64,000 nucleotides of DNA, from positions 28,472,534 through 28,536,533 of the forward strand of contig CM046858.1 of NCBI GenBank assembly GCA_025617745.1, in the 5' to 3' direction. A program made the translations under genes and the position numbers. The DNA is from Heliocidaris erythrogramma. Taxonomy: Eukaryota; Echinodermata; Echinoidea; Camarodonta; Echinometridae. The stretch's first letter is position 1. The number at the start of each line of letters is the position of its first letter. Below, piece after piece: positions 1 through 64,000 of the stretch. Below the pieces are notes generated by a model. It did not search any database, was not told the origin of the DNA, and saw nothing but the letters and a program-made list of their open reading frames with translations.

Positions 1-389
1 TAAATTTAGCTATTGGTATTTCCCTCATTAGGCTAGTTGGAATAGCGATGAAGGGCGGAAAATATTTAATGAAACTTCTTGCAGAAAGGATCAAGTTCAA
101 ACCATATTCCAGTAAAAGCATGCACAAAGTGCAATCCAAAGCGTACACTTCTATAGTTAACATACGTTTTTACTGATCCATAATCTGAGTTTTAATTTTT
201 GCAGCGGTCGTTAGTTTTAGATCACAAATGAACCTTTTCTTCACCTCGCTTTCACTTTCGACGATTTAATGGGGATTTTTAAGGGAATGTTAGGACTGGA
301 ATATGATCCTGTTGTTCTTGTGTGACTTGTCATAGAGGAAAATGATGGAATAAAGAGAAAAAACAACAACCAAAACAAAATCCATATTA

Positions 390-775
390 TTATTAATAAG
401 TATTTGGCGCCCCCCGTGCCTGGGATGGGAAAAGCGAACTGAATCACTGTAATCCTCGGTTCGCTCCTCCCGATATAACTGACTGGGATGTGCAGGGGTA
501 TACCATTACATCGGGATATCCCCTACTCTTCATCGAACAGTGCAGTGGGTTTTTAACGTGCAAAGGTGGTAACTCTTCTTTACACAGGCCTCCATTTAAC
601 GTACTATCCGAGGGACGGAGTTTTTTTCCACTGTAACATAGCCTGCGTCTATGAAACAAGGGAGGAGCACGTTAACACACAACGCAGGCTTCAGTCATCC
701 TCCCGGGGTGGATTCGAACCCACGATCTTTTGTTCGACAGGCAGCCGCTTTATCGACTGAGCCAACTCGCCTCCT
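390..775 (-). repeat. tRNA-headed SINE, copy A
   Basis: Read on the minus strand, the head carries a Pol III A box (GGCTCAGTCGATAAAGCGG) and B box (GGTTCGAATCC), like a tRNA. The rest does not fold as a tRNA and runs into a roughly 300-bp body. The body contains a central segment with TCGGATAGTACGTTAAA followed by GCACGTTAAAAACCCACTGC. That layout is typical of SINEs with a conserved central domain, such as the MetaSINE superfamily described in invertebrates; family assignment is from memory. The 3' side ends in an ATT-rich tail. It is not a functional tRNA gene. Confidence 0.8.
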
Positions 776-859
776 CTCACCTTACTCTTGTTTTTGTTTT
801 GAAATAAACCCCACCCAAATTGAAATTCCTATGAATTCAGGTCGGTCAACGTGACGAAT

Positions 860-3620
860 GTTTGAAAATACTTATCACATTAAGAGGAATATATTATTAA
901 CCTTTTTGTACTAACACTGATCTACATTTGCCACACTCCACCCAGGTGATGATGACTGGGTACATGTATGGTTATTCCTGATAATGGTTGCTGTAGCTCA
1001 AGCAAGGGTAATAATTTATAAAGCTCTTTGGAAATGTTACGTCATAATGTGATGCGCGCTATACAAAAAGGGAATATTATCATGATTATCATGATTATTA
1101 TGTAATTCCTATGTATTTCACGTGCCTTTGAATTGGAACCATATAGGTAAAATACATCAAGTGCATTACACTAAAATGATGTGGTTGATTATGTACAAAA
1201 TGTGGTCAAAAGGGGCGTGAGCTTTCGATCCTAGCAGAATCTTCGTCAGAGGCAAAAAGACAAACATAAAAAGCAAGGCAAGCATATATAGACTACAGAC
1301 AAAAAACAGTATACATGTAACGGGAACTGTAAGGGAGGGGCTGGGGACACAAAACAATGGAAACAAAAGGGGAGTGTGGGGAGTCAAAAGCAAGGAGTGA
1401 AGTAGGTGTGGAGGGGGATTAAAGCAAACACAAAGGCGTGGAGATGCAAGGACAGTAATGAGCCCCAAGCTCAAGTGTGGGGAACCTGTGGAAGCAAAGG
1501 ATAAATGGGGAGGCAACATCAAACAGGATAAGGAACAATGCAAAGACAAGGGGTAAGTGAAAGGAATAAGTACAAAATGTGTCGCTGATGAGCTGTAGTT
1601 TTATCGATAAAATACAACACACCGCATTAGCTCTCCACTCTGAATAGCTACTTCATTAATGCTTGATTGATGCAATTACATTAACGTGCCACCATAATGT
1701 GTTCTCCATTCACAATAGCGGTGGGGGGGGGGGGGGGGTTAAAACTGTTAAAATCTGTCGTTGCGCCTCGCACTCTCTGCGAATCAAAGTGAGTGCTTAT
1801 CGATGCGGTTCTATGTAAATCTATAAGAATCTCAAATTGGGAAGTTGGGAAGTAGATTGTGGCGTATTCCGGGTCAACTCTCTGGTTTGTCGTACTCTCA
1901 GTATACTCAAAATAATCATATTGATGATAACATATTGTCACACAGGTTCTTCAAAAATGATCCTACCGATTAATAGCTTTTGAAAAACGCCTCTACATCA
2001 CCGTGATATTACCGATTCGGCCACTGTGAAATTCCCAGAATGCGCAGTGCGAATAAAACAAAAAATATACACAACTTTGATACAATCTTCTAATCTAAAA
2101 TGTATAATCTCTATGAGCTGGGAATGTAATTCACATTTGTTGTTTCAGTTTTAAAACAATTGCTGAGTAATTTCAACTGAGTTTTTTTGTATTTGAATAG
2201 AAAGGGTATTAAACTCAACTCAAACTCACGAAAGGTCTTATTACAAACTAAATTTATGGTATTTTATTTGCAATTATGACACAATCTTGGCTTTATCCGC
2301 ATCCCTTGTGCCAGGTAAGCCTTTTTATTGAGTCATTCAAATGGACAACAATTATTTTGGAAGCTATCTATCTTTCATGAAAGTCTACTATCAATTACTT
2401 TGGTAATTCTCAACACAATGTGTCCTTCCTTGCTTTTCTTTACAGTCTTTAAGGTCAGTAAAACTATGAGTTCATGTGCTATGCAGGTGAAATCGTACAA
2501 TGGACAAATGAGCATAGAGTTTTTAGTTATCGCGAGACAAGAAGTTATTAAGACAAATTAAGATTATCAGATGGATTGAAACAAGGTCATATGGAAGCTT
2601 AGATACACGGGATCACTTTGAAAAAATGCAGCATGGAGGCACGAACGAGAATTTAGCTTTTAAAAATGATTTTAGACCAAAGTAACCCCAAGTAACACAT
2701 TTATATTTACATTTAACCCACATTCGTTGCATTAGCCTAAACTTTGACGACATTTAAAAAAAAACCTGGTGCTCATTCATCCGTGGCAGAAAAGTCATGA
2801 ATGAGGTATCCATTGGACAGAAAACAATATACTCTTCACCATGTCAGAATAAATTTCAAAATCACATTGGTCACAACTTTTTAATTAGAAGCTATAGAAA
2901 TTGGGCATACTTTTTTATACGCACTGTATAGTGATTGCAACTTTTAAAATGTCTTAACTTTCTTATGGCTTGTCCGATGACGTTCAATTTTCGCCATTAT
3001 GCTTCTCTGATTTTTCCGCTTTCATTCAGAGCAACTGGCCATTAAGGTTGGATTTCCTTTAAATGATGTAAACAAACAGAAGAAGAAGAAGAAGAAGAAT
3101 ACCCGCCCCGTCATTGTAATCACATCGTGTCGATCAAAATAGCAAAGATTCCTTGGTTACTATGGTAATGACGCTATACAGTGCGTTCGTTTTGTCCGCA
3201 AATACCTTAGCTTTTAGGTGCAGTTGGATGTAATCTATACAATATTGATGAATATATAATTTAACAAATCGATAGTGAAGTACAAGTATATTATGTCAAT
3301 ACAATTTCACAAAACATTGTGCACACGAAACGGCCATCATGCCTATTAAAATAGCAACACGGTTGGGTATATTTGAGGGGATTGTATGGCAATTTTCATA
3401 CCATATTTGCTCTCTGATCAGACATTATATTGTTTGTTTTGCTTCTGTTTTATGACAGTCCAGACAGCAGTCACATCAAGAACGGACTGGCCATGGGAAG
3501 ATTAGCAAGTTCTCCCCACAAGCCGGTCAATATTTTGGTTAAAAGGGGCCGATCATACAACAAAAAGGGCATGGGCGCTCCAAAATTCCCCACTCGAATT
3601 TTAGTCAAAGACCGCCCCAA
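860..3620. other. Non-coding stretch of copy A
   Basis: No coding exon is supported. A GCGC-containing, ATT-tailed sequence at about 1005-1090 resembles the 3' end of a LINE or SINE. A 16-base G run is at 1723-1738, and an AGA repeat is near 3080-3100. Short open frames at 1166-1549, 2328-2561 and 3430-3657 lack protein-like features. Confidence 0.6.
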
Positions 3621-3624
3621 AATC

Positions 3625-3775
3625 AGGGCCCCGTTTCATAAAACTCTTTATCAATAGCAATTGCAAACAGATCTATGACATATTTGTTCTCAGACAATAA
3701 ACATGGTCATGATTTCAATAGCTTATAACAGTCATTGTGATTTGTTATTGATAGCAAGTTTTTGAAACAGGGTCC
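3625..3775. mobile_element. Short MITE with inverted ends
   Basis: The left end (GGGCCCCGTTTCATAAAACT, followed by CTTTATCAATAGCAA) is the imperfect reverse complement of the right end (TTGTTATTGATAGCAAGTTTTTGAAACAGGGTCC, written here as a mixed repeat description). The element is about 150 bp and has no coding capacity. A related but distinct element lies at 20617-20754. The copy in the duplication is at 58282-58431. Confidence 0.7.
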
Positions 3776-4339
3776 TTATCATCATGTAGATACATCCTCC
3801 AGTGTAGCAACTGTAAATTATGTAGATTTATTTTTCACCGCTTACATAAACTATCTAACTGATGAACGACATTCAAACAAGGCAGCTATGCCTATTTGAA
3901 CTCTGTCGCATGTTGACGCACCTAGTAGACGTAAATTTCAAGGGAACCACGGTTTAAACTTGATTACCAATCGTACATTGATTGATAACAATGCAAATGA
4001 GTGTGTGTGCCAGGGAGAGAGCGGGGGCTCCAGCAATTCATCTGGGAGACGGGCAGTTTGAAAAGGACTTTGAGGAAAACAAACGACACAAGTGACGAGA
4101 ATGTTCGTCACGGTTTAATTGTGATTCTTTGAACAAAGATAACGAGAAACATATTTGGTGAATTCACTTATATATTGTATTTTCCTTTTTATAAATAATA
4201 TAGTTCAAAAAATAAATGGATTCCGTGAATTAAGATGTCCATTGTATATCCCTTTTCCAGATCGAACAAATATTATGATAATATATTTAGTGAATTCTCT
4301 TTATTGAATTAATTTGTTTATTTCCAGATCTCAAAAGAC

Positions 4340-5380
4340 ATGGAGACGTTGAACGACACCCTTGGCTCAAACGATGAGGAGGACGACAAGAGAGTCATCT
4401 ACATTCTCCAAGGCCTTGTCATCTTCGTCTTCGCCGTCCTCATCATCGCCACCAACATCTTGAACCTCATAATCATCCCTCGTTTACCAGACATCAACGA
4501 AGCCAGTAAGGTCTTCTACAACTGTCTGTCCTCCGCCGATATCCTCCTCGGTATCGTTCTTCTTCCCGCCTTACCGTCTGCGATAGTTGGTGGTTGGCCT
4601 TTCGGAGATGTCGTCTGCAAAATCTTTGGTTTCGGTATGACCCTAGTCGCCGGTCTGTCTTCCGGAAGTTTGCTGCTCCTCAATCTCGACCGCTTCTTCA
4701 GTATAGCTTCTCCACTTCGCTACATGGCCATCATGGATCGACGAAAAGCTTTCATTATCGCCATTAGTTCAGCCATCACCGAAGCAACTTTCCTATTAAT
4801 CATATTGTTTGTGAACCCCTTTGGTGCGGGAATCATTCGATACTCAAAACTTGGTGCGTGCATCATGTCTTTCTACGAACCGAGCTTCCTCGCGTATTCG
4901 CTCGCAATCTTTGCACTCTGTATCTGGTCATTCGTCCCGATCCTTGCCATCATGTACGCCAGGATTGTGTGCATCAGCAGGCGACACGTGAGACGCATTC
5001 AGGTCCAGGAACTTACAGCTCGAGTGAGCAAAGTAGACGGGAGCGATGAGCTGGGCTTACCAGACGATAAGCCCCTAGTGGCCAAGAAATCGGTCAACCA
5101 CCGAGCGATACGCATGACCCTTTTGGTTACCGGCACCTACGTCGCGGCCTGGGCGCCGTTCACAATTTGCCAAATTTATATTTCCGTGGTAAAAGATGTG
5201 TCAGTCATCGTGAGGGTGTTGGTATCTTGGCCGCTGCTGTTGAATCCTCTGTGCAATGTTATCATTTACTCGGTGACAAAACGTTCCTATCGAACTTTGG
5301 CGCGAAATCTACTGAAAGGTTGTCTGCGCTGTTCACTCGCAGATCTCCGTAACGCATCATCTCATGACATTCTTGTATAG
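4340..5380 (+). CDS. Class A (rhodopsin-like) GPCR, copy A
   Basis: This 346-aa receptor has seven hydrophobic segments. The N-terminus is short and acidic with an N-glycosylation site (N5-D-T). The conserved disulfide pair would be C93 (start of TM3) and C174 (ECL2). The DRY position reads D117-R118-F119. TM6 has W271-A-P273, and TM7 has N302-P303 through Y310 followed by a basic helix-8 segment. The protein ends in DILV, a possible class II PDZ ligand. The coding region is one exon. A consensus acceptor (TTTATTTCCAG, ending at 4327) sits 12 bases before the ATG, so an upstream 5'UTR exon is expected, and the start is fixed by alignment to the two paralogues. It probably signals through G proteins at the plasma membrane; the ligand is unknown. 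Expanded single-exon families like this are known in sea urchins (surreal-GPCRs), but membership is inferred. Confidence 0.93.
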   Translation: METLNDTLGSNDEEDDKRVIYILQGLVIFVFAVLIIATNILNLIIIPRLPDINEASKVFYNCLSSADILLGIVLLPALPSAIVGGWPFGDVVCKIFGFGMTLVAGLSSGSLLLLNLDRFFSIASPLRYMAIMDRRKAFIIAISSAITEATFLLIILFVNPFGAGIIRYSKLGACIMSFYEPSFLAYSLAIFALCIWSFVPILAIMYARIVCISRRHVRRIQVQELTARVSKVDGSDELGLPDDKPLVAKKSVNHRAIRMTLLVTGTYVAAWAPFTICQIYISVVKDVSVIVRVLVSWPLLLNPLCNVIIYSVTKRSYRTLARNLLKGCLRCSLADLRNASSHDILV

Positions 5381-5445
5381 AGCACACCCCCGTGATCTGC
5401 TGCAGACAGTACTGAAAAACCCCACACCACCATACAGTTGTCTAG

Positions 5446-6181
5446 AGCCCGCCTCACACGAGAGGTCATTTGCTGACGTTAGGACCGCGTCAGTGACTTA
5501 TACGGTATTTTGAAAGAGTGATATCTTTCAAAAAGTGATTGCAAAATGAACGGTGCAAACAAGAGTTTTAAGCCAGGCTCACACGAGGCCTCATTTCAAT
5601 TCTCGCTACGTTATACCCCAAATACGCAATTGCACCAACAGATGGCGTTTGTCATGCAAACCACGCATGCGATTGGGTCGACAAGTGTTTGTCTTTTTGC
5701 ATTGAAAATGTACACAGGTATTACAAAAATCCTCGAGTTTGAGTATAAATTAACATGTTTGAAAAGATACCATCATGATTTATTGAGACAATTGGTTGCA
5801 TTTTCAAAATTTGAGTGGTTTATGTCATGCGATCCACAAATTAAGCATTTTAGCACTCATTTTATTCATAAGCCGTAGTATTTCAATACGGACCGGAAGT
5901 GAAGTTGCGAAGATGCGGACCATTTCCATTAAATTGCCATCTACGTCGAAAATTGCATATTTGAGGTAGCGAGAATTGCGTCAGTACCTGCGCGAATTGA
6001 GCATGTGAAGGCAATTAAGCCAATTAAGCCATTCCCCAGTTATTAAGATTATTATTTGCACTGATCATTTTGTAATCACTTTTTAAAGGATATCACTCTT
6101 TCATGTCGCGCAAAAGAGAGTGTGCAAGTCACTGACGCTGTCCCAACGTCAGCAAATGATGCATCGTATGAGCCGGGCCTT
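5446..6181. mobile_element. MITE or foldback element, about 0.74 kb, copy A
   Basis: The left end (AGCCCGCCTCACACGAGAGG, then TCATTTGCTGACGTTAGGAC) is inverted at the right end (ends GTATGAGCCGGGCCT). The similarity extends roughly 120 bases inward and includes the GAGTGATATC segment. A subterminal copy of the end (AGCCAGGCTCACACGAGGCC) begins at about 5570. A third related end is at about 52859-52990. The 110-aa open frame at 5546-5878 lies inside it and is not considered a gene. Confidence 0.7.
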
Positions 6182-6976
6182 TAGTGACTGTCGTATGGCT
6201 TAATTGCGTTAACAGGGTCGATTAGCTCATGTAATGGCACAACGATGCGCCATTTAATTAAGGCTGTTGATTCGTTTGATTAAAGGTTTCATTCCATATT
6301 AAACAGTACAGATATTCCCGGCGATCTGATCGTCAACGCCGATTTTCGGACAGATCTGAAACGTGCATGGCCATCGCACCCCTCCATCAAGGAGTTACGT
6401 AGGCATGGTACCATAGGTGCCTACAGACTGCGTCTGCATGGGTCTGTCGTGTGCATTAATATGCCTTAATGTCCTAAAGCCCCGTGCCGGCCCCGTGCAT
6501 ACAAGGCACTAGGGAGTTTTCGTTCAGCAACTACGCTTTTGAATTGTTTGTCTAAAACAGTGTTAAGTTAACACATTGAACACCAATTTCCACGCAAACC
6601 CGAAACCTTGCGCTACGCTATCGCACCCCTGCTGCAAGAAGTGACGCCTGTACCCAGAGACTGCATTTTGACCTGCCCTAATATTATGTTTGAATATCCT
6701 AGGAATGTCTAAAGTGACACCTCTTTAGGCATTACTATGATTGATGTCTCATGAATCTCTCTTTTTTGCACTGACTGAGTGAAGACGGCAATATAAACAG
6801 CACTAGAACGACAGTACTGATGTTGATGACTTCGCTCTGTATAGAGAAGTTCAATGTAGCAATGAAATCGTGTCTAATCGTTCATATAAGAGATCTTCTT
6901 CTTCTTTCGTATGAGGCAGCTATGCAGTTTGGTCCAGACGTCGCAGCCAGCTCAGTGTGTCGGGGTTGGGGTTTGC

Positions 6977-7075
6977 TACATCAAGGATTGTTTTCCGGTG
7001 GGGGTAGGGCACTCATGGAGGATGTGGAGTGCTGTCTGGTCAGTGCGTCCACAGATGCAGGCTGCCGATAGGCGC
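6977..7075 (-). pseudogene. LINE reverse-transcriptase tail fragment (Cys/His motif), copy A
   Basis: The minus strand encodes CICGRTDQTALHILHECP, the C-x-C..H-x3-H-x-C type motif found near the C-terminus of many non-LTR ORF2 proteins. The open stretch is short and ends at a stop at 6977. The surrounding 6182-7430 holds no other recognisable coding sequence. The counterpart is at about 61629-61727. Confidence 0.45.
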
Positions 7076-7429
7076 AGTCCACAACGATGCATGTTATTAT
7101 TAGATAGAGAAGAAAGAGAATCAAACAGAAGTGAACGCTAATGAAAGAACATGTTCATGTCGATGCAAATATTTGCATAAATTCATGCGAATACTTGTTT
7201 GAATTTTACACAATTTACCATAAATGTGTGCCTGCAACAGCCATGTAGAAAGGCTAGTAGCGCAAAAGGTTATATGAAATTTATCTCGCTATACATATTC
7301 TTGTCTGCATTATTTACAAGTTATATTTGGTGGCCTTAAGAATTCTTAGAGCGTTTATTAATTTGATAGGCAATACAATTTGCCAAGCAATGCCGAAGTG
7401 CATGAAAACACTGTTTTATAGTGATTGTT

Positions 7430-8850
7430 ATTTATTAATGTTATACATTAACGATCTCCATGAACTCATCTGCTGTCTTATCATTTATCCTCTTTGCCGA
7501 TGACTCCAATATTTGCTCTCACCAGAACCCCGATACACTTTTGAATATCGTAAACACTGAATTAAAATGCGTTTCTGACTGGATTTAAGCTAACAAATTG
7601 TCGCTCATTATAAATAAAACAAATGTCATGCTATTTATTAACTCTATAACATCCTTACCATGCAGGTAATAACAATAACAATATCGCCCAGGTTGAATCT
7701 ACCAAATTTTGGGGTGTTTATATAGACAGTAAACTAACATGGAAAGTTCAGATTGATTGCTTATGTAAACTGTTATCACGTAATTCAGGTGTAATGAACA
7801 AGCTGAAACCTTTTCTACCTTCTCATGCTATGCTTATACGCTATTCTGCCCTGATCTTGCCCTATCTGAACTATTGTATACTTGCATGCATGGGGAAATA
7901 GCTCCATAACCCTAATGGACAAAATTAATGTTGTACAAAAACGGGTTATTATAATAGTAAATAATGCTGGATTTCGTGCACATACAAATGAGCTTTCATA
8001 TAATTGTAATATCCTTAAGATATCTGACTTGTACTTATACAATCTTGGAATATTTATGTACGAACTCTCGAAAGGTCATTTACCAGGTGCTTTTGTCCCT
8101 ATATTTCAACGCAATAATTTCATGATTGTTGTACATTCCTATCCAACTAGAGAAACAACCATTTCCACTTCTCCCGAACTCGCTGCGTTTTTGCAAACAA
8201 AACAATCACCTTTACTGGACCCAAATTCTGGAACAGCCTGAATAACGAACTGGTTGATAGCCCCTCCAACAAATCTTTGAAACGGAAGCTTCCTTTTAAG
8301 TAAGTACATGTATGTATGAATATTTATATCATGCTGGATCGTACAGCTGGTCACATAGACTTTGTTCGTGTAACAGTCCTGCCTTTTGTCTTCTCCTCCT
8401 TCTTCTAGCTTCTTCTGCTTTCTTCTTCCTTTTCTCCTTTTGTTCTTCCTTTTCTTTTCTTTTCTTTCTTCTTCTTCTTCTCTTTCGTATTTTTCGTTTC
8501 TTTACTCCACATTCTGAGCTTTGCTCTCCTTGTACGTTTAGTAAATCTGATACTTCTAATTTTATTGCATCCCAATCAGAATTAAGGACTCTATACGGGA
8601 GCCTAATTATTTACAAGCAATGCTTTTTATTTAGGCTCCCCACATTTTACATGTTTCTTCTTTTTGCCAGTCGTTTATATCTCTCTCACACATTCTACCT
8701 ATTTACTGTACATTGTACTTGATTTGAGTTCTTTACCATTATGTTTTGAAATTGACAAATATGCTTGTAAAATCGGTTTTGTAAAAATTGATTTGATGTA
8801 AAAGTGGAACAAATAAACTTCAAACTTCAAACTTCAAACTTCAAACTTAA
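7430..8850 (+). pseudogene. Non-LTR retrotransposon (CR1/Jockey-like LINE) 3' end, copy A
   Basis: Translation across frames gives a degenerate reverse transcriptase. A YINDLHE segment is followed, after a frameshift, by FADDSNI (the catalytic xxDD box) and a DWI..NKLSLIINKT segment. Then comes YIDSKLTWK, LPYLNYCILA, VQKRVI..NNAGFRAHTN and a YPTRE..FP-type C-terminus. In-frame stops (for example after DWI) and frame changes make it non-functional. The element ends in AATAAA followed by CTTCAAA repeats at about 8812-8850, a typical LINE tail. The counterpart is at 62080-63495, with fewer tail repeats. Confidence 0.8.
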
Positions 8851-9349
8851 AATCAATACATTATTTGTTCGACTCTGATATAAAACACAAAACAAAACAA
8901 AATCATACTCTCCGAGAAAGTGCAGAAAATGCAAGCCAAAACGGCACAGCAGTATAGGCCCATATATCATTATCTTCAGAAAATAACATTTTTTGTATTT
9001 GTTCATCAGAACGACCTATTTTGTAATGAAAAAATGAAAACCAATGAATCATTAATCCGCTTGCATTTGTAATGTAATTGAGAGATGCTTTCTCGGGAAG
9101 GGAAGCATTATATTTGGTTGCTTTTAGTAGAAAGATATCAAATGGAAACATCACTCTCGGCTTGCCTAGTTCTTTTGAAACCAGGTTGATAGGGTAACTA
9201 TTTGAACAATAGAATACATCAGTCACCACGTAAACACACAAACAAAAGGATTCGATTTGCTGATTAATAATTGTCGTTGATCAGTTCTGGAAAAGCAATT
9301 AAAAATTTATCTAGCAACGCAGGAAGAATAACATCGATGTATAAGGTGG

Positions 9350-10160
9350 AAAAACGGTTAGCAGGCATTTTGGGGAACAAATTCAGTATTCTGCGCCCTT
9401 TTTGATCATTAAAAACAGTAGTGGAGCTACTGGGGGGGGGGGGAGGCACGTGCCCTGTTCCGTCGCCCAATCGAATGTGATGGAAAAAAGGAAAACAGAG
9501 GAAACAAGAGGTAGCGAGAGAGTAAATAAAATATAAAAGAGATGGAGTATGAAAGAGAGAGACATAATAAGCCCCCTAATCTGTGGACTCGTTAATTCAT
9601 CGCCACTGATTACAAAATTTCATTTGATTGGATAGTTGAGTTCATTCATAAAACAAGTCGAAAACTCCCTTCCACTGAAATATGACATCCGCCTGGTTTT
9701 TTTAAATGTAGTTTAATGTGCTATTTTTTAAACAACACGGTACAGCAACTGCCTCCTAAACAAAGCGATTCAAACTTTGCTGATTATGTGTATTAAAATG
9801 TTTTCAAAACGTTGTTTGCTGTTGAACTACTCTTGAAAATGCAATTTTAAGGGACGGTTTTATAAATTACTTTGTCAAGATGTACATTATTCCCATCCGG
9901 CCTTTCATTTAGGAATTTAGGAGTTTAAAAAGGAGGTAAAATGTGTTTGAATACAAAAAAAAATGATTATTTTCCATCGGCAAAGGCCTTTACTTTTGTT
10001 CTGTTACAATCCACAAACAAATAAATGAAAAGCTTGTATACATTAAACTAAACGTTCGATTAATTCTGTGAAAATTTGTGTCTGTGAATAATTAAATATT
10101 AATGATTCATAAATCTGTTATTTGAAATATATCATGCACACAGGAGGAGGAGAGTGAGAC

Positions 10161-10202
<42 letters not shown>

Positions 10203-11140
10203 AGATATGTGAAGATGGGGAGGGAAGAATCGAAATGAAAAGAGAGGAGAAACAACGAGGAGAGTGAGAGAGAGAGGGGGGGGGGTGAGAATGACCGTAA
10301 ACACCCCTCCTCCCGAGTGTTGGAGCAGTCAGGGAGGGGGGGGGGGGGGGGGGGGGAGGTACCATGAACCACCTTTTGCAAATGGATTTAAAGGATACTT
10401 AAAACAAAAAATATGGAACGTTCATTTAAAGCATAATGTTTCTGACTGAAATATCTGGGCCCCGTCTTAAAGAGAAGCGATTGATTCGAATGGATCACAA
10501 ATTAAAATGGATAGCTGTTGTGTACTTAAAAGATAGGAGATTATAAATTTGCAATTTCAACTCGTTAATTAGACAGGGCCACGGTCTATGATGCTCTCTA
10601 AATACAACTAAATAAATTATCATTTTTTATTCTACAGATTGTGAAAAAAAATCATCATCAAGTAACAGCACATATACGCCATTTTCATATCTGGCACTCT
10701 TTCTTTTGAAAGAACAGGTTGATGCTTTACACTTAAAGACCTCAGCCTGACCGAATTTTGAAATATACCCTTTATTCATCCACGGGGAGCTATATATTTT
10801 CTGAACAAATTGAAACCAACTTCATGAGATTCCGTTTCCTGTGGAATGAGTAACAGCGTCCCGAATGTTGAGCCCCGGTGGTTTTTCTGACGAGGGCCCC
10901 GTCTCTGAGGAACGCTACTTTGCGGGGGGGGGGGGGGGGGGGGGTGAAAATTTGATGACGACATATCGTGTAGACGCACTCGGAGCTGTATACATGACAT
11001 GTCGTCACACGTCTAGCGACCCCCTGCAGTTTCCTCTGTTGTTACGCCATAGGGAGGGGGCGGACCAAAAAAATTATCTTTTTTATTTTTTATGGATAAA
11101 CGGAGACGAAAATTTATGAATACCCAGGGTAATTATATTC
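9350..11140. other. Non-coding, simple repeats and poly-G tracts
   Basis: No exon is supported. There are G runs at about 9431-9441, 10336-10356 (21 G) and 10924-10944 (21 G), and GA-rich repeats at 10140-10270. Proline- or glycine-rich open frames across these runs are translations of low-complexity DNA. Confidence 0.7.
10458..10580. mobile_element. Probable short MITE
   Basis: The left end GGGCCCCGTCTTAAAGAG is imperfectly inverted at the right end (AATTAGACAGGGCC). The element is about 120 bp, has no coding capacity, and resembles the GGGCCCCGTTT element at 3625-3775. Confidence 0.45.
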
Positions 11141-12338
11141 TTTGTTTACTAAGCTTTACGTCAATATATGGTTGTTTTGGGTCAGGCTGAGGTCTTTAAA
11201 CAAGACAGAAACACTCTACATTTACTTCTTCTGCCACATGCAAAGGGGTGAAATTTGCAACAGATGTAGTTGGCAAAGACTTTCAAAAATCACCATTTCA
11301 ATAACCATAATAATCATCTCGAAATCATTATCGGATTAAGTAATATTCACACATTTCAACAGGTGCTGGACAAGCCTATTGAAATTGCCTTATAAGGTTG
11401 ATTTTTCGAAAGTCTTTGCGACCGTGTTGAACATTTCTTTAATAATAATAATAATATTCAGCTTTTATATAGCGCCTAATACATCGGAGATGTCTCTAAG
11501 CGCTTTACAGATATCTTTTAGCAAATTTACTCTGAAAAGAGCTGCATCCACCATGAAATGTCAGAGTTTCCAATCAAACGTTCAGACAATTTCGTTGCCT
11601 AGCAACAAGAGACGGATGATGTCACGTCAACGCTAGAGTGGTTTTCAGCGTCAAAATTTTAATATTCTCAAATGAGGACAGCATTAAGACCGATTGAACC
11701 TAGCTAATTACGGAAAAGTGGGACAGTGAGTACGTCAGAAAAAAAGAAAGAATGGATGGGTGGAAACTACGAAACTGATTGGAATGGTTTATATAGGACG
11801 CAACAACAGACTTTTAACAAAATTAATTTCGTCATCAAAATGTTCTGCAATGAATATCCTACATTGTATCTCGAAGCACAATGAGCAAGGGGCTTCGATT
11901 CAGGCCCTTGTTCAAGATTGGGATGGAGAAGAGAGGGGGTAAAAAATAATCCGTAAGATGATGATGATGATGATAATAATAACAATAAACGATAACAACG
12001 GCAACATTAACCATAATGCTAATAATGATGATGATAATAATAATGATAATAATAATAATGATAATAATATTAATGATAATAGTAATAACAATAATGATAA
12101 GAATAATAACATTGATAAAATAGCAATAGCACTACTAATAATAATCATCATCATTATAATCATTATTGTTATTGTAATTATAATGATGATAATGTTCATA
12201 GTGTGTCTACCTAAAATTATAAGCCGATTATATTAGGTATAACTTTTATATTTTGCTCATTATTCTTCATTCTTATTTCCGAACGATTTGACTTTTAAAT
12301 CCAAATCGCCTGTGACCCAATCTAAGAAGTATAGCACT
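11140..12338. other. Non-coding with LINE/SINE-type tail and trinucleotide-rich DNA
   Basis: At 11440-11530 a sequence with TATATAGCGCC..AAGCGCTTTACA next to ATA triplets looks like a retroposon 3' tail in minus orientation. Positions 11957-12190 are an imperfect GAT/AAT/ATA repeat. No gene is seen. Confidence 0.6.
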
Positions 12339-12340
12339 TA

Positions 12341-12528
12341 GAGTCCCGTGATAGATAGAGTTACTACATGGATGTCCTGGGGTTTTTTTTTGACACAGAA
12401 TGGCGTTTGAATTCTTTCTATTTAGAACACCCAGGTGCTCATCGAAATTGAATAGAAATGTTATGTAATAGTGGCCCAAAATGGCGTCCAAATCGCGGGT
12501 TGTAGTTACTCTTTCTATAAAGGGACTC
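12341..12528. mobile_element. MITE copy A1 of a TA-flanked family
   Basis: This is a degenerate copy of the family best seen at 49947-50133. It shares the internal segment ATTCTTTCTATTTAGAACAC and CCAGGTGCTCATCG, and has ends GAGTCCCGTGATAGATAGAG and CTTTCTATAAAGGGACTC. TA precedes the left end. Confidence 0.7.
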
Positions 12529-12560
12529 TGGTAGCACTCAGAACATGGATGGCTCTGGTA

Positions 12561-12745
12561 TGTGTGTGTGTAATTGGGTTTTTACAGACGTGTATCAATC
12601 AGATATGATTATTTACGTCTGGGGACCGACCTTTAACGTCACCATCCGAAAGACGTGACTCAGTCTCGAACCTGGGTCCGCTGAATCAGTTTATAACTTC
12701 CACTGGTAGCTGGATTACAGGCGCACGCCACAACGCCCAGTTGAG
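12561..12745 (-). repeat. 7SL-RNA-like-headed SINE, tandem unit 1
   Basis: On the minus strand the head reads CTGGGCGTTGTGGCG followed by TGCGCCTGTAATCCAGCTAC. This is the highly conserved 5' Alu-domain sequence of SRP 7SL RNA, as also seen in primate Alu. A B-box-like GGTTCGAGAC follows. The body has TTTCGGATGGTGACGTTAAA and, further on, ACACGTCTGTAAAAACCCA, matching the central domain of the tRNA-headed SINE at 390-775. The 3' tail is a short AC run. The unit is flanked by 10-base direct repeats GGCTCTGGTA (12551-12560 and 12746-12755), consistent with a target-site duplication. Confidence 0.75.
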
Positions 12746-12755
12746 GGCTCTGGTA

Positions 12756-12931
12756 TGTAATTGGGTTTTTACAGACGTGTATCAATCAGATATGATTATT
12801 TACGTCTGGGACCGACCTTTAACGTCACCATCCGAAAGACGTGACTCAGTCTCGAACCTGGGTCCGCTGAATCAGTTTATAACTTCCACTGGTAGCTGGA
12901 TTACAGGCGCACGCCACAACGCCCAGTTGAG
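12756..12931 (-). repeat. 7SL-RNA-like-headed SINE, tandem unit 2
   Basis: This is a second copy almost identical to 12561-12745, differing by a shorter TG/AC tail and one G. It is followed by a third GGCTCTGGTA at 12932-12941. The simplest reading is one SINE insertion followed by tandem duplication between its flanking repeats. Confidence 0.75.
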
Positions 12932-12948
12932 GGCTCTGGTAGCACTTA

Positions 12949-13133
12949 GAGTACCTTTATATAGAGAGTAGCGACATAGACGTCTGACTTTTCGGGAAAC
13001 AAAATGGCGATTGAATTCTTTCTATTGAGACCACCCAGGTGCTCATCGGAATTAAATAGAAATGTTGCATAGCAGTGGAAACAAAATGGCGTTCAAATCA
13101 CGAGTTGTCGTTACTCTCTTTATGTAGGTACTC
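12949..13133. mobile_element. MITE copy A2 of the TA-flanked family
   Basis: The left end GAGTACCTTTATATAGAGAG is inverted at the right end (CTCTTTATGTAGGTACTC). TA lies immediately outside both ends (12947-12948 and 13134-13135), as expected for a TA target duplication. There is no coding capacity. Confidence 0.75.
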
Positions 13134-13135
13134 TA

Positions 13136-13232
13136 GTAGCACTCAGTGCCGCATATAGATATACGGCACTCTAGTAGCACTCAGTGCCGTATATAGATAT
13201 ACGGCACTCTATATACGGCACTGGTAGCACTG
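13136..13232. repeat. Tandem hairpin repeat
   Basis: The unit CTAGTAGCACTCAGTGCCG plus ATATAGATATACGGCACT occurs twice, with a third partial unit. Each unit contains a self-complementary AGTGCCGTATAT / ATATACGGCACT hairpin. It directly abuts MITE copy A2 and repeats the GTAGCACT flank. Confidence 0.65.
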
Positions 13233-13259
13233 GAAGAACACTGCCCTCTTCGTGAATTT

Positions 13260-14686
13260 TGAGTATACGCACCTTCTTTCTCTCAATCAGCATAATCAGA
13301 GCATATCCGGTCAAATTGAAATCAATTCCAACAATTAAAAGTTAAAATACGTTTACTATTTAACGTCTGTTTAAAGATGACATCTATAAATAATAGAAGG
13401 ACTTTTGTTCTTGTACATTGTGTGCCCACTCAATATATCCTCAAAGTTCAAATTAGGGATACTACAAGTGAAGATAAATTTCTCTATAAACAGCTCTTGC
13501 ATTTCAAAAATTCATCCTGCGTTCAAACACATACTCTGTAATTGTCTAGGAGGTCTTGATTAGATAATAAAACATAACAGTGTCAATGATGATCAACACA
13601 AACAGGTATCCCTGTAAGACAAACTAAATCTTATGTTCGCCACCATGTCCGTTCATTGGCTAATACACGCCTGTTATCATGGTAATAGGTACACACCGAT
13701 GTAGGTCAATGTCACTGTTCCCTTTGTAACGTCTAAAAAGTGAACATCGTGATCTACAGGTTAAAGGGAAAGTAACCTCAGCGTATGAATTAGCTTATTT
13801 TGAATGGTGTAGTATATGCCTCTTATTTGATACATGCAATTTCATGTAAAAACACAGGATATAGATATAAATCACTATTTTCCAGCCAAGTTATCGTCTG
13901 CTAGCAATAATAAGGGGGCTGCCATTACTTTATGTGTACACGAACATATTTTTCATCCCAAGTAAAATTTCCTTCATCGTTAACTTGTAATTGATTTTTA
14001 GAGGACAAATATATATTAGATAAAGTCACATATTCTGAAATGTAAGTTTAGTTTTATATATTTTTTAAAAGGTCTTAATTTGTTCATAAAAAATATACTT
14101 CATAAAAAATATACGTCAAGGACGGAGAATTGACGTCAAGGACGGAGACAATCGTAACAATACCAAAACAAAGCGAGGAATCTGCTTTACAGGATGGCTA
14201 TTAGAACTCATGGGTCGTCAATTATCTAGGTTCATGGCCAATAACAATCGTAATACAATCAGAACAAAGCGACGTATCTGTTGTAAAGGTAGGCTATTAT
14301 CAATGCATATGGTACCTAATGATCCGTGTCATGCACAAAATGGCAGCCTCCATGGAAAGACGTAGCAGACAATAGGTGCATCTAGAATATCACGTTGGGT
14401 TACTTGTCCTTTAAGAACTTTTGGACATGTTATCTAATTCAATTCATATCACGTTCAGAGCAGAGAGGTAATGAATTGTGAAAGTGGGAAGAAGAAAATG
14501 CTTATGCATATATTTCAGTCTCGTACCACTGTAACAAATCTGTTTATTTTTTCCTTTAAACTTTTTAGCCTTCTATAGACTATTTTATTGAGTCAAATAA
14601 AAAATAACATTTTACAACTCAATAAAACTGATATGAATCTTTAACTTAAATATATCACAGTACTCTTACATTTCCCTTATTCGCAT
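13260..14686. other. Non-coding
   Basis: No gene is seen. A diverged direct repeat of about 55 bp occurs at about 14148-14203 and 14244-14299; both copies share CAATCGTAA, ACAAAGCGA and GGCTATTA landmarks. Confidence 0.6.
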
Positions 14687-16100
14687 TTATACAAACAAAG
14701 GTTGAAACGAATGCCATTTAGTAAAAAAAATGCTATACATTCCTGGTATAGTATGAATATATATTTCATCGTCATAATATTGAATAACTTTTTTTTGTAT
14801 GGTACTAAACATCGGAATTTTATTATTAAGCTTTTCTACAAACAGTTGCTGCTTAAACAAAGTTACCATGCAATTTAAGGCATTATTTCTCTTCTCTTCA
14901 AAATCAAATATCATATTTTCCAAACAGAACTCGAGAGCCTTCATATATCCACTGTTCCTGTGAGTCGTTACTGATTTCACATTCATAATAGAAGGATACA
15001 ATGTCTTCCAACTCTCTTTGCAAAATGAACATTTTCCGTTACTCAATTTTTAAATCTTAGGCAGTTGTGTGTTTCAGAAAAGAATCGTATTTACTATCTT
15101 ATAGGCATATTGAAAAAAAAACCCCTGAAACCAATATTCGGAGTAATACGAAATACAATAATATGATATTTCTGCATGTTTAAACTGTCAGGAAATTGAT
15201 CTGAAATGTCGTTCCCATTTTTTTTTCCCAAGAAGAGTTTTATAAATGTATCTACATCCTTAAATGTCATGTATAAGTATTTGATATATAAGGGATTTAT
15301 TCTATTTGTTCACATTTTTCGATATGCATACCATTCCCATATTTTATTGATTGACTTATATTGCAGAATAAGACAAATAATTCAACTTCAAGCCGAACCT
15401 TTGTTCAAATTCTTCACGAGTCAACAATTTTTCCTTATCAACAGGTCATTGATTATCTGATGGCTTTTTCATTCTAAAAAAATACAGAATTTATACTAAT
15501 CGGGATAGAGCTATTTTTCCACAACGGGAAAGTGCACCAATAACTTCCCTCTGTTCGACTCAACAAAGACAAGCATGAAATACATCTTTCCAAAATGGAT
15601 TACCAACGACACGAGATAATAATAAAAATATTCATCACCAAAGCCCAAAGCAAATGGCTTTGTAAAAAACGACTGCATTAAATGATTTACATAAATACAT
15701 ATACCTAAAACCATTCTTCAAATCCATTTAAGCTTTAATGACATACTCGAAAACTCGACATCTGGCATTTTAAGACTCCCTTCTTCATAAGTTTCAACAA
15801 CTTGTTTTGTAACAATTTTATCTGGCTTATTCTTCCAAATAAAATCAAAGAACACAAGTTTATGGTTTCCAATAGCTTAGCTGAAGGACGTGGTATTCAT
15901 ATTAACATATGGTTAAACTGTGGTAACAGTAACGATTTAGCAACTGTAACTCTTCCAAGAACCGTAATATTCCGTTTGATCCAAGAAATCCTCTGGCGTT
16001 TCACTTTCTCACAAATTCTCTCATAATTAAAATCGGGTATTCTATCAAAGACAACTTGAAAGTCTGTACCAAGGTAACGAAAAAAAAATCATTATGCACG
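14687..16100 (-). pseudogene. L1/Tx1-type LINE ORF2 C-terminal relic
   Basis: Reading the minus strand from about 16085 gives, with frame changes, the segment after the RT active site of L1/Tx1-type ORF2. It starts with YLGTDFQVVFDRIPDFNYER and continues CEKVKRQRISWIKRNITVLG, then RVTVAKSLLLPQFNHML. Further along come FFDFIWKNKPDKIVTKQVV, EEGSLKMPDVEF and SLKLKWI. The last 119 codons (15046-14687) include a CSFCKESWKTLYPS segment in the position of the usual C-terminal C-x2-C motif. Frameshifts and stops separate the blocks, so it is dead. The plus-strand frames in this span are shadows. Confidence 0.8.
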
Positions 16101-16958
16101 AAATTAACCTGTCTTCCTTCTAATTCTATATCTTCATCAGCTAACAAAATTATTTACCATAATCGTTGCCCTGCAAAGAGGGGCAATACGTACAATCCAA
16201 ATAATTCAAATAACATTCCTTATATCGATTTATACAAATCAGAGATAGCAGGAAGAGAGAGCCGTAGAAAGACAGTTGAGTGACAAATATGATGCAGAGA
16301 TATTTCACGAACACAAAATATCCTCAATAAAGTCGTTCTGTAATATATAACAATTAGAAAAGCAAACGCTCTTCATCCTTAAAAAACCCAACAAAAAACA
16401 CTTTTTTTATGGTACCATCAAAATTATCCATGTGAACTTAAATTTCATCTAGACTGCTTTTATAGGTCATAGTTTTCTATCACGAAATCTTTGACCTGAA
16501 CACGAACAACATTGGAGGATACACGATTGTTTGGCAGGTGGGATACCAACCCCAAATTCTGTGTCCACCATGAATAAAAAAGAGTTAGTACATTTTGTAG
16601 AAGCCCTGGGGGATACATTTTTGACGAAGGAAGGGGGCAAATTTGGGGGAACATTCTACTGGGGTTTTTTAAAATTGTGCATTTGGTGAATTAAGAAACT
16701 CGACTAGTGTACGAAATTTACCGCCAACAGCCACTGGAGCAAAGTTGTGACGAAAGGAAGGGTATTTGTTGTACGAAACATGCTCTGGTGATCACAATCT
16801 AACTTCAATCTAAATAGTTCAATCCTAGCCCAAACACTATTTTCTAACCCCAATCCCAAACCTATAACCTATAACCATAATGCAACTTTCACCATATAAC
16901 CCAATAGCTTTGTCGAAATAGAGCCCAGAGAGTAGTTGAAAGGAGATGTTAAATATTT
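16101..16958. other. Non-coding 3' flank of the SMB-7TM receptor gene
   Basis: No exon or recognisable repeat is seen. This stretch contains the 3'UTR of the minus-strand receptor gene, which ends at 16959. The transcript end cannot be placed by eye. Confidence 0.5.
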
Positions 16959-19900
16959 TTACATTTTGCTGGTGCTTTCATTCGATATGGGCGTCGTCGT
17001 CAATGTTGAATTGCCTGTCGGTGTCCAGGAAGCAAACGATGTCCTGGCAAATGACATATAAAACTGTCCCAGTCGTTTGGCCAAAACCGCCCGCCACAGC
17101 CTACGGGTCCGCACATTCATACCGAAGGAGAAAAAGAACAAAACACCCTGGAGAGAGTTTAAGACGATGAACACGTACCAGAGTTGGGAAACTTTGACGA
17201 AGGCTGCAAGATAGCCGAAGAACCAGCCAAAACCAAATAGGCATGAAATCTGAAATATTGAGAGAAAAAAAAGAGAAGAATATTGCATGTTACAACTACT
17301 TTGGTACAGTATAACCACCAATCGAATGGCGAAAAGAGCGAGAGAGAGAGAGGGGGGATGATAAGGGTGACATGAGAAAGAGAGGATATGACACCTCCCA
17401 AACCCTAATAGATGATCATGTACTCTCACAGTTTTAGTCATCTTACGGAGACCGGTGCCCTCCCCTCCCAAAGGAAAAGAGCCCCTATAAGTGACTGAAC
17501 GCACGCTATGCCACTGTATCTACAAACAAACAGGGCAGAGGTTAAGAGACACACTCTGCATGTGTCTTAATATCGTCTTCGAGCAAATTTTTCAAGATGA
17601 AATTAAATTTTAAGCAATTTTAAGTAACCTCAAATAACTTGTGGCAATTGAACTAATATTATACAGCATTATTTTGATAGAAAGCTTGCTAAACGTTCAT
17701 GAAAATATGATTTATAGGCCCATTCTTATACATGTATATGTTTTACGCTATGTGATATTGATCTATCTAGTTCGTATACCTTGATGTAAAGCCGCAGAGC
17801 AGCAATGGTATCTTTGCGCTGTTGGTCATTACTTTGGCCTCTCTTGAGAACCTGGCACTCCTTCTTGATAGTCCGGAGTTGGCAGATGACCCTGACAAAG
17901 AGGACGAAGTTGAAGAACAAACAGATAGACACCGGTAAGAGGAAAGCATGTATGGTCCTCATAGAGGGATGAAGCCAACAGTCGGTACCTCCGTAGTAAA
18001 GGAGCTCAAAAGATCGGTTCTTGACAGAGAAAATGTGCACTCCAAGATATGGACTGACAATGACGATGGGGAACCCCCAGCCGCAGATACAGTACAATAA
18101 GAGTCTCTTTCTGCTTACAGAATCGCGTCTGGCGACGGTTTTAGAGAAAGCAAGACTCTGGCTGAGATCAAAAGCCATCGCACTCATCAAGGAAAACGCA
18201 GCTAAGGAAAAAAAGTGGGAAACACACGCGACAGCAACGCAGACGTCTGTCCCTTGTTCACTGATATATACCGATGCATAGAAACTCTTAGCCTTGAGAC
18301 TCGGGGCAACAAACTGCATAAGCACCTGTGCCATGAAAAGAGCAATGATGAACTGCATCACTAAGATACCTTGGATGTTCCGAAGACTAGTGAAGACACA
18401 ATATGTGAGGAAGGTAACAATGAGAGCCGCACATGATATACCAAAGAAGACCTTTGCGACGATTTGTTGGTTTTCAGTGTATTCAAAGAAGGCGAAATAC
18501 AGGGGTTGTCCTACGCATGTTACGTAATTCCCGTGGTATTGGTTTGTTCCTGGACATTTCGGATACTCATCAAGTAACGGAATTTGTTCCTGGCACAAGG
18601 CACACTCCCTGTTCCTGAAAAGGTTATCGATGTCAACAGGGGCAAAATCTGTCTCGCATTGTCTTCGGGTGATTCCACTTACATTTGCATCTAAAGGGCA
18701 GGACTGTATCATATCAGGGAAACACAAATGTGGGTCGGGCACCCAGGAATCACTACTTGTTTCGTTACCAACGCCATAGGTTAAAGGAAAGTAGGCGCAC
18801 TTAAAGTCATATGTTGGGCAAGGGTGATCCATAAAGTCCAGGTACGTCCGAAGAGTGTCCATATTTGCTCCATTACACATAGCACAGTATTCGCTGCGGA
18901 AGTGTAACCCCCGATCATCTAGGACAACAGGGTCTGTGCTGTCTTCCCGCTGACAAGCACGTCTAATCGCCTTATCCGACCAAGGATCAGGGCAGTCGCT
19001 GATGAGCTGGAAACGCTCGTCGTATACACCCGGTACGAGATCCGCACACATGGTCCCGAAGTCCACACACTGCCAGAGCTCTGGATCCTTGAACACACTG
19101 AGGGCGCTGTCGTTCGAGTTTGTTGAGTTAAAGTCCCTGCAACAATCCCGAAAGAAATCACAGAGGGGGTCACAGCGACAAAGTCTAAAGCGTTGCGACA
19201 TGTTACATGACTCTGTTCGACAGGATAAGTCTTCCCCTGCAAAAGAAAAATAAACATGGAACAGGCTAAATAAAGTCGGATATAAGCCTATAAAAAGCAC
19301 GAAATCGAAAATGTATTTAAGTATGTTTGTCGATTTAATAGTTATCATTGCATTAATAATTTTTTTAAAAGTCAATCGACCAATCTGTACGTCAATGATA
19401 ATGTTAAAACCAACATATTTTGTTAGTTTTCCGAGTAACGAACTTCAAATTTAGGCGGATTATTGTGTGCGTATCCTTTGTGGCAATTCCACTTTGATTA
19501 CGATTTTTTTGTCATTAAATAACCCAATTTATGATGAAAGAGTAAGTTCTAGAATATAGTGTAGTATCATGTCTCTTTCTCCCTCTCCCTATCTCACCCC
19601 TCTCTCTATCTCATCTTCTCTATATTTCTCACGCTCTCTATCCTTCTTATTTATACTACACTGCATAATTTAAACATTGCTATGTTGATTTTTGATGAAT
19701 ACCACGTCAACCCCCTCAATTCACCATGTTCAACAACATAGGCGGCATCAGGACCCGGAGGTGTATGATAACAGCAGCAAAGGATACAAACAAACACGTC
19801 TCCTTGCCCTCAGTATGCCCCCCTTTTTAAATCCTGGTGCCACCACAAATTTAGGATACTTACACGTATGCGTTGCATGGGAACCGGACCATGTATTGTT

Positions 19901-21299
19901 GGACCACGAACTGTCACTGACACCCTCATCACCACTATCCCAATCTGAACTATAATCGATATATTCTGTAAATGATAATAATAATACTAATAATAACAAT
20001 AATAATAATAATAATAGTGATTATAATAGTAGTGATAATCATTATTAATGAAAATAACAATTACAATAATAATAATGTACAATAAGGCGCTTCGCAACTA
20101 GTAATACACTTTCCGTTCCTAGAAGCAGCAGACAGATTGGGCCTTTTCAGTTACTGCCCCCAAGATATGGAACTCCCGATCCCTTCAATTAAAGAACTGC
20201 CCAACACTTACACAATTAAACAAGTCTCTGAATACACATCTTTTCTAATTCTATGTGTATTGTCTTGTCTTTGTTTGTACTCATTGTTATTCCTACTGTA
20301 TTGTAGGATATTTCATCTTTTTCTGTTATAAAACGCGCTTTGTATCTCCTGGAAAGGCGCTTTAGAAGTGAAATGTATTATTATTATTTCTATTATTATT
20401 AATTGTTATTAATAATAATATTATCAATGAAAAAGATATAATTGAAATATCATTGCCAAAATCTATGGTAATAGCTAATAACGATAGTAATAGCTACATT
20501 TATTTTTGCGCACATATCCATCCCAACTGATGTTTAGAGTACAGTGAGCACCTGCACTGACTTCAGCTAAGCTGCCCTATGTTATGGTACTGAAAGCATT
20601 CAATGACTTCCTATCAGGGGAGCGTTTCATCAAGGGTTTTGTCAGTGATTTTTACCGACAAATTTGCTCTCAGCCAATCAGATGCAAGGGTTTCAGTAGC
20701 TTATAACAGTTGTCGGTGAAAATCACTGACAAAACACTTGATGAAACGCTCCCCAGGTAGGTCTATCCATTTAGACCTGGGTTGCGAGTGACAGTTCAGA
20801 TTCATATCATTTTTTGATCCACAATCCGGTGACGTAGACCTATCCACTAGACCACGATACATCTATTGACACCACTGGTAAGCTAATAATTCGGTAGGAA
20901 ATTGGAAAGTTATTAGGGACTCTAGCCTTTACCCCCCCCCCCCCCCCCCGGCTGTGCCATTGTGACATTATGTTCTATCGCCTCTGCCACGCAATCATGA
21001 AAGCAATTATACTCTCGAAACTTTTTAGGAATTAATTGCTTTGCGGATGCAGACAAGTTTCCAAATCTAAATCTCAATCTCTACATTCACCCATGATTCT
21101 GATACTGAAATAAATGTAACCAACGTAAATGAAAGTAAATAGAGTATAGTAATTCACCCAGAATTGACTTACCTGTATCCCCTATAGCAACATTTTCTGA
21201 TGGTATGTAGACTTGTGCTTGTGGGAAAGAGTATGGAGCACAAATTAATATCCACATAAAGAGCATAGTAACAAAAGCAATGACTTTATAACACGCCAT
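16959..21299 (-). CDS. Somatomedin-B-like, Methuselah/adhesion-type seven-TM receptor (3 exons)
   Basis: Three exons join in phase: 21299-21173 (ATG in good context, signal peptide, donor CAG|GTAAGT), 19236-17780 (acceptor TTTTGCAG, donor AAG|GTATAC) and 17249-16959 (acceptor AATATTTCAG, stop). They give 624 aa. Residues 1-28 are a signal peptide. Residues 48-75 form a somatomedin-B-like Cys cluster (C48, C53, C62, C64, C68, C74, C75); the usual eighth Cys after the C-C-x-D-F motif is not in its normal place. A Cys-rich ectodomain runs to about residue 300. Seven TM segments follow from about 305, with TM6-TM7 encoded by the last exon. The SLRNIQGILVMQF segment around TM1-TM2 and the LFGFGWFFGYL TM6 are typical of secretin/Methuselah-like receptors. 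No GPS autoproteolysis motif is evident. The ligand is unknown. An alternative in-frame ATG lies 36 bases upstream (21335). Confidence 0.85.
20141..20405 (+). pseudogene. LINE 3' end inside receptor intron 1
   Basis: Positions 20141-20248 encode AFSVTAPKIWNSRSLQLKN and then CPTLTQLNKSLNTHLF before a stop. This is the classic C-terminus of CR1/RTE-like non-LTR reverse transcriptases. It is followed by a GCGC-containing 3'UTR and an ATT-repeat tail ending at about 20405. The relic is in the antisense orientation to the host gene. Confidence 0.75.
20617..20754. mobile_element. MITE in receptor intron 1
   Basis: The left end GGGGAGCGTTTCATCAAGGG (then TTTTGTCAGTGATTTT) is inverted almost perfectly at the right end (AAAATCACTGACAAAACACT, then TGATGAAACGCTCCCC). 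The element is 138 bp with a central spacer and no ORF. Confidence 0.85.
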
Positions 21300-21880
21300 C
21301 CCTATAGTATTGAAGCTTTGTTGATGAGCGTACAATCTCCACGTTCCCTTGTTTCATTTGAAATGAAGAAAAAAAAAAAAAGATAAGAAAAAGAAAACTA
21401 CACTGAATCGAAGTATAGTCTTAAAAGGTATGTAAAAGGCTGTTCCTTCGCGCACCTTAATCCGTACAGACTTCTTCACTAGTTTAAGGGTCAAGGCGAC
21501 GTGAGGCAATACAAGTAAGTTTAGACATACTGGGTGTATTGTTTTTCTTGCGAATAATATAGACACGCGATCACATTTAAAAGTACATGTAGGAGCGTGG
21601 GGGGGGGGGGGGGGTGTCACGGCTTCATATTCTCAAAAAAACCCCCACAACAACATCAACAAAAATTGTCATTTGTTTACACATTTCCGTCAACGATATG
21701 AGATTTTGGCGAAATACGCTTTGAGTGGGACGGGGGGGGGGGGGGGGGGGGGTGGAGCCCCACACCCTTTTAGACGACTTTCTTGATGAATAATTATCCG
21801 TAATATTATTTGTAGACGTTATAGATGCAATATTGCCGGTATGAAAGTATATCCCACGATCTGGATACGTTCATGGTCGG
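21300..21880. other. Upstream flank of the receptor gene with poly-G tracts
   Basis: This is the presumed promoter side of the minus-strand receptor. It contains G runs at about 21600-21614 and 21732-21752 (21 G) and A-rich DNA at 21366-21380. No TATA box or conserved element can be assigned. Confidence 0.4.
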
Positions 21881-21889
21881 ACACTAAAT

Positions 21890-23085
21890 GAAGATTATGT
21901 TTTGTAAGATGATAGCCGTTATACTCCTGCTTTGGTCCTTAATACCTTTAGTGAGTTACTTGTGCTGGTCGGAAAAAGCCGTGAAATATAATTCATATGT
22001 GAAAATGTATGTAAGAAATTGTGAGCGTGGTGCAGTAGATCTTTTTGATATTTTTTCCCAAAGAATACACTTTTTACCTTATATTCCTCACTCATACTAC
22101 CATATCTCAATTATGGAATTATGGCATTGGGTAACGGCAACAAATATCTTACGGATAAAATCTCTATCCTAGAGAATAAAATTATAAGGATTCTACATAA
22201 TGCTCATAGTCGTTACTGATCATTTATTTTACGAGTCCAAAATTTTTAAGTTCTCTGACTTATTTCTTTTTCAAACAGGACAATTCATGTTTAAGTTGAA
22301 TAAACACGAACTGCCACATACATTCCTTGACATGTTCACAAGAAACAATGCTATACATAACTACCCAACCCGACAGTCTCACCGCTTTCACCTTCCCCGG
22401 ACCCGCACTCTGCTTGCACATAAAACAATTTCCTTCTACGGCCCAAAATACTGGAACTCACCCAGCAATGCCATAATTAATTCATCAAGTCTAAATTGTT
22501 TCAAAACTCATAACATGCGGTCAGGACCCATGACTACCCCCCCCCCCCTCTCTCTCCCTTCTCAACTGCTTTACTTTTGAAATTCTTTTGTCTTTCCATT
22601 TTTTTTTCACAGTCGCACCACTTTGTCATCTTACTCTCAGTTATATTTATATATCTTTTTTCCTTCATCATCTTTTCCTCCATTTGTCACTTTCTTTATT
22701 CACACCAAAGAATATGTTATTTTATACATATTCTTTATTAATTTTTTCTTTGGTAACACATATCTTCTTATTCCATACCTATGCAGCTTAATCTATATTA
22801 CAATATTTATTTGAGGGATCCACACTCAACAAGCTCTGCTTTTTACTGGATCCTTCCATTTCCTCAGCTCTACTTTTACAAAAGGATAGACTATATAAAA
22901 TACGCATTTGTTATATATCTTTTCGTTCACCATAAATATATATGTATATATTTATTGGGTATTGTATTGTATTGAATATTCATTTTATGGTTTACTATGT
23001 AATGAATTGTTATACTGTTATACTGATGTTAAGTCGAGTTGAGTTGAAATAAATAAAATAAACTTGAACTTGAACTTGATATACA
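21890..23085 (+). pseudogene. Non-LTR retrotransposon (CR1/Jockey-like LINE) 3' end
   Basis: Frames across this stretch give LGNGNKYLTDKISILENKII then RILHNAHSR. A frameshift follows, then FKFSDLFLFQTGQFMFKLNK, IHNYPTRQSHRFHLPRTRT and FYGPKYWNSPSNAI. These match the end of the RT in the LINE at 7430-8850. A pyrimidine-rich 3'UTR follows, ending in AATAAA-like sequence and CTTGAA repeats at about 23050-23080. Stops and frame changes make it non-functional. Confidence 0.75.
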
Positions 23086-23179
23086 TGCATATACAACTTC
23101 AAAAAGGTAATATGAAACCCGTATATTTTGGCTAACAGTAACAAAAACATCAAGTCATACTTACGCCGTATACTGTACA

Positions 23180-23439
23180 CAGGGGCGGATCCAGGATTTA
23201 GTATAAGGGGGGAGGTTGGCGATAAAAAAAAATTCGCCCAGTGGGGGGGGGGGGGGGTGGTTATGGGGGTCCATTTTCCCTCCATAATTCTCTGACAAGC
23301 AATTAACAAAAAATGTTTTCATTATAAAAAGGGGGAGGGGCGCAATCGACAAAAGGGCGGATCTTTTATGGTCAAAATGCATACTTTTCTTCCAAGGGGG
23401 GGGGGGGGGGGGGGGAAGTACCCCCCGGATCCCCCACTG
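23180..23439. mobile_element. hAT-type MITE with 8-bp target duplication
   Basis: The element begins CAGGGGCGGATCCAGG and ends GGATCCCCCACTG, which are inverted ends of the CAGNG type. It is flanked by a perfect 8-bp direct repeat ACTGTACA (23172-23179 and 23440-23447), the hallmark of hAT transposition. It contains two long G runs, including 23396-23415. There is no coding capacity. Confidence 0.85.
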
Positions 23440-23644
23440 ACTGTACATATCAATTGTTGTTCTTTAATTAATCTATTAGTTCCTAAAATGTACTATTAGG
23501 TAGGCCTATTTTTGGAGCTGTTGCAAAGAATCTATCCAAAAACAGAAAAGCAACAAAGACTTTGAAATATTATGAACGATGTTTGGTACATTAGAGTTAA
23601 AGCGAATAATAGCAAGTTGATTTTAAAGAAAGAGGAAAAATCAG

Positions 23645-24090
23645 AGAAGCAGATTGGTGAAAGTTTGAACGAAATCGGACAAGCAATAAGAAAGTTATGA
23701 ATTTTTGAATGTTTGAAATTGGCCGAATAGGTAGGTATTCACTGTGATGTAGCTGATGTAACTCCCTCATTCGCTCCAACACACATTATGACTAAAATGT
23801 CACTTTTTTCAAAAAGTATTACTCAGTAGGATCTGTTTCTTTCATGAGGACCTATAACAATATGCTATCTCCAATATATTTTGAGTACTGCCCCGAGGGA
23901 AAAAGCGCCTCGAAAACTGCAAATTTAATGATATTTTTGAGTACGACAAACGGGAGAGTTGTCCACAAAAATGTCACAGTCGACTCACGAAATTGCCAAT
24001 TTGAGATTCGCATAGATGTAGTGATCTCATTTGTTAAAATCCATAACTTTCTTAGTCCTTGTCCGATTTCTTTCAAACTATCACTATCCT
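23645..24090. mobile_element. Inverted-repeat (foldback) element
   Basis: The left arm at about 23651-23706 (with GAAATCGGACAAGCAATAAG and AAAGTTATGAATTTT) is the reverse complement of the right arm at about 24036-24090, with a few mismatches. The spacer is about 330 bp and has no convincing protein. It is probably a non-autonomous DNA transposon. Confidence 0.7.
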
Positions 24091-24601
24091 GTTTTTTCTT
24101 ATTTTTCTGCGTTCACACAATTAGACACAGTCAGGTGTAGCTAACATGGGAGAGGGTTTTACATAAGGAAGTCGCATGTCAGATTAGCATGCAATATAGC
24201 ATAATCCCAGCCTCGGATCCGAGAAATTAATTTAGATTGGGAGCATAAAACCATACGCACCTTACGTAACATAGACACAGCATAGACACCGCAGGTATCT
24301 GCGCGTTGCCAGGACAACTGCGTCATAAAGAGTCTCACGCGCACCTATGGCAGGTACATGTGTGCACGTGCACGTGCGCAGACAATCCATAATTTAACAC
24401 GGCATAGAAAAGGAGGGAAATTTCAGAAAGGAGGAGGTCTCCAATTAATTAATCACAAACGAATTTAAAGGGCTCATACCCCTAACCCTCCACTCTCCAC
24501 TCCCTTTCTTCCGTCAAAAGATGGTCTTTGTCCTGATAAGGAACTAACATGGCAACGGATAGGGTTTCCAGGAGGAGGAGGAGCTAACTTCCCCATTCAA
24601 G

Positions 24602-24687
24602 ATGGTGATTGTGTTTGCAACCATCGTCTTTACTGGTTCCATAGTCAAGGGAGCTCGAGAGTGTGTGGGAGGTTTCTTTGCAAAATC
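24602..24687 (+). CDS. Candidate orphan first coding exon (signal-peptide-like)
   Basis: An ATG in a good context (CAAGATGG) opens 28 codons starting MVIVFATIVFTGSIVKGA, a plausible signal peptide, followed by RECVGGFFAK. The frame then meets a GTGAGT donor at 24688 in phase 2 and stops immediately beyond it. The next compatible acceptor I can see on the plus strand is 35942 (also phase 2), beyond the LTR retrotransposon. Whether these exons are joined is untested. It may be a chance open frame or an exon of an unrelated gene. Confidence 0.25.
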
Positions 24688-25125
24688 GTGAGTCTTTTTT
24701 TTTTCTTCTTGAGTTTTATTTTCTTTGAAACTTTGAAAGCCTTACAGCTAGAATATTGTTCTAAATGTTTTGGGAATTATGTATAGAGTCAGTTGGCATT
24801 GGCGGATGGGAGGGGGGGGGGGGGGGGGAGTATTATGCATTTTTTATGCCCGTCCCCTTTAGAGAGAAAACAAAATAGTTTGTGTATTGTATGATTGTAT
24901 CTCAGAAACTACACATTCAAATGTTCAGATATTTATCTTGTTGAAAATACAGTATAAAATACTTGTACCAAATTTCATGTAAATTCATGTATTTACTATT
25001 CAGTTGACTAATGCTCAAATGAATTCTTGGACATTTTCAGCGATAAAGACTCTCAGTACACACAGAGTGTGTATAGACTAGTTTGTGTGTAACTTTGCAT
25101 AGGAGCAGTAGGGGAAGGATATTAA

Positions 25126-25344
25126 TGTAGGTTTGGTCTTAAGGACCTCAACTACACGAGTAAATACTTAACTTACTGTAAATGGTGAAAAGCGCCGAAC
25201 TTACCGAGACTAAAGGTTCTGTAGTTTCCAGTTCGGTCAGTCTTGTTCGGTTCAGCATAATTTCCACACAGTCTCGTGCCCAAAGGTGTATGGCGCCCTC
25301 TAATGGGTAAAGCCCTATAGGGGGTGGGGGTAATTCCTACTACA
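25126..25344 (-). repeat. 3' LTR
   Basis: In element orientation this is the downstream LTR. It starts TGTAGTAGGAATTACC and ends CCTACA, is 219 bp long, and is indistinguishable by eye from 33366-33584. Confidence 0.93.
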
Positions 25345-25358
25345 TTCCCCCCTGTTTT
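25345..25358 (-). other. Polypurine tract
   Basis: Immediately inside the 3' LTR the minus strand reads AAAACAGGGGGGAA. This is a near-pure purine run in the position expected for the plus-strand DNA primer. The following 25359-26117 is the 3' non-coding region of the element, with an A run (minus strand) at about 25472-25490 and CG-rich inverted motifs around GAGTTCCCG near 25890-25945. Confidence 0.85.
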
Positions 25359-26117
25359 GAAAAACCCGGCCCATAACCAAAATGGGCCCGGGAAAATCCC
25401 ACCCGAATGAAAAGGAAAAAAAATTCTCTCTCCTTGCCCCAGAACTACGAGCAATATAGAACCAGAACACAATTTTTTTTTTTTTTTTTAATAAACCCAA
25501 CGCTCCAAAAAACTAGAAACATATGCCAGAGGAGATTCCCTACCCAGAATAATGCACGCTCTCATAGCGGTGAGCTGTCCACTTGTCCTTCCGGACTACG
25601 GCGCCATCTTACCTACCCAAGAGGTACATTTCTTGAGTTTTTCGGAGAGTGGCCGGAGAACCGGAAACTCACCTAGGTCACTCCGGCGCGGGAAGGAGGC
25701 GTCAGTGCCGCCATTACTCAGAGCGAGCCATTTGGAAAAAAGTCTCCCTGGAACAATCATAATATATGCCAACGGGCATTAGAAAAAACCGAAGATATAG
25801 AAAACACATTTACACATTTGCTAATATAGCAAAAAGTATTATGATCGAAACTCAAAAGTCCCCACCAATTAGTTCATCACGAACACAGGAACAGAGTTCC
25901 CGTGGGTTTCACCAGGAACACGGGAATGGAGTTCCCGCGGATTTCCGGGCCTACGGCCGTAGAGCGCCAGGGCGTTAACCCTAGTTTCCTCTAGCAAACG
26001 ATCCAGACGGACCCTGCGGAGAGCAATCAACTGGTCCTTGGTGAAGGACTTCACCAGGGCGTTGAAGAGAAAAGGAAAGCATAATTAGTTCCCGCACACA
26101 TGAACGGAAACCTAAAC

Positions 26118-29100
26118 TTACTTCCTTTCCTGCCCCACACACAGAGGACAATAATATTTATCTATATGGGTACTCTCGCTAGGGGTTACCCCCACACAGT
26201 CCCCATGAAACCAATCATCACAGCCGTCGCAGCCGATCATGAAGCGGGTCTCGTCATATGGTTTGCGACATAAGCAATACACAGCTTCCGGGTCGGCTCG
26301 CCTCCCCTCTCGGCACCACTCCGGCAACTCTCGGTCCCGGCACGGTTTTAGCCGATCCTGGTGTACGGTGGAAACCGACTTCCGGAGCTCCACCCGATAC
26401 AAATCGGGGGTTAACCTTTTGACTACCTTCCCGGGACCCTTCCAGGGGCTGCTCAGTTTCTTACATTTGCCCTTGACAGTTGCAGTGTCAAGGACATAAA
26501 CCGGGTCACCCTCCTGGAACTGCCTCCGGAAAGAATGTACATCGTAGTCCCGCTTCATGCGCATCTGAGCGTTCCTCAGATTAGCCCGGGCCGTCTCATG
26601 AGCAGCCTGGGTTGCTTTCATTAGCCTGCCCAAGTATTCCTCCTGGTCCCAAGTCACACTGTCCCCGGGTAGAGGATACATAATATGGGCTGGCTGATTC
26701 ACCTCCCGCCCTAGCATCAGCCGGTTAGCAGTATATCCGGTACTACGGTTAACCGTAGCCCTTAGCGCTCCAGCGATCTGAGGCAGGTACTCGTCCCACT
26801 TATTCTGGGTCCGCCCGATATAGCACCGGACAGCATCCATCAAGGTACGATTGTACCTTTCCACCTGACCATTACCCGAAGGTCGGTATGGCGTCGTCTT
26901 GGCCTTGTGGATCAGGAGAACCTTGCAGATACCTTTGAAAAGTCTGCTCTCGAAATTTCTCCCCTGGTCCGTAAAAATAGCGAACGGATACCCGAAACGG
27001 CAAAAGAATTCCCCAACCGCAGCACGGGCAGTCTCCTCCGCTGTCTGAGATGGCAGTGGGACGCACTCTACCCACTTAGTGAACTGATCCACCATCATGA
27101 GGATATGCTCATTCCCTTGGGACGACTTAGGCAATGGCCCCAGAAAATCCAGGTGAACCCGTTCCATGGGAGCCCCTGCGTGATAATTCCGCATGGGACT
27201 CTTACCGTACCTGGTGGCCTTCTTGTTCCTATTGCAGGTCGGGCAAGTTCGGACATAATCCGCCACATCCTTGCCCATTTTGTACCAGAAGTACTTGGCC
27301 CGAATGTAGGACTTGGTCCGATCCCTGCCGGGATGACCTGCGGCCGGAATGTCATGACTTGCACGCATGACTTCCTCCCTCAATGACCTGGGCACCAACA
27401 GCCGTGCGCCCTGGTCCTCCTCGTTTTTGCATATGACTCGTTCTACCCGCAGGAACTGGGCCCTATTAATCCAGAGAAATTTCTCCTCCGGACCCCACAG
27501 CATTATAGTGGCCTCATCCGGTTCCTGCCGATCATCGAGCCATTTCCCCAAAGCCATCAGAGCAGGATCCTTTTCTTGTTCAGCCCGCATCCTATCTGCA
27601 GGCAAGGGTTCCTCCTCCGCGACTTCCACAGGTCGGAGCCTTGCTGTTCTTACTATGGGTTCCCCCACCACAGCTCCGGCCCCCGCCGACGAAGTGCAGA
27701 CTACCACATGAGTCGCTCCAAAACTCTTCTCTAGCCCTGACTCCAACATGGCCTTCACCCTTGCGGCCCGGCCAGCAAGGGGAACCACATTATCGACCAC
27801 ATCGCCGAAAGTGGCCCAGTTCTTGTGAGCCTTGGAACAGTATCCGCACCCTCCGCACGGCAGGTGTTCTAAACTAAAACCCAACCGGTACTCTTCACAA
27901 AGCGGCTCCGCTAGTGGGACTCTAGACAGAGCATCGGCATTGGCATGCTTCTTGCCCGGACGATGTTCCAGGCGCATGTCATACTGACTGAGCTCCTCCA
28001 TCCAGCGGGCTAGTTGCCCCTGTGGGTACTTAAAATGGAGAAGCCATGTGAGGCTACTGTGATCCGTGCGGACCACAAACGGCTTCCCTAACAGATAATG
28101 GCGGTACTGCCGAGTGAATCTTACCACCGCCAGCAGTTCTCGCCGAGTTACGCAGTACCGCCGTTGTTCCGCGGTTAGCGCACAACTGCCATAGGACACC
28201 ACCCTCTCCTCCCCATCTTGTACCTGAAGGAGTTCTGCCCCGATGGCCTCATTAGAAGCATCCGTGTCCAGAATAAATAAATCCCGGCCATTAGGCATAG
28301 TGAGTACCGGTGCCTCCGTGAGACTGTCTTTAATTCCTTCAAAGGCTTGCTGTTGTTCTATTCCCCATTGAAACTGCTGTTTCCCGGTGATCCGGTAGAG
28401 GGGAACTGCAGTAGCAGCAAAGCCCTTGATGAACGCCCGGTGATAGTTGGCCAGGCCCAGGAATTGTTCGACTTGCCTTGTAGTTCTTGGAGTGGGCCAC
28501 TGGCGGACCGCCCGGATATGCTCCTCCCGGAGCTGAACCCGGTTAGCGCTCACCTCCCTCCCCAAGAACTCCACCTTTTCCTGGAATAGAACGCACTTTT
28601 TAGGCTTCAATTTAAGCCCAAATTTAGCGAACCTTCCCAGGACTTCCTCCAGATTGGCTAGGTGGTCTTCCACCGACTTTCCCAAGACAACAACATCATC
28701 CAGGAAGGCCAGGACAGTCTGCCAATTTATTCCCCTTAGGATTAGGTCCATCGCCCGCGAAAAAGTCGCTGGCGCATTACACAGACCAAATCCCATCCGC
28801 ACAAACTCATAGAGCCCGTACTTTGTGGTAAAAGCGGTTTTCTTCCTGTCTCCCGCTTTTATTTTTACTTGGTAGTAAGCCGAATTCGCATCCAGCTTAG
28901 AGAACCAAGCGTTACCAACTAGCGTGTCCAAACATTCCTCGATATTCGGTAGCGGGTAAACATCTTTCCGAGTTACCGCATTTAGTGCCCGGTAATCTAT
29001 ACACCACCGGACACCCCCGTCACGCTTCCGGACTAAGACCGGGGCCGAGGCCCACTCGGACTGGGAAGGTTGGATTATCCCTGCCCTAGTCATCTTGTCC

Positions 29101-30389
29101 AGATGCGCCTTTTCTTCCCCGGCAAAATTCAGCGGAGTACGCCTCATTTTCTGTTTAACCGGGGCTGCATTTTCGGTATCGATGGAATGTTCAACACCCT
29201 CAAATTTCCCTAAATCGAATTCGTCTTGGGCGAAAACCCCGGAAAAACGAATTAATAAATCCCGGAGTTTGTCCCGCCCTTCCTCCGATAAAAGGGTTGA
29301 GGACTGCTTGAACAGTTCGGCTAGGTGGGGTGGGAACCCCTCGGTCCCCCCTGTTTTGACTTGGGAGATCTCCCCGTCAAAGCTTACAGAGGAAGCCACC
29401 TGAGAGACCTCGGCCTGGAGTTCATGTGCCTCCCCAAGGACGTCCGCACAGGTAATTTTCCGGTGCCGGTCCGTGGGGTTAACCACATATACCTCCATCT
29501 CGTTCCCCGCCCCGTGCACGGAACAAGGAATCAAGAGGAATGAGTGACCCGACAGTGGCTCGAACACATAGTCCCCTAACCGTTGGTCTAGGACCCCGGT
29601 TATCCTCTTAACTGTATTAGGTGGGACTATAATTCTCTTGCGGACATGGACCCTTGCTACACCCATCTGCCTGGGATTATCCCCATGTAGCATGGGAATC
29701 TCTTCTCCCCCTAGCACCAGCTTCGGGTGAAACAAATGTATAATTGCCCTATGTTTCCCGAGAAAATCCATTCCCAGTAGCATATCATCTGTGATAGGTG
29801 CAACATACAGCCGCTCAGAGAACGTTTGTTCCCCCAACTGAATACTCACCGGCCCCACTATTGTCCCCTTCATGCTCATGTCTCTACCCGCCGCATGTAA
29901 TATGGCATTCCGGAGCTCTTTCGGCTGCGGTTTCAGGTGTTGCAGCACCCGATCGGAGATGATAGAGACTTCAGCCGCCGTATCCACTATTGCTCTAAGG
30001 GGGTGACCCCCTATAACTATAGGGACACTGAGCGAAGAAGAAGACTGAAGTCGGCAAACTACCACTTCTTCTATCTCATCGGATTCCGGTTCCGGACTCG
30101 AGGCATTATCCGGCATCGGATCCAAAGAAATGGTCTCCCTTGGACTGGTTGGAAGTTCGCAAGTGGTGACTTCCGCTATATACTGGGAAAATGCCCCCAC
30201 TACTGGATCCCCTGCAGTGAAAACCTCTCCCAGCTCCTTGGAGGCGTCTTCTGACCAGGTTTTGTCAGAAACCGGCATTCCCAGGTGCTTTTCAGCCGCC
30301 TGGTTGCCCGGCAACCCAGTCCTTAGTTGGCCTCTTTCGGGTCGGGCCGGGGGCTGGCCTCTGCCTCCGACCCGCTGGAGTTTTCCTCC
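26118..30389 (-). CDS. pol: Pol polyprotein: protease, RT, RNase H, integrase, C-terminal PHD finger
   Basis: The frame opens just after a TGA at 30390-30392 and has no early ATG. It is probably made as a Gag-Pol fusion by -1 frameshifting. Counting from the Leu codon at 30314 (1398 residues): protease D111-T-A; RT with FSKLDAN (472-477) and F-L-D-D (537-540); RNase H D683, E726, D751; a CGGCGYC cluster near 820-826; integrase zinc site H987, H994, C1024, C1027; catalytic D1056, D1116, E1152 (D-x35-E). A GPY/F-like module ([20 protein letters not shown]) lies at about 1289-1308. A C4HC3 PHD finger covers 1346-1392 (C1347, C1349, C1362, C1365, H1370, C1373, C1389, C1392). The whole frame is intact with every catalytic residue present. 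The PHD tail occupies the position of the chromodomain in chromoviruses. Confidence 0.95.
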
Positions 30390-32158
30390 TCAGGACAGTT
30401 GACAAAGGAAACCCGCACGTTCCCTTTGTCTCCCTTGGCTGTGGGGCAATCCTTCCGGAAATGTCCGTGCCCCCCGCAGGCATAACACCGATCGCCCCCC
30501 GGGGACTTAGCTCGCTCCCGGGAAGCCCCCGGCCTGGACTGCAGGGCCTCTAGGACCTTCCGGAGGTCCCGCTCTAAATTTGCTACCCGGGTATCCAAAC
30601 TGGCTACCCGGGTATCCAAACCGGCTACCCGGGCATCCAAATCGGTTACCCGGGCCTCTAGGCGGCCCCGAGGCTCACCCAATGCGGCGCGCTGCCGGTC
30701 TCCAGGGGGACGGCTCGACGATTGAGGGGGTAGGTCTATTTTGCGGACTTCGAAATCCCCCTCGTCCTTCAAGGCCACAGCCTTGACAGGTCGCCCACGC
30801 CCGTACATAGCCCTGTGTACATGCTGGTGCCACTGGATAGTTTTTTCGGCTTCTTCTACGGTGGCGGGGTGTTGAGTCAGCGTATGACACCCCGCCTCCC
30901 GATTTGAGCACCCCTGGCACAGACGGAGAATGGCCTGCTGTTGTACATACGACCCCTGGCCCCCGGGAAACGCCCGAAGGGCTAACCCGAGCACCCGATC
31001 GGACCAATCGGGCAGAGACTCTTCTGGTCCCTGCTTGGCCGCCGCGAACTCGAGTTGGGCGGATTCCGGCAACCCGCCCTCCCCGAATCGCTCCGACAAT
31101 TTGCGTACGAGCGAGAAATACTCCAAGTCTGGCTCCCTCTCAAGAGCCAAGCTCAAATACTCTCCCGCTTTTCCTTCCAGGCACCAACTAAGTTGATCTA
31201 GTCGTTGGGGAGATTCCCACCCCTGCCGGTCGGCAAAAGCCGTGAATTTATGGAAGAATGCCTTCCAGTTTCCCCGCCCGTCGAAGGAGATAGTTCTGGG
31301 AAGCGGCTGGTAGGCTGGCCTACCTGCATTTTCCCCAAGCTTACCCCTCCTAGGAGCAGAGCACCTATAATCTTGCTCTTCAGGAAAGAGGGGGGACCCT
31401 ATAGGACCCCCTGGATACCCTGAAAGGGGGTTGCCCCTTCCATGACTATCCCTTAAGCATTCCCGGCCTAATTGGGGTTGAAATTCCTCCCGAATGTCCC
31501 TGGAACTAAACCCCAGGTGTGACGAGACCCGGTGGTCCCTTCCCACCGCAGTGCCCCTCTGGCTGGCTTGCCAAAATGAGCCCCCCTGTTGGGGGACTAC
31601 TCGGGTAGGGGGGCTGACGTACCCCGCCCCCCTCCATGAACACCCCCCGGACTCCATGGGAACCTCACCTGCCCTCCCCATCCGCCGATAACTAATAGGT
31701 CCGCCCTCCCCTGGGTTTTCCCCAGCTCTATATTGGGGCCCCCCAGGAATGTGAGACATACTCGGGGCTACGCCCCGGGATTTGCGCGACACATCCCCTG
31801 AGGGAGGCGGATAAATATCATAGGGGTACTGATGGTCTATTGCCCCCATTTGTCCTACGTGGGCCCTAGCCCCGTTGGGGGTACTGGTGTAAACACCCCC
31901 TTTGCCCCCACCCTGAAGGGGCGTCCCCTCTGTGACCCAGGTGCTCTCTACGTCCCGAGGAGCAAAGTCGAATTGGTCAACCAGCCCCCGGGACTCTGTA
32001 AGCCCTGGAAATGCCACAAATAATTCAGGGGTTATATTCCCATGCTCAGTCCGGAGCCCTAAAATGATCCCGGCCTGCACGGGGTTGAGCCCCGGCATTG
32101 ATGCAAGTTCCTCGTAGGAACACATATTGATGGGGAGTCTACCCTCCCCCTCCGTCAT
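30323..32158 (-). CDS. gag: Gag polyprotein
   Basis: This is a 611-aa protein starting at an ATG (32158). Residues 8-56 resemble a helix-hairpin-helix segment ([20 protein letters not shown], then GIILGLR). Residues 70-285 are low-complexity and Gly/Pro/Arg-rich. Residues 288-445 match the retrotransposon Gag core (F..F..K.TAFAD..GW.., then [12 protein letters not shown]). Residues 496-540 form a heptad coiled coil built from repeated L-D-T/A-R-V-A units. Residues 558-571 are a CCHC knuckle (C558, C561, H566, C571) for nucleic-acid packaging. The gene ends at TAA 30323-30325, overlapping pol by 67 bases. A slippery-like heptamer GGAAAAC at 30386-30380 lies in the correct phase. Confidence 0.93.
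30581..30664 (-). repeat. 21-bp minisatellite encoding the Gag coiled coil
   Basis: About four 21-bp units (plus-strand core CTACCCGGGTATCCAAA) lie head to tail inside gag. Each encodes one heptad (V-A-x-L-D-T-R). In-phase repetition of 21 bp adds or removes whole heptads without breaking the frame. Confidence 0.85.
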
Positions 32159-33365
32159 TGCGACGATCTAAAAACTACTCTAAAATAACCGCTTTATTCC
32201 CGTCCAGTCCTAAACTACCCGACAGGGAAATATTACAACACTTGGAGTTTCCTAATTTATTAACGAAATCTCGCTAATACACTCACACACGAATAATCAC
32301 ACCACACACCGTCACAAACTTATTTCCTTTTTCTTTTCTTTTTTTTTTTTTTTTTTTTCTTTTTAACCGGACTCCCGCACTACAACGAGTGGGTGGGTCC
32401 ACACGCAACACAAGCAGAAACCATAAACTCACTCACACAATAGACTACACACAGCCTACCGCTATAGACCACTAGACTAGCTCGAAACTCCAAGCGTTCT
32501 GGCGCAGAAAACCTGCCCAAAACAAACCCAAACAGGGCACAATATACCCACTCAAACTCAGAAACAGTCACTAAATATATGAAAACGGATAAAAATACCA
32601 AAGACTTACCTAATCTAAGTTCAAATGAAATTCTCTGCCAAAAGCTGACGTCTGTGTCGATCCGCACAGCTAGCACAATACAAGATGGCGTCGATCGAGA
32701 GCGGAAAGCCCAAAGAGTATCCCTCCGCCAGCCACAACCACTATAGCTATACGAGTATAGCCGTTCCAGCCCAGGCCCTTGCGAGAACCTACGCGCTAAC
32801 AACAAATAGTGAGCAGACGAAACGAACACTCCAACTGACAAATAACCCACTTTCACACCCCAAAAGCACACGCACAACGACAATCACCTTAAAAAGACAC
32901 CAAAAACAGACACCTCACAGCGTTAACTAAGGCCAAACACCCGTGACAGAAGCAAAACAAGGACACACGTGTATAGCACTAGCCTTCTCACCCCCAACGG
33001 AAAAAACCCCGGCAAAAATTCGCCGGAACTACACTGGGACAGACGACTAAAAAAAACTCAGAAAAATGCCTCAAGCCGGGCCAATAACTCAGCCCGACCG
33101 ATGACACTCACACCAAACGCACAAAAATATATATCACCACGGTCAAAATAAACAAGGCCGACCTAGCAGCCCTGCCTTCGACAATAATCAAAATTTTTAC
33201 CCTACTGTGATTCCAATATCAGGCACAGCGAGCAGCTTAGCCCAACGCACGGGGTCGCACAAGATGCCTATGCGTATATGGGCAGCTGTGCCCGCTGTGT
33301 CAAAAAATTACGAGACAAAATTCGCCCACAAAGGCAAAATTCAGATCTGCAAGCAGCGTCAATAA
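32159..33365 (-). other. Element 5' leader
   Basis: This is about 1.2 kb between the 5' LTR and the gag ATG. It contains a long A run in element orientation (plus-strand T run at about 32338-32358). The sequence just inside the 5' LTR, TTATTGACGCTGCTTGC, has no TGG start, so a conventional tRNA-CCA primer site is not evident. An open frame at 32380-32883 begins at a non-ATG codon and is not called. Confidence 0.7.
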
Positions 33366-33584
33366 TGTAGGTTTGGTCTTAAGGACCTCAACTACACGAG
33401 TAAATACTTAACTTACTGTAAATGGTGAAAAGCGCCGAACTTACCGAGACTAAAGGTTCTGTAGTTTCCAGTTCGGTCAGTCTTGTTCGGTTCAGCATAA
33501 TTTCCACACAGTCTCGTGCCCAAAGGTGTATGGCGCCCTCTAATGGGTAAAGCCCTATAGGGGGTGGGGGTAATTCCTACTACA
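33366..33584 (-). repeat. 5' LTR
   Basis: This is the upstream LTR in element orientation. It is 219 bp, TG..CA, and identical by eye to the 3' LTR. It should carry the element promoter. No certain TATA box is seen, although CCTATAGGG occurs near its start. Confidence 0.93.
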
Positions 33585-33789
33585 ACATTTTCAAACTGAT
33601 ATGGCAATATGGTCTCATAATATTTTCTCAAAAAATCCTGCAGAATCAAATTTGGAACATTCCAAAATACCTAAGACCTGCTGGACAAATTTATAGCTCA
33701 AGAAATTGCCGAGATGTCACTTTAAAAATATTCATTTTCAGTTTTTCTTATAATGAAGAGATTAAACATACAACTTGTCCTTAACATCA

Positions 33790-34062
33790 CAGGGGCGTAT
33801 CCAGGTTTTCCCAATGGGGGGGGGGGGGGCGCCAGGCATTATTGATCGCCGTCCTGGGGGAGGAGTCTAAGGGCAGGGGTGCCCCCTCCCCTTTGGAAAA
33901 TTTTTGCTTCTGAAGAAGGGCTGAGATGCAAAATAATCCTATATGTGACTAATTTTGAAGCCTATTTAATGAACAACGGTTTTTTGAGAGATTTTTTTGT
34001 TTACGACGGCCAATAGGGGGGGGGGGGGGCGCCTGTTGCGCCACTCCCTGGATACGCCACTG
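33790..34062. mobile_element. hAT-like MITE with poly-G tracts
   Basis: The ends CAGGGGCGTATCCAGG and CCTGGATACGCCACTG are inverted. CATCA-type flanks match over only about 5 bp. Two G runs of about 15 lie inside. It is related to the element at 23180-23439. Confidence 0.7.
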
Positions 34063-34339
34063 CATCAAAAGATAGGAAATTATGATACCAATTTTCTTTC
34101 AAACTTCAGTGGGATCATATTTTGGTTAGTTTGAAATTTTAGTTAGTTTGAAATAATAATTATTTCATTCTAAACCGCCGCGTAAATCATTATGAAACTA
34201 AAAAACCATCCCGGAGTACTACTAGATTCATCTTTTTCATCATTCCAAAAGAGATATATACAATTTGCAGTTGATAAGAAGCTATTCAAGTGTTAATATG
34301 TCACATTATTCTTTGACTGTTGCAGTATACACAGACGTT

Positions 34340-35490
34340 GTAATTCCGGACAGGTTGTTAATCCGGACAGTCAATCGAACAACTTTTCATGCAAATTGTC
34401 ACGAATCTTTCACAGGATAGGTTGAAAATCACGTGAATTGCAAATATTTACTGGTTTTAGTGTTACTTGATGCATGTTTTTCGTAAAATCTGACAGGCTA
34501 ATTTTTGTTAAGTGTCCGGAAATGCAACTCCCCATCATATATATTATTCTTAGTAGTTTTGTCATTGTCTTGCATTGTATTAATATTGCACTTTTGTAAC
34601 TTGGCTCTTTTACTATACTTTTGTAACTTCTCTTTTGTTTAAATTTGATTTTCATTACCATAATAGTTTGTTACCGTATCTAGACTCATTGTAAACATTT
34701 CTTTTTCTGGGGTGCAGGGTCGAAAGGTCAATGGGCTATTGTTGTTCCCCTCCACATTCTACTTTTTCTTGTATGAGTCACCTGTATTGATTTTATTCAA
34801 AATGCAATATATAATATACATATTTTGGATGATATGTTCTATGGTTTTTAATGAAATGTGGAAAATAAACTTGAAACTTGAATTGGTATACGTTGAAAAA
34901 TGCGTGCCATTTTTGTGCTGATTCAGCGTAAAAACAGCTGACAGATTTGGCCATCCTTCAGACACCCTAATATTAACCTGTCAATTTTGCCGTCAGATGT
35001 TGCGAAAAATATTCATCAAGTAACTCTAAAATCAGCGAATATGTGCAATTCATCTATGTCAACCTACTTGTACCTTGTGAAAGATAAAGACCTATGACAA
35101 TTTGCATGAAAATTTGTTGATTTACTTTTTAGAAGTGACCTGTCCGGACCATGCACCAACCTGTCCGGACACTCAACGCGTGGGGTCGCTGGCTGATTTT
35201 ACAGTTTACCCCCACCCCACCGAATTCCTGTCGCAAGCAATTTACCCACACGTTGTGTTTCCTGAAAGTAAACAGTAAACAAACAGTAGGCAAACAGTAA
35301 TTTAAACAAGTTAGCACGCATATTTTTCAGGAATCTTTTAAAATTTATAGTTTGACAATATTATACATGTAGATGAAAAATATTCACGGTGGTTAAATCT
35401 ACTTTTTATTAATTTACTAATTATTTGTTAGTTAAATTCAAATGTGACAGCTGTATATTTGCTACGTGTCCGGACACACAACCTCCTTCC
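34340..35490. mobile_element. CCGGACA foldback element with nested LINE tail
   Basis: The segment near 34345-34500 (TCCGGACAGGTTG, CATGCAAATTGTCA, AGTGTTACTTGATGCATGTT) recurs inverted near 34960-35180 with moderate divergence. A further GTGTCCGGACAC motif lies at about 35467. Between the arms, AATAAACTTGAAACTTGAA at 34864-34882 looks like a LINE 3' tail on the plus strand. No intact protein is seen. Confidence 0.55.
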
Positions 35491-35941
35491 TATAAATAAT
35501 ATTTCGTTTGATCTTCTGTAGACAGAGATGTACACTGTCGCCCTCTGTTGGAAAGAAAGGTACCCCTCTTCATAATATTGACGTGTCGGAGGCTATTATT
35601 GGAATGCGATTAATAATCAATCTGTGCTTGGTGACAAATCGAATCAAAGAAGCCATATTTACTCCTTAATTGAGGGGTGGGGATAGACCTACCCCCATTC
35701 ACATTTTGATATTTAGCAAATCGCAAATATTTTTTGTTTGTGGGGTTGAAAATATGGCTAACCCTTTTCCGACACCTTCGAAGGTTTTAGATAAGTAGGG
35801 AAGTTCGGTAGTAATTTTATTCAAGTGAGCAATTTTCCGCTTCAGTCTTTGTTTTTTTCTTGTTATTAAAAACAATTTCCTATAAAGGTTGAATCGCACT
35901 GTACAAAGCTGTAGACAATATTTTTTTTTCTTTTATTACAG
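35491..35941. other. Non-coding, ends in a splice acceptor
   Basis: No gene is seen. The stretch ends in a T-rich tract and TTTTATTACAG, the acceptor of the following exon, so it is intronic for that gene. Confidence 0.6.
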
Positions 35942-38900
35942 GATCTCGACGGATCAAGAATCAAATACTAATAAAAGTGCAGTATCCGCAGAGCCCCGTG
36001 ATTCGATTATCAAGACATCGAACTATAAACGAAAGCTGCCCCGTCACATTTCCATTACTCCCAAGAATACCACGAATACTAGATGTTTTCAAAGCTATTC
36101 TTCCGATGACTTTTTCAGTTGCCCAGAAGAAATTTTTATTGTAAAATATCAAGGAGACATAAACAAAGAGGTAAACGTGCTAAAGGAAACAAAGCAAGTT
36201 AGAAATGAAGTCACTACATCAGCAACAGTAGGTGTGGATTATACCATGAATGAAACGGGTCGAACCGGAGACGAGGGACTTGGGTCAGGTGTGACGGAAG
36301 ATCAGGAAACGGTTGAGATGAGCATAAAGAACGATGGAAAACTTATGATTGCATCATTTCAAACATGCCCTTCTCAGAGGAGTCCAATCAGACTTCGACG
36401 CAAACGACCTAAGACACTGAAGAAGGAGCTTGAAGAAGCCGGATTGCTTATCCGTGAAGACGGCCAAACCCAAAGCACAACGGAACCACTACGTGCGCCG
36501 CAGGATCAGTGCGATAAATCCAAGACGGAAGGGCAATGTGGCAACTTACAGCTTACCCGAATCACAGAGGAACAACCAGAAGAGAGTTCGTTACAGGATC
36601 AGAGCAATGAAGTCAATACGGACTTGCAATGTGACAGCGTAAAGCAAGATAAACCAGATGGAATAAGTACCATTCAAAGGGATGCCATTGCAGCTGTGCA
36701 GGAAAATTCAGGCGGCCTACAAAGTTCTATGGATGATATATCGATCACTAAAGATGAAGCCAGCGGTAGCAAGCATCATGAAGAATATGAGTCCAACTGT
36801 ACTACTAAGAGTGGTCCTGAGGAGGAGGTTTTCTCCGCCGAAGACACAGCAGCCTCCAAACCAGTGATGGTGCATGAACAATTGGAAAAAGAAAATTCAT
36901 CGTTGTCTAAAACACAAAGCAAAGGCGATGCAACTGAAGATAAGAATGTGAACATTCTTATCGGTTTATCAAACGATACTACATGTAGCTCTGACATCAA
37001 TACCGCGGACGCTAACAAGCCACGACTTCCACAGGAACCAGTTTGTAACCATCATGACAGTCTGCTCAATTTAGGTGACTTATCAGAGCCAGAACTGGCA
37101 GATGCTCCTCCAGTAGACGCAGGAGATACCGCGCAAAATCAAACTAAACATGAAAACAATCAGAGCCAAGGTATCATTTCCGAAACTGGGGATTATGGAA
37201 AGCTGGCAGAAATCAACCATGAAGAGGTCTCAGCAATCAATGTTGATTCGGGAAGAATGACCAGAATAAAACATCGGCCACGAAAGGGCATAGAAGACAA
37301 CCTCTCATTGCATCGAGACATCCAAAGGGACAGTTGCACCTCTCTAAAAGAGAGTGGTAAAGTAGACACAACTAAGATCGCTGAAGGCCGCGTACGTGCG
37401 TACTGGTCTCTTGATGTCGTCCATGGAAATGACCCACGACAATGCCAGTATAGCGACGTCATCGTCATGGCAGTAGAAAACAAAGACCAGCAACGAAGGA
37501 GGATGGAAAGATGCCAACTTCGAGAAAGAATCTCAAAGGCGACGGAAGAAGTCGCAGCCATCACAAAAGAGACCGAGCGTCAGGAAGTCAGATTGATAAA
37601 GCTTGCCCGAGAAGTAGGGAATGCCAGATCAGAAATGGATAAATCAGAACAAGAGCTTCAAGATGAACGAAATGTTTACAGGTAAGAATGACGAATAATG
37701 TCCACGTTAATACCATTCAGTTATATCTTCTTCTTTTTTCTCTTTCTTAAACGTATCGTGGGTCCTGTCCTGGGGATCGGTCACTTGTATGGGGGGGGGG
37801 GGGGGGGGGGCGAAATCAAAAGTCTGACGCAATATACGCCTACCCTGTACGTACCCTTATTTCCAATTAATTTTTTGTTCAGAGCCAACTTCTGTCTAAA
37901 CGCTTCCCTTGAATGTGTCCTGCAATAAGCCATTTCGGGGATGCAATCTGAGCATGAGCAGATAAAGGTCATCTGTACCAAAATTCTAAAACCCGCTGAC
38001 ACTAATATTCGATATGTGCTCATGAATGTCATGTAATCATTATTCAATTATGCACTAATGTGCATTCCATGATATCCAGGTGGAAGTATTCTTTTTAAAG
38101 GGGGAAACAAAAGCTATTCATGAGGCACCTCTATCACTCCCAGAGTTATTTTTCTGAAGTGCACATAAAGGGACCCTCCATGTCTAAAATATCTGTGGAT
38201 ATTTGGGGTCATTTGTACAATCTCAGTACCATGCGCTAACCCCGAACTGGCTTATTATTGTGCACTACATGCCTTTATCGTTTAGACTCTTCTTATTCTG
38301 TTTCCTTCCTCCGCTGTAATCGGAGAAACTCAGTATTTAAATTTTTAATAAAAAATAAGTGCAATGTTTCCAAAAAATGGAAGTGAACTTCAGTCGTTTA
38401 GACAAGAGAGTAGAGTGAAAGAGGTGCGTTTTGTGCTGGAGTAAAAAAGAAAGAAAAATAAGTAGGCTCAGGGTGATTCTGGCCGAGATAGGAAAGGATA
38501 TACATGTATATGTCAGGTAAAACATTACTGCTGATGCTGCTGTAAACACGAGTCTGATGATTCTCCCCCATTCCATACCGACAGAGAGTCCCTCCTTCAC
38601 TGCCGTAAGATAGAGGAAGACGCGAAATCTCTTGACTCTCGATCACGAGCTGTCGAGCTCGAACTCCAAGCCCTGAAACGTCGCGAATGGAAGACGGATA
38701 TCATGCTGAAAGCAGCCAGAGGCGAGATCAAGCTCCTCGATCACCGGATCACCAAAGAACAAATCTTACAGGAAGAGCAACAAGACAAGTGAGCTTTGGG
38801 TTTGAGGAAAAGAAAACATAAATTGAATATGTCTGCATGTTGGTGCTCAAACATATGCTCAGGCGACAACATCTCCGGACTTTATTCCTTCAAGATAGGG

Positions 38901-39398
38901 TTTCAAGAATCGGTTTTTAGGTTATGTTTAGGTTTAGGGTCAGGTTAAGCTTAGCCATAGCGACTGGTCCAGGGTTGAAATCAAATTTGTTATAGGATAT
39001 TGAACTTCGAGCAATTATCGCCGGAGTATGTGTCGTACAACCTTAATGTTAGATGTTTTCGTTAATCCATCCAAAATGGCATACAAATCTACTTATTATT
39101 ACCATACGCCCACGCATTCCCCATGTTGTAAGGCACAGGAAAAGAAACCATAAAACTTGCAATGGAAACTGACATCAAGCTGAGCTAGCAGCGCCATATA
39201 TATTACTCCACCCCTATACATCACTTCTAGATACGCCATGATCATTGGTAAATTTGATTTTGATTTTGATATTTTTCTAGGAGACTTCACGACAAGCGAC
39301 GCCGCTTTCAACGAACATCGTTCAAGGTCAACACACTTGCAGCCTTCATCATTCTTCAGATCATCCTCGTCATCATCATCCCACTATGGCGCATTTAG
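35942..39398 (+). CDS. Acidic coiled-coil protein with C-terminal membrane anchor (5'-incomplete)
   Basis: I do not recognise this gene. Three exons join in phase: 35942-37681 (donor ACAG|GTAAGA, phase 2), 38585-38788 (acceptor CCGACAG, donor CAA|GTGAGC, phase 2) and 39281-39398 (acceptor TTTTTCTAG, stop TAG). About 686 residues are visible. The long first exon is acidic and Ser/Thr/Asn/Gln-rich, without known domains. A coiled coil starts near MAVENKDQQRRRMERC and runs uninterrupted across the splice into the second exon (CRKIEEDAKSLDSRSRAVEL). The last exon encodes a basic stretch (DKRRRFQR) followed by LAAFIILQIILVIIIPLW and a charged end. By the positive-inside rule this suggests a tail-anchored protein facing the cytosol. 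The upstream start exon is not established; the open frame extends upstream without an ATG. An internal ATG at 36245 is possible. Confidence 0.7.
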
Positions 39399-41700
39399 GT
39401 ACACGAAGTGTAGCGATGACACCAAAGACACGAGATTGTTAGTATTCCATGCCGAAGCTTAAACATACTGTATGACAAATAGGAATAGATAAGCGAGCCA
39501 AAACCACATAATCTATATAAATCCTTGGCGGTGGGACTGGCCATTGTGTGCAATTACGTCGAAGATCATATTCATTAACCACTCTTTTTCTCAGCATACC
39601 ATACAATATTTGTTGAAGATGTCCATCAGGTTGGTTTTAATTAGAGGAATAAGTTCTATGACACATCCAAGGGGTCTTTACATGTGCCTGAGACAGTTCC
39701 GATGTCTATGGTCAGGTAAATACCTTTGGATATGTCAAGAACTAATTCCTGTAATTTAAACCATCCCCATGAACTTGTTAATCAAATTATGTGACATATT
39801 GTGTGAAAAAGGCGGCTAATTAATATGATCTTCGATGTAAGTTTTGCACACACTAGCCATTCCCACCACTAAGGCTTAATATAGACAACGTGGTAGCATA
39901 ATTGGCTTGCCTATATGGGTATTGACATGTTCTGCTCTGGCAAGATTGATCCAAATTAACCTAATTCCGACAATGGACGAAAATGATCATTGATTAGCTT
40001 ACGAGATGCAGGAGAAGATTTTTTTTTTCGAAGAGCAGATCTGGATCTGAATTTATAAAATGCAAATATGGGTCTATCCGCAATGATATCCGACAATAAA
40101 TGATCTTTGTAGATAGGCCCATATATTCAGAAAATGTGTGCTTCTTGTTTTTGATTAAATTGTAGCAATAGATAGTAAATATCATTTTGAACAGCATTGC
40201 CTCAATCGAAATGCTCAAGAAGATCAAATCTCCAATTCACTAATAAAATAAGGCAGTGAAATAATAATCATGTGTATTAATGAGATTTGCATTTAATTGT
40301 CAATATAGTCATGACTAGTCATGAATCTGTTAATTGATTTTATTTCTGATACTTATTCAGCGTAGCATATTTAATAATAATACATAACATTTATATTGCG
40401 CTTAATACAAAGTTTCTAAGCGCCGTACTAGTGCTTTTTCAGGGGACCTGTTATAATTTTACAACTAACAATGATATCAGTAATTATAAACTCATAGCCG
40501 CAACAAAAACAAAGGTTAAAAGATGTGAATGTATAAACACCTATATATTGACAACGATTTTTACTTTTGAATAAATTTATATGTATTTTTTAAAAACAAT
40601 AATTGTGTGCGTATGATACTGACATCGACATTATTACCGTTAATTTCCCAATGACTAAATTTCTCGGTGAACCTCTGTGACATCGATCTCTCTATCTTAT
40701 AGGTAGCGTTTAATCTATTAAACACGTAGATGTACTTGAACCCTTGAGCGACCCTGATGTAGAATCGATACACATTTACAGTGATAATGAAATAGATTAT
40801 TCAAGGCCGCTCGTGATCAAGGCACAATTTTTTTGTTGGTATCTTTTTCAGACAATATTAAGGGAATGATACAACAGAGCCAATAAATGTTATACTAGTA
40901 TTTCGTGATTTTATTCTTATTCTTGGATTCCCTTGTATAATATTACATTGTTATTTTACATTTTTTTCCTTTTTGGTTTTTGTTTACAGTGCGCTCTCTT
41001 ACGATACCTTTCATTTGCTATGATAATTTTCATTAATTTCTTTCTAATTCTGTCAATCTCCATTTGTTATTCTGATTTTATCTCTGTCTGGCATCATTTT
41101 CGGCGTTCGTAATAACGATTTGCTCATAAATACAGGTAATATTTATTGATGATGGCGGATCGAGGAAGAGGGGGAGCACGTACCCCCCCCCCCCCTCCCA
41201 ATGATCAGTCACTAATTGGTGTTTTTCTCTAGTGGTTTTTACATCGTTTAAGTGCTGTAGAATTTCTGAAATCCCTGATTTCATATTACGATGATGTCAC
41301 TAAACCAAACGGTGGCGTGCGTGGTTACGAAGATACAAGTGTATTGTACCCAAGTAAGTGGCAAAGAAAGAGAGAAAGAGAGAGAGAGAGAGAGAAAACA
41401 AAACAAACCAAAGAAGGGGAAATGCACCGTGAAATGAGGAATTTAGGGCCCCTCCCAGTCCCTCCCCCTAATCTATGGCCTTGTTAATTCGTATGACATC
41501 CACCGAGTCATCCCCCAGTCATCCCCCCGGGCCCCATATGTTGCCATGACCGCTCAGTGACTGGACCCATGCTTAACTACTGGTCAGGAGACAGGGGGTA
41601 GATAATCTCCTCCAGAACGTTATGATTGCAAGTCCTTAATTATCAGGTAAAGATGTTTTTTTTTAAATCTAAGATACCTGTTGATTTACTAATTGGCTGC
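39399..41700. other. Non-coding
   Basis: No gene is seen. A GCGC/ATT-type retroposon tail in minus orientation lies at about 40372-40435. A C run is at about 41184-41196, and a GA repeat is at 41367-41397. Confidence 0.6.
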
Positions 41701-42940
41701 AATTTCTATTCAAAAAATAAAAAAAAATCAGGACCTGCTTCATTGTCGCTTACTACTAACCTTTGGACTATATGAAGCCCCTTAAACTATTCTACCTATA
41801 CTCCCACATAGTAATGTGGCTCAACAATGCATGTTGGGCCGTAGTAATACCGCATGTTATGATTTATGAAATAAACATGTATCCAAGGCAACTAATTGGG
41901 TATTATGACGATGAGCTAGTTACATTATCCTCTGAGGTATGTCAGATGATCGATGGTATGGGTGTCGATCCCGGGGGGGGGGGGGGGTATATATCCCCCA
42001 AAATATTTGAGGTGGGGGATGGCCTGTATTATCATCCCCCAATATTTTTGGATAAAATAAATAAGAATTATGATTCATATTATGTTTGAACTTGAAATAC
42101 CATCACATTCTTTAAAGGTTTACTAAATTAGAGAGAAAATGGGTGCTATTTCCATGTAGTTTGGCCTTCTAATCACGAATCTGCCAATCGATTGTCCAAA
42201 TTATGTCTCGTTTTGGCGAAAAAGGGGGAAAAGTAGAGGTTTTGGGACCGTTCCTTAAAACTCGTGAGCTGATTGGCTAACCCCAAGTGACGTATGAAAA
42301 GTAAGAGGCACAAGATCTGCAGGCTGCAGCATATAATATTGTACACAGAATGCGGTATTTGACCCGTCTGTTCAACGGACAATTTATGAAAAAAGGAAAT
42401 TAATCAATATAATCTTAGGAGTGAATAATCATTAGCAATATTTTCTACAAGATCAGAAAACGCTTTTGCCCAAATATACAGCTCTTGTTTTGTTTTTTTA
42501 GCTTTTCTTTTGAACAATGTTCTCATCCATCTGAGCTTGCTGAACGAAAATTTTGCATTGGTCATAAACGCGTGCACAGCCGTTTTATGCGTCTTTATGT
42601 ACTATGTCCTACACAAAGTACGGCAGTGACTATGTTCCCCTCGTACATAGCGACTGGTGAACGCTTTTGTTTTGTTTATTTCACTTACGGCTTTTTTTTT
42701 TACTTCGCTTTACAAAGTACGTTAGTACTGACTTAAATTTTGGCTGAATTCGAGTAACTTATATAGAGAGAGGAAAAGTGCCGGCGATTCCGAGTTGGAG
42801 GACTTTTCTGAGCCATGCAGATACGAACTCTGATTTATCAGATGATTTATCAGACCCCGAAGGCAAAGAAGCTCGAGTGGCAAGGGGAAATTCGACCATA
42901 TTATATGTTTGAACACCTCGCAGAATACGGTGAAGGGCCG
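41701..42940. other. Non-coding or decayed coding sequence
   Basis: A G run (about 41971-41986) sits in a repeat with paired CCCCCAAAATATTT and CCCCCAATATTTTT. At about 42775-42940 the plus strand has short frames (NSDLSDDLSDPEGKEARVAR; then in another frame IRPYYMFEHLAEYGEGPWV). These look protein-like but are broken by frame changes and stops. Confidence 0.35.
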
Positions 42941-42949
42941 TGGGTGAAG

Positions 42950-42991
42950 TAACTCCAGGGAGCTCCAACGCGTTGGAGCTCCCTGGAGTTA
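42950..42991. repeat. Perfect 42-bp palindrome
   Basis: TAACTCCAGGGAGCTCCAAC and one further G are followed directly by their reverse complement, with no spacer. Both flanks carry GGGTGAAG-type sequence. Confidence 0.95.
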
Positions 42992-43000
42992 CGGGTGAAG

Positions 43001-43072
43001 TAGACCGAAAATGCTGTCTCTCGATCGTTAGGTCGTCTTAGCTAACGAACGAGAGACAGAATTTTCGGTCTA
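43001..43072. repeat. 72-bp inverted repeat (hairpin)
   Basis: The left arm TAGACCGAAAATGCTGTCTC (then TCGATCGTTA) pairs with the right arm ending CAGAATTTTCGGTCTA, with two mismatches over about 29 bp and a short loop. It is bounded on both sides by CGGGTGAAG. Confidence 0.93.
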
Positions 43073-43166
43073 CGGGTGAAGCTGCTGCAGCTGCTGTCGT
43101 TGAAAAACAGATTGGAAGACTTGACTCCAAGTCTGATCTTTGGAATAGCTGAATCTTTTATTTTAG

Positions 43167-43410
43167 CTAGCTTATCCTTCTCTTCATGCCATATTCGGAA
43201 TACAGGCCAGGATCCTCAAAATCATCTTCGATAAAGTGATCGGTGCAGATTGTACTCCACTCACTTGGCAGGCCCTTGCCACTCTGCCCGCGTGAGCTTT
43301 GCATTTGTGACCCACAATTTCCGTAGATTTTCATCTTTAGGAAAATGATGTAGGCTTACACCATCTTTAGGGGTCTTGCTACAGCCCGCAACTATACACC
43401 GATTAGGCAT
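43167..43410 (-). pseudogene. THAP zinc-finger domain, frameshifted
   Basis: An ATG at 43410 opens MPNRCIVAGCSKTPKDGVSL and continues HHFPKDENLRKLWVTNAKLT. Then comes RAEWQG. After a one-base frame change, LPSEWSTICTDHFIEDDF completes a C2CH THAP module (C-x4-C, then C-x2-H, with the conserved W and P). A stop follows at 43167-43169. THAP domains bind DNA and occur in P-element-type transposases and in host factors; which applies here is unknown. Just downstream on the same strand are two palindromes. The frame change lies near 43290-43300 and could be real decay, a sequencing error or a missed short intron; AAG|TGAGTG nearby contains a GTGAGT-like donor. Confidence 0.7.
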
Positions 43411-44042
43411 TATTGATGAAACTGTGTCCCAAAATCAAATTTATTGTGAGGAATTAAACACACGAAAATACGCAATGCAAATGGTCGATGCGGTGAATAT
43501 CATGCTCGGCATCGGGCTGGGCCTGCCGGGGCCTCCGGGCGCGCACGGTATAGGTTAGTGGAATATTTTCCCTTACTTTTCATGCGTCACAGATCACGTG
43601 ATCACGATGTCGCTTCCATGGGTTTTTTTAGGGGCGGGGCTTATGACTGTGTAAATCAGCAAAAATGTACTTTTCAAATGATTATAAAATATGACTGAAT
43701 GCATAAAAAATTGTGTGATAGATATTTTTTGGCTCCTGATGACACCTTCCTACGAAAAATGGCCAATTATTTTTTTATTTTAGTGACCCTTTAATGATTA
43801 GAAGTAAGGAAATAAGATGCCATAATTCAATGCGAAAAATATCGAAGAAAATTCGTTCGCTCTCATTGTTCTAAATTGAGGGGTTCCGTCCATTGGCGTA
43901 GATCCGTGCATTCCTTCTTTTCATTAAAAAACATTTTGGGATGCTCTAAAATGCAAGTTTTATAGACAGATTTTTGAAAAAGTCCCTGGTGTAGGAAGGG
44001 GATACCCCCTCCCACACCCTCACCCGCTCGGTCGCTTCGCTT

Positions 44043-44616
44043 AGTGGCGTATCTAGGGGACAGGGGCACGTGCCGCAAAGGAGAGAAAGAAAAAAAAGGG
44101 GGAAATTAAGAAAAATCTTAATCCTTACGGATTATGCGCCCCCAAATCCGCAGGGTAAATGCACTAGAAATCTCGTTTTTTAAGGTTTGAAATGCGAAAA
44201 TTTTCGCACGCCCAGTAGGCCTATATAGTTCTTAAATAGCTTAAAGGGTTCAAAATTTGAAAAAATAAGATGTAATTGCTTTGCTCGCTATATCATAAGT
44301 TTCATATTACTCCTGCTAATTACTGTACACCAATATAGGATAAAGTGTATAAAACAGCATTTGCAAGGTTCACCTTTTGAAAGAAATCTCAACTCTAGGT
44401 AGCCTTGCTGAATTTCTCGACTCTTTCTCAAGCCTATATAGGGTTTTCGTTAATTTTGCTCCCGATTGTAGAAGTGAGTGAATAGAAAACCATTTATCAA
44501 TACATAAAATTCGAGCTTCTCTACCGCTCAATTGCGGTGGTCAATTGCAAAATTCCCTGGGTAAAATGCATAAGAAATTGCGTTTTTTAGGGTTAAAAAT
44601 CCCTAGATACGTCACT
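44043..44616. mobile_element. MITE with AGTGGCGTATCTAGGG ends
   Basis: The left end AGTGGCGTATCTAGGG is inverted at the right end (CCCTAGATACGTCACT) with one mismatch. The interior has no intact ORF. Similar ends occur elsewhere in the window and often neighbour G runs. Confidence 0.7.
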
Positions 44617-47600
44617 GGCTTCGCTCCCTCGCCGGTTATCCCCGCAATCGTGAACACGGATCGACATCCCTGATCGATGGCACGAAATTGTTCCGTTCAA
44701 TTTCGCATTTATCATTGGAGTAATTGGAACGGCCTATAGTCGGTTTCTTTTTCTTTTTTTCTCATCAGAAATCAATTTATACGCTCATGGATTGAGGGCA
44801 ATGAAATTGGCTGACATCTCAAAGCGTGGACAAATCCAATAGATCTATTCTTCAGTGATGTAATCAGCAAAGCACCAAAGAGCTCATACAGGAATCATTT
44901 TATCATCTTTTTTTGGGCGCTTCTTTCGAAATTCTCGTTGGGTAGGGGGAGGGGGAGGGACATGAAAGTGGTGGAGTGGGCACGTGAGCAAGCTAAACAT
45001 GGCTACGCCGCTGGAGAACCTAGCCCTGTTAACAAAACAATATCGTGTTAGCAATTCTGTTTTTATTTGCAATTACTTACATAACTGGCAATACATCTCC
45101 CGATCATCTTCCTAACTATGTTAAAAAACACCGAGAAACAGTGGAGTAGCTACAGGGGACGGGGGCGAGTACCCTAATTCAACGATGAAAATATAAGAGA
45201 GAGACAGAGAGAGACAAAGGGTGGAGAAGGGGAAAGATGGGGGGGGGTGGACTTTGAAAAACATATGCTTGCACCACTTTTCAAATCCTCACTCCTCAAG
45301 ACGACCTTGTCGCATTTCATTCACTAAGTAAGACCGGCGCACCGCCTCCCCCCATGACACCCGTGTCCCCTGAATGACTGGTCCCATGCTATGCCACTGA
45401 CGAGAAATATTACTGATCGCTTTGCCCTATACTAAAATTATTCGTATTATTCCAGCAGCTAATCAACCTAATAAGCACTGCCCGGGTTTCGAGCGTACAA
45501 TATTGATTGAAGGAAATTGTGATGGTCAAATCGTAATTTATGGGAAACAGCAACTTGCTTCCCAGAAACGGGCGGGTAGTTTCATCTATTTCTATTTTAT
45601 TATTCGCTGACCTATATTTCCCATGATGAATATAGGTAAAAATTCGTGTTAATACTGATGTCGGTGGGCAGTGGCGCAGCGATGGGGCACGGGGGCACGT
45701 GCGCGCCCCTCCAAGCGAGTGGTGGTTAAAACAAGAAAAGTAAAGAGAAAAAGAAAAAGAAAGGGAAAGGGGAGGGGAGGATTAGAAAAGGAGATGATAG
45801 AATCCCTCCCTCATCTCCCCCCCCCCCCCCCCCCCATGATGCCAGTGCCCGCTCAATGTCTGTAAAGCCGCTTAACCACAGCTGGTCGAGAATAGAAGTA
45901 TTTAGTTGAAATACCAATCTAGCACTTTGATGTAGCCAGCCGCTTAATGGCGCAATAATTTTAGAATAAAAAGGAAAGGTGAAAGTAACATGTATTCGAA
46001 TCAATCATTTTGCTTTCACTTCTCTTCTTTCCTCCTTTTCTCTGTCACCATAATTGTCACCCTCTCCTACTTTCGTCCCCGCTCTCATTTTTATTTTGTT
46101 GGACTGAAAGAAAGAGAGTGGTAGAAAGGGGTTGGAGGTTAGTAAGTAATTATTTTGCCCAACCATGCCAACCGGGAGTATAATTCAAGCATCAGTTAAC
46201 ATGGTGGTTAATCAGTGAAATGAAAGTTGTATAAAATAATAAAATCACGCACAGTCTTCTTCTTTCTCAATTCAATTGAACTTTCTTCTATGTAACATAT
46301 TTTTTGTGACCCACTCTCTCATTCTGGGAGGTATACTGACGGGGAAAACTAATTTAGGCCTATCTTTCACATTTACTTCCGTTGAATATGTTGAAGCAAA
46401 GTGTTCCTTGTGAACTTGACAATTCTTGAAGACGTAGAAAGGCTACACAAAACAAAACCTTGATTCACTGGTTTTCTTCATGCACACCGAAAGGCTGGGG
46501 AATTTTTGTACTGAGTTTCCAAAGTCGGAGGAAGGGGTGGGGGGGGGGGGGGGGAGATGACACCCCGATCAGAATTTCGGTTGCATAGCGACCAAACATT
46601 GTGAAATTCCTCACACAACTCCAAAATCACGTGAAATAAAACACCGCCTCGTTCATCAATAAGGATAATATATGCAAATTACATTTATTAATACACATTT
46701 CTCTTGATTTGATATGCATACAAATACTTATTGTAAACCTTTTTAACACTTTGACTAAAAACGAATATAAGAATCCATTTCAGTTTTGAAATATTTCATT
46801 GTCTTGAAAATTCCTCATGCACTTTTACTTTTGATATTCGAGGCTTTCATCTGGGTATATTTTTAGAGTAAAAATACAGGACACTTACCATGATTATGAA
46901 GGTGTTGAGAAATAGCTGATTTACAAAGAAATTAAGAAAATACAGTATCCATTCGTATTTTACACAAAAATCCATAATTTCCCCATGTTCAGAACTCTTT
47001 TCATAAAGTCAAAAGAGATCATGTGACTTTGTAACGACAAGCCTGATTTTTGTTAGATTTTCGTGAAAGGTATACCCAAGTTATTAAAAAATGGTAATAA
47101 GAGTCACACTTTGTAAAGCAACCGCAACATAATTATCTGGGAAAGGGGCGCATGATGACCATTTTTAAGGATTTATGATTCTTTGAGCTTTACATATCAC
47201 TGGAAGTCCATTTGGATATAGTTTTTATCATTAGTAAAACGCCTCTTCCACGTCTTTTGGCTGCCTATTGAATGAGTTTGAAATTGCCACAAAATGATGG
47301 ACAATTGCATCTTTGTTTTATACCGTCTGGTACCCCCTATTACACAACGGCATTTTTCAATACCACCCCCAACCCTATGATATTGTCAGATGAAAGAAAA
47401 ATAAATATATAGGTTTTAAAATGACATTTTCATAATATGTCAACGTAATTAATTATTTATTATAAATGGTTCCTACACCCCGATTCAACGAACTACTCAA
47501 AAGCAACGAAATCTACGTTTCTAGTTTGCTGACGATATTTCTGCTTCATCTTTCAAAATATAATCGGATAAACTAACCCCATTAAATGTTGTGAGTATTT

Positions 47601-48405
47601 TAAGATGTCAGAACTAGTGCAGGGCCCTCTTGCATAAAAATAACGCTTATGTAACAAATGCCCCTGGACAATCACCATCGGAAAACTACCCCAGGAAATT
47701 TCCCTGGACAACTTCCCCCTAATGAACTACCTACTAAAAAGTTTTTTGAGGGTAACCGGCAGTAATACACAACTTCGGAAAACCGATCACAGGTAAATAC
47801 GCCGAAAGCGGATTATAACCTACGATTATAAAGCTCTCATCGTTTATAGCGAGTCAGTGTGAACAGAAGGCATAGGGGAATTCTTACAAAGTCAACCTCC
47901 TATTGATATAATTATATTTTTTCAGAAAATATTGCTGAGTCTCAATTTTCTTCAAAGTCCTTGAATGATTCGTCATATGAAATAACTTTCAAATGACAAA
48001 CATTAGAAATAAACACATGTATATCCAAAACATTATTTTTATATCAGTATAAAAATAATTTTTCATTTGAATTCGTTTATTTAATCTAAATGTATGTCGA
48101 AGTTATTTGACCCATTGTGTTTGGGAGGTATATCAACTGTGCCGACTACTGTGCTGACTACTATAAACTGTTCCAGTGATGTCTGGAATGGCCGTTGCAC
48201 ACCAGGCGTTGTTTACATTGCGTCATTACAAAGCTCTTAAAGTCTATGAATATGAGTAAGCAGATTTGTGCATAACTGAACGTTTGCACTGTTCACTATG
48301 CAGTCATTTTTGTACGATGTCACTATTACATGTCGTGTCAAAGGTCATGCCAGACGTTAACGCAGTCCTACACCAACAAATATATAGCACAGACTGGGGT
48401 CTAAT
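44617..48405. other. Non-coding, poly-G/poly-C-rich then AT-rich
   Basis: Fragments of GTGG(C/A)G(T/C)AGC-type repeats lie near 45140-45405 and 45668-45865. They include a C run (about 45820-45835) and a G run at 46539-46553. Positions 46600-48400 are AT-rich with no exon recognised. Confidence 0.6.
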
Positions 48406-49457
48406 TTATACAAGAATGTCATGAGACGTTGCGTTACGGATTTCTGCGAGTGAACATCGCAAACAACCTTTCAGCAACTTTCGCGCCAAAGTTCGATAGG
48501 AACGTTTCGTCACCGAGTAAATGATAACATTGCACAGAGGATTCAGCAGCAGCGGCCAACACACCAACGCTCTGATGATAATCGATACGTCATCCGTCAC
48601 CATAGCAACGTATATCTGGCAAATTGTAAATGGCGCCCAGGCCGCGACGTAGGTACCGGTAACCAAGAGAGTCATGCGTATCGCTCGGTGGTTGACCGAT
48701 TTCTTGGCCGGCAGGGGCCTGCCGTACGGTATACCTGGCTCGTCGCTTCCATCTGCTTTGGAAATTGGTCTAGTATGATTGGTAAGTTCCTGGACCTGAA
48801 TGCGCCTCACGTGCCTCCTGCTAATGCAGATGATCCTGGAGTACATGACGGCGAGGATCGGGACGAAAGACCAGATACAAACTGAGAAGATGACGAGAGA
48901 ATAAGCGATGAATCCGGCTCAGAGAACGACATTATACAGGCACCGAGTCTTGTGTATTCCACAATCCCCGCCCCGAACGGGTTCACAAATAATATGATGA
49001 GAAGGAACACTGTTTCGACGATACAAGAACTTACTACGATGATGAGAGCCTTTTGCCGATCCATGATTGCCATGTAGCGAAGTGGAGAGGCTATACTGAA
49101 GAACCGATCGAGATTGAGGAGCAGCAAACTCGCGGAGGACAAACCGGCGACTAGGGTCATACCGAAACCAAAGATCTTGCAGACGAAATCTCCGAAAGGC
49201 CAACCACCAACGATCGCAGACGGCAACGAGGGAAGAAGAACGACACCTAGGATGAGATCAGCGAAGGAAAGGCAGTTGTAGAAGACCTTACTGGCTTCGT
49301 TGATGTCTGGTAGGCGAGGGATGACGATGAGATTTAAGATGTTCGTGGCGATGATTAAGACGGCGAAGATGAAGATGATCAGGCCTTGAAAAACGAAGAT
49401 AAGTCCCAAGTCATCCTCCCCATCGCTGGAGCCACTGGTGACGTTCAGCCTCTCCAT
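48406..49457 (-). pseudogene. Class A GPCR paralogue with one-base frameshift
   Basis: This is the third member of the family at 4340-5380. The start MERLNVTSGSSDGEDD aligns with METLNDTLGSNDEEDD, and a TTTTGTTTCAG acceptor sits 12 bases before the ATG exactly as in the intact copies. The reading frame runs through TM1-TM4 and ECL2 (GACIMSFSEP), then loses one base near 48912-48915. The other frame continues FIAYSLVIFSVCIWSFVPIL through TM5-TM7 to the same DILV terminus. Apart from this deletion no stop interrupts it. The DRF, WAP and NP..Y positions are conserved. It may be a very young pseudogene or an intact gene with an assembly error. Confidence 0.85.
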
Positions 49458-49946
49458 GTCTGGTGCGATCTGAAACAAAAGGTAGATCACAATTAGTGAA
49501 TTTACTGGATACATTCCTAGTATTTGAAAGAGTAAAGCATCGTGCTTCACTGACCAAATTATTAACTTCAACTCTTGACCAAACACTATACCCAACTCAA
49601 ACCCTAAACCTAATCATGCTAATTGCAACCCTACCCATTACCCTACATCTTGGACAAAATAAAGTCCAGAATACTGTCACCGGTACTTAAACTACATTGG
49701 AGGACGAGTATCGAACAACCTCCCTGCATTTCTTTAAAAAAGCACTTCTCGTGACTACTTTGTTTTATAACTGACCTTTACTTTCCCTTTTCTACTTGAC
49801 TTGTGCATGTACACTTATACCTCAGTCAGACCGCGACTCCCAACCATCAACACTCCAGACCGACCTATTTTTCGGCTTTTGGGGGTAATGTAATTGTTTG
49901 TCCGGTATGTAGTCGGACTGGTGCCGGTCCTAGCGTGACTGGGATA

Positions 49947-50133
49947 GAGTACCTTTATATGGAAGAGTAGCGACATGGACGTCTGACTTTTCTAGACACA
50001 AAATGGCGTTCGAATTCTTTCTATTGAGAACACCCAGGTGCTCATCGGAATTGAATAGAAATGTTAAGAAATAGTGGACACAAAATGGCGTTCAAATCAC
50101 AGGTTGTCGTTACTCTTCTATATAAAGGTACTC
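49947..50133. mobile_element. MITE copy B of the TA-flanked family (best preserved)
   Basis: The left end GAGTACCTTTATATGGAAGA (then GTAGCGACA) is inverted at the right end (TGTCGTTACTCTTCTATATA, then AAGGTACTC). TA flanks both sides (49945-49946, 50134-50135). The internal sequence matches 12341-12528 and 12949-13133. Confidence 0.85.
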
Positions 50134-50135
50134 TA

Positions 50136-52097
50136 GACTGGGATAAAGGACAGCGCCTCTTATGGTGGGCTGTATTAATCCAATTGTCATTATTACCCTA
50201 AGCTTGATTAAAGTCACGGCATAAAGAATTTCTAGTCACAGTCATGAATATCATTAAAGTCCCTGGGGCCGCTTAGATCATTATAGATAATGGCAGGAAT
50301 TTGACGGTGGCCTGTACACACAACATATTATTACACATCGTATGATTGTTCAAAGTAAATAATAAATTACGTATACTGGAAGTATACAAAATAAGGAACA
50401 TTGTCAAGAAGTTGAGATAATTATTTTCAAGAACTCCTCGAAATCATTTACAAAGTTTTCTTTCTTCCGTAGTCTTAGAAGTATAAGGTATAAATCCACA
50501 CTGGCAAAGACTTCCAAAAAGTCAGTGTCGTTTGAACATTTTGAAATTGTGGTTTGGACGAGAAAAAGAAAAACCCGTTTGTGAAGAAATAAATATCTCA
50601 CAATTCCCATGTTCATGGAGACAAATTTTCTGTAGAATCTGTCGAATGTTTAGAGAGAATCTCCCACCCGTCTCTCTTTATCTTTTGCTGTATTTCCCCG
50701 CACCACTTTTCTAGGGTATTACGCTTTCCCCATTTCATTCCCTTTTTTCTTTCTTTGATACATTTAAAATATCAGAAAAGAGTAATTTTGGAAAGATGAT
50801 GACAAAACCCACGAAAACTGACAATTGGATTATTTCCTCCTTATTTGCTCCTTTAATATCATTCTCTCAGCATTCTTTCTCTATCCATCTCCCTATTTTC
50901 CCCTTTCCAATGCACTTGCTCTATTTCTCTCTCTCTTTTTCTCTCTGTCTGTCTGTCTCGTTCGTGCTCTCCCTCCCAGTTTCGATCTCTCACTCTCGAT
51001 CACACTCTCTTTTTTCACCTCCTATCGCTGTTCCTTGCTCTCTCTCTCTCCCCCCCCTCTCTCTCTCCTATTCCACCTTGTATTTACTAAGCGAAATAGC
51101 AATTGTTATCAATTTTTAATGACTGATTGGTTTATCATTCCGACTGCGCTGTAGAGAATTTAGGTGTGTCAACATTCTATTTTGAGGAGTGGCTGCATAG
51201 CTCACTCGGAGTTAAATACGTGGTTCTTACTACAAAGAAAAGCGGGTGGAAAAAAAATCATCACATTTAAAAAAGAAGTATACATAAATGGCAGTTGTTA
51301 CGAAGAATGATATTTACACCGTCATGATCCGATTACACCCTGACGTACAGTAGATCCATAAACAAACAAAATACTTAAATGTCGTTATCCAAGAGCACAT
51401 ATCACGCAACACGAGAATGTAATATCATCCATCAAGTGCCTATTAGCTTTAACTTTCAATCAAATATTGGCTGTTCCGAGCATCGAATTTAATTATGGTT
51501 TGTTGAATTCCCGCTGGAACATGACTGTACCGTAGTCCTTTAAATAATTATATATCACCGTCATAGATGTTCGGTATGTTGGGTGTTAAAATTACAGGGA
51601 ATGTATCTTTACATTATTTTGTGAAAAGTATATACCAGCTGAGCATCGAAAGAGAGTTATATCATCTCCAAAGGACACTCACGCTGATAAAAAGTGTTGA
51701 ATTTTTTAGTCGTTACCTGACAGTGATATTTGCATTGATACAATCAATTTATGAAAATCTCCCCCTCCCTCTCTTTATGCAATATTAAAATCTGGAATTT
51801 GATTATGGAAATATATATAAAGCGCATTAACGGCACACCGGGCATTTTTTCCTGAGCGCACCAGTGAAAGTTCTTGGCTATTCTAGTGACTGATAGACAT
51901 TTTGTTTATATAAAAATAGGTTAATTTTTGAAATATTATGCATAATTCTCTGTAACGGATGTCTTTTAAACCACGCTGTGCTTAAAGACATATTACCAGG
52001 GTAATGGGAAATATGAGTCCATTCTGTATGAAGAGATGCAATATCGGAGCGCTATGACCGTCAGAGTGTGACAATAATAATGAGCGCTATGATGCAT
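50136..52097. other. Non-coding
   Basis: No exon is recognised. CT-rich simple sequence at 50920-51070 generates spurious Ser/Leu-rich frames. Confidence 0.6.
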
Positions 52098-52164
52098 CCA
52101 TAACAGCTCATCATGCGGTGTATTACCACAGTCATACCAACTACACCGACGCCAGACCGACAGC
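52098..52164. repeat. 67-bp sequence repeated at the gap edge, unit 1
   Basis: Starts CCATAACAGCTCATCATGCG and ends CCAGACCGACAGC. It is repeated with a few differences at 53021-53087, where the scaffold gap begins. Confidence 0.85.
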
Positions 52165-52202
52165 AGACCGAACAAAAAAAATAAACAAATAAAAAAATAA
52201 CA

Positions 52203-52484
52203 TTGCCACCAATTCTGTTATTAGTACATCGTTCAGTTTACTCTCATTCCCCCACATACCTGCGCAACTCTATTCCCAAATACAATCCCACACGAAGTCT
52301 TCGCTCGTCATCAGACAAACTGTTGCTTCATACACCTAGAACAAAACATGCTTGGGGCGATCGGGCATTTTCAGCTATGGGTCCGAAACTCTGGAATGAA
52401 CTCCCTCTACAATTACGTAAACTGTCATCAACAGAAACATTCAAATCACAACTGAAAACGTATTTGTTTTCTTTGCTGTAATTA
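52203..52484 (+). pseudogene. LINE reverse-transcriptase C-terminus fragment
   Basis: The open frame contains SVYSHSPTYLRNSIPKYNPT, then RTKHAWGDRAFSAMGPKLWN and ELPLQLRKLSSTETFKSQLK, ending TYLFSLL and a stop. This is the well-known C-terminal block of CR1/RTE-like non-LTR retrotransposons. A TTA repeat follows at about 52550-52575. The upstream part of the element is missing. Confidence 0.8.
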
Positions 52485-53020
52485 TTGGAATATTTTAATT
52501 TACTATGTTTAGGAGAATTCTGTATGTATTTTTCTCTATACAAGTAGGCACTATTATTATTATTATTATTATTAAGAATCGGTCGGATTTGGAGTTCGTG
52601 TGGGGTCTGTTTGGCGGTATGACTGTAGTATAAGTCAAACAGCATTGTAATAAAAATGGATATAAGATCACCAAAAAAAAATGATCATGATCATTATCAA
52701 CATCATCCTCTTCGTCGTCGTCATCATCATCATCATCATCCTTATGCAAGTGATTTGTTTCTGTTGTAATAATACTAACCTATTTTTCTTATTAAGTACT
52801 TTTCTATACTGATCATATAGCGCTGAATACGACAGATACAGTATCCAATGTCAATTAGCCCGGCTCACTCGAGGCGTCATCTTCAGACGCAAGGACCGCG
52901 TCATTGACTGTTACGGTCTTTCGCTCGTCAGCGCAGTGATATCGTTAAAAGTGATTGCCATATGAAGAGAGCAAACAATACTTTTAATGACTTGCACATC
53001 GGTTAATTTCCTTCACAGGC
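52485..53020. other. Non-coding, microsatellites and MITE end
   Basis: Holds a TTA repeat, a CAT/CGT repeat (about 52706-52740) and, at about 52859-52990, a single diverged end of the element described at 5446-6181. Confidence 0.55.
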
Positions 53021-53087
53021 CCATAACAGCTCATCATGCGGTGTAATACCACAGTCAAACCAACTACACCGACGCCAGACCGACAGC
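53021..53087. repeat. 67-bp sequence repeated at the gap edge, unit 2
   Basis: Nearly identical to 52098-52164 and ends exactly where the N run begins. Confidence 0.85.
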
Positions 53088-53587
53088 NNNNNNNNNNNNN
53101 NNNNNNNNNNNNNNNNNNNNNNNNNNNNNNNNNNNNNNNNNNNNNNNNNNNNNNNNNNNNNNNNNNNNNNNNNNNNNNNNNNNNNNNNNNNNNNNNNNNN
53201 NNNNNNNNNNNNNNNNNNNNNNNNNNNNNNNNNNNNNNNNNNNNNNNNNNNNNNNNNNNNNNNNNNNNNNNNNNNNNNNNNNNNNNNNNNNNNNNNNNNN
53301 NNNNNNNNNNNNNNNNNNNNNNNNNNNNNNNNNNNNNNNNNNNNNNNNNNNNNNNNNNNNNNNNNNNNNNNNNNNNNNNNNNNNNNNNNNNNNNNNNNNN
53401 NNNNNNNNNNNNNNNNNNNNNNNNNNNNNNNNNNNNNNNNNNNNNNNNNNNNNNNNNNNNNNNNNNNNNNNNNNNNNNNNNNNNNNNNNNNNNNNNNNNN
53501 NNNNNNNNNNNNNNNNNNNNNNNNNNNNNNNNNNNNNNNNNNNNNNNNNNNNNNNNNNNNNNNNNNNNNNNNNNNNNNNNNNNNNNN
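53088..53587. other. Scaffold gap (500 N)
   Basis: Exactly 500 N, a conventional fixed-size gap, so the true distance and even adjacency of the two sides are unknown. Frames translated through it are artefacts. Confidence 0.99.
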
Positions 53588-53660
53588 ATGTCGACACGAT
53601 TTGATCGCGGAGATATGCTATATACAGTAGCATATCTACGCGATCAAATCGTGTCGACAT
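53588..53660. repeat. 73-bp hairpin at the right gap edge
   Basis: The left arm begins ATGTCGACACGATTTGATCG and continues CGGAGATATGCTA. The right arm is its reverse complement, TAGCATATCTACGCGATCAA and then ATCGTGTCGACAT, with one mismatch and a loop of about 7 bases. Because the gap starts exactly here, this could be the visible end of a longer repeat array or an assembly foldback. Confidence 0.93.
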
Positions 53661-53967
53661 GAATTATCAACTTTCCGAAGTGAATGGTATAGTGTACGAC
53701 CCCTTTTCCTGTTTTTTAAAATACAACATTAATGCAGCAGACTTTTCATCCATCTGCATGTAAATGAACTCTCTGATGAACATGAGGCTCTATTGAGTTA
53801 TTATATTACCGGTAAGCAGTTTCTATAATGTCAACACAGAATGTGGGCAAACCCATTTTAATTTCCGGAGAGCAAATTCGAAATGGCGAGCAAATTTTAC
53901 ATCCGAAATTAATGATTGGGAATCGCAGTAGAATGATGGAAATCGAATTATAGGGGACATTGATAAA

Positions 53968-54032
53968 GTAAGATAGATAGATAGATATATAGATAGTTAG
54001 ATAGACAGATAGATAGACAGACAGACAGACAT

Positions 54033-54067
<35 letters not shown>

Positions 54068-54173
54068 TATAATGTCAGAGAGGGGGAAAAAGGAAAAAGG
54101 GTAGGGGAGAGAAAGCAAGAAAGAGAAAGAAGGGAGAGAGAGAAGAGAGAGAGAGAATGGGATGGTGGGAGGA

Positions 54174-54212
<39 letters not shown>

Positions 54213-54230
54213 AGGAGAGAAGAGAGATAG
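53968..54230. repeat. GATA/GACA then GA microsatellite
   Basis: Imperfect ATAG/ACAG tetranucleotides at 53968-54070 are followed by GA-rich repeats and a short G run to about 54215. This explains the Ser/Leu-rich minus frame in this stretch. Confidence 0.9.
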
Positions 54231-54785
54231 CGAGGGCGTTGTGCTTTATTGCATCTTTATCTGTATGTATCATTATTATTTCCATGTTATTTCTCTCCGC
54301 AAGTAACTCTTTACGAGTAGGTTAATACTCTAGTGTTTTGCCAACCCCCCCCCCGGTTCCCCACTGATATTTACAGCCGAAATACGTAGAACAGGATGTG
54401 GAGCCTTTGCAATTCTAGTCAATCACTTTCGATGCATTAAATTTAGCGATTGGTATTTCCTTCATTAGGCTAGTTGGAATAGCGATGAAGGGCTGAAAAT
54501 ATTTAATGGAACTTCTTGCAGAAAGGATCAAGTTCAAACCATATTCCAGAAAAAGCATGCACAAAGTGCAATCCAAAAGCGTACACTTTCTAGTCAACAT
54601 ACGTTTTTACTGATCCATAATCTGATTTTTATTTTTTGCAACAGTTGTTACTTTTAGATCACAAATGAACCTTTTCCTCACCTCGCTGGAATATGATCCT
54701 CTTGTTCTTGTGTGACTTGTCATAGAGGAAAATGATGGCAATAAACAGATAAAACCAAAACAAAATCCATATTATTATTAATAAG

Positions 54786-55163
54786 TATTTGGCGTCACCT
54801 GTGGCTGGGATGGGAAAAGCGAACTGAATCACTGTAACCCTCGGTTCGCTCCTCCCGATATAACTGACTGGGATGTGCAGGGGTATACCATTACATCAGG
54901 ATATCCCCTACTCTTCATCGAACAGTGCAGTGGGTTCTTAACGTGCAAAGGTGGTAACTCTTCTTTACACAGGCCTCCATTTAACGTCCTATCCGAGGGA
55001 CGGAGTTTTTTCCCCACTGTAACATAGCCTGCGTCTATGAAACAAGGGATGAGCACGTTAACACACAACGCAGGCTTCAGTCATCCGCCCGGGGTGGATT
55101 CGAACCCACGATCTTTTGTTCGACAGGCAGCAGCTTTATCGACTGAGCCAACTCGCCTCCTCT
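54786..55163 (-). repeat. tRNA-headed SINE, copy B
   Basis: Counterpart of 390-775 with the same A and B boxes and central domain, differing at a few positions. Confidence 0.8.
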
Positions 55164-58100
55164 CACCTTACTCTTGTTTTTGTTTGCAAATAAACCCCAC
55201 CCAAATTGAAATTCCTATGAATTCAGGTCGGTCAACGTGACGAATGTTTGAAAATACTTATCACATTAAGAGGAATATATTATTAACCTTTTTTTGAAAT
55301 AACACTGATCTATATATAATATGCCGAAAGATTTGTTTACAAATTAAAAATTCCTCCCCAGTCAAGCTTCTTCGTTTACTAACACTGATCTACATTTGCC
55401 ACACTCCACCCAGGTGATGATGACTGGGTACATGTATGGTTATTCCTGATAATGGTTGCTGTAGCTCAAGCAAGGGTAATAATTTATAAAGCTCTTTGGA
55501 AATGTTACGTCATAATGTGATGCGCGCTATACAAAAAGGGAATATTATCATGATTATCATTATTATTATGTAATTCCTATGTATTTCACGTGCCTTTGAA
55601 TTGGAACCATATAGGTAAAATACATCAAGTGCATTACACTAAAATGATGTGGTTGATTATGTACAAAATGTGGTCAAAAGGGGCGTGAGCTTTCGATCCT
55701 AGCAGAATCTTCGTCAGAGGCAAAAAGACAAACATAAAAAGCAAGGCAAGCATATATAGACTACAGACAAAAAACAGTATACATGTAACAGGAACTGTAA
55801 GGGAGGGGCTGGGGACACAAAACAATCGAAACAAAAGGGGGTGTGGGGAGTCAAAAGTAAGGAGTCAAGTAGGTGTGGAGGGGGATTAAAGCAAACATAA
55901 AGAGATGCAAGGACAGTAATGAGCCCAAAGCTCAAGTGTGGGGAACCTGTGGAAGCAAAGGATAAATGGGGAGGCAACATCAAACAGGATAAGGAACAAT
56001 GCAAAGACAAGGGGTAAGAGAAAGGAATAAGTACAAAATGTGATAGAAGTTTCGCTGATGAGCTGTAGTTTTATCGATAAAATACAACACACCGCATTAG
56101 CTCTCCACTCTGAATAGCTACTTCATTAATGCTTGATTGATGCAATTACATTAACGTGCCACCATAATGTGTTCTCATTCACAATAGCGGTGGGGGGGGG
56201 GGGGGTTAAAAACTGTTAAAATCTGTCGTTGCGCCTCTCACTCTCTGCGAATCAAAGTGAGTGCTTATCGATGTGGTTCTATTTAAATCTATAAGAATAT
56301 TGGGAAGTTGGTCACTAGATTGTGGCGTATTCCCGATCAACTCTCTGGTTTGTCGTACTGTCAGTACTCAAAATAATCATATTGATGATAACATACTGTC
56401 ACACAGGTTCTTCAAAAGGAAAAGTGATCCTACCGATTAATAGCTTTTGAAAAACTGACATTAATTTTGTGTATTGGAACAAATGGGAGAAATGACCGCT
56501 TCTACATCACCGTGATATTACCGATTCGGCCACTGTGAAATTCCCAGAATGCGCAGTGCGAATAAAAAATATACACATCTTTGATACAATCTTCTAATCT
56601 AAAATGTATAATCTCTATGAGCAGGGAATGTATTTCACAGTAAAAGAGTAACTCCTAATGATACCTTATTCGCAACAGTGCTGCCACGGATGACTGAGCA
56701 GCAGGCTTTTCGAAAGGTATTGTCAAAATTCTCTTGTAACAAGTTTGGGCTGAAGCAGGCAATGTGGTTCGAAACCAATTATGCATTTGTTGTTTCAGTT
56801 TTAAAACAATTGCTGAGTAATTTCAACTGAGTTTTTTTTTGTATTTGAATAGAAAGGGTATTAAACTCAACTCAAACTCAAGAAAGGTCTTATTACAAAC
56901 TAAATTTATGGTATTTTATTTGCAATGACGACACAATCTTGGCTTTATCTGCATCCCTTGTGTCATGTAAGCCTTTTTATTGAGTCATTCAAATGGACAA
57001 CAATTATTTTGGAAGCTATCTATCTTTCATGAAAGTCTACTATCAATTACTTTGGTAATTCTCAACACAATGTGTCCTTCCTTGCTTTTCTTTACAGTCT
57101 TTAAGGTCAGTAAAACTATGAGTTCATGTGCTATGCAGGTGAAATCGTGCAATGGATAAATGAGCATCGAGTTTTTAGTTATCGCGAGACAAGAAGTTAA
57201 AAAGCTGTTAAGATAAATTAAGATTATCAGATGGATTGAAACAAGGTCATATGGAAGCTTAGATACACGGGATCACTTTGAAAAAATGCAGCATGGAGGC
57301 ACGAACGAGAATTTAGCTTTTAAAAATGATTTTAGACCAAAGTAACCCCAAGTAACACATTTATATTTACATTTAACCCACATTCGTTGCATTAGCCTAA
57401 ACTTTGACGACATTTAAAAAAAAAACCTGGTGCTCATTCATCCGTGGCAGAAAAGTCATGAATGAGGTATTCATTGGACAGAAAACAATATACTCTTCAC
57501 CATGTCAGAATAAATTTCAAAATCACATTGGTCACAACTTTTTAATTAGAAGCTATAGAAATTGGGCATACTTTTTTATACGCACTGTATAGTGATTGCA
57601 ACTTTTAAAATGTCTTAACTTTCTTATGGCTTGTCCGATGACGTTCAATTTTCGCCATTATGCTTCTCTGATTTTTCCGCTTTCATTCAGAGCAACTGGC
57701 CATTAAGGTTGGATTTCCTTTAAATGATGTAAAAAAAACAGAAGAAGAAGAAGAATACCCGCCCCGTCATTGTAATCACATCGTGTCGATCAAAATAGCA
57801 AAGATTCCTTGGTTACTATGGTAATGACGCTATGCAGTGCGTTCGTTTTGTCCGCAAATACCTTAGCTTTTAGGTGCAGTTGGATGTAATCTATACAATA
57901 TTGATGAATATATAATTTAACAAATCGATAGTGAAGTACATGTATATTATGTCAATACAATTTCACAAAACATTGTGCACACGAAACGGCCATCATGCCT
58001 ATTAAAATAGCAACACGGTTGGGTATATTTGAGGGGATTGTATGGCAATTTTCATACCATATTTGCTCTCTGATCAGACATTATATTGTTTGTTTTGCTT

Positions 58101-58281
58101 CTGTTTTATGACAGTCCAGACAGCAGTCACATCAAGAACGGACTGGCCATGGGAAGATTAGCAAGTTCTCCCCACAAGCCGGTCAATATTTTGGTTAAAA
58201 GGGGCCGATCATACAACAAAAAGGGCAGGGGCGCTCCAAAATTCCCCACTCGAATTTTAGTCAAAGACCGCCCCTGAATCA
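55164..58281. other. Non-coding stretch of copy B
   Basis: Counterpart of 776-3624; no exon is supported. It includes the copy-B-specific insertions and a G run at about 56192-56204. Confidence 0.6.
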
Positions 58282-58431
58282 GGGTCCCGTTTCATAAAAC
58301 TCTTTATCAATAGCAATTGCAAACAGATCTATGACATATTTGTTCTCAGACAATAAACATGGTCATGATTTCAATAGCTTATAACAGTCATTGTGATTTG
58401 TTATTGATAGCAAGTTTTTGAAACAGGGTCC
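58282..58431. mobile_element. Short MITE, copy B
   Basis: Counterpart of 3625-3775. The ends GGGTCCCGTTTCATAAAACT and GAAACAGGGTCC are more symmetrical here than in copy A. Confidence 0.7.
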
Positions 58432-58991
58432 TTATCATGTAGATACACCCTCCAGTGTAGCAACTGTAAATTGTGTAGATTTATTTTTCACCGCTTACAT
58501 AAACTATCTAACTGATGAACGACATTCAAACAAGGCAGCTATGCCTATTTGAACTCTGTCGAATGTTGACGCACCTAGTAGACGTAAATTTCAAGGGAAC
58601 CACGGTTTAAACTTGATTACCAATCGTACATTGATTGATTAGAATGCAAATGAGTGTGTGTGCCAGGGAGAGAGCGGGGGCTCCAGCAATTCATCTGGGA
58701 GACGGGCAGTTTGAAAAGGACTTTGAGGAAAACAAACGACACAAGTGACGAGAATGTTCGTCACGGTTTAATTGTGATTCTTTGAACAAAGATAACGAGA
58801 AACATACTTGGTGAATTCACTTATATATTGTATTTCCTTTTTAAAAAATAATATAGTTCAGACAATAAATGGATTCCGTGTATTAAGATATCCATTATAT
58901 ATTCCTTTTCCAGATCGAACAAAAATTATGAGAATTTATTTATTGAATTCTCTTATTAAATTAATTTGTTTATTTCCAGATCTCAACAGAC

Positions 58992-60032
58992 ATGGAGACG
59001 TTGAACGACACCCTTGGCTCAAACGATGAGGAGGACGACAAGAGAGTCATCTACATTCTCCAAGGCCTTGTCATCTTCGTCTTCGCCGTCCTCATCATCG
59101 CCACCAACATCTTGAACCTCATAATCATCCCTCGTTTACCAGACATCAACGAAGCCAGTAAGGTCTTCTACAACTGTCTGTCCTCCGCCGATATCCTTCT
59201 CGGTATCGTTCTTCTTCCCGCCTTACCGTCTGCGATAGTTGGTGGTTGGCCTTTCGGAGATGTCGTCTGCAAAATCTTTGGTTTCGGAATGACCCTAGTC
59301 GCCGGTCTGTCTTCCGGAAGTTTGCTGCTCCTCAATCTCGACCGCTTCTTCAGTATAGCTTCTCCACTTCGCTACATGGCCATCATGGATCGACGAAAAG
59401 CTTTCATTATCGCCATTAGTTCAGCCATCACCGAAGCAACTTTCCTATTAATCATATTGTTTGTGAACCCCTTTGGTGCGGGAATCATTCGATACTCAAA
59501 ACTTGGTGCGTGCATCATGTCTTTCTACGAACCGAGCTTCCTCGCGTATTCGCTCGCAATCTTCGCAATCTGTATCTGGTCATTCGTCCCGATCCTTGCC
59601 ATCATGTACGCCAGGATTGTGTGCATCAGCAGGCGACATGTGAGACGCATTCAGGTCCAGGAACTTACAGCTCGAGTGAGCAAAGTAGACGGGAGCGATG
59701 AGCTCGGCTTACCAGACGATAAGCCCCTAGTGGCCAAGAAATCGGTCAACCACCGAGCGATACGCATGACCCTTTTGGTTACCGGCACCTACGTCGCGGC
59801 CTGGGCGCCGTTCACAATTTGCCAAATTTATATTTCCGTGGTAAAAGATGTGTCAGTCATCGTGAGGGTGTTGGTATCTTGGCCGCTGCTGTTGAATCCT
59901 CTGTGCAATGTTATAATTTACTCGGTGACAAAACGTTCCTATCGAACTTTGGCGCGAAATCTACTGAAAGGTTGTCTGCGCTGTTCACTCGCAGATCTCC
60001 GTAACGCATCATCTCATGACATTCTTGTATAG
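58992..60032 (+). CDS. Class A (rhodopsin-like) GPCR, copy B
   Basis: This 346-aa receptor differs from the one at 4340-5380 by one residue that I can see (I instead of L at position 193, in TM5), despite several silent base changes. It has the same C93-C174 pair, D117-R-F, W271-A-P, N302-P..Y310 and DILV terminus. The acceptor TTTATTTCCAG lies 12 bases before the ATG. Substitutions that are mostly silent in the coding region against a more diverged intron suggest purifying selection or a shared recent origin. It is either a tandem paralogue or the other allele of the same gene. Confidence 0.92.
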   Translation: METLNDTLGSNDEEDDKRVIYILQGLVIFVFAVLIIATNILNLIIIPRLPDINEASKVFYNCLSSADILLGIVLLPALPSAIVGGWPFGDVVCKIFGFGMTLVAGLSSGSLLLLNLDRFFSIASPLRYMAIMDRRKAFIIAISSAITEATFLLIILFVNPFGAGIIRYSKLGACIMSFYEPSFLAYSLAIFAICIWSFVPILAIMYARIVCISRRHVRRIQVQELTARVSKVDGSDELGLPDDKPLVAKKSVNHRAIRMTLLVTGTYVAAWAPFTICQIYISVVKDVSVIVRVLVSWPLLLNPLCNVIIYSVTKRSYRTLARNLLKGCLRCSLADLRNASSHDILV

Positions 60033-60097
60033 AGCACATCCCCGTGATCTGCTGCAGACAGTACTGAAAAACCCCACACCACCATACAGTTGTCTAG

Positions 60098-60834
60098 AGC
60101 CCGCCTCACACGAGAGGTCATTTGCTGACGTTAGGACCGCGTCAGTGACTTATACGGTATTTTGAAAGAGTGATATCTTTCAAAAAGTGATTGCAAAATG
60201 AACGGTGCAAACAAGAGTTTTAAGCCAGGCTCACACGAGGCCTCATTTCAATTCTCGCTACCACAAATACGCAATTTCACCAACATATGGCGTTTGTCAT
60301 GCAAACCACGCATGCGCAGTGCTGACAATATCCCGATTGGGTTTGTCTTTTTGCATTGAAAATGTACACAGGTATTACAAAAATCCTCGAGTTTGAGTAT
60401 AAATTAACATGTTTGAAAAGATACCATTATGATTTATTGAGACAATTGGTTGCATTTTCAAAATTTGAGTGGTTTATGTCATGCGATCCACAAATTAAGC
60501 GTTTTAGCACTCATTTTATTCATAAGCCGTAGTATTTCAATACGGACCGGAAGTGAAGTTGCGAAGATGCGGACCATTTCCATAATATTGCCATCTACGT
60601 CGAAAATTGCATATTTGAGTTAGCGAGAATTGCGTCAGTACCTGCGCGAATTGAGCCTGTGAAGGCAATTAAGCCAATTAAGCCATTCCCCAGTTATTAA
60701 GATTATTATTTGCACTGATCATTTTGTAATCACTTTTTAAAGGATATCACTCTTTCATGTCGCGCAAAAGAGAGTGTGCAAGTCACTGACGCTGTCCCAA
60801 CGTCAGCAAATGATGCATCGTATGAGCCGGGCTT
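60098..60834. mobile_element. MITE or foldback element, copy B
   Basis: Counterpart of 5446-6181 with the same inverted ends. It shows a small deletion and a small insertion near 60260-60345. Confidence 0.7.
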
Positions 60835-61628
60835 TTAGGGACTGTCGTATGGCTTAATTGCGTTAACAGGGTCGATTAGCTCATGTAATGGCACAACGAT
60901 GCGCCATTTAATTAAGGCTGTTGATTCGTTTGATTAAAGGTTTCATTCCATATTAAACAGTGCAGATATTTCCGGCGATCTGATCGTCAACGCCGATTTT
61001 CGGACAGATCTGAAACGTGCATGGCCATCGCACCCCTCCATCAAGGAGTTACGTAGGCATGGTACCAGGTGCCTACAGACTGCGTCTGCATGGGTCTGTC
61101 GTGTGCATTAATATGCCTTAATGTCCTAAAGTCCCGTGCCGGCCCCGTGCATACAAGGCACTAGGGAGTTTTCGTTCAGCAACTACGCTATTGAATTGTT
61201 TGTCTAAAACAGTGTTAAGTTAACACATTGAACACCAATTTCCACGCAAACCCGAAACCTTGCGCTACGCTATCGCACCCCTGCTGCAAGAAGTGACGCC
61301 TGTACCCAGAGACTGCATTTTGACCTGCCCTAATATTATGTCTGAATATCCTAGGAAAGTCTAAAGTGACACCTCTTTAGGCATTACTATGATTGCTGTC
61401 TCATGAATCTCTCTTTTTTGCACTGACTGAGTGAAGACGGCAATATAAACAGCACTAGAACGACAGTACTGATGTTGATGACTTCGCTCTGTATAGAGAA
61501 GTTCAATGTAGCAATGAAATCGTGTCTAATCGTTCATATAAGAGATCTTCTTCTTCTTTCGTATGAGGCAGCTATGCAGTTTGGTCCAGACGTCGCAGCC
61601 AGCTCAGTGTGTCGGGGTTGGGGTTTGC

Positions 61629-61727
61629 TACATCAAGGATTGTTTTCCGGTGGGGGTAGGGCACTCATGGAGGATGTGGAGTGCTGTCTGGTCAGTGCGT
61701 CCACAGATGCAGGCTGCCGATAGGCGC
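61629..61727 (-). pseudogene. LINE reverse-transcriptase tail fragment, copy B
   Basis: Counterpart of 6977-7075 with the same Cys/His motif on the minus strand. Confidence 0.45.
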
Positions 61728-62079
61728 AGTCCACAACGATGCATGTTATTATTAGATAGAGAAGAAAGAGAATCAAACAGAAGTGAACGCTAATGAAAGA
61801 ACATGTTCATGTCGATGCAAATATTTGCATAAATTCATGCGAATACTTGTTTGAATTTTACACAATTTACCATAAATGTGTGCCTGCAACAGCCATGTAG
61901 AAAGGCTAGTAGCGCAAAAGGTTATATGAAATTTATCTCGCTATACATATTCTTGTCTGCATTATTTACAAGTTATATTTGGTGGCCTTAAGAATTCTTA
62001 GAGCGTTTATTAATTTGATAGGCAATACAATTTGCCAAGCAATGCCGAAGTGCATGAAAACACTGTTTTATAGTGATTG

Positions 62080-63495
62080 TTATTTATTAATGTTATACAT
62101 TAACGATCTCCATGAACTCATCTGCTGTCTTATCATTTATCCTCTTTGCCGATGACTCCAATATTTGCTCTCACCAGAACCCCGATACACTTTTGAATAT
62201 CGTAAACACTGAATTAAAATGCGTTTCTGACTGGATTTAAGCTAACAAATTGTCGCTCATTATAAATAAAACAAATGTCATGCTATTTATTAACTCTATA
62301 ACATCCTTACCATGCAGGTAATAACAATAACAATATCGCCCAGGTTGAATCTACCAAATTTTGGGTGTTTATATAGACAGTAAACTAACATGGAAAGTTC
62401 AGATTGATTGCTTATGTAAACTGTTATCACGTAATTCAGGTGTAATGAACAAGCTGAAACCTTTTCTACCTTCTCATGCTATGCTTATACGCTATTCTGC
62501 CCTGATCTTGCCCTATCTGAACTATTGTATACTTGCATGCATGGGGAAATAGCTCCATAACCCTAATGGACAAAATTAATGTTGTACAAAAACGGGTTAT
62601 TATAATAGTAAATAATGCTGGATTTCGTGCACATACAAATGAGCTTTCATATAATTGTAATATCCTTAAGATATCTGACTTGTACTTATACAATCTTGGA
62701 ATATTTATGTACGAACTCTCGAAGGGTCATTTACCAGGTGCTTTTGTCCCTATATATTTCAACGCAATAATTTCATGATTGTTTTACATTCCCATCCAAC
62801 TAGAGAAACAACCATTTCCACTTTCCCCGTACTCGCTGCGTTTTTGCAAACAAAACAATCACCTTTACTGGACCCAAATTCTGGAACAGCCTGAATAACG
62901 AACTGGTTGATAGCCCCTCCAACAAATCTTTGAAACGGAAGCTTCCTTTTAAGTAAGTACATGTATGTATGAATATTTATATCATGCTGGATCGTACAGC
63001 TGGTCACATAGACTTTGTTCGTGTAACAGTCCGCCTTTACATTTTGTCTTCTCCTCCTTCTTCTAGCTTCTTCTGCTTCCTTCTTCCTTTTCTCCTTTTG
63101 TTCTTCCTTTTCTTTTCTTTTCTTTCTTCTTCTTCTTCTCTTTCGTATTTTTCGTTTTTTACTCCACATTCTGAACTTTACTCTCCTTATACGTTTAGTG
63201 AATCTGATACTTCTAATTTTATTCCATCGCAATCAGAATTAAGGACTCTATACGGGAGCCTAATTATTTACAAGCAATGCTTTTTATTTAGGCTCCCCAC
63301 ATTTTACATGTTTCTTCTTTTTGCCAGTCGTTAATATATCTCTCACACTTTCTACCTACTTACTGTACATTGTACTTGATTTGAGTTCTTTACCATTATG
63401 TTTTGAAATTGACAAATATGCTTGTAAAATCGTTTTTGTAAAAATTGATTTGATGTAAAAGTGGAACAAATAAACTTCAAACTTCAAATCAATAC
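62080..63495 (+). pseudogene. Non-LTR retrotransposon (CR1/Jockey-like LINE) 3' end, copy B
   Basis: Counterpart of 7430-8850. One G is missing near 62362, so VYIDSKLTWKVQIDCLCKLL stays open here. The 3' tail carries only about two CTTCAAA units, against four or more in copy A. It is still disrupted by stops. Confidence 0.8.
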
Positions 63496-64000
63496 ATTAT
63501 TTGTTCGACTCTGATATAAAACACAAAACAAAACAAAAGCATAACTCTCCGAGAAAGTGCAGAAAGTGCAAGCCAAAACGGCACAGCATTATAGGCCCAT
63601 ATATCATTATCTTGAGAAAATACCATATTTTGTATTTGTTCATCAGAACGACCTATTTTGTAATGTCGAAACCTTCAGGAAAAAAATGAAACCAATGAAT
63701 CATTAATCCGCTTGCATTTGTAATGTAATTGAGCGATGCTTTCTCGGGAAGGGAAGCATTATATTTGGTTGCTTTTAGTAGACAGAGATCAAATGGAAAC
63801 ATCACTCTCGGCTTGCCTAGTTCTTTTGAAACCAGGTTGATAGGGTAACTATTTGAACAATAGAATACATCAGTCACCACGTAAACACACAAACAAAAGG
63901 ATTCGATTTGCTGATTAATAATTGTCGTTGATCAGTTCTGGAAAAGCAATTAAAAATTTATCTAGCAACGCAGGAAGAATAACATCGATGTATAAGGTGG
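63496..64000. other. Non-coding end of window
   Basis: Counterpart of about 8851-9349. No gene is seen; the similarity continues to the last base. Confidence 0.6.

What the first reader, a model, noticed from the sequence alone, without database searches (positions are those of the whole stretch)
26118..26280. Gypsy integrase ending in a PHD finger with an intact methyl-lysine cage
Seen: Pol residues 1346-1392 form a complete C4HC3 PHD finger in frame after the GPY/F-like module. Known: the PHD fingers of PHF2/PHF8 (KDM7 family) bind H3K4me3 through a Tyr-Tyr-Met-Trp cage. Here Y1346, Y1353, M1359 and W1368 fall with the same 7-6-9 spacing as I recall for PHF8. Inference: this element captured a KDM7-type reader. 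It may steer integration to active promoters, the opposite logic to the chromodomain of chromoviruses that targets heterochromatin. I do not know whether this lineage has been described.
Basis: partly seen in the sequence, partly recalled or inferred. Interest (0 to 1): 0.88.

Follow-up and report, generated by a model that had tools for sequence, protein, structure and literature searches.

The report
Gypsy elements carrying a PHD reader
A young, apparently intact jumping gene in a sea-urchin-like genome ends its integrase with a histone-reading PHD finger, and the same arrangement marks a wider group of such elements in echinoderms, molluscs and crayfish, which suggests that they read active chromatin when they insert, though that is not yet shown.

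Summary
In detail: Pol residues 1346-1392 (minus strand) form an in-frame C4HC3 PHD finger behind the integrase SH3-like domain, with Y1346/Y1353/M1359/W1368. It is no chimeric copy: the genome holds 25 copies at >=97% identity, and 17 of 20 further places fetched have an intact PHD. Of 326 listed homologues 225 have the full pattern. Outside the zinc ligands the two most conserved positions are the cage Trp (204/204) and Met (99%). Against a sister family with saturated silent sites, 3.0 of 116.8 replacement sites differ. The best PDB matches are H3K4me-reader PHDs.

KDM7 capture is not supported: the 7-6-9 spacing is derived among elements that mostly have 7-5-9, and the element profile fits CFP1, PHF2, DIDO1 and BPTF about equally. 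A PHD-only tree cannot exclude KDM7 kinship.

Promoter targeting is untested: young insertions sit at small GC peaks (18/21) without a PHD-less control, and few coding domains were seen nearby. Nine searches of the held library turned up no report of a PHD in a Gypsy integrase.

The parts
33363..33584 (-). 5' LTR, 222 bp
   Evidence: 100% identical to 25123-25344; the 219-bp core was found at 24 other copies, and the last three bases TTA follow it in 22 of 23 3' LTRs
30323..32158 (-). Gag ORF, 611 aa: weak helix-hairpin-helix match at the N-terminus, coiled-coil-like stretch, one CCHC zinc knuckle
   Evidence: Pfam zf-CCHC 23.3 bits over cut-off 20.8, HHH_3 21.4 under cut-off 27, DUF7310 coiled coil 21 under cut-off 40
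26118..30314 (-). Pol ORF, 1398 aa from its first TTG (frame open to about 30389); in the -1 frame relative to Gag and overlapping its end
   Evidence: scanned by pieces: aspartic protease, RVT_1, RNase H, Integrase_H2C2, rve
26280..26537 (-). Integrase C-terminal SH3-like (GPY/F-like) domain (about 26331-26537) and linker
26121..26279 (-). C-terminal C4HC3 PHD finger and tail (Pol residues 1346-1398) with Y1346, Y1353, M1359, W1368
25123..25344 (-). 3' LTR, 222 bp
   Evidence: flanking 4-bp duplications ATGT/ATAT, 3 of 4 matching

Best explanation
This is a recently active Ty3/Gypsy LTR retrotransposon of a lineage, found in at least three animal phyla, whose integrase ends in a PHD finger kept by selection as a methyl-lysine (most likely H3K4me2/3) reader. 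After reverse transcription the intasome would carry several PHD fingers; these would bind the methylated H3 tail and bias strand transfer towards active, H3K4-methylated chromatin. Shown: presence, in-frame fusion, breadth, fold match to H3K4me readers, conservation of cage Met/Trp, and purifying selection. Inferred: histone binding, its methyl-state preference, and any effect on integration.
Against: No binding or targeting data. In the model the start of the PHD is not confident: mean pLDDT 51 for residues 141-150 and 74 for 151-160, which hold the two cage Tyr and the Met; 91-95 only for 161-190. So the cage geometry is not independently shown. The cage is incomplete in many relatives: position 2 is Asp in 93 of 216 and aromatic or His in 99, so H3K4me3 preference need not be general. 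The GC signal lacks a PHD-less control family, several window sizes were tried, and 8 random regions were too few and noisy to serve. Sites share repeats; dropping 8 of them leaves GC at 12 of 13 but weakens CpG. Of 20 flank ORFs scanned, 1 is a host gene, more than 1.6 kb away. The protein searches used queries that contain the PHD, which favours PHD-bearing hits, and only the best 120 hits of each were seen.
Confidence: 0.55

Rival explanations
1. This element (or its urchin branch) captured a KDM7-type PHD, replacing an older PHD.
For: PHF2 is the best PDB hit (73.8 bits against BPTF 72.3 and CFP1 71.6). YD.TRFMI is shared with PHF2 and with the host's own KDM7-like exon. The PHD-only tree groups the window family with KDM7 and CFP1 at 85/79 and does not reject a window-KDM7 clade (p-AU 0.359).
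Against: The integrase tree nests the family among short-loop elements and needs two separate origins of the long loop (quick method). The window PHD is about as close to its sister element P0125 (30 of 48) as to PHF2 (32 of 49); in the C-terminal half 15 of 24 against 14 of 24, in the N-terminal half 15 of 24 against 18 of 25.
Confidence: 0.12
2. The PHD reads H3K4 methylation but serves another step: keeping the pre-integration complex on chromatin, nuclear retention, or later expression of the element, without changing where it lands.
For: The same conservation and selection data; no clear insertion preference for genes seen (low power).
Against: In Ty3, the chromodomain-fold module at the same C-terminal position takes part in target choice (PMC8632968, passages). 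Young sites are not compositionally random.
Confidence: 0.25
3. The PHD fold is kept for a histone-independent role (protein partner, target DNA contact, or a non-histone H3-like peptide).
For: Ty3's chromodomain lacks the cage and contacts TFIIIB and target DNA (PMC8632968, passages); PHF2's PHD is also solved with a VRK1 peptide (entry title).
Against: Unlike Ty3's chromodomain, the cage Met and Trp here are near-invariant, although Met and Trp could also matter for folding.
Confidence: 0.12

Closest known systems
Chromoviruses (Ty3/Gypsy elements with a C-terminal integrase chromodomain)
   Same: Gypsy element with a chromatin-reader fold at the integrase C-terminus (PMC3605345, search listing and start of abstract)
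   Different: PHD zinc finger instead of chromodomain; the expected mark is H3K4me rather than H3K9me (recalled)
Ty3 integrase with vestigial chromodomain targeting TFIIIB
   Same: extra C-terminal module behind the CTD of a Gypsy integrase; Foldseek lists it (rank 41)
   Different: Ty3's module lacks the aromatic cage (PMC8632968, passages); here the cage residues are kept; no Rfam match in 40 flank loci of 20 copies
Ginger1-9_HM DNA transposon
   Same: Gypsy-type integrase followed by a PHD finger (table in PMC2836005, passages)
   Different: a DNA transposon with Ulp1 plus PHD; 1 of the 16 families in that table; not an LTR retrotransposon
CR1-like LINEs with a PHD domain
   Same: retroelement carrying a PHD
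   Different: non-LTR (known from a reference title only; its place in ORF1 is recalled)
KDM7 (PHF2/PHF8/KDM7A), BPTF, CFP1, DIDO1 PHD fingers
   Same: sequence and fold
   Different: host chromatin proteins; which one is the source is unresolved
Engineered ING2-PHD/LEDGF-IBD fusion
   Same: a PHD linked to an integrase complex, sending integration to start sites (PMC8149907, passage)
   Different: artificial and bridged by LEDGF; here the fusion is natural and direct

Membership tests
PHD finger (C4HC3) | eight zinc ligands in C4HC3 order and Pfam PHD above cut-off | tested here: met
   42.3 bits over 24; sequence
Ty3/Gypsy LTR retrotransposon | LTR pair, Gag-Pol, order protease-RT-RNase H-integrase | tested here: met
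   4-bp target duplications perfect in 14 of 21 copies and 3 of 4 bases in 7
Ty3/Gypsy LTR retrotransposon | placement in a Gypsy clade by RT phylogeny | not tested
   no reference RT set was used
Chromovirus | chromodomain at the integrase C-terminus | tested here: not met
   no Chromo match in residues 1200-1398 at E up to 1; the end is a PHD
H3K4me3-reader PHD | cage residues at the positions seen in PHF2/BPTF | tested here: met
   sequence alignment; the fold matches but the N-terminal part of the PHD model has pLDDT 51-74
H3K4me3-reader PHD | binding to H3K4me3 | not testable with these tools
   needs a peptide assay
KDM7-derived PHD | groups with KDM7 PHDs to the exclusion of other element PHDs | tested here: inconclusive
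   drawn with KDM7 plus CFP1 (85/79), clade neither shown nor rejected (p-AU 0.359); one search points to the long loop being derived within elements
Ginger1 DNA transposon | terminal inverted repeats, no RT | tested here: not met
   LTRs are direct repeats and no inverted repeat of 60 bases or more was found (shorter ones not sought); RT present

The most novel reading that the evidence does not exclude
A whole Gypsy lineage uses an integrase-borne PHD as a tunable address reader. The Met/Trp part of the cage is fixed, while the second cage position swings between aromatic and acidic (Tyr/Trp/Phe/His in 99, Asp or Glu in 100 of 216 distinct PHDs), so different families would read different H3K4 methyl states (promoters versus enhancers) and share out the genome. 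The BPTF Y17E mutant solved with H3K4me2 (entry title) sits at that position (the position match is my inference).
Probability: 0.25. Interest if true: 0.88.

Novelty: new variant of a known kind. Interest (0 to 1): 0.74.

Why it matters
If the PHD reads H3K4 methylation, animals hold a natural counterpart of the chromodomain elements with the opposite address, and of the engineered PHD fusion that moved HIV-1 integration to start sites. Many natural variants of one reader fused to one integrase would let the link between reader specificity and landing sites be tested by comparison alone. It also bears on genome annotation: two hits named COMPASS component SPP1 in Mytilus galloprovincialis (P0186, P0300) carry integrase domains and look like these elements.

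Tried and rejected
Source of the PHD: scores against PDB families differ by a few bits only, and a 48-column tree cannot decide. Pol III targeting: no Rfam match in 40 of the 48 flank loci; the other 8 were not scanned. Promoter or gene proximity: Pfam on 10 long flank ORFs (1 host BTB-Kelch gene, 4 transposon proteins, 1 weak Orf78 match under its cut-off, 4 without match) and on 10 nearer ORFs (none); low power, no control scanned. A GC/CpG rise at insertion sites was found. I dropped the 8 sites that share the longer near repeats (my choice; 5 further sites with shorter or more distant shared stretches were kept): GC stays (12 of 13, p 0.0012 at 500 bp), CpG weakens (9 of 13, p 0.08 at 500 bp; p 0.04 at 1000 bp). 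Random control regions: only 8 obtained, with GC differences scattered round zero at 500 bp (mean +0.007). Host BPTF, CFP1 and DIDO PHDs of the same genome, and an LTR copy count, were not obtained because the genome machine did not answer. Literature: nine searches. No listed title or start of abstract reports a PHD in a Gypsy integrase, and passages of nine papers were looked at; the other listed papers were not opened, and one search listed 15 of 81. In the mollusc survey PMC6238403 and the annelid survey PMC8556966 the term PHD does not occur in the held main text. Repbase reports and closed journals were not searchable. BFVD fold search gave integrase fragments and chu-like virus fragments and no row with a clearly similar CTD-PHD layout among the 50 shown, which excludes nothing.

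Full report
What is there. The window copy is a minus-strand LTR retrotransposon, 25123-33584, with two identical 222-bp LTRs, a Gag ORF at 30323-32158 and a Pol ORF at 26118-30314. Pol holds aspartic protease, RT, RNase H, H2C2 and rve domains in Gypsy order (by pieces). From the coordinates Pol is in the -1 frame relative to Gag, and its open frame overlaps the end of Gag by about 67 nt. The last 53 residues hold a C4HC3 PHD finger.

It is not a one-off. In the host genome (1.064 Gb, 26 contigs, unnamed; sea urchin is inferred from the relatives) the tail-plus-PHD query had 422 candidates, of which 150 were scored and listed. 25 of these match over all 99 residues at >=97% identity (19 at 100%, the window included), and 14 of those 25 lie in open frames of at least 1420 aa. 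The other listed rows are more distant or partial matches. I fetched 20 of those places: 17 showed a full PHD pattern and 3 (L010, L027, L028) were damaged in it; some of the 20 belong to one family. I took flanks of the 24 other close copies. Complete LTR hits on both sides were found for 20, and 16 of these have identical LTR pairs in an ungapped comparison. With the window copy, 21 sites show a 4-bp target duplication, perfect in 14 and 3 of 4 in 7. The family is therefore young.

Breadth. Three protein searches gave 148, 284 and 720 hits, of which the best 120 each were listed, 326 different proteins in all. A full C4HC3 pattern is present in 225 of 326, 216 distinct. Of the 101 without it, 35 lack the tail motif before the PHD, 50 end less than 75 aa after it, and 16 extend further. 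By my reading of the printed tails, 13 of these 16 show a damaged or cut PHD and 3 (P0105, P0245, P0297) another tail. All three queries contained the PHD, so these fractions favour PHD bearers. Named hosts of rows with Pfam PHD include Strongylocentrotus, Lytechinus, Diadema and Anneissia (echinoderms), Mytilus, Mercenaria, Argopecten, Pecten, Pinctada, Haliotis, Nucella and Plakobranchus (molluscs), and the crayfish Procambarus; the Strongylocentrotus and Argopecten rows (P0004, P0049) carry Pfam's PHD label but fail my strict pattern. Two Elysia rows have integrase domains without PHD (P0247, P0326). Some rows are labelled bacterial MAGs (Thiodiazotropha, Sedimenticola); host contamination is the likely cause (inference).

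Where did it come from? The window PHD scores PHF2 73.8, BPTF 72.3 and CFP1 71.6 bits. Of four other element PHDs tried, two score KDM7 family members first and two CFP1. The profile of 24 chosen PHDs scores CFP1 78.5, PHF2 77.3, DIDO1 76.7, BPTF 75.8. So the lineage is of the H3K4me3-reader class, with no clear parent. The 12-residue loop that gives the KDM7-like 7-6-9 spacing occurs in 3 of 216 distinct PHDs (P0005, P0124, P0185 named), plus the window and its sister family L009, while 206 of 216 have 11. In an integrase-only tree of 77 rows (chosen from 119 that passed coverage; quick method, SH-aLRT only), the window and P0124 are sisters (99), next to P0125 with an 11-residue loop (99), inside a 14-row group (99) whose other rows have 11-residue loops or, in one case, no PHD; P0185 has the longer loop separately. 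The PHD-only tree (61 rows, 48 columns) is poorly resolved. It draws the window family with KDM7 and CFP1 (85/79) and rejects neither a window-KDM7 clade (p 0.359) nor a single clade of all element PHDs (p 0.403). A search of the genome with the PHF2 peptide listed element copies first, and a KDM7-like half-PHD exon at C1:73694826 (79% over residues 1-29, translation); that it is the host KDM7 gene is inferred. The element's PHD has no such interruption.

Does it target active chromatin? Not shown. Around 21 insertion sites, GC within 500 bp exceeds that at 1-3 kb in 18 of 21 (mean +0.031, p 0.0001), and CpG observed/expected in 16 of 21 (p 0.0033); several window sizes were tried and none corrected for. 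After dropping 8 sites that share repeats (chosen), GC stays (12 of 13, p 0.0012) and CpG is weaker (9 of 13, p 0.08 at 500 bp; p 0.04 at 1000 bp). A GC peak fits regulatory DNA but also plain integrase or nucleosome preference, and there is no PHD-less control. Of 20 flank ORFs scanned, one encodes a host protein (BTB-Kelch, more than 1.6 kb away).

Known context. Ginger1-9 carries a PHD behind a Gypsy-type integrase (PMC2836005, passages). A PHD-LEDGF fusion retargeted HIV-1 (PMC8149907, passage). Ty3's vestigial chromodomain takes part in Ty3 targeting (PMC8632968, passages). Nine literature searches in the held library listed no title or abstract start that reports a PHD-bearing Gypsy integrase; most listed papers were not opened. 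The mollusc survey describes 21 Gypsy clades, most of them new, without the word PHD in its held main text. I therefore rate this as a new variant of a known kind (reader-bearing Gypsy integrase), with the caution that Repbase and closed journals were out of reach.

Noticed in passing
30323-32158 (-): Gag begins with a weak helix-hairpin-helix match (HHH_3, 21.4 bits, under cut-off 27) and has a coiled-coil-like stretch before the CCHC knuckle.
   Followed up: no
window flanks 25119-25122 and 33585-33588, and 20 other copies: Young copies show imperfect 4-bp target duplications in 7 of 21 (one base of four differs), mostly with identical LTRs; unexplained.
   Followed up: partly
L029-L076: Seven copies have LTRs only about 91% like the window LTR while their tail-plus-PHD protein is 99-100% identical, which suggests LTR exchange between families.
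   Followed up: no
L040, L041, L042, L045, L046, L062: Several insertions lie in or beside copies of one inverted-repeat-like DNA repeat.
   Followed up: partly
L019: PHD with an internal three-residue duplication (CDGCDGCDEW) in an open frame of 1387 aa.
   Followed up: no
P0055, P0105: RGRP-type AT-hook-like motifs in the linker before (P0055) or in place of (P0105) the PHD; motif name recalled.
   Followed up: no
P0186, P0300: Mytilus proteins named COMPASS component SPP1 carry rve and integrase H2C2 domains plus PHD, so they look like element integrases misnamed as host chromatin genes.
   Followed up: partly
P0060, P0149, P0169, P0269, P0304, P0316: Element proteins filed under bacterial MAGs (Sedimenticola, Thiodiazotropha and others); P0316 shows integrase domains only. 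Probable host contamination.
   Followed up: no
window 4340-5380 and 58992-60032: Two 346-aa rhodopsin-type GPCR ORFs of equal length; further GPCR ORFs at 17726-19375 and 48807-49595.
   Followed up: no
G000:C1:73694826 and C1:73729528: One young copy lies about 35 kb from the host KDM7-like PHD exon; may be chance.
   Followed up: no
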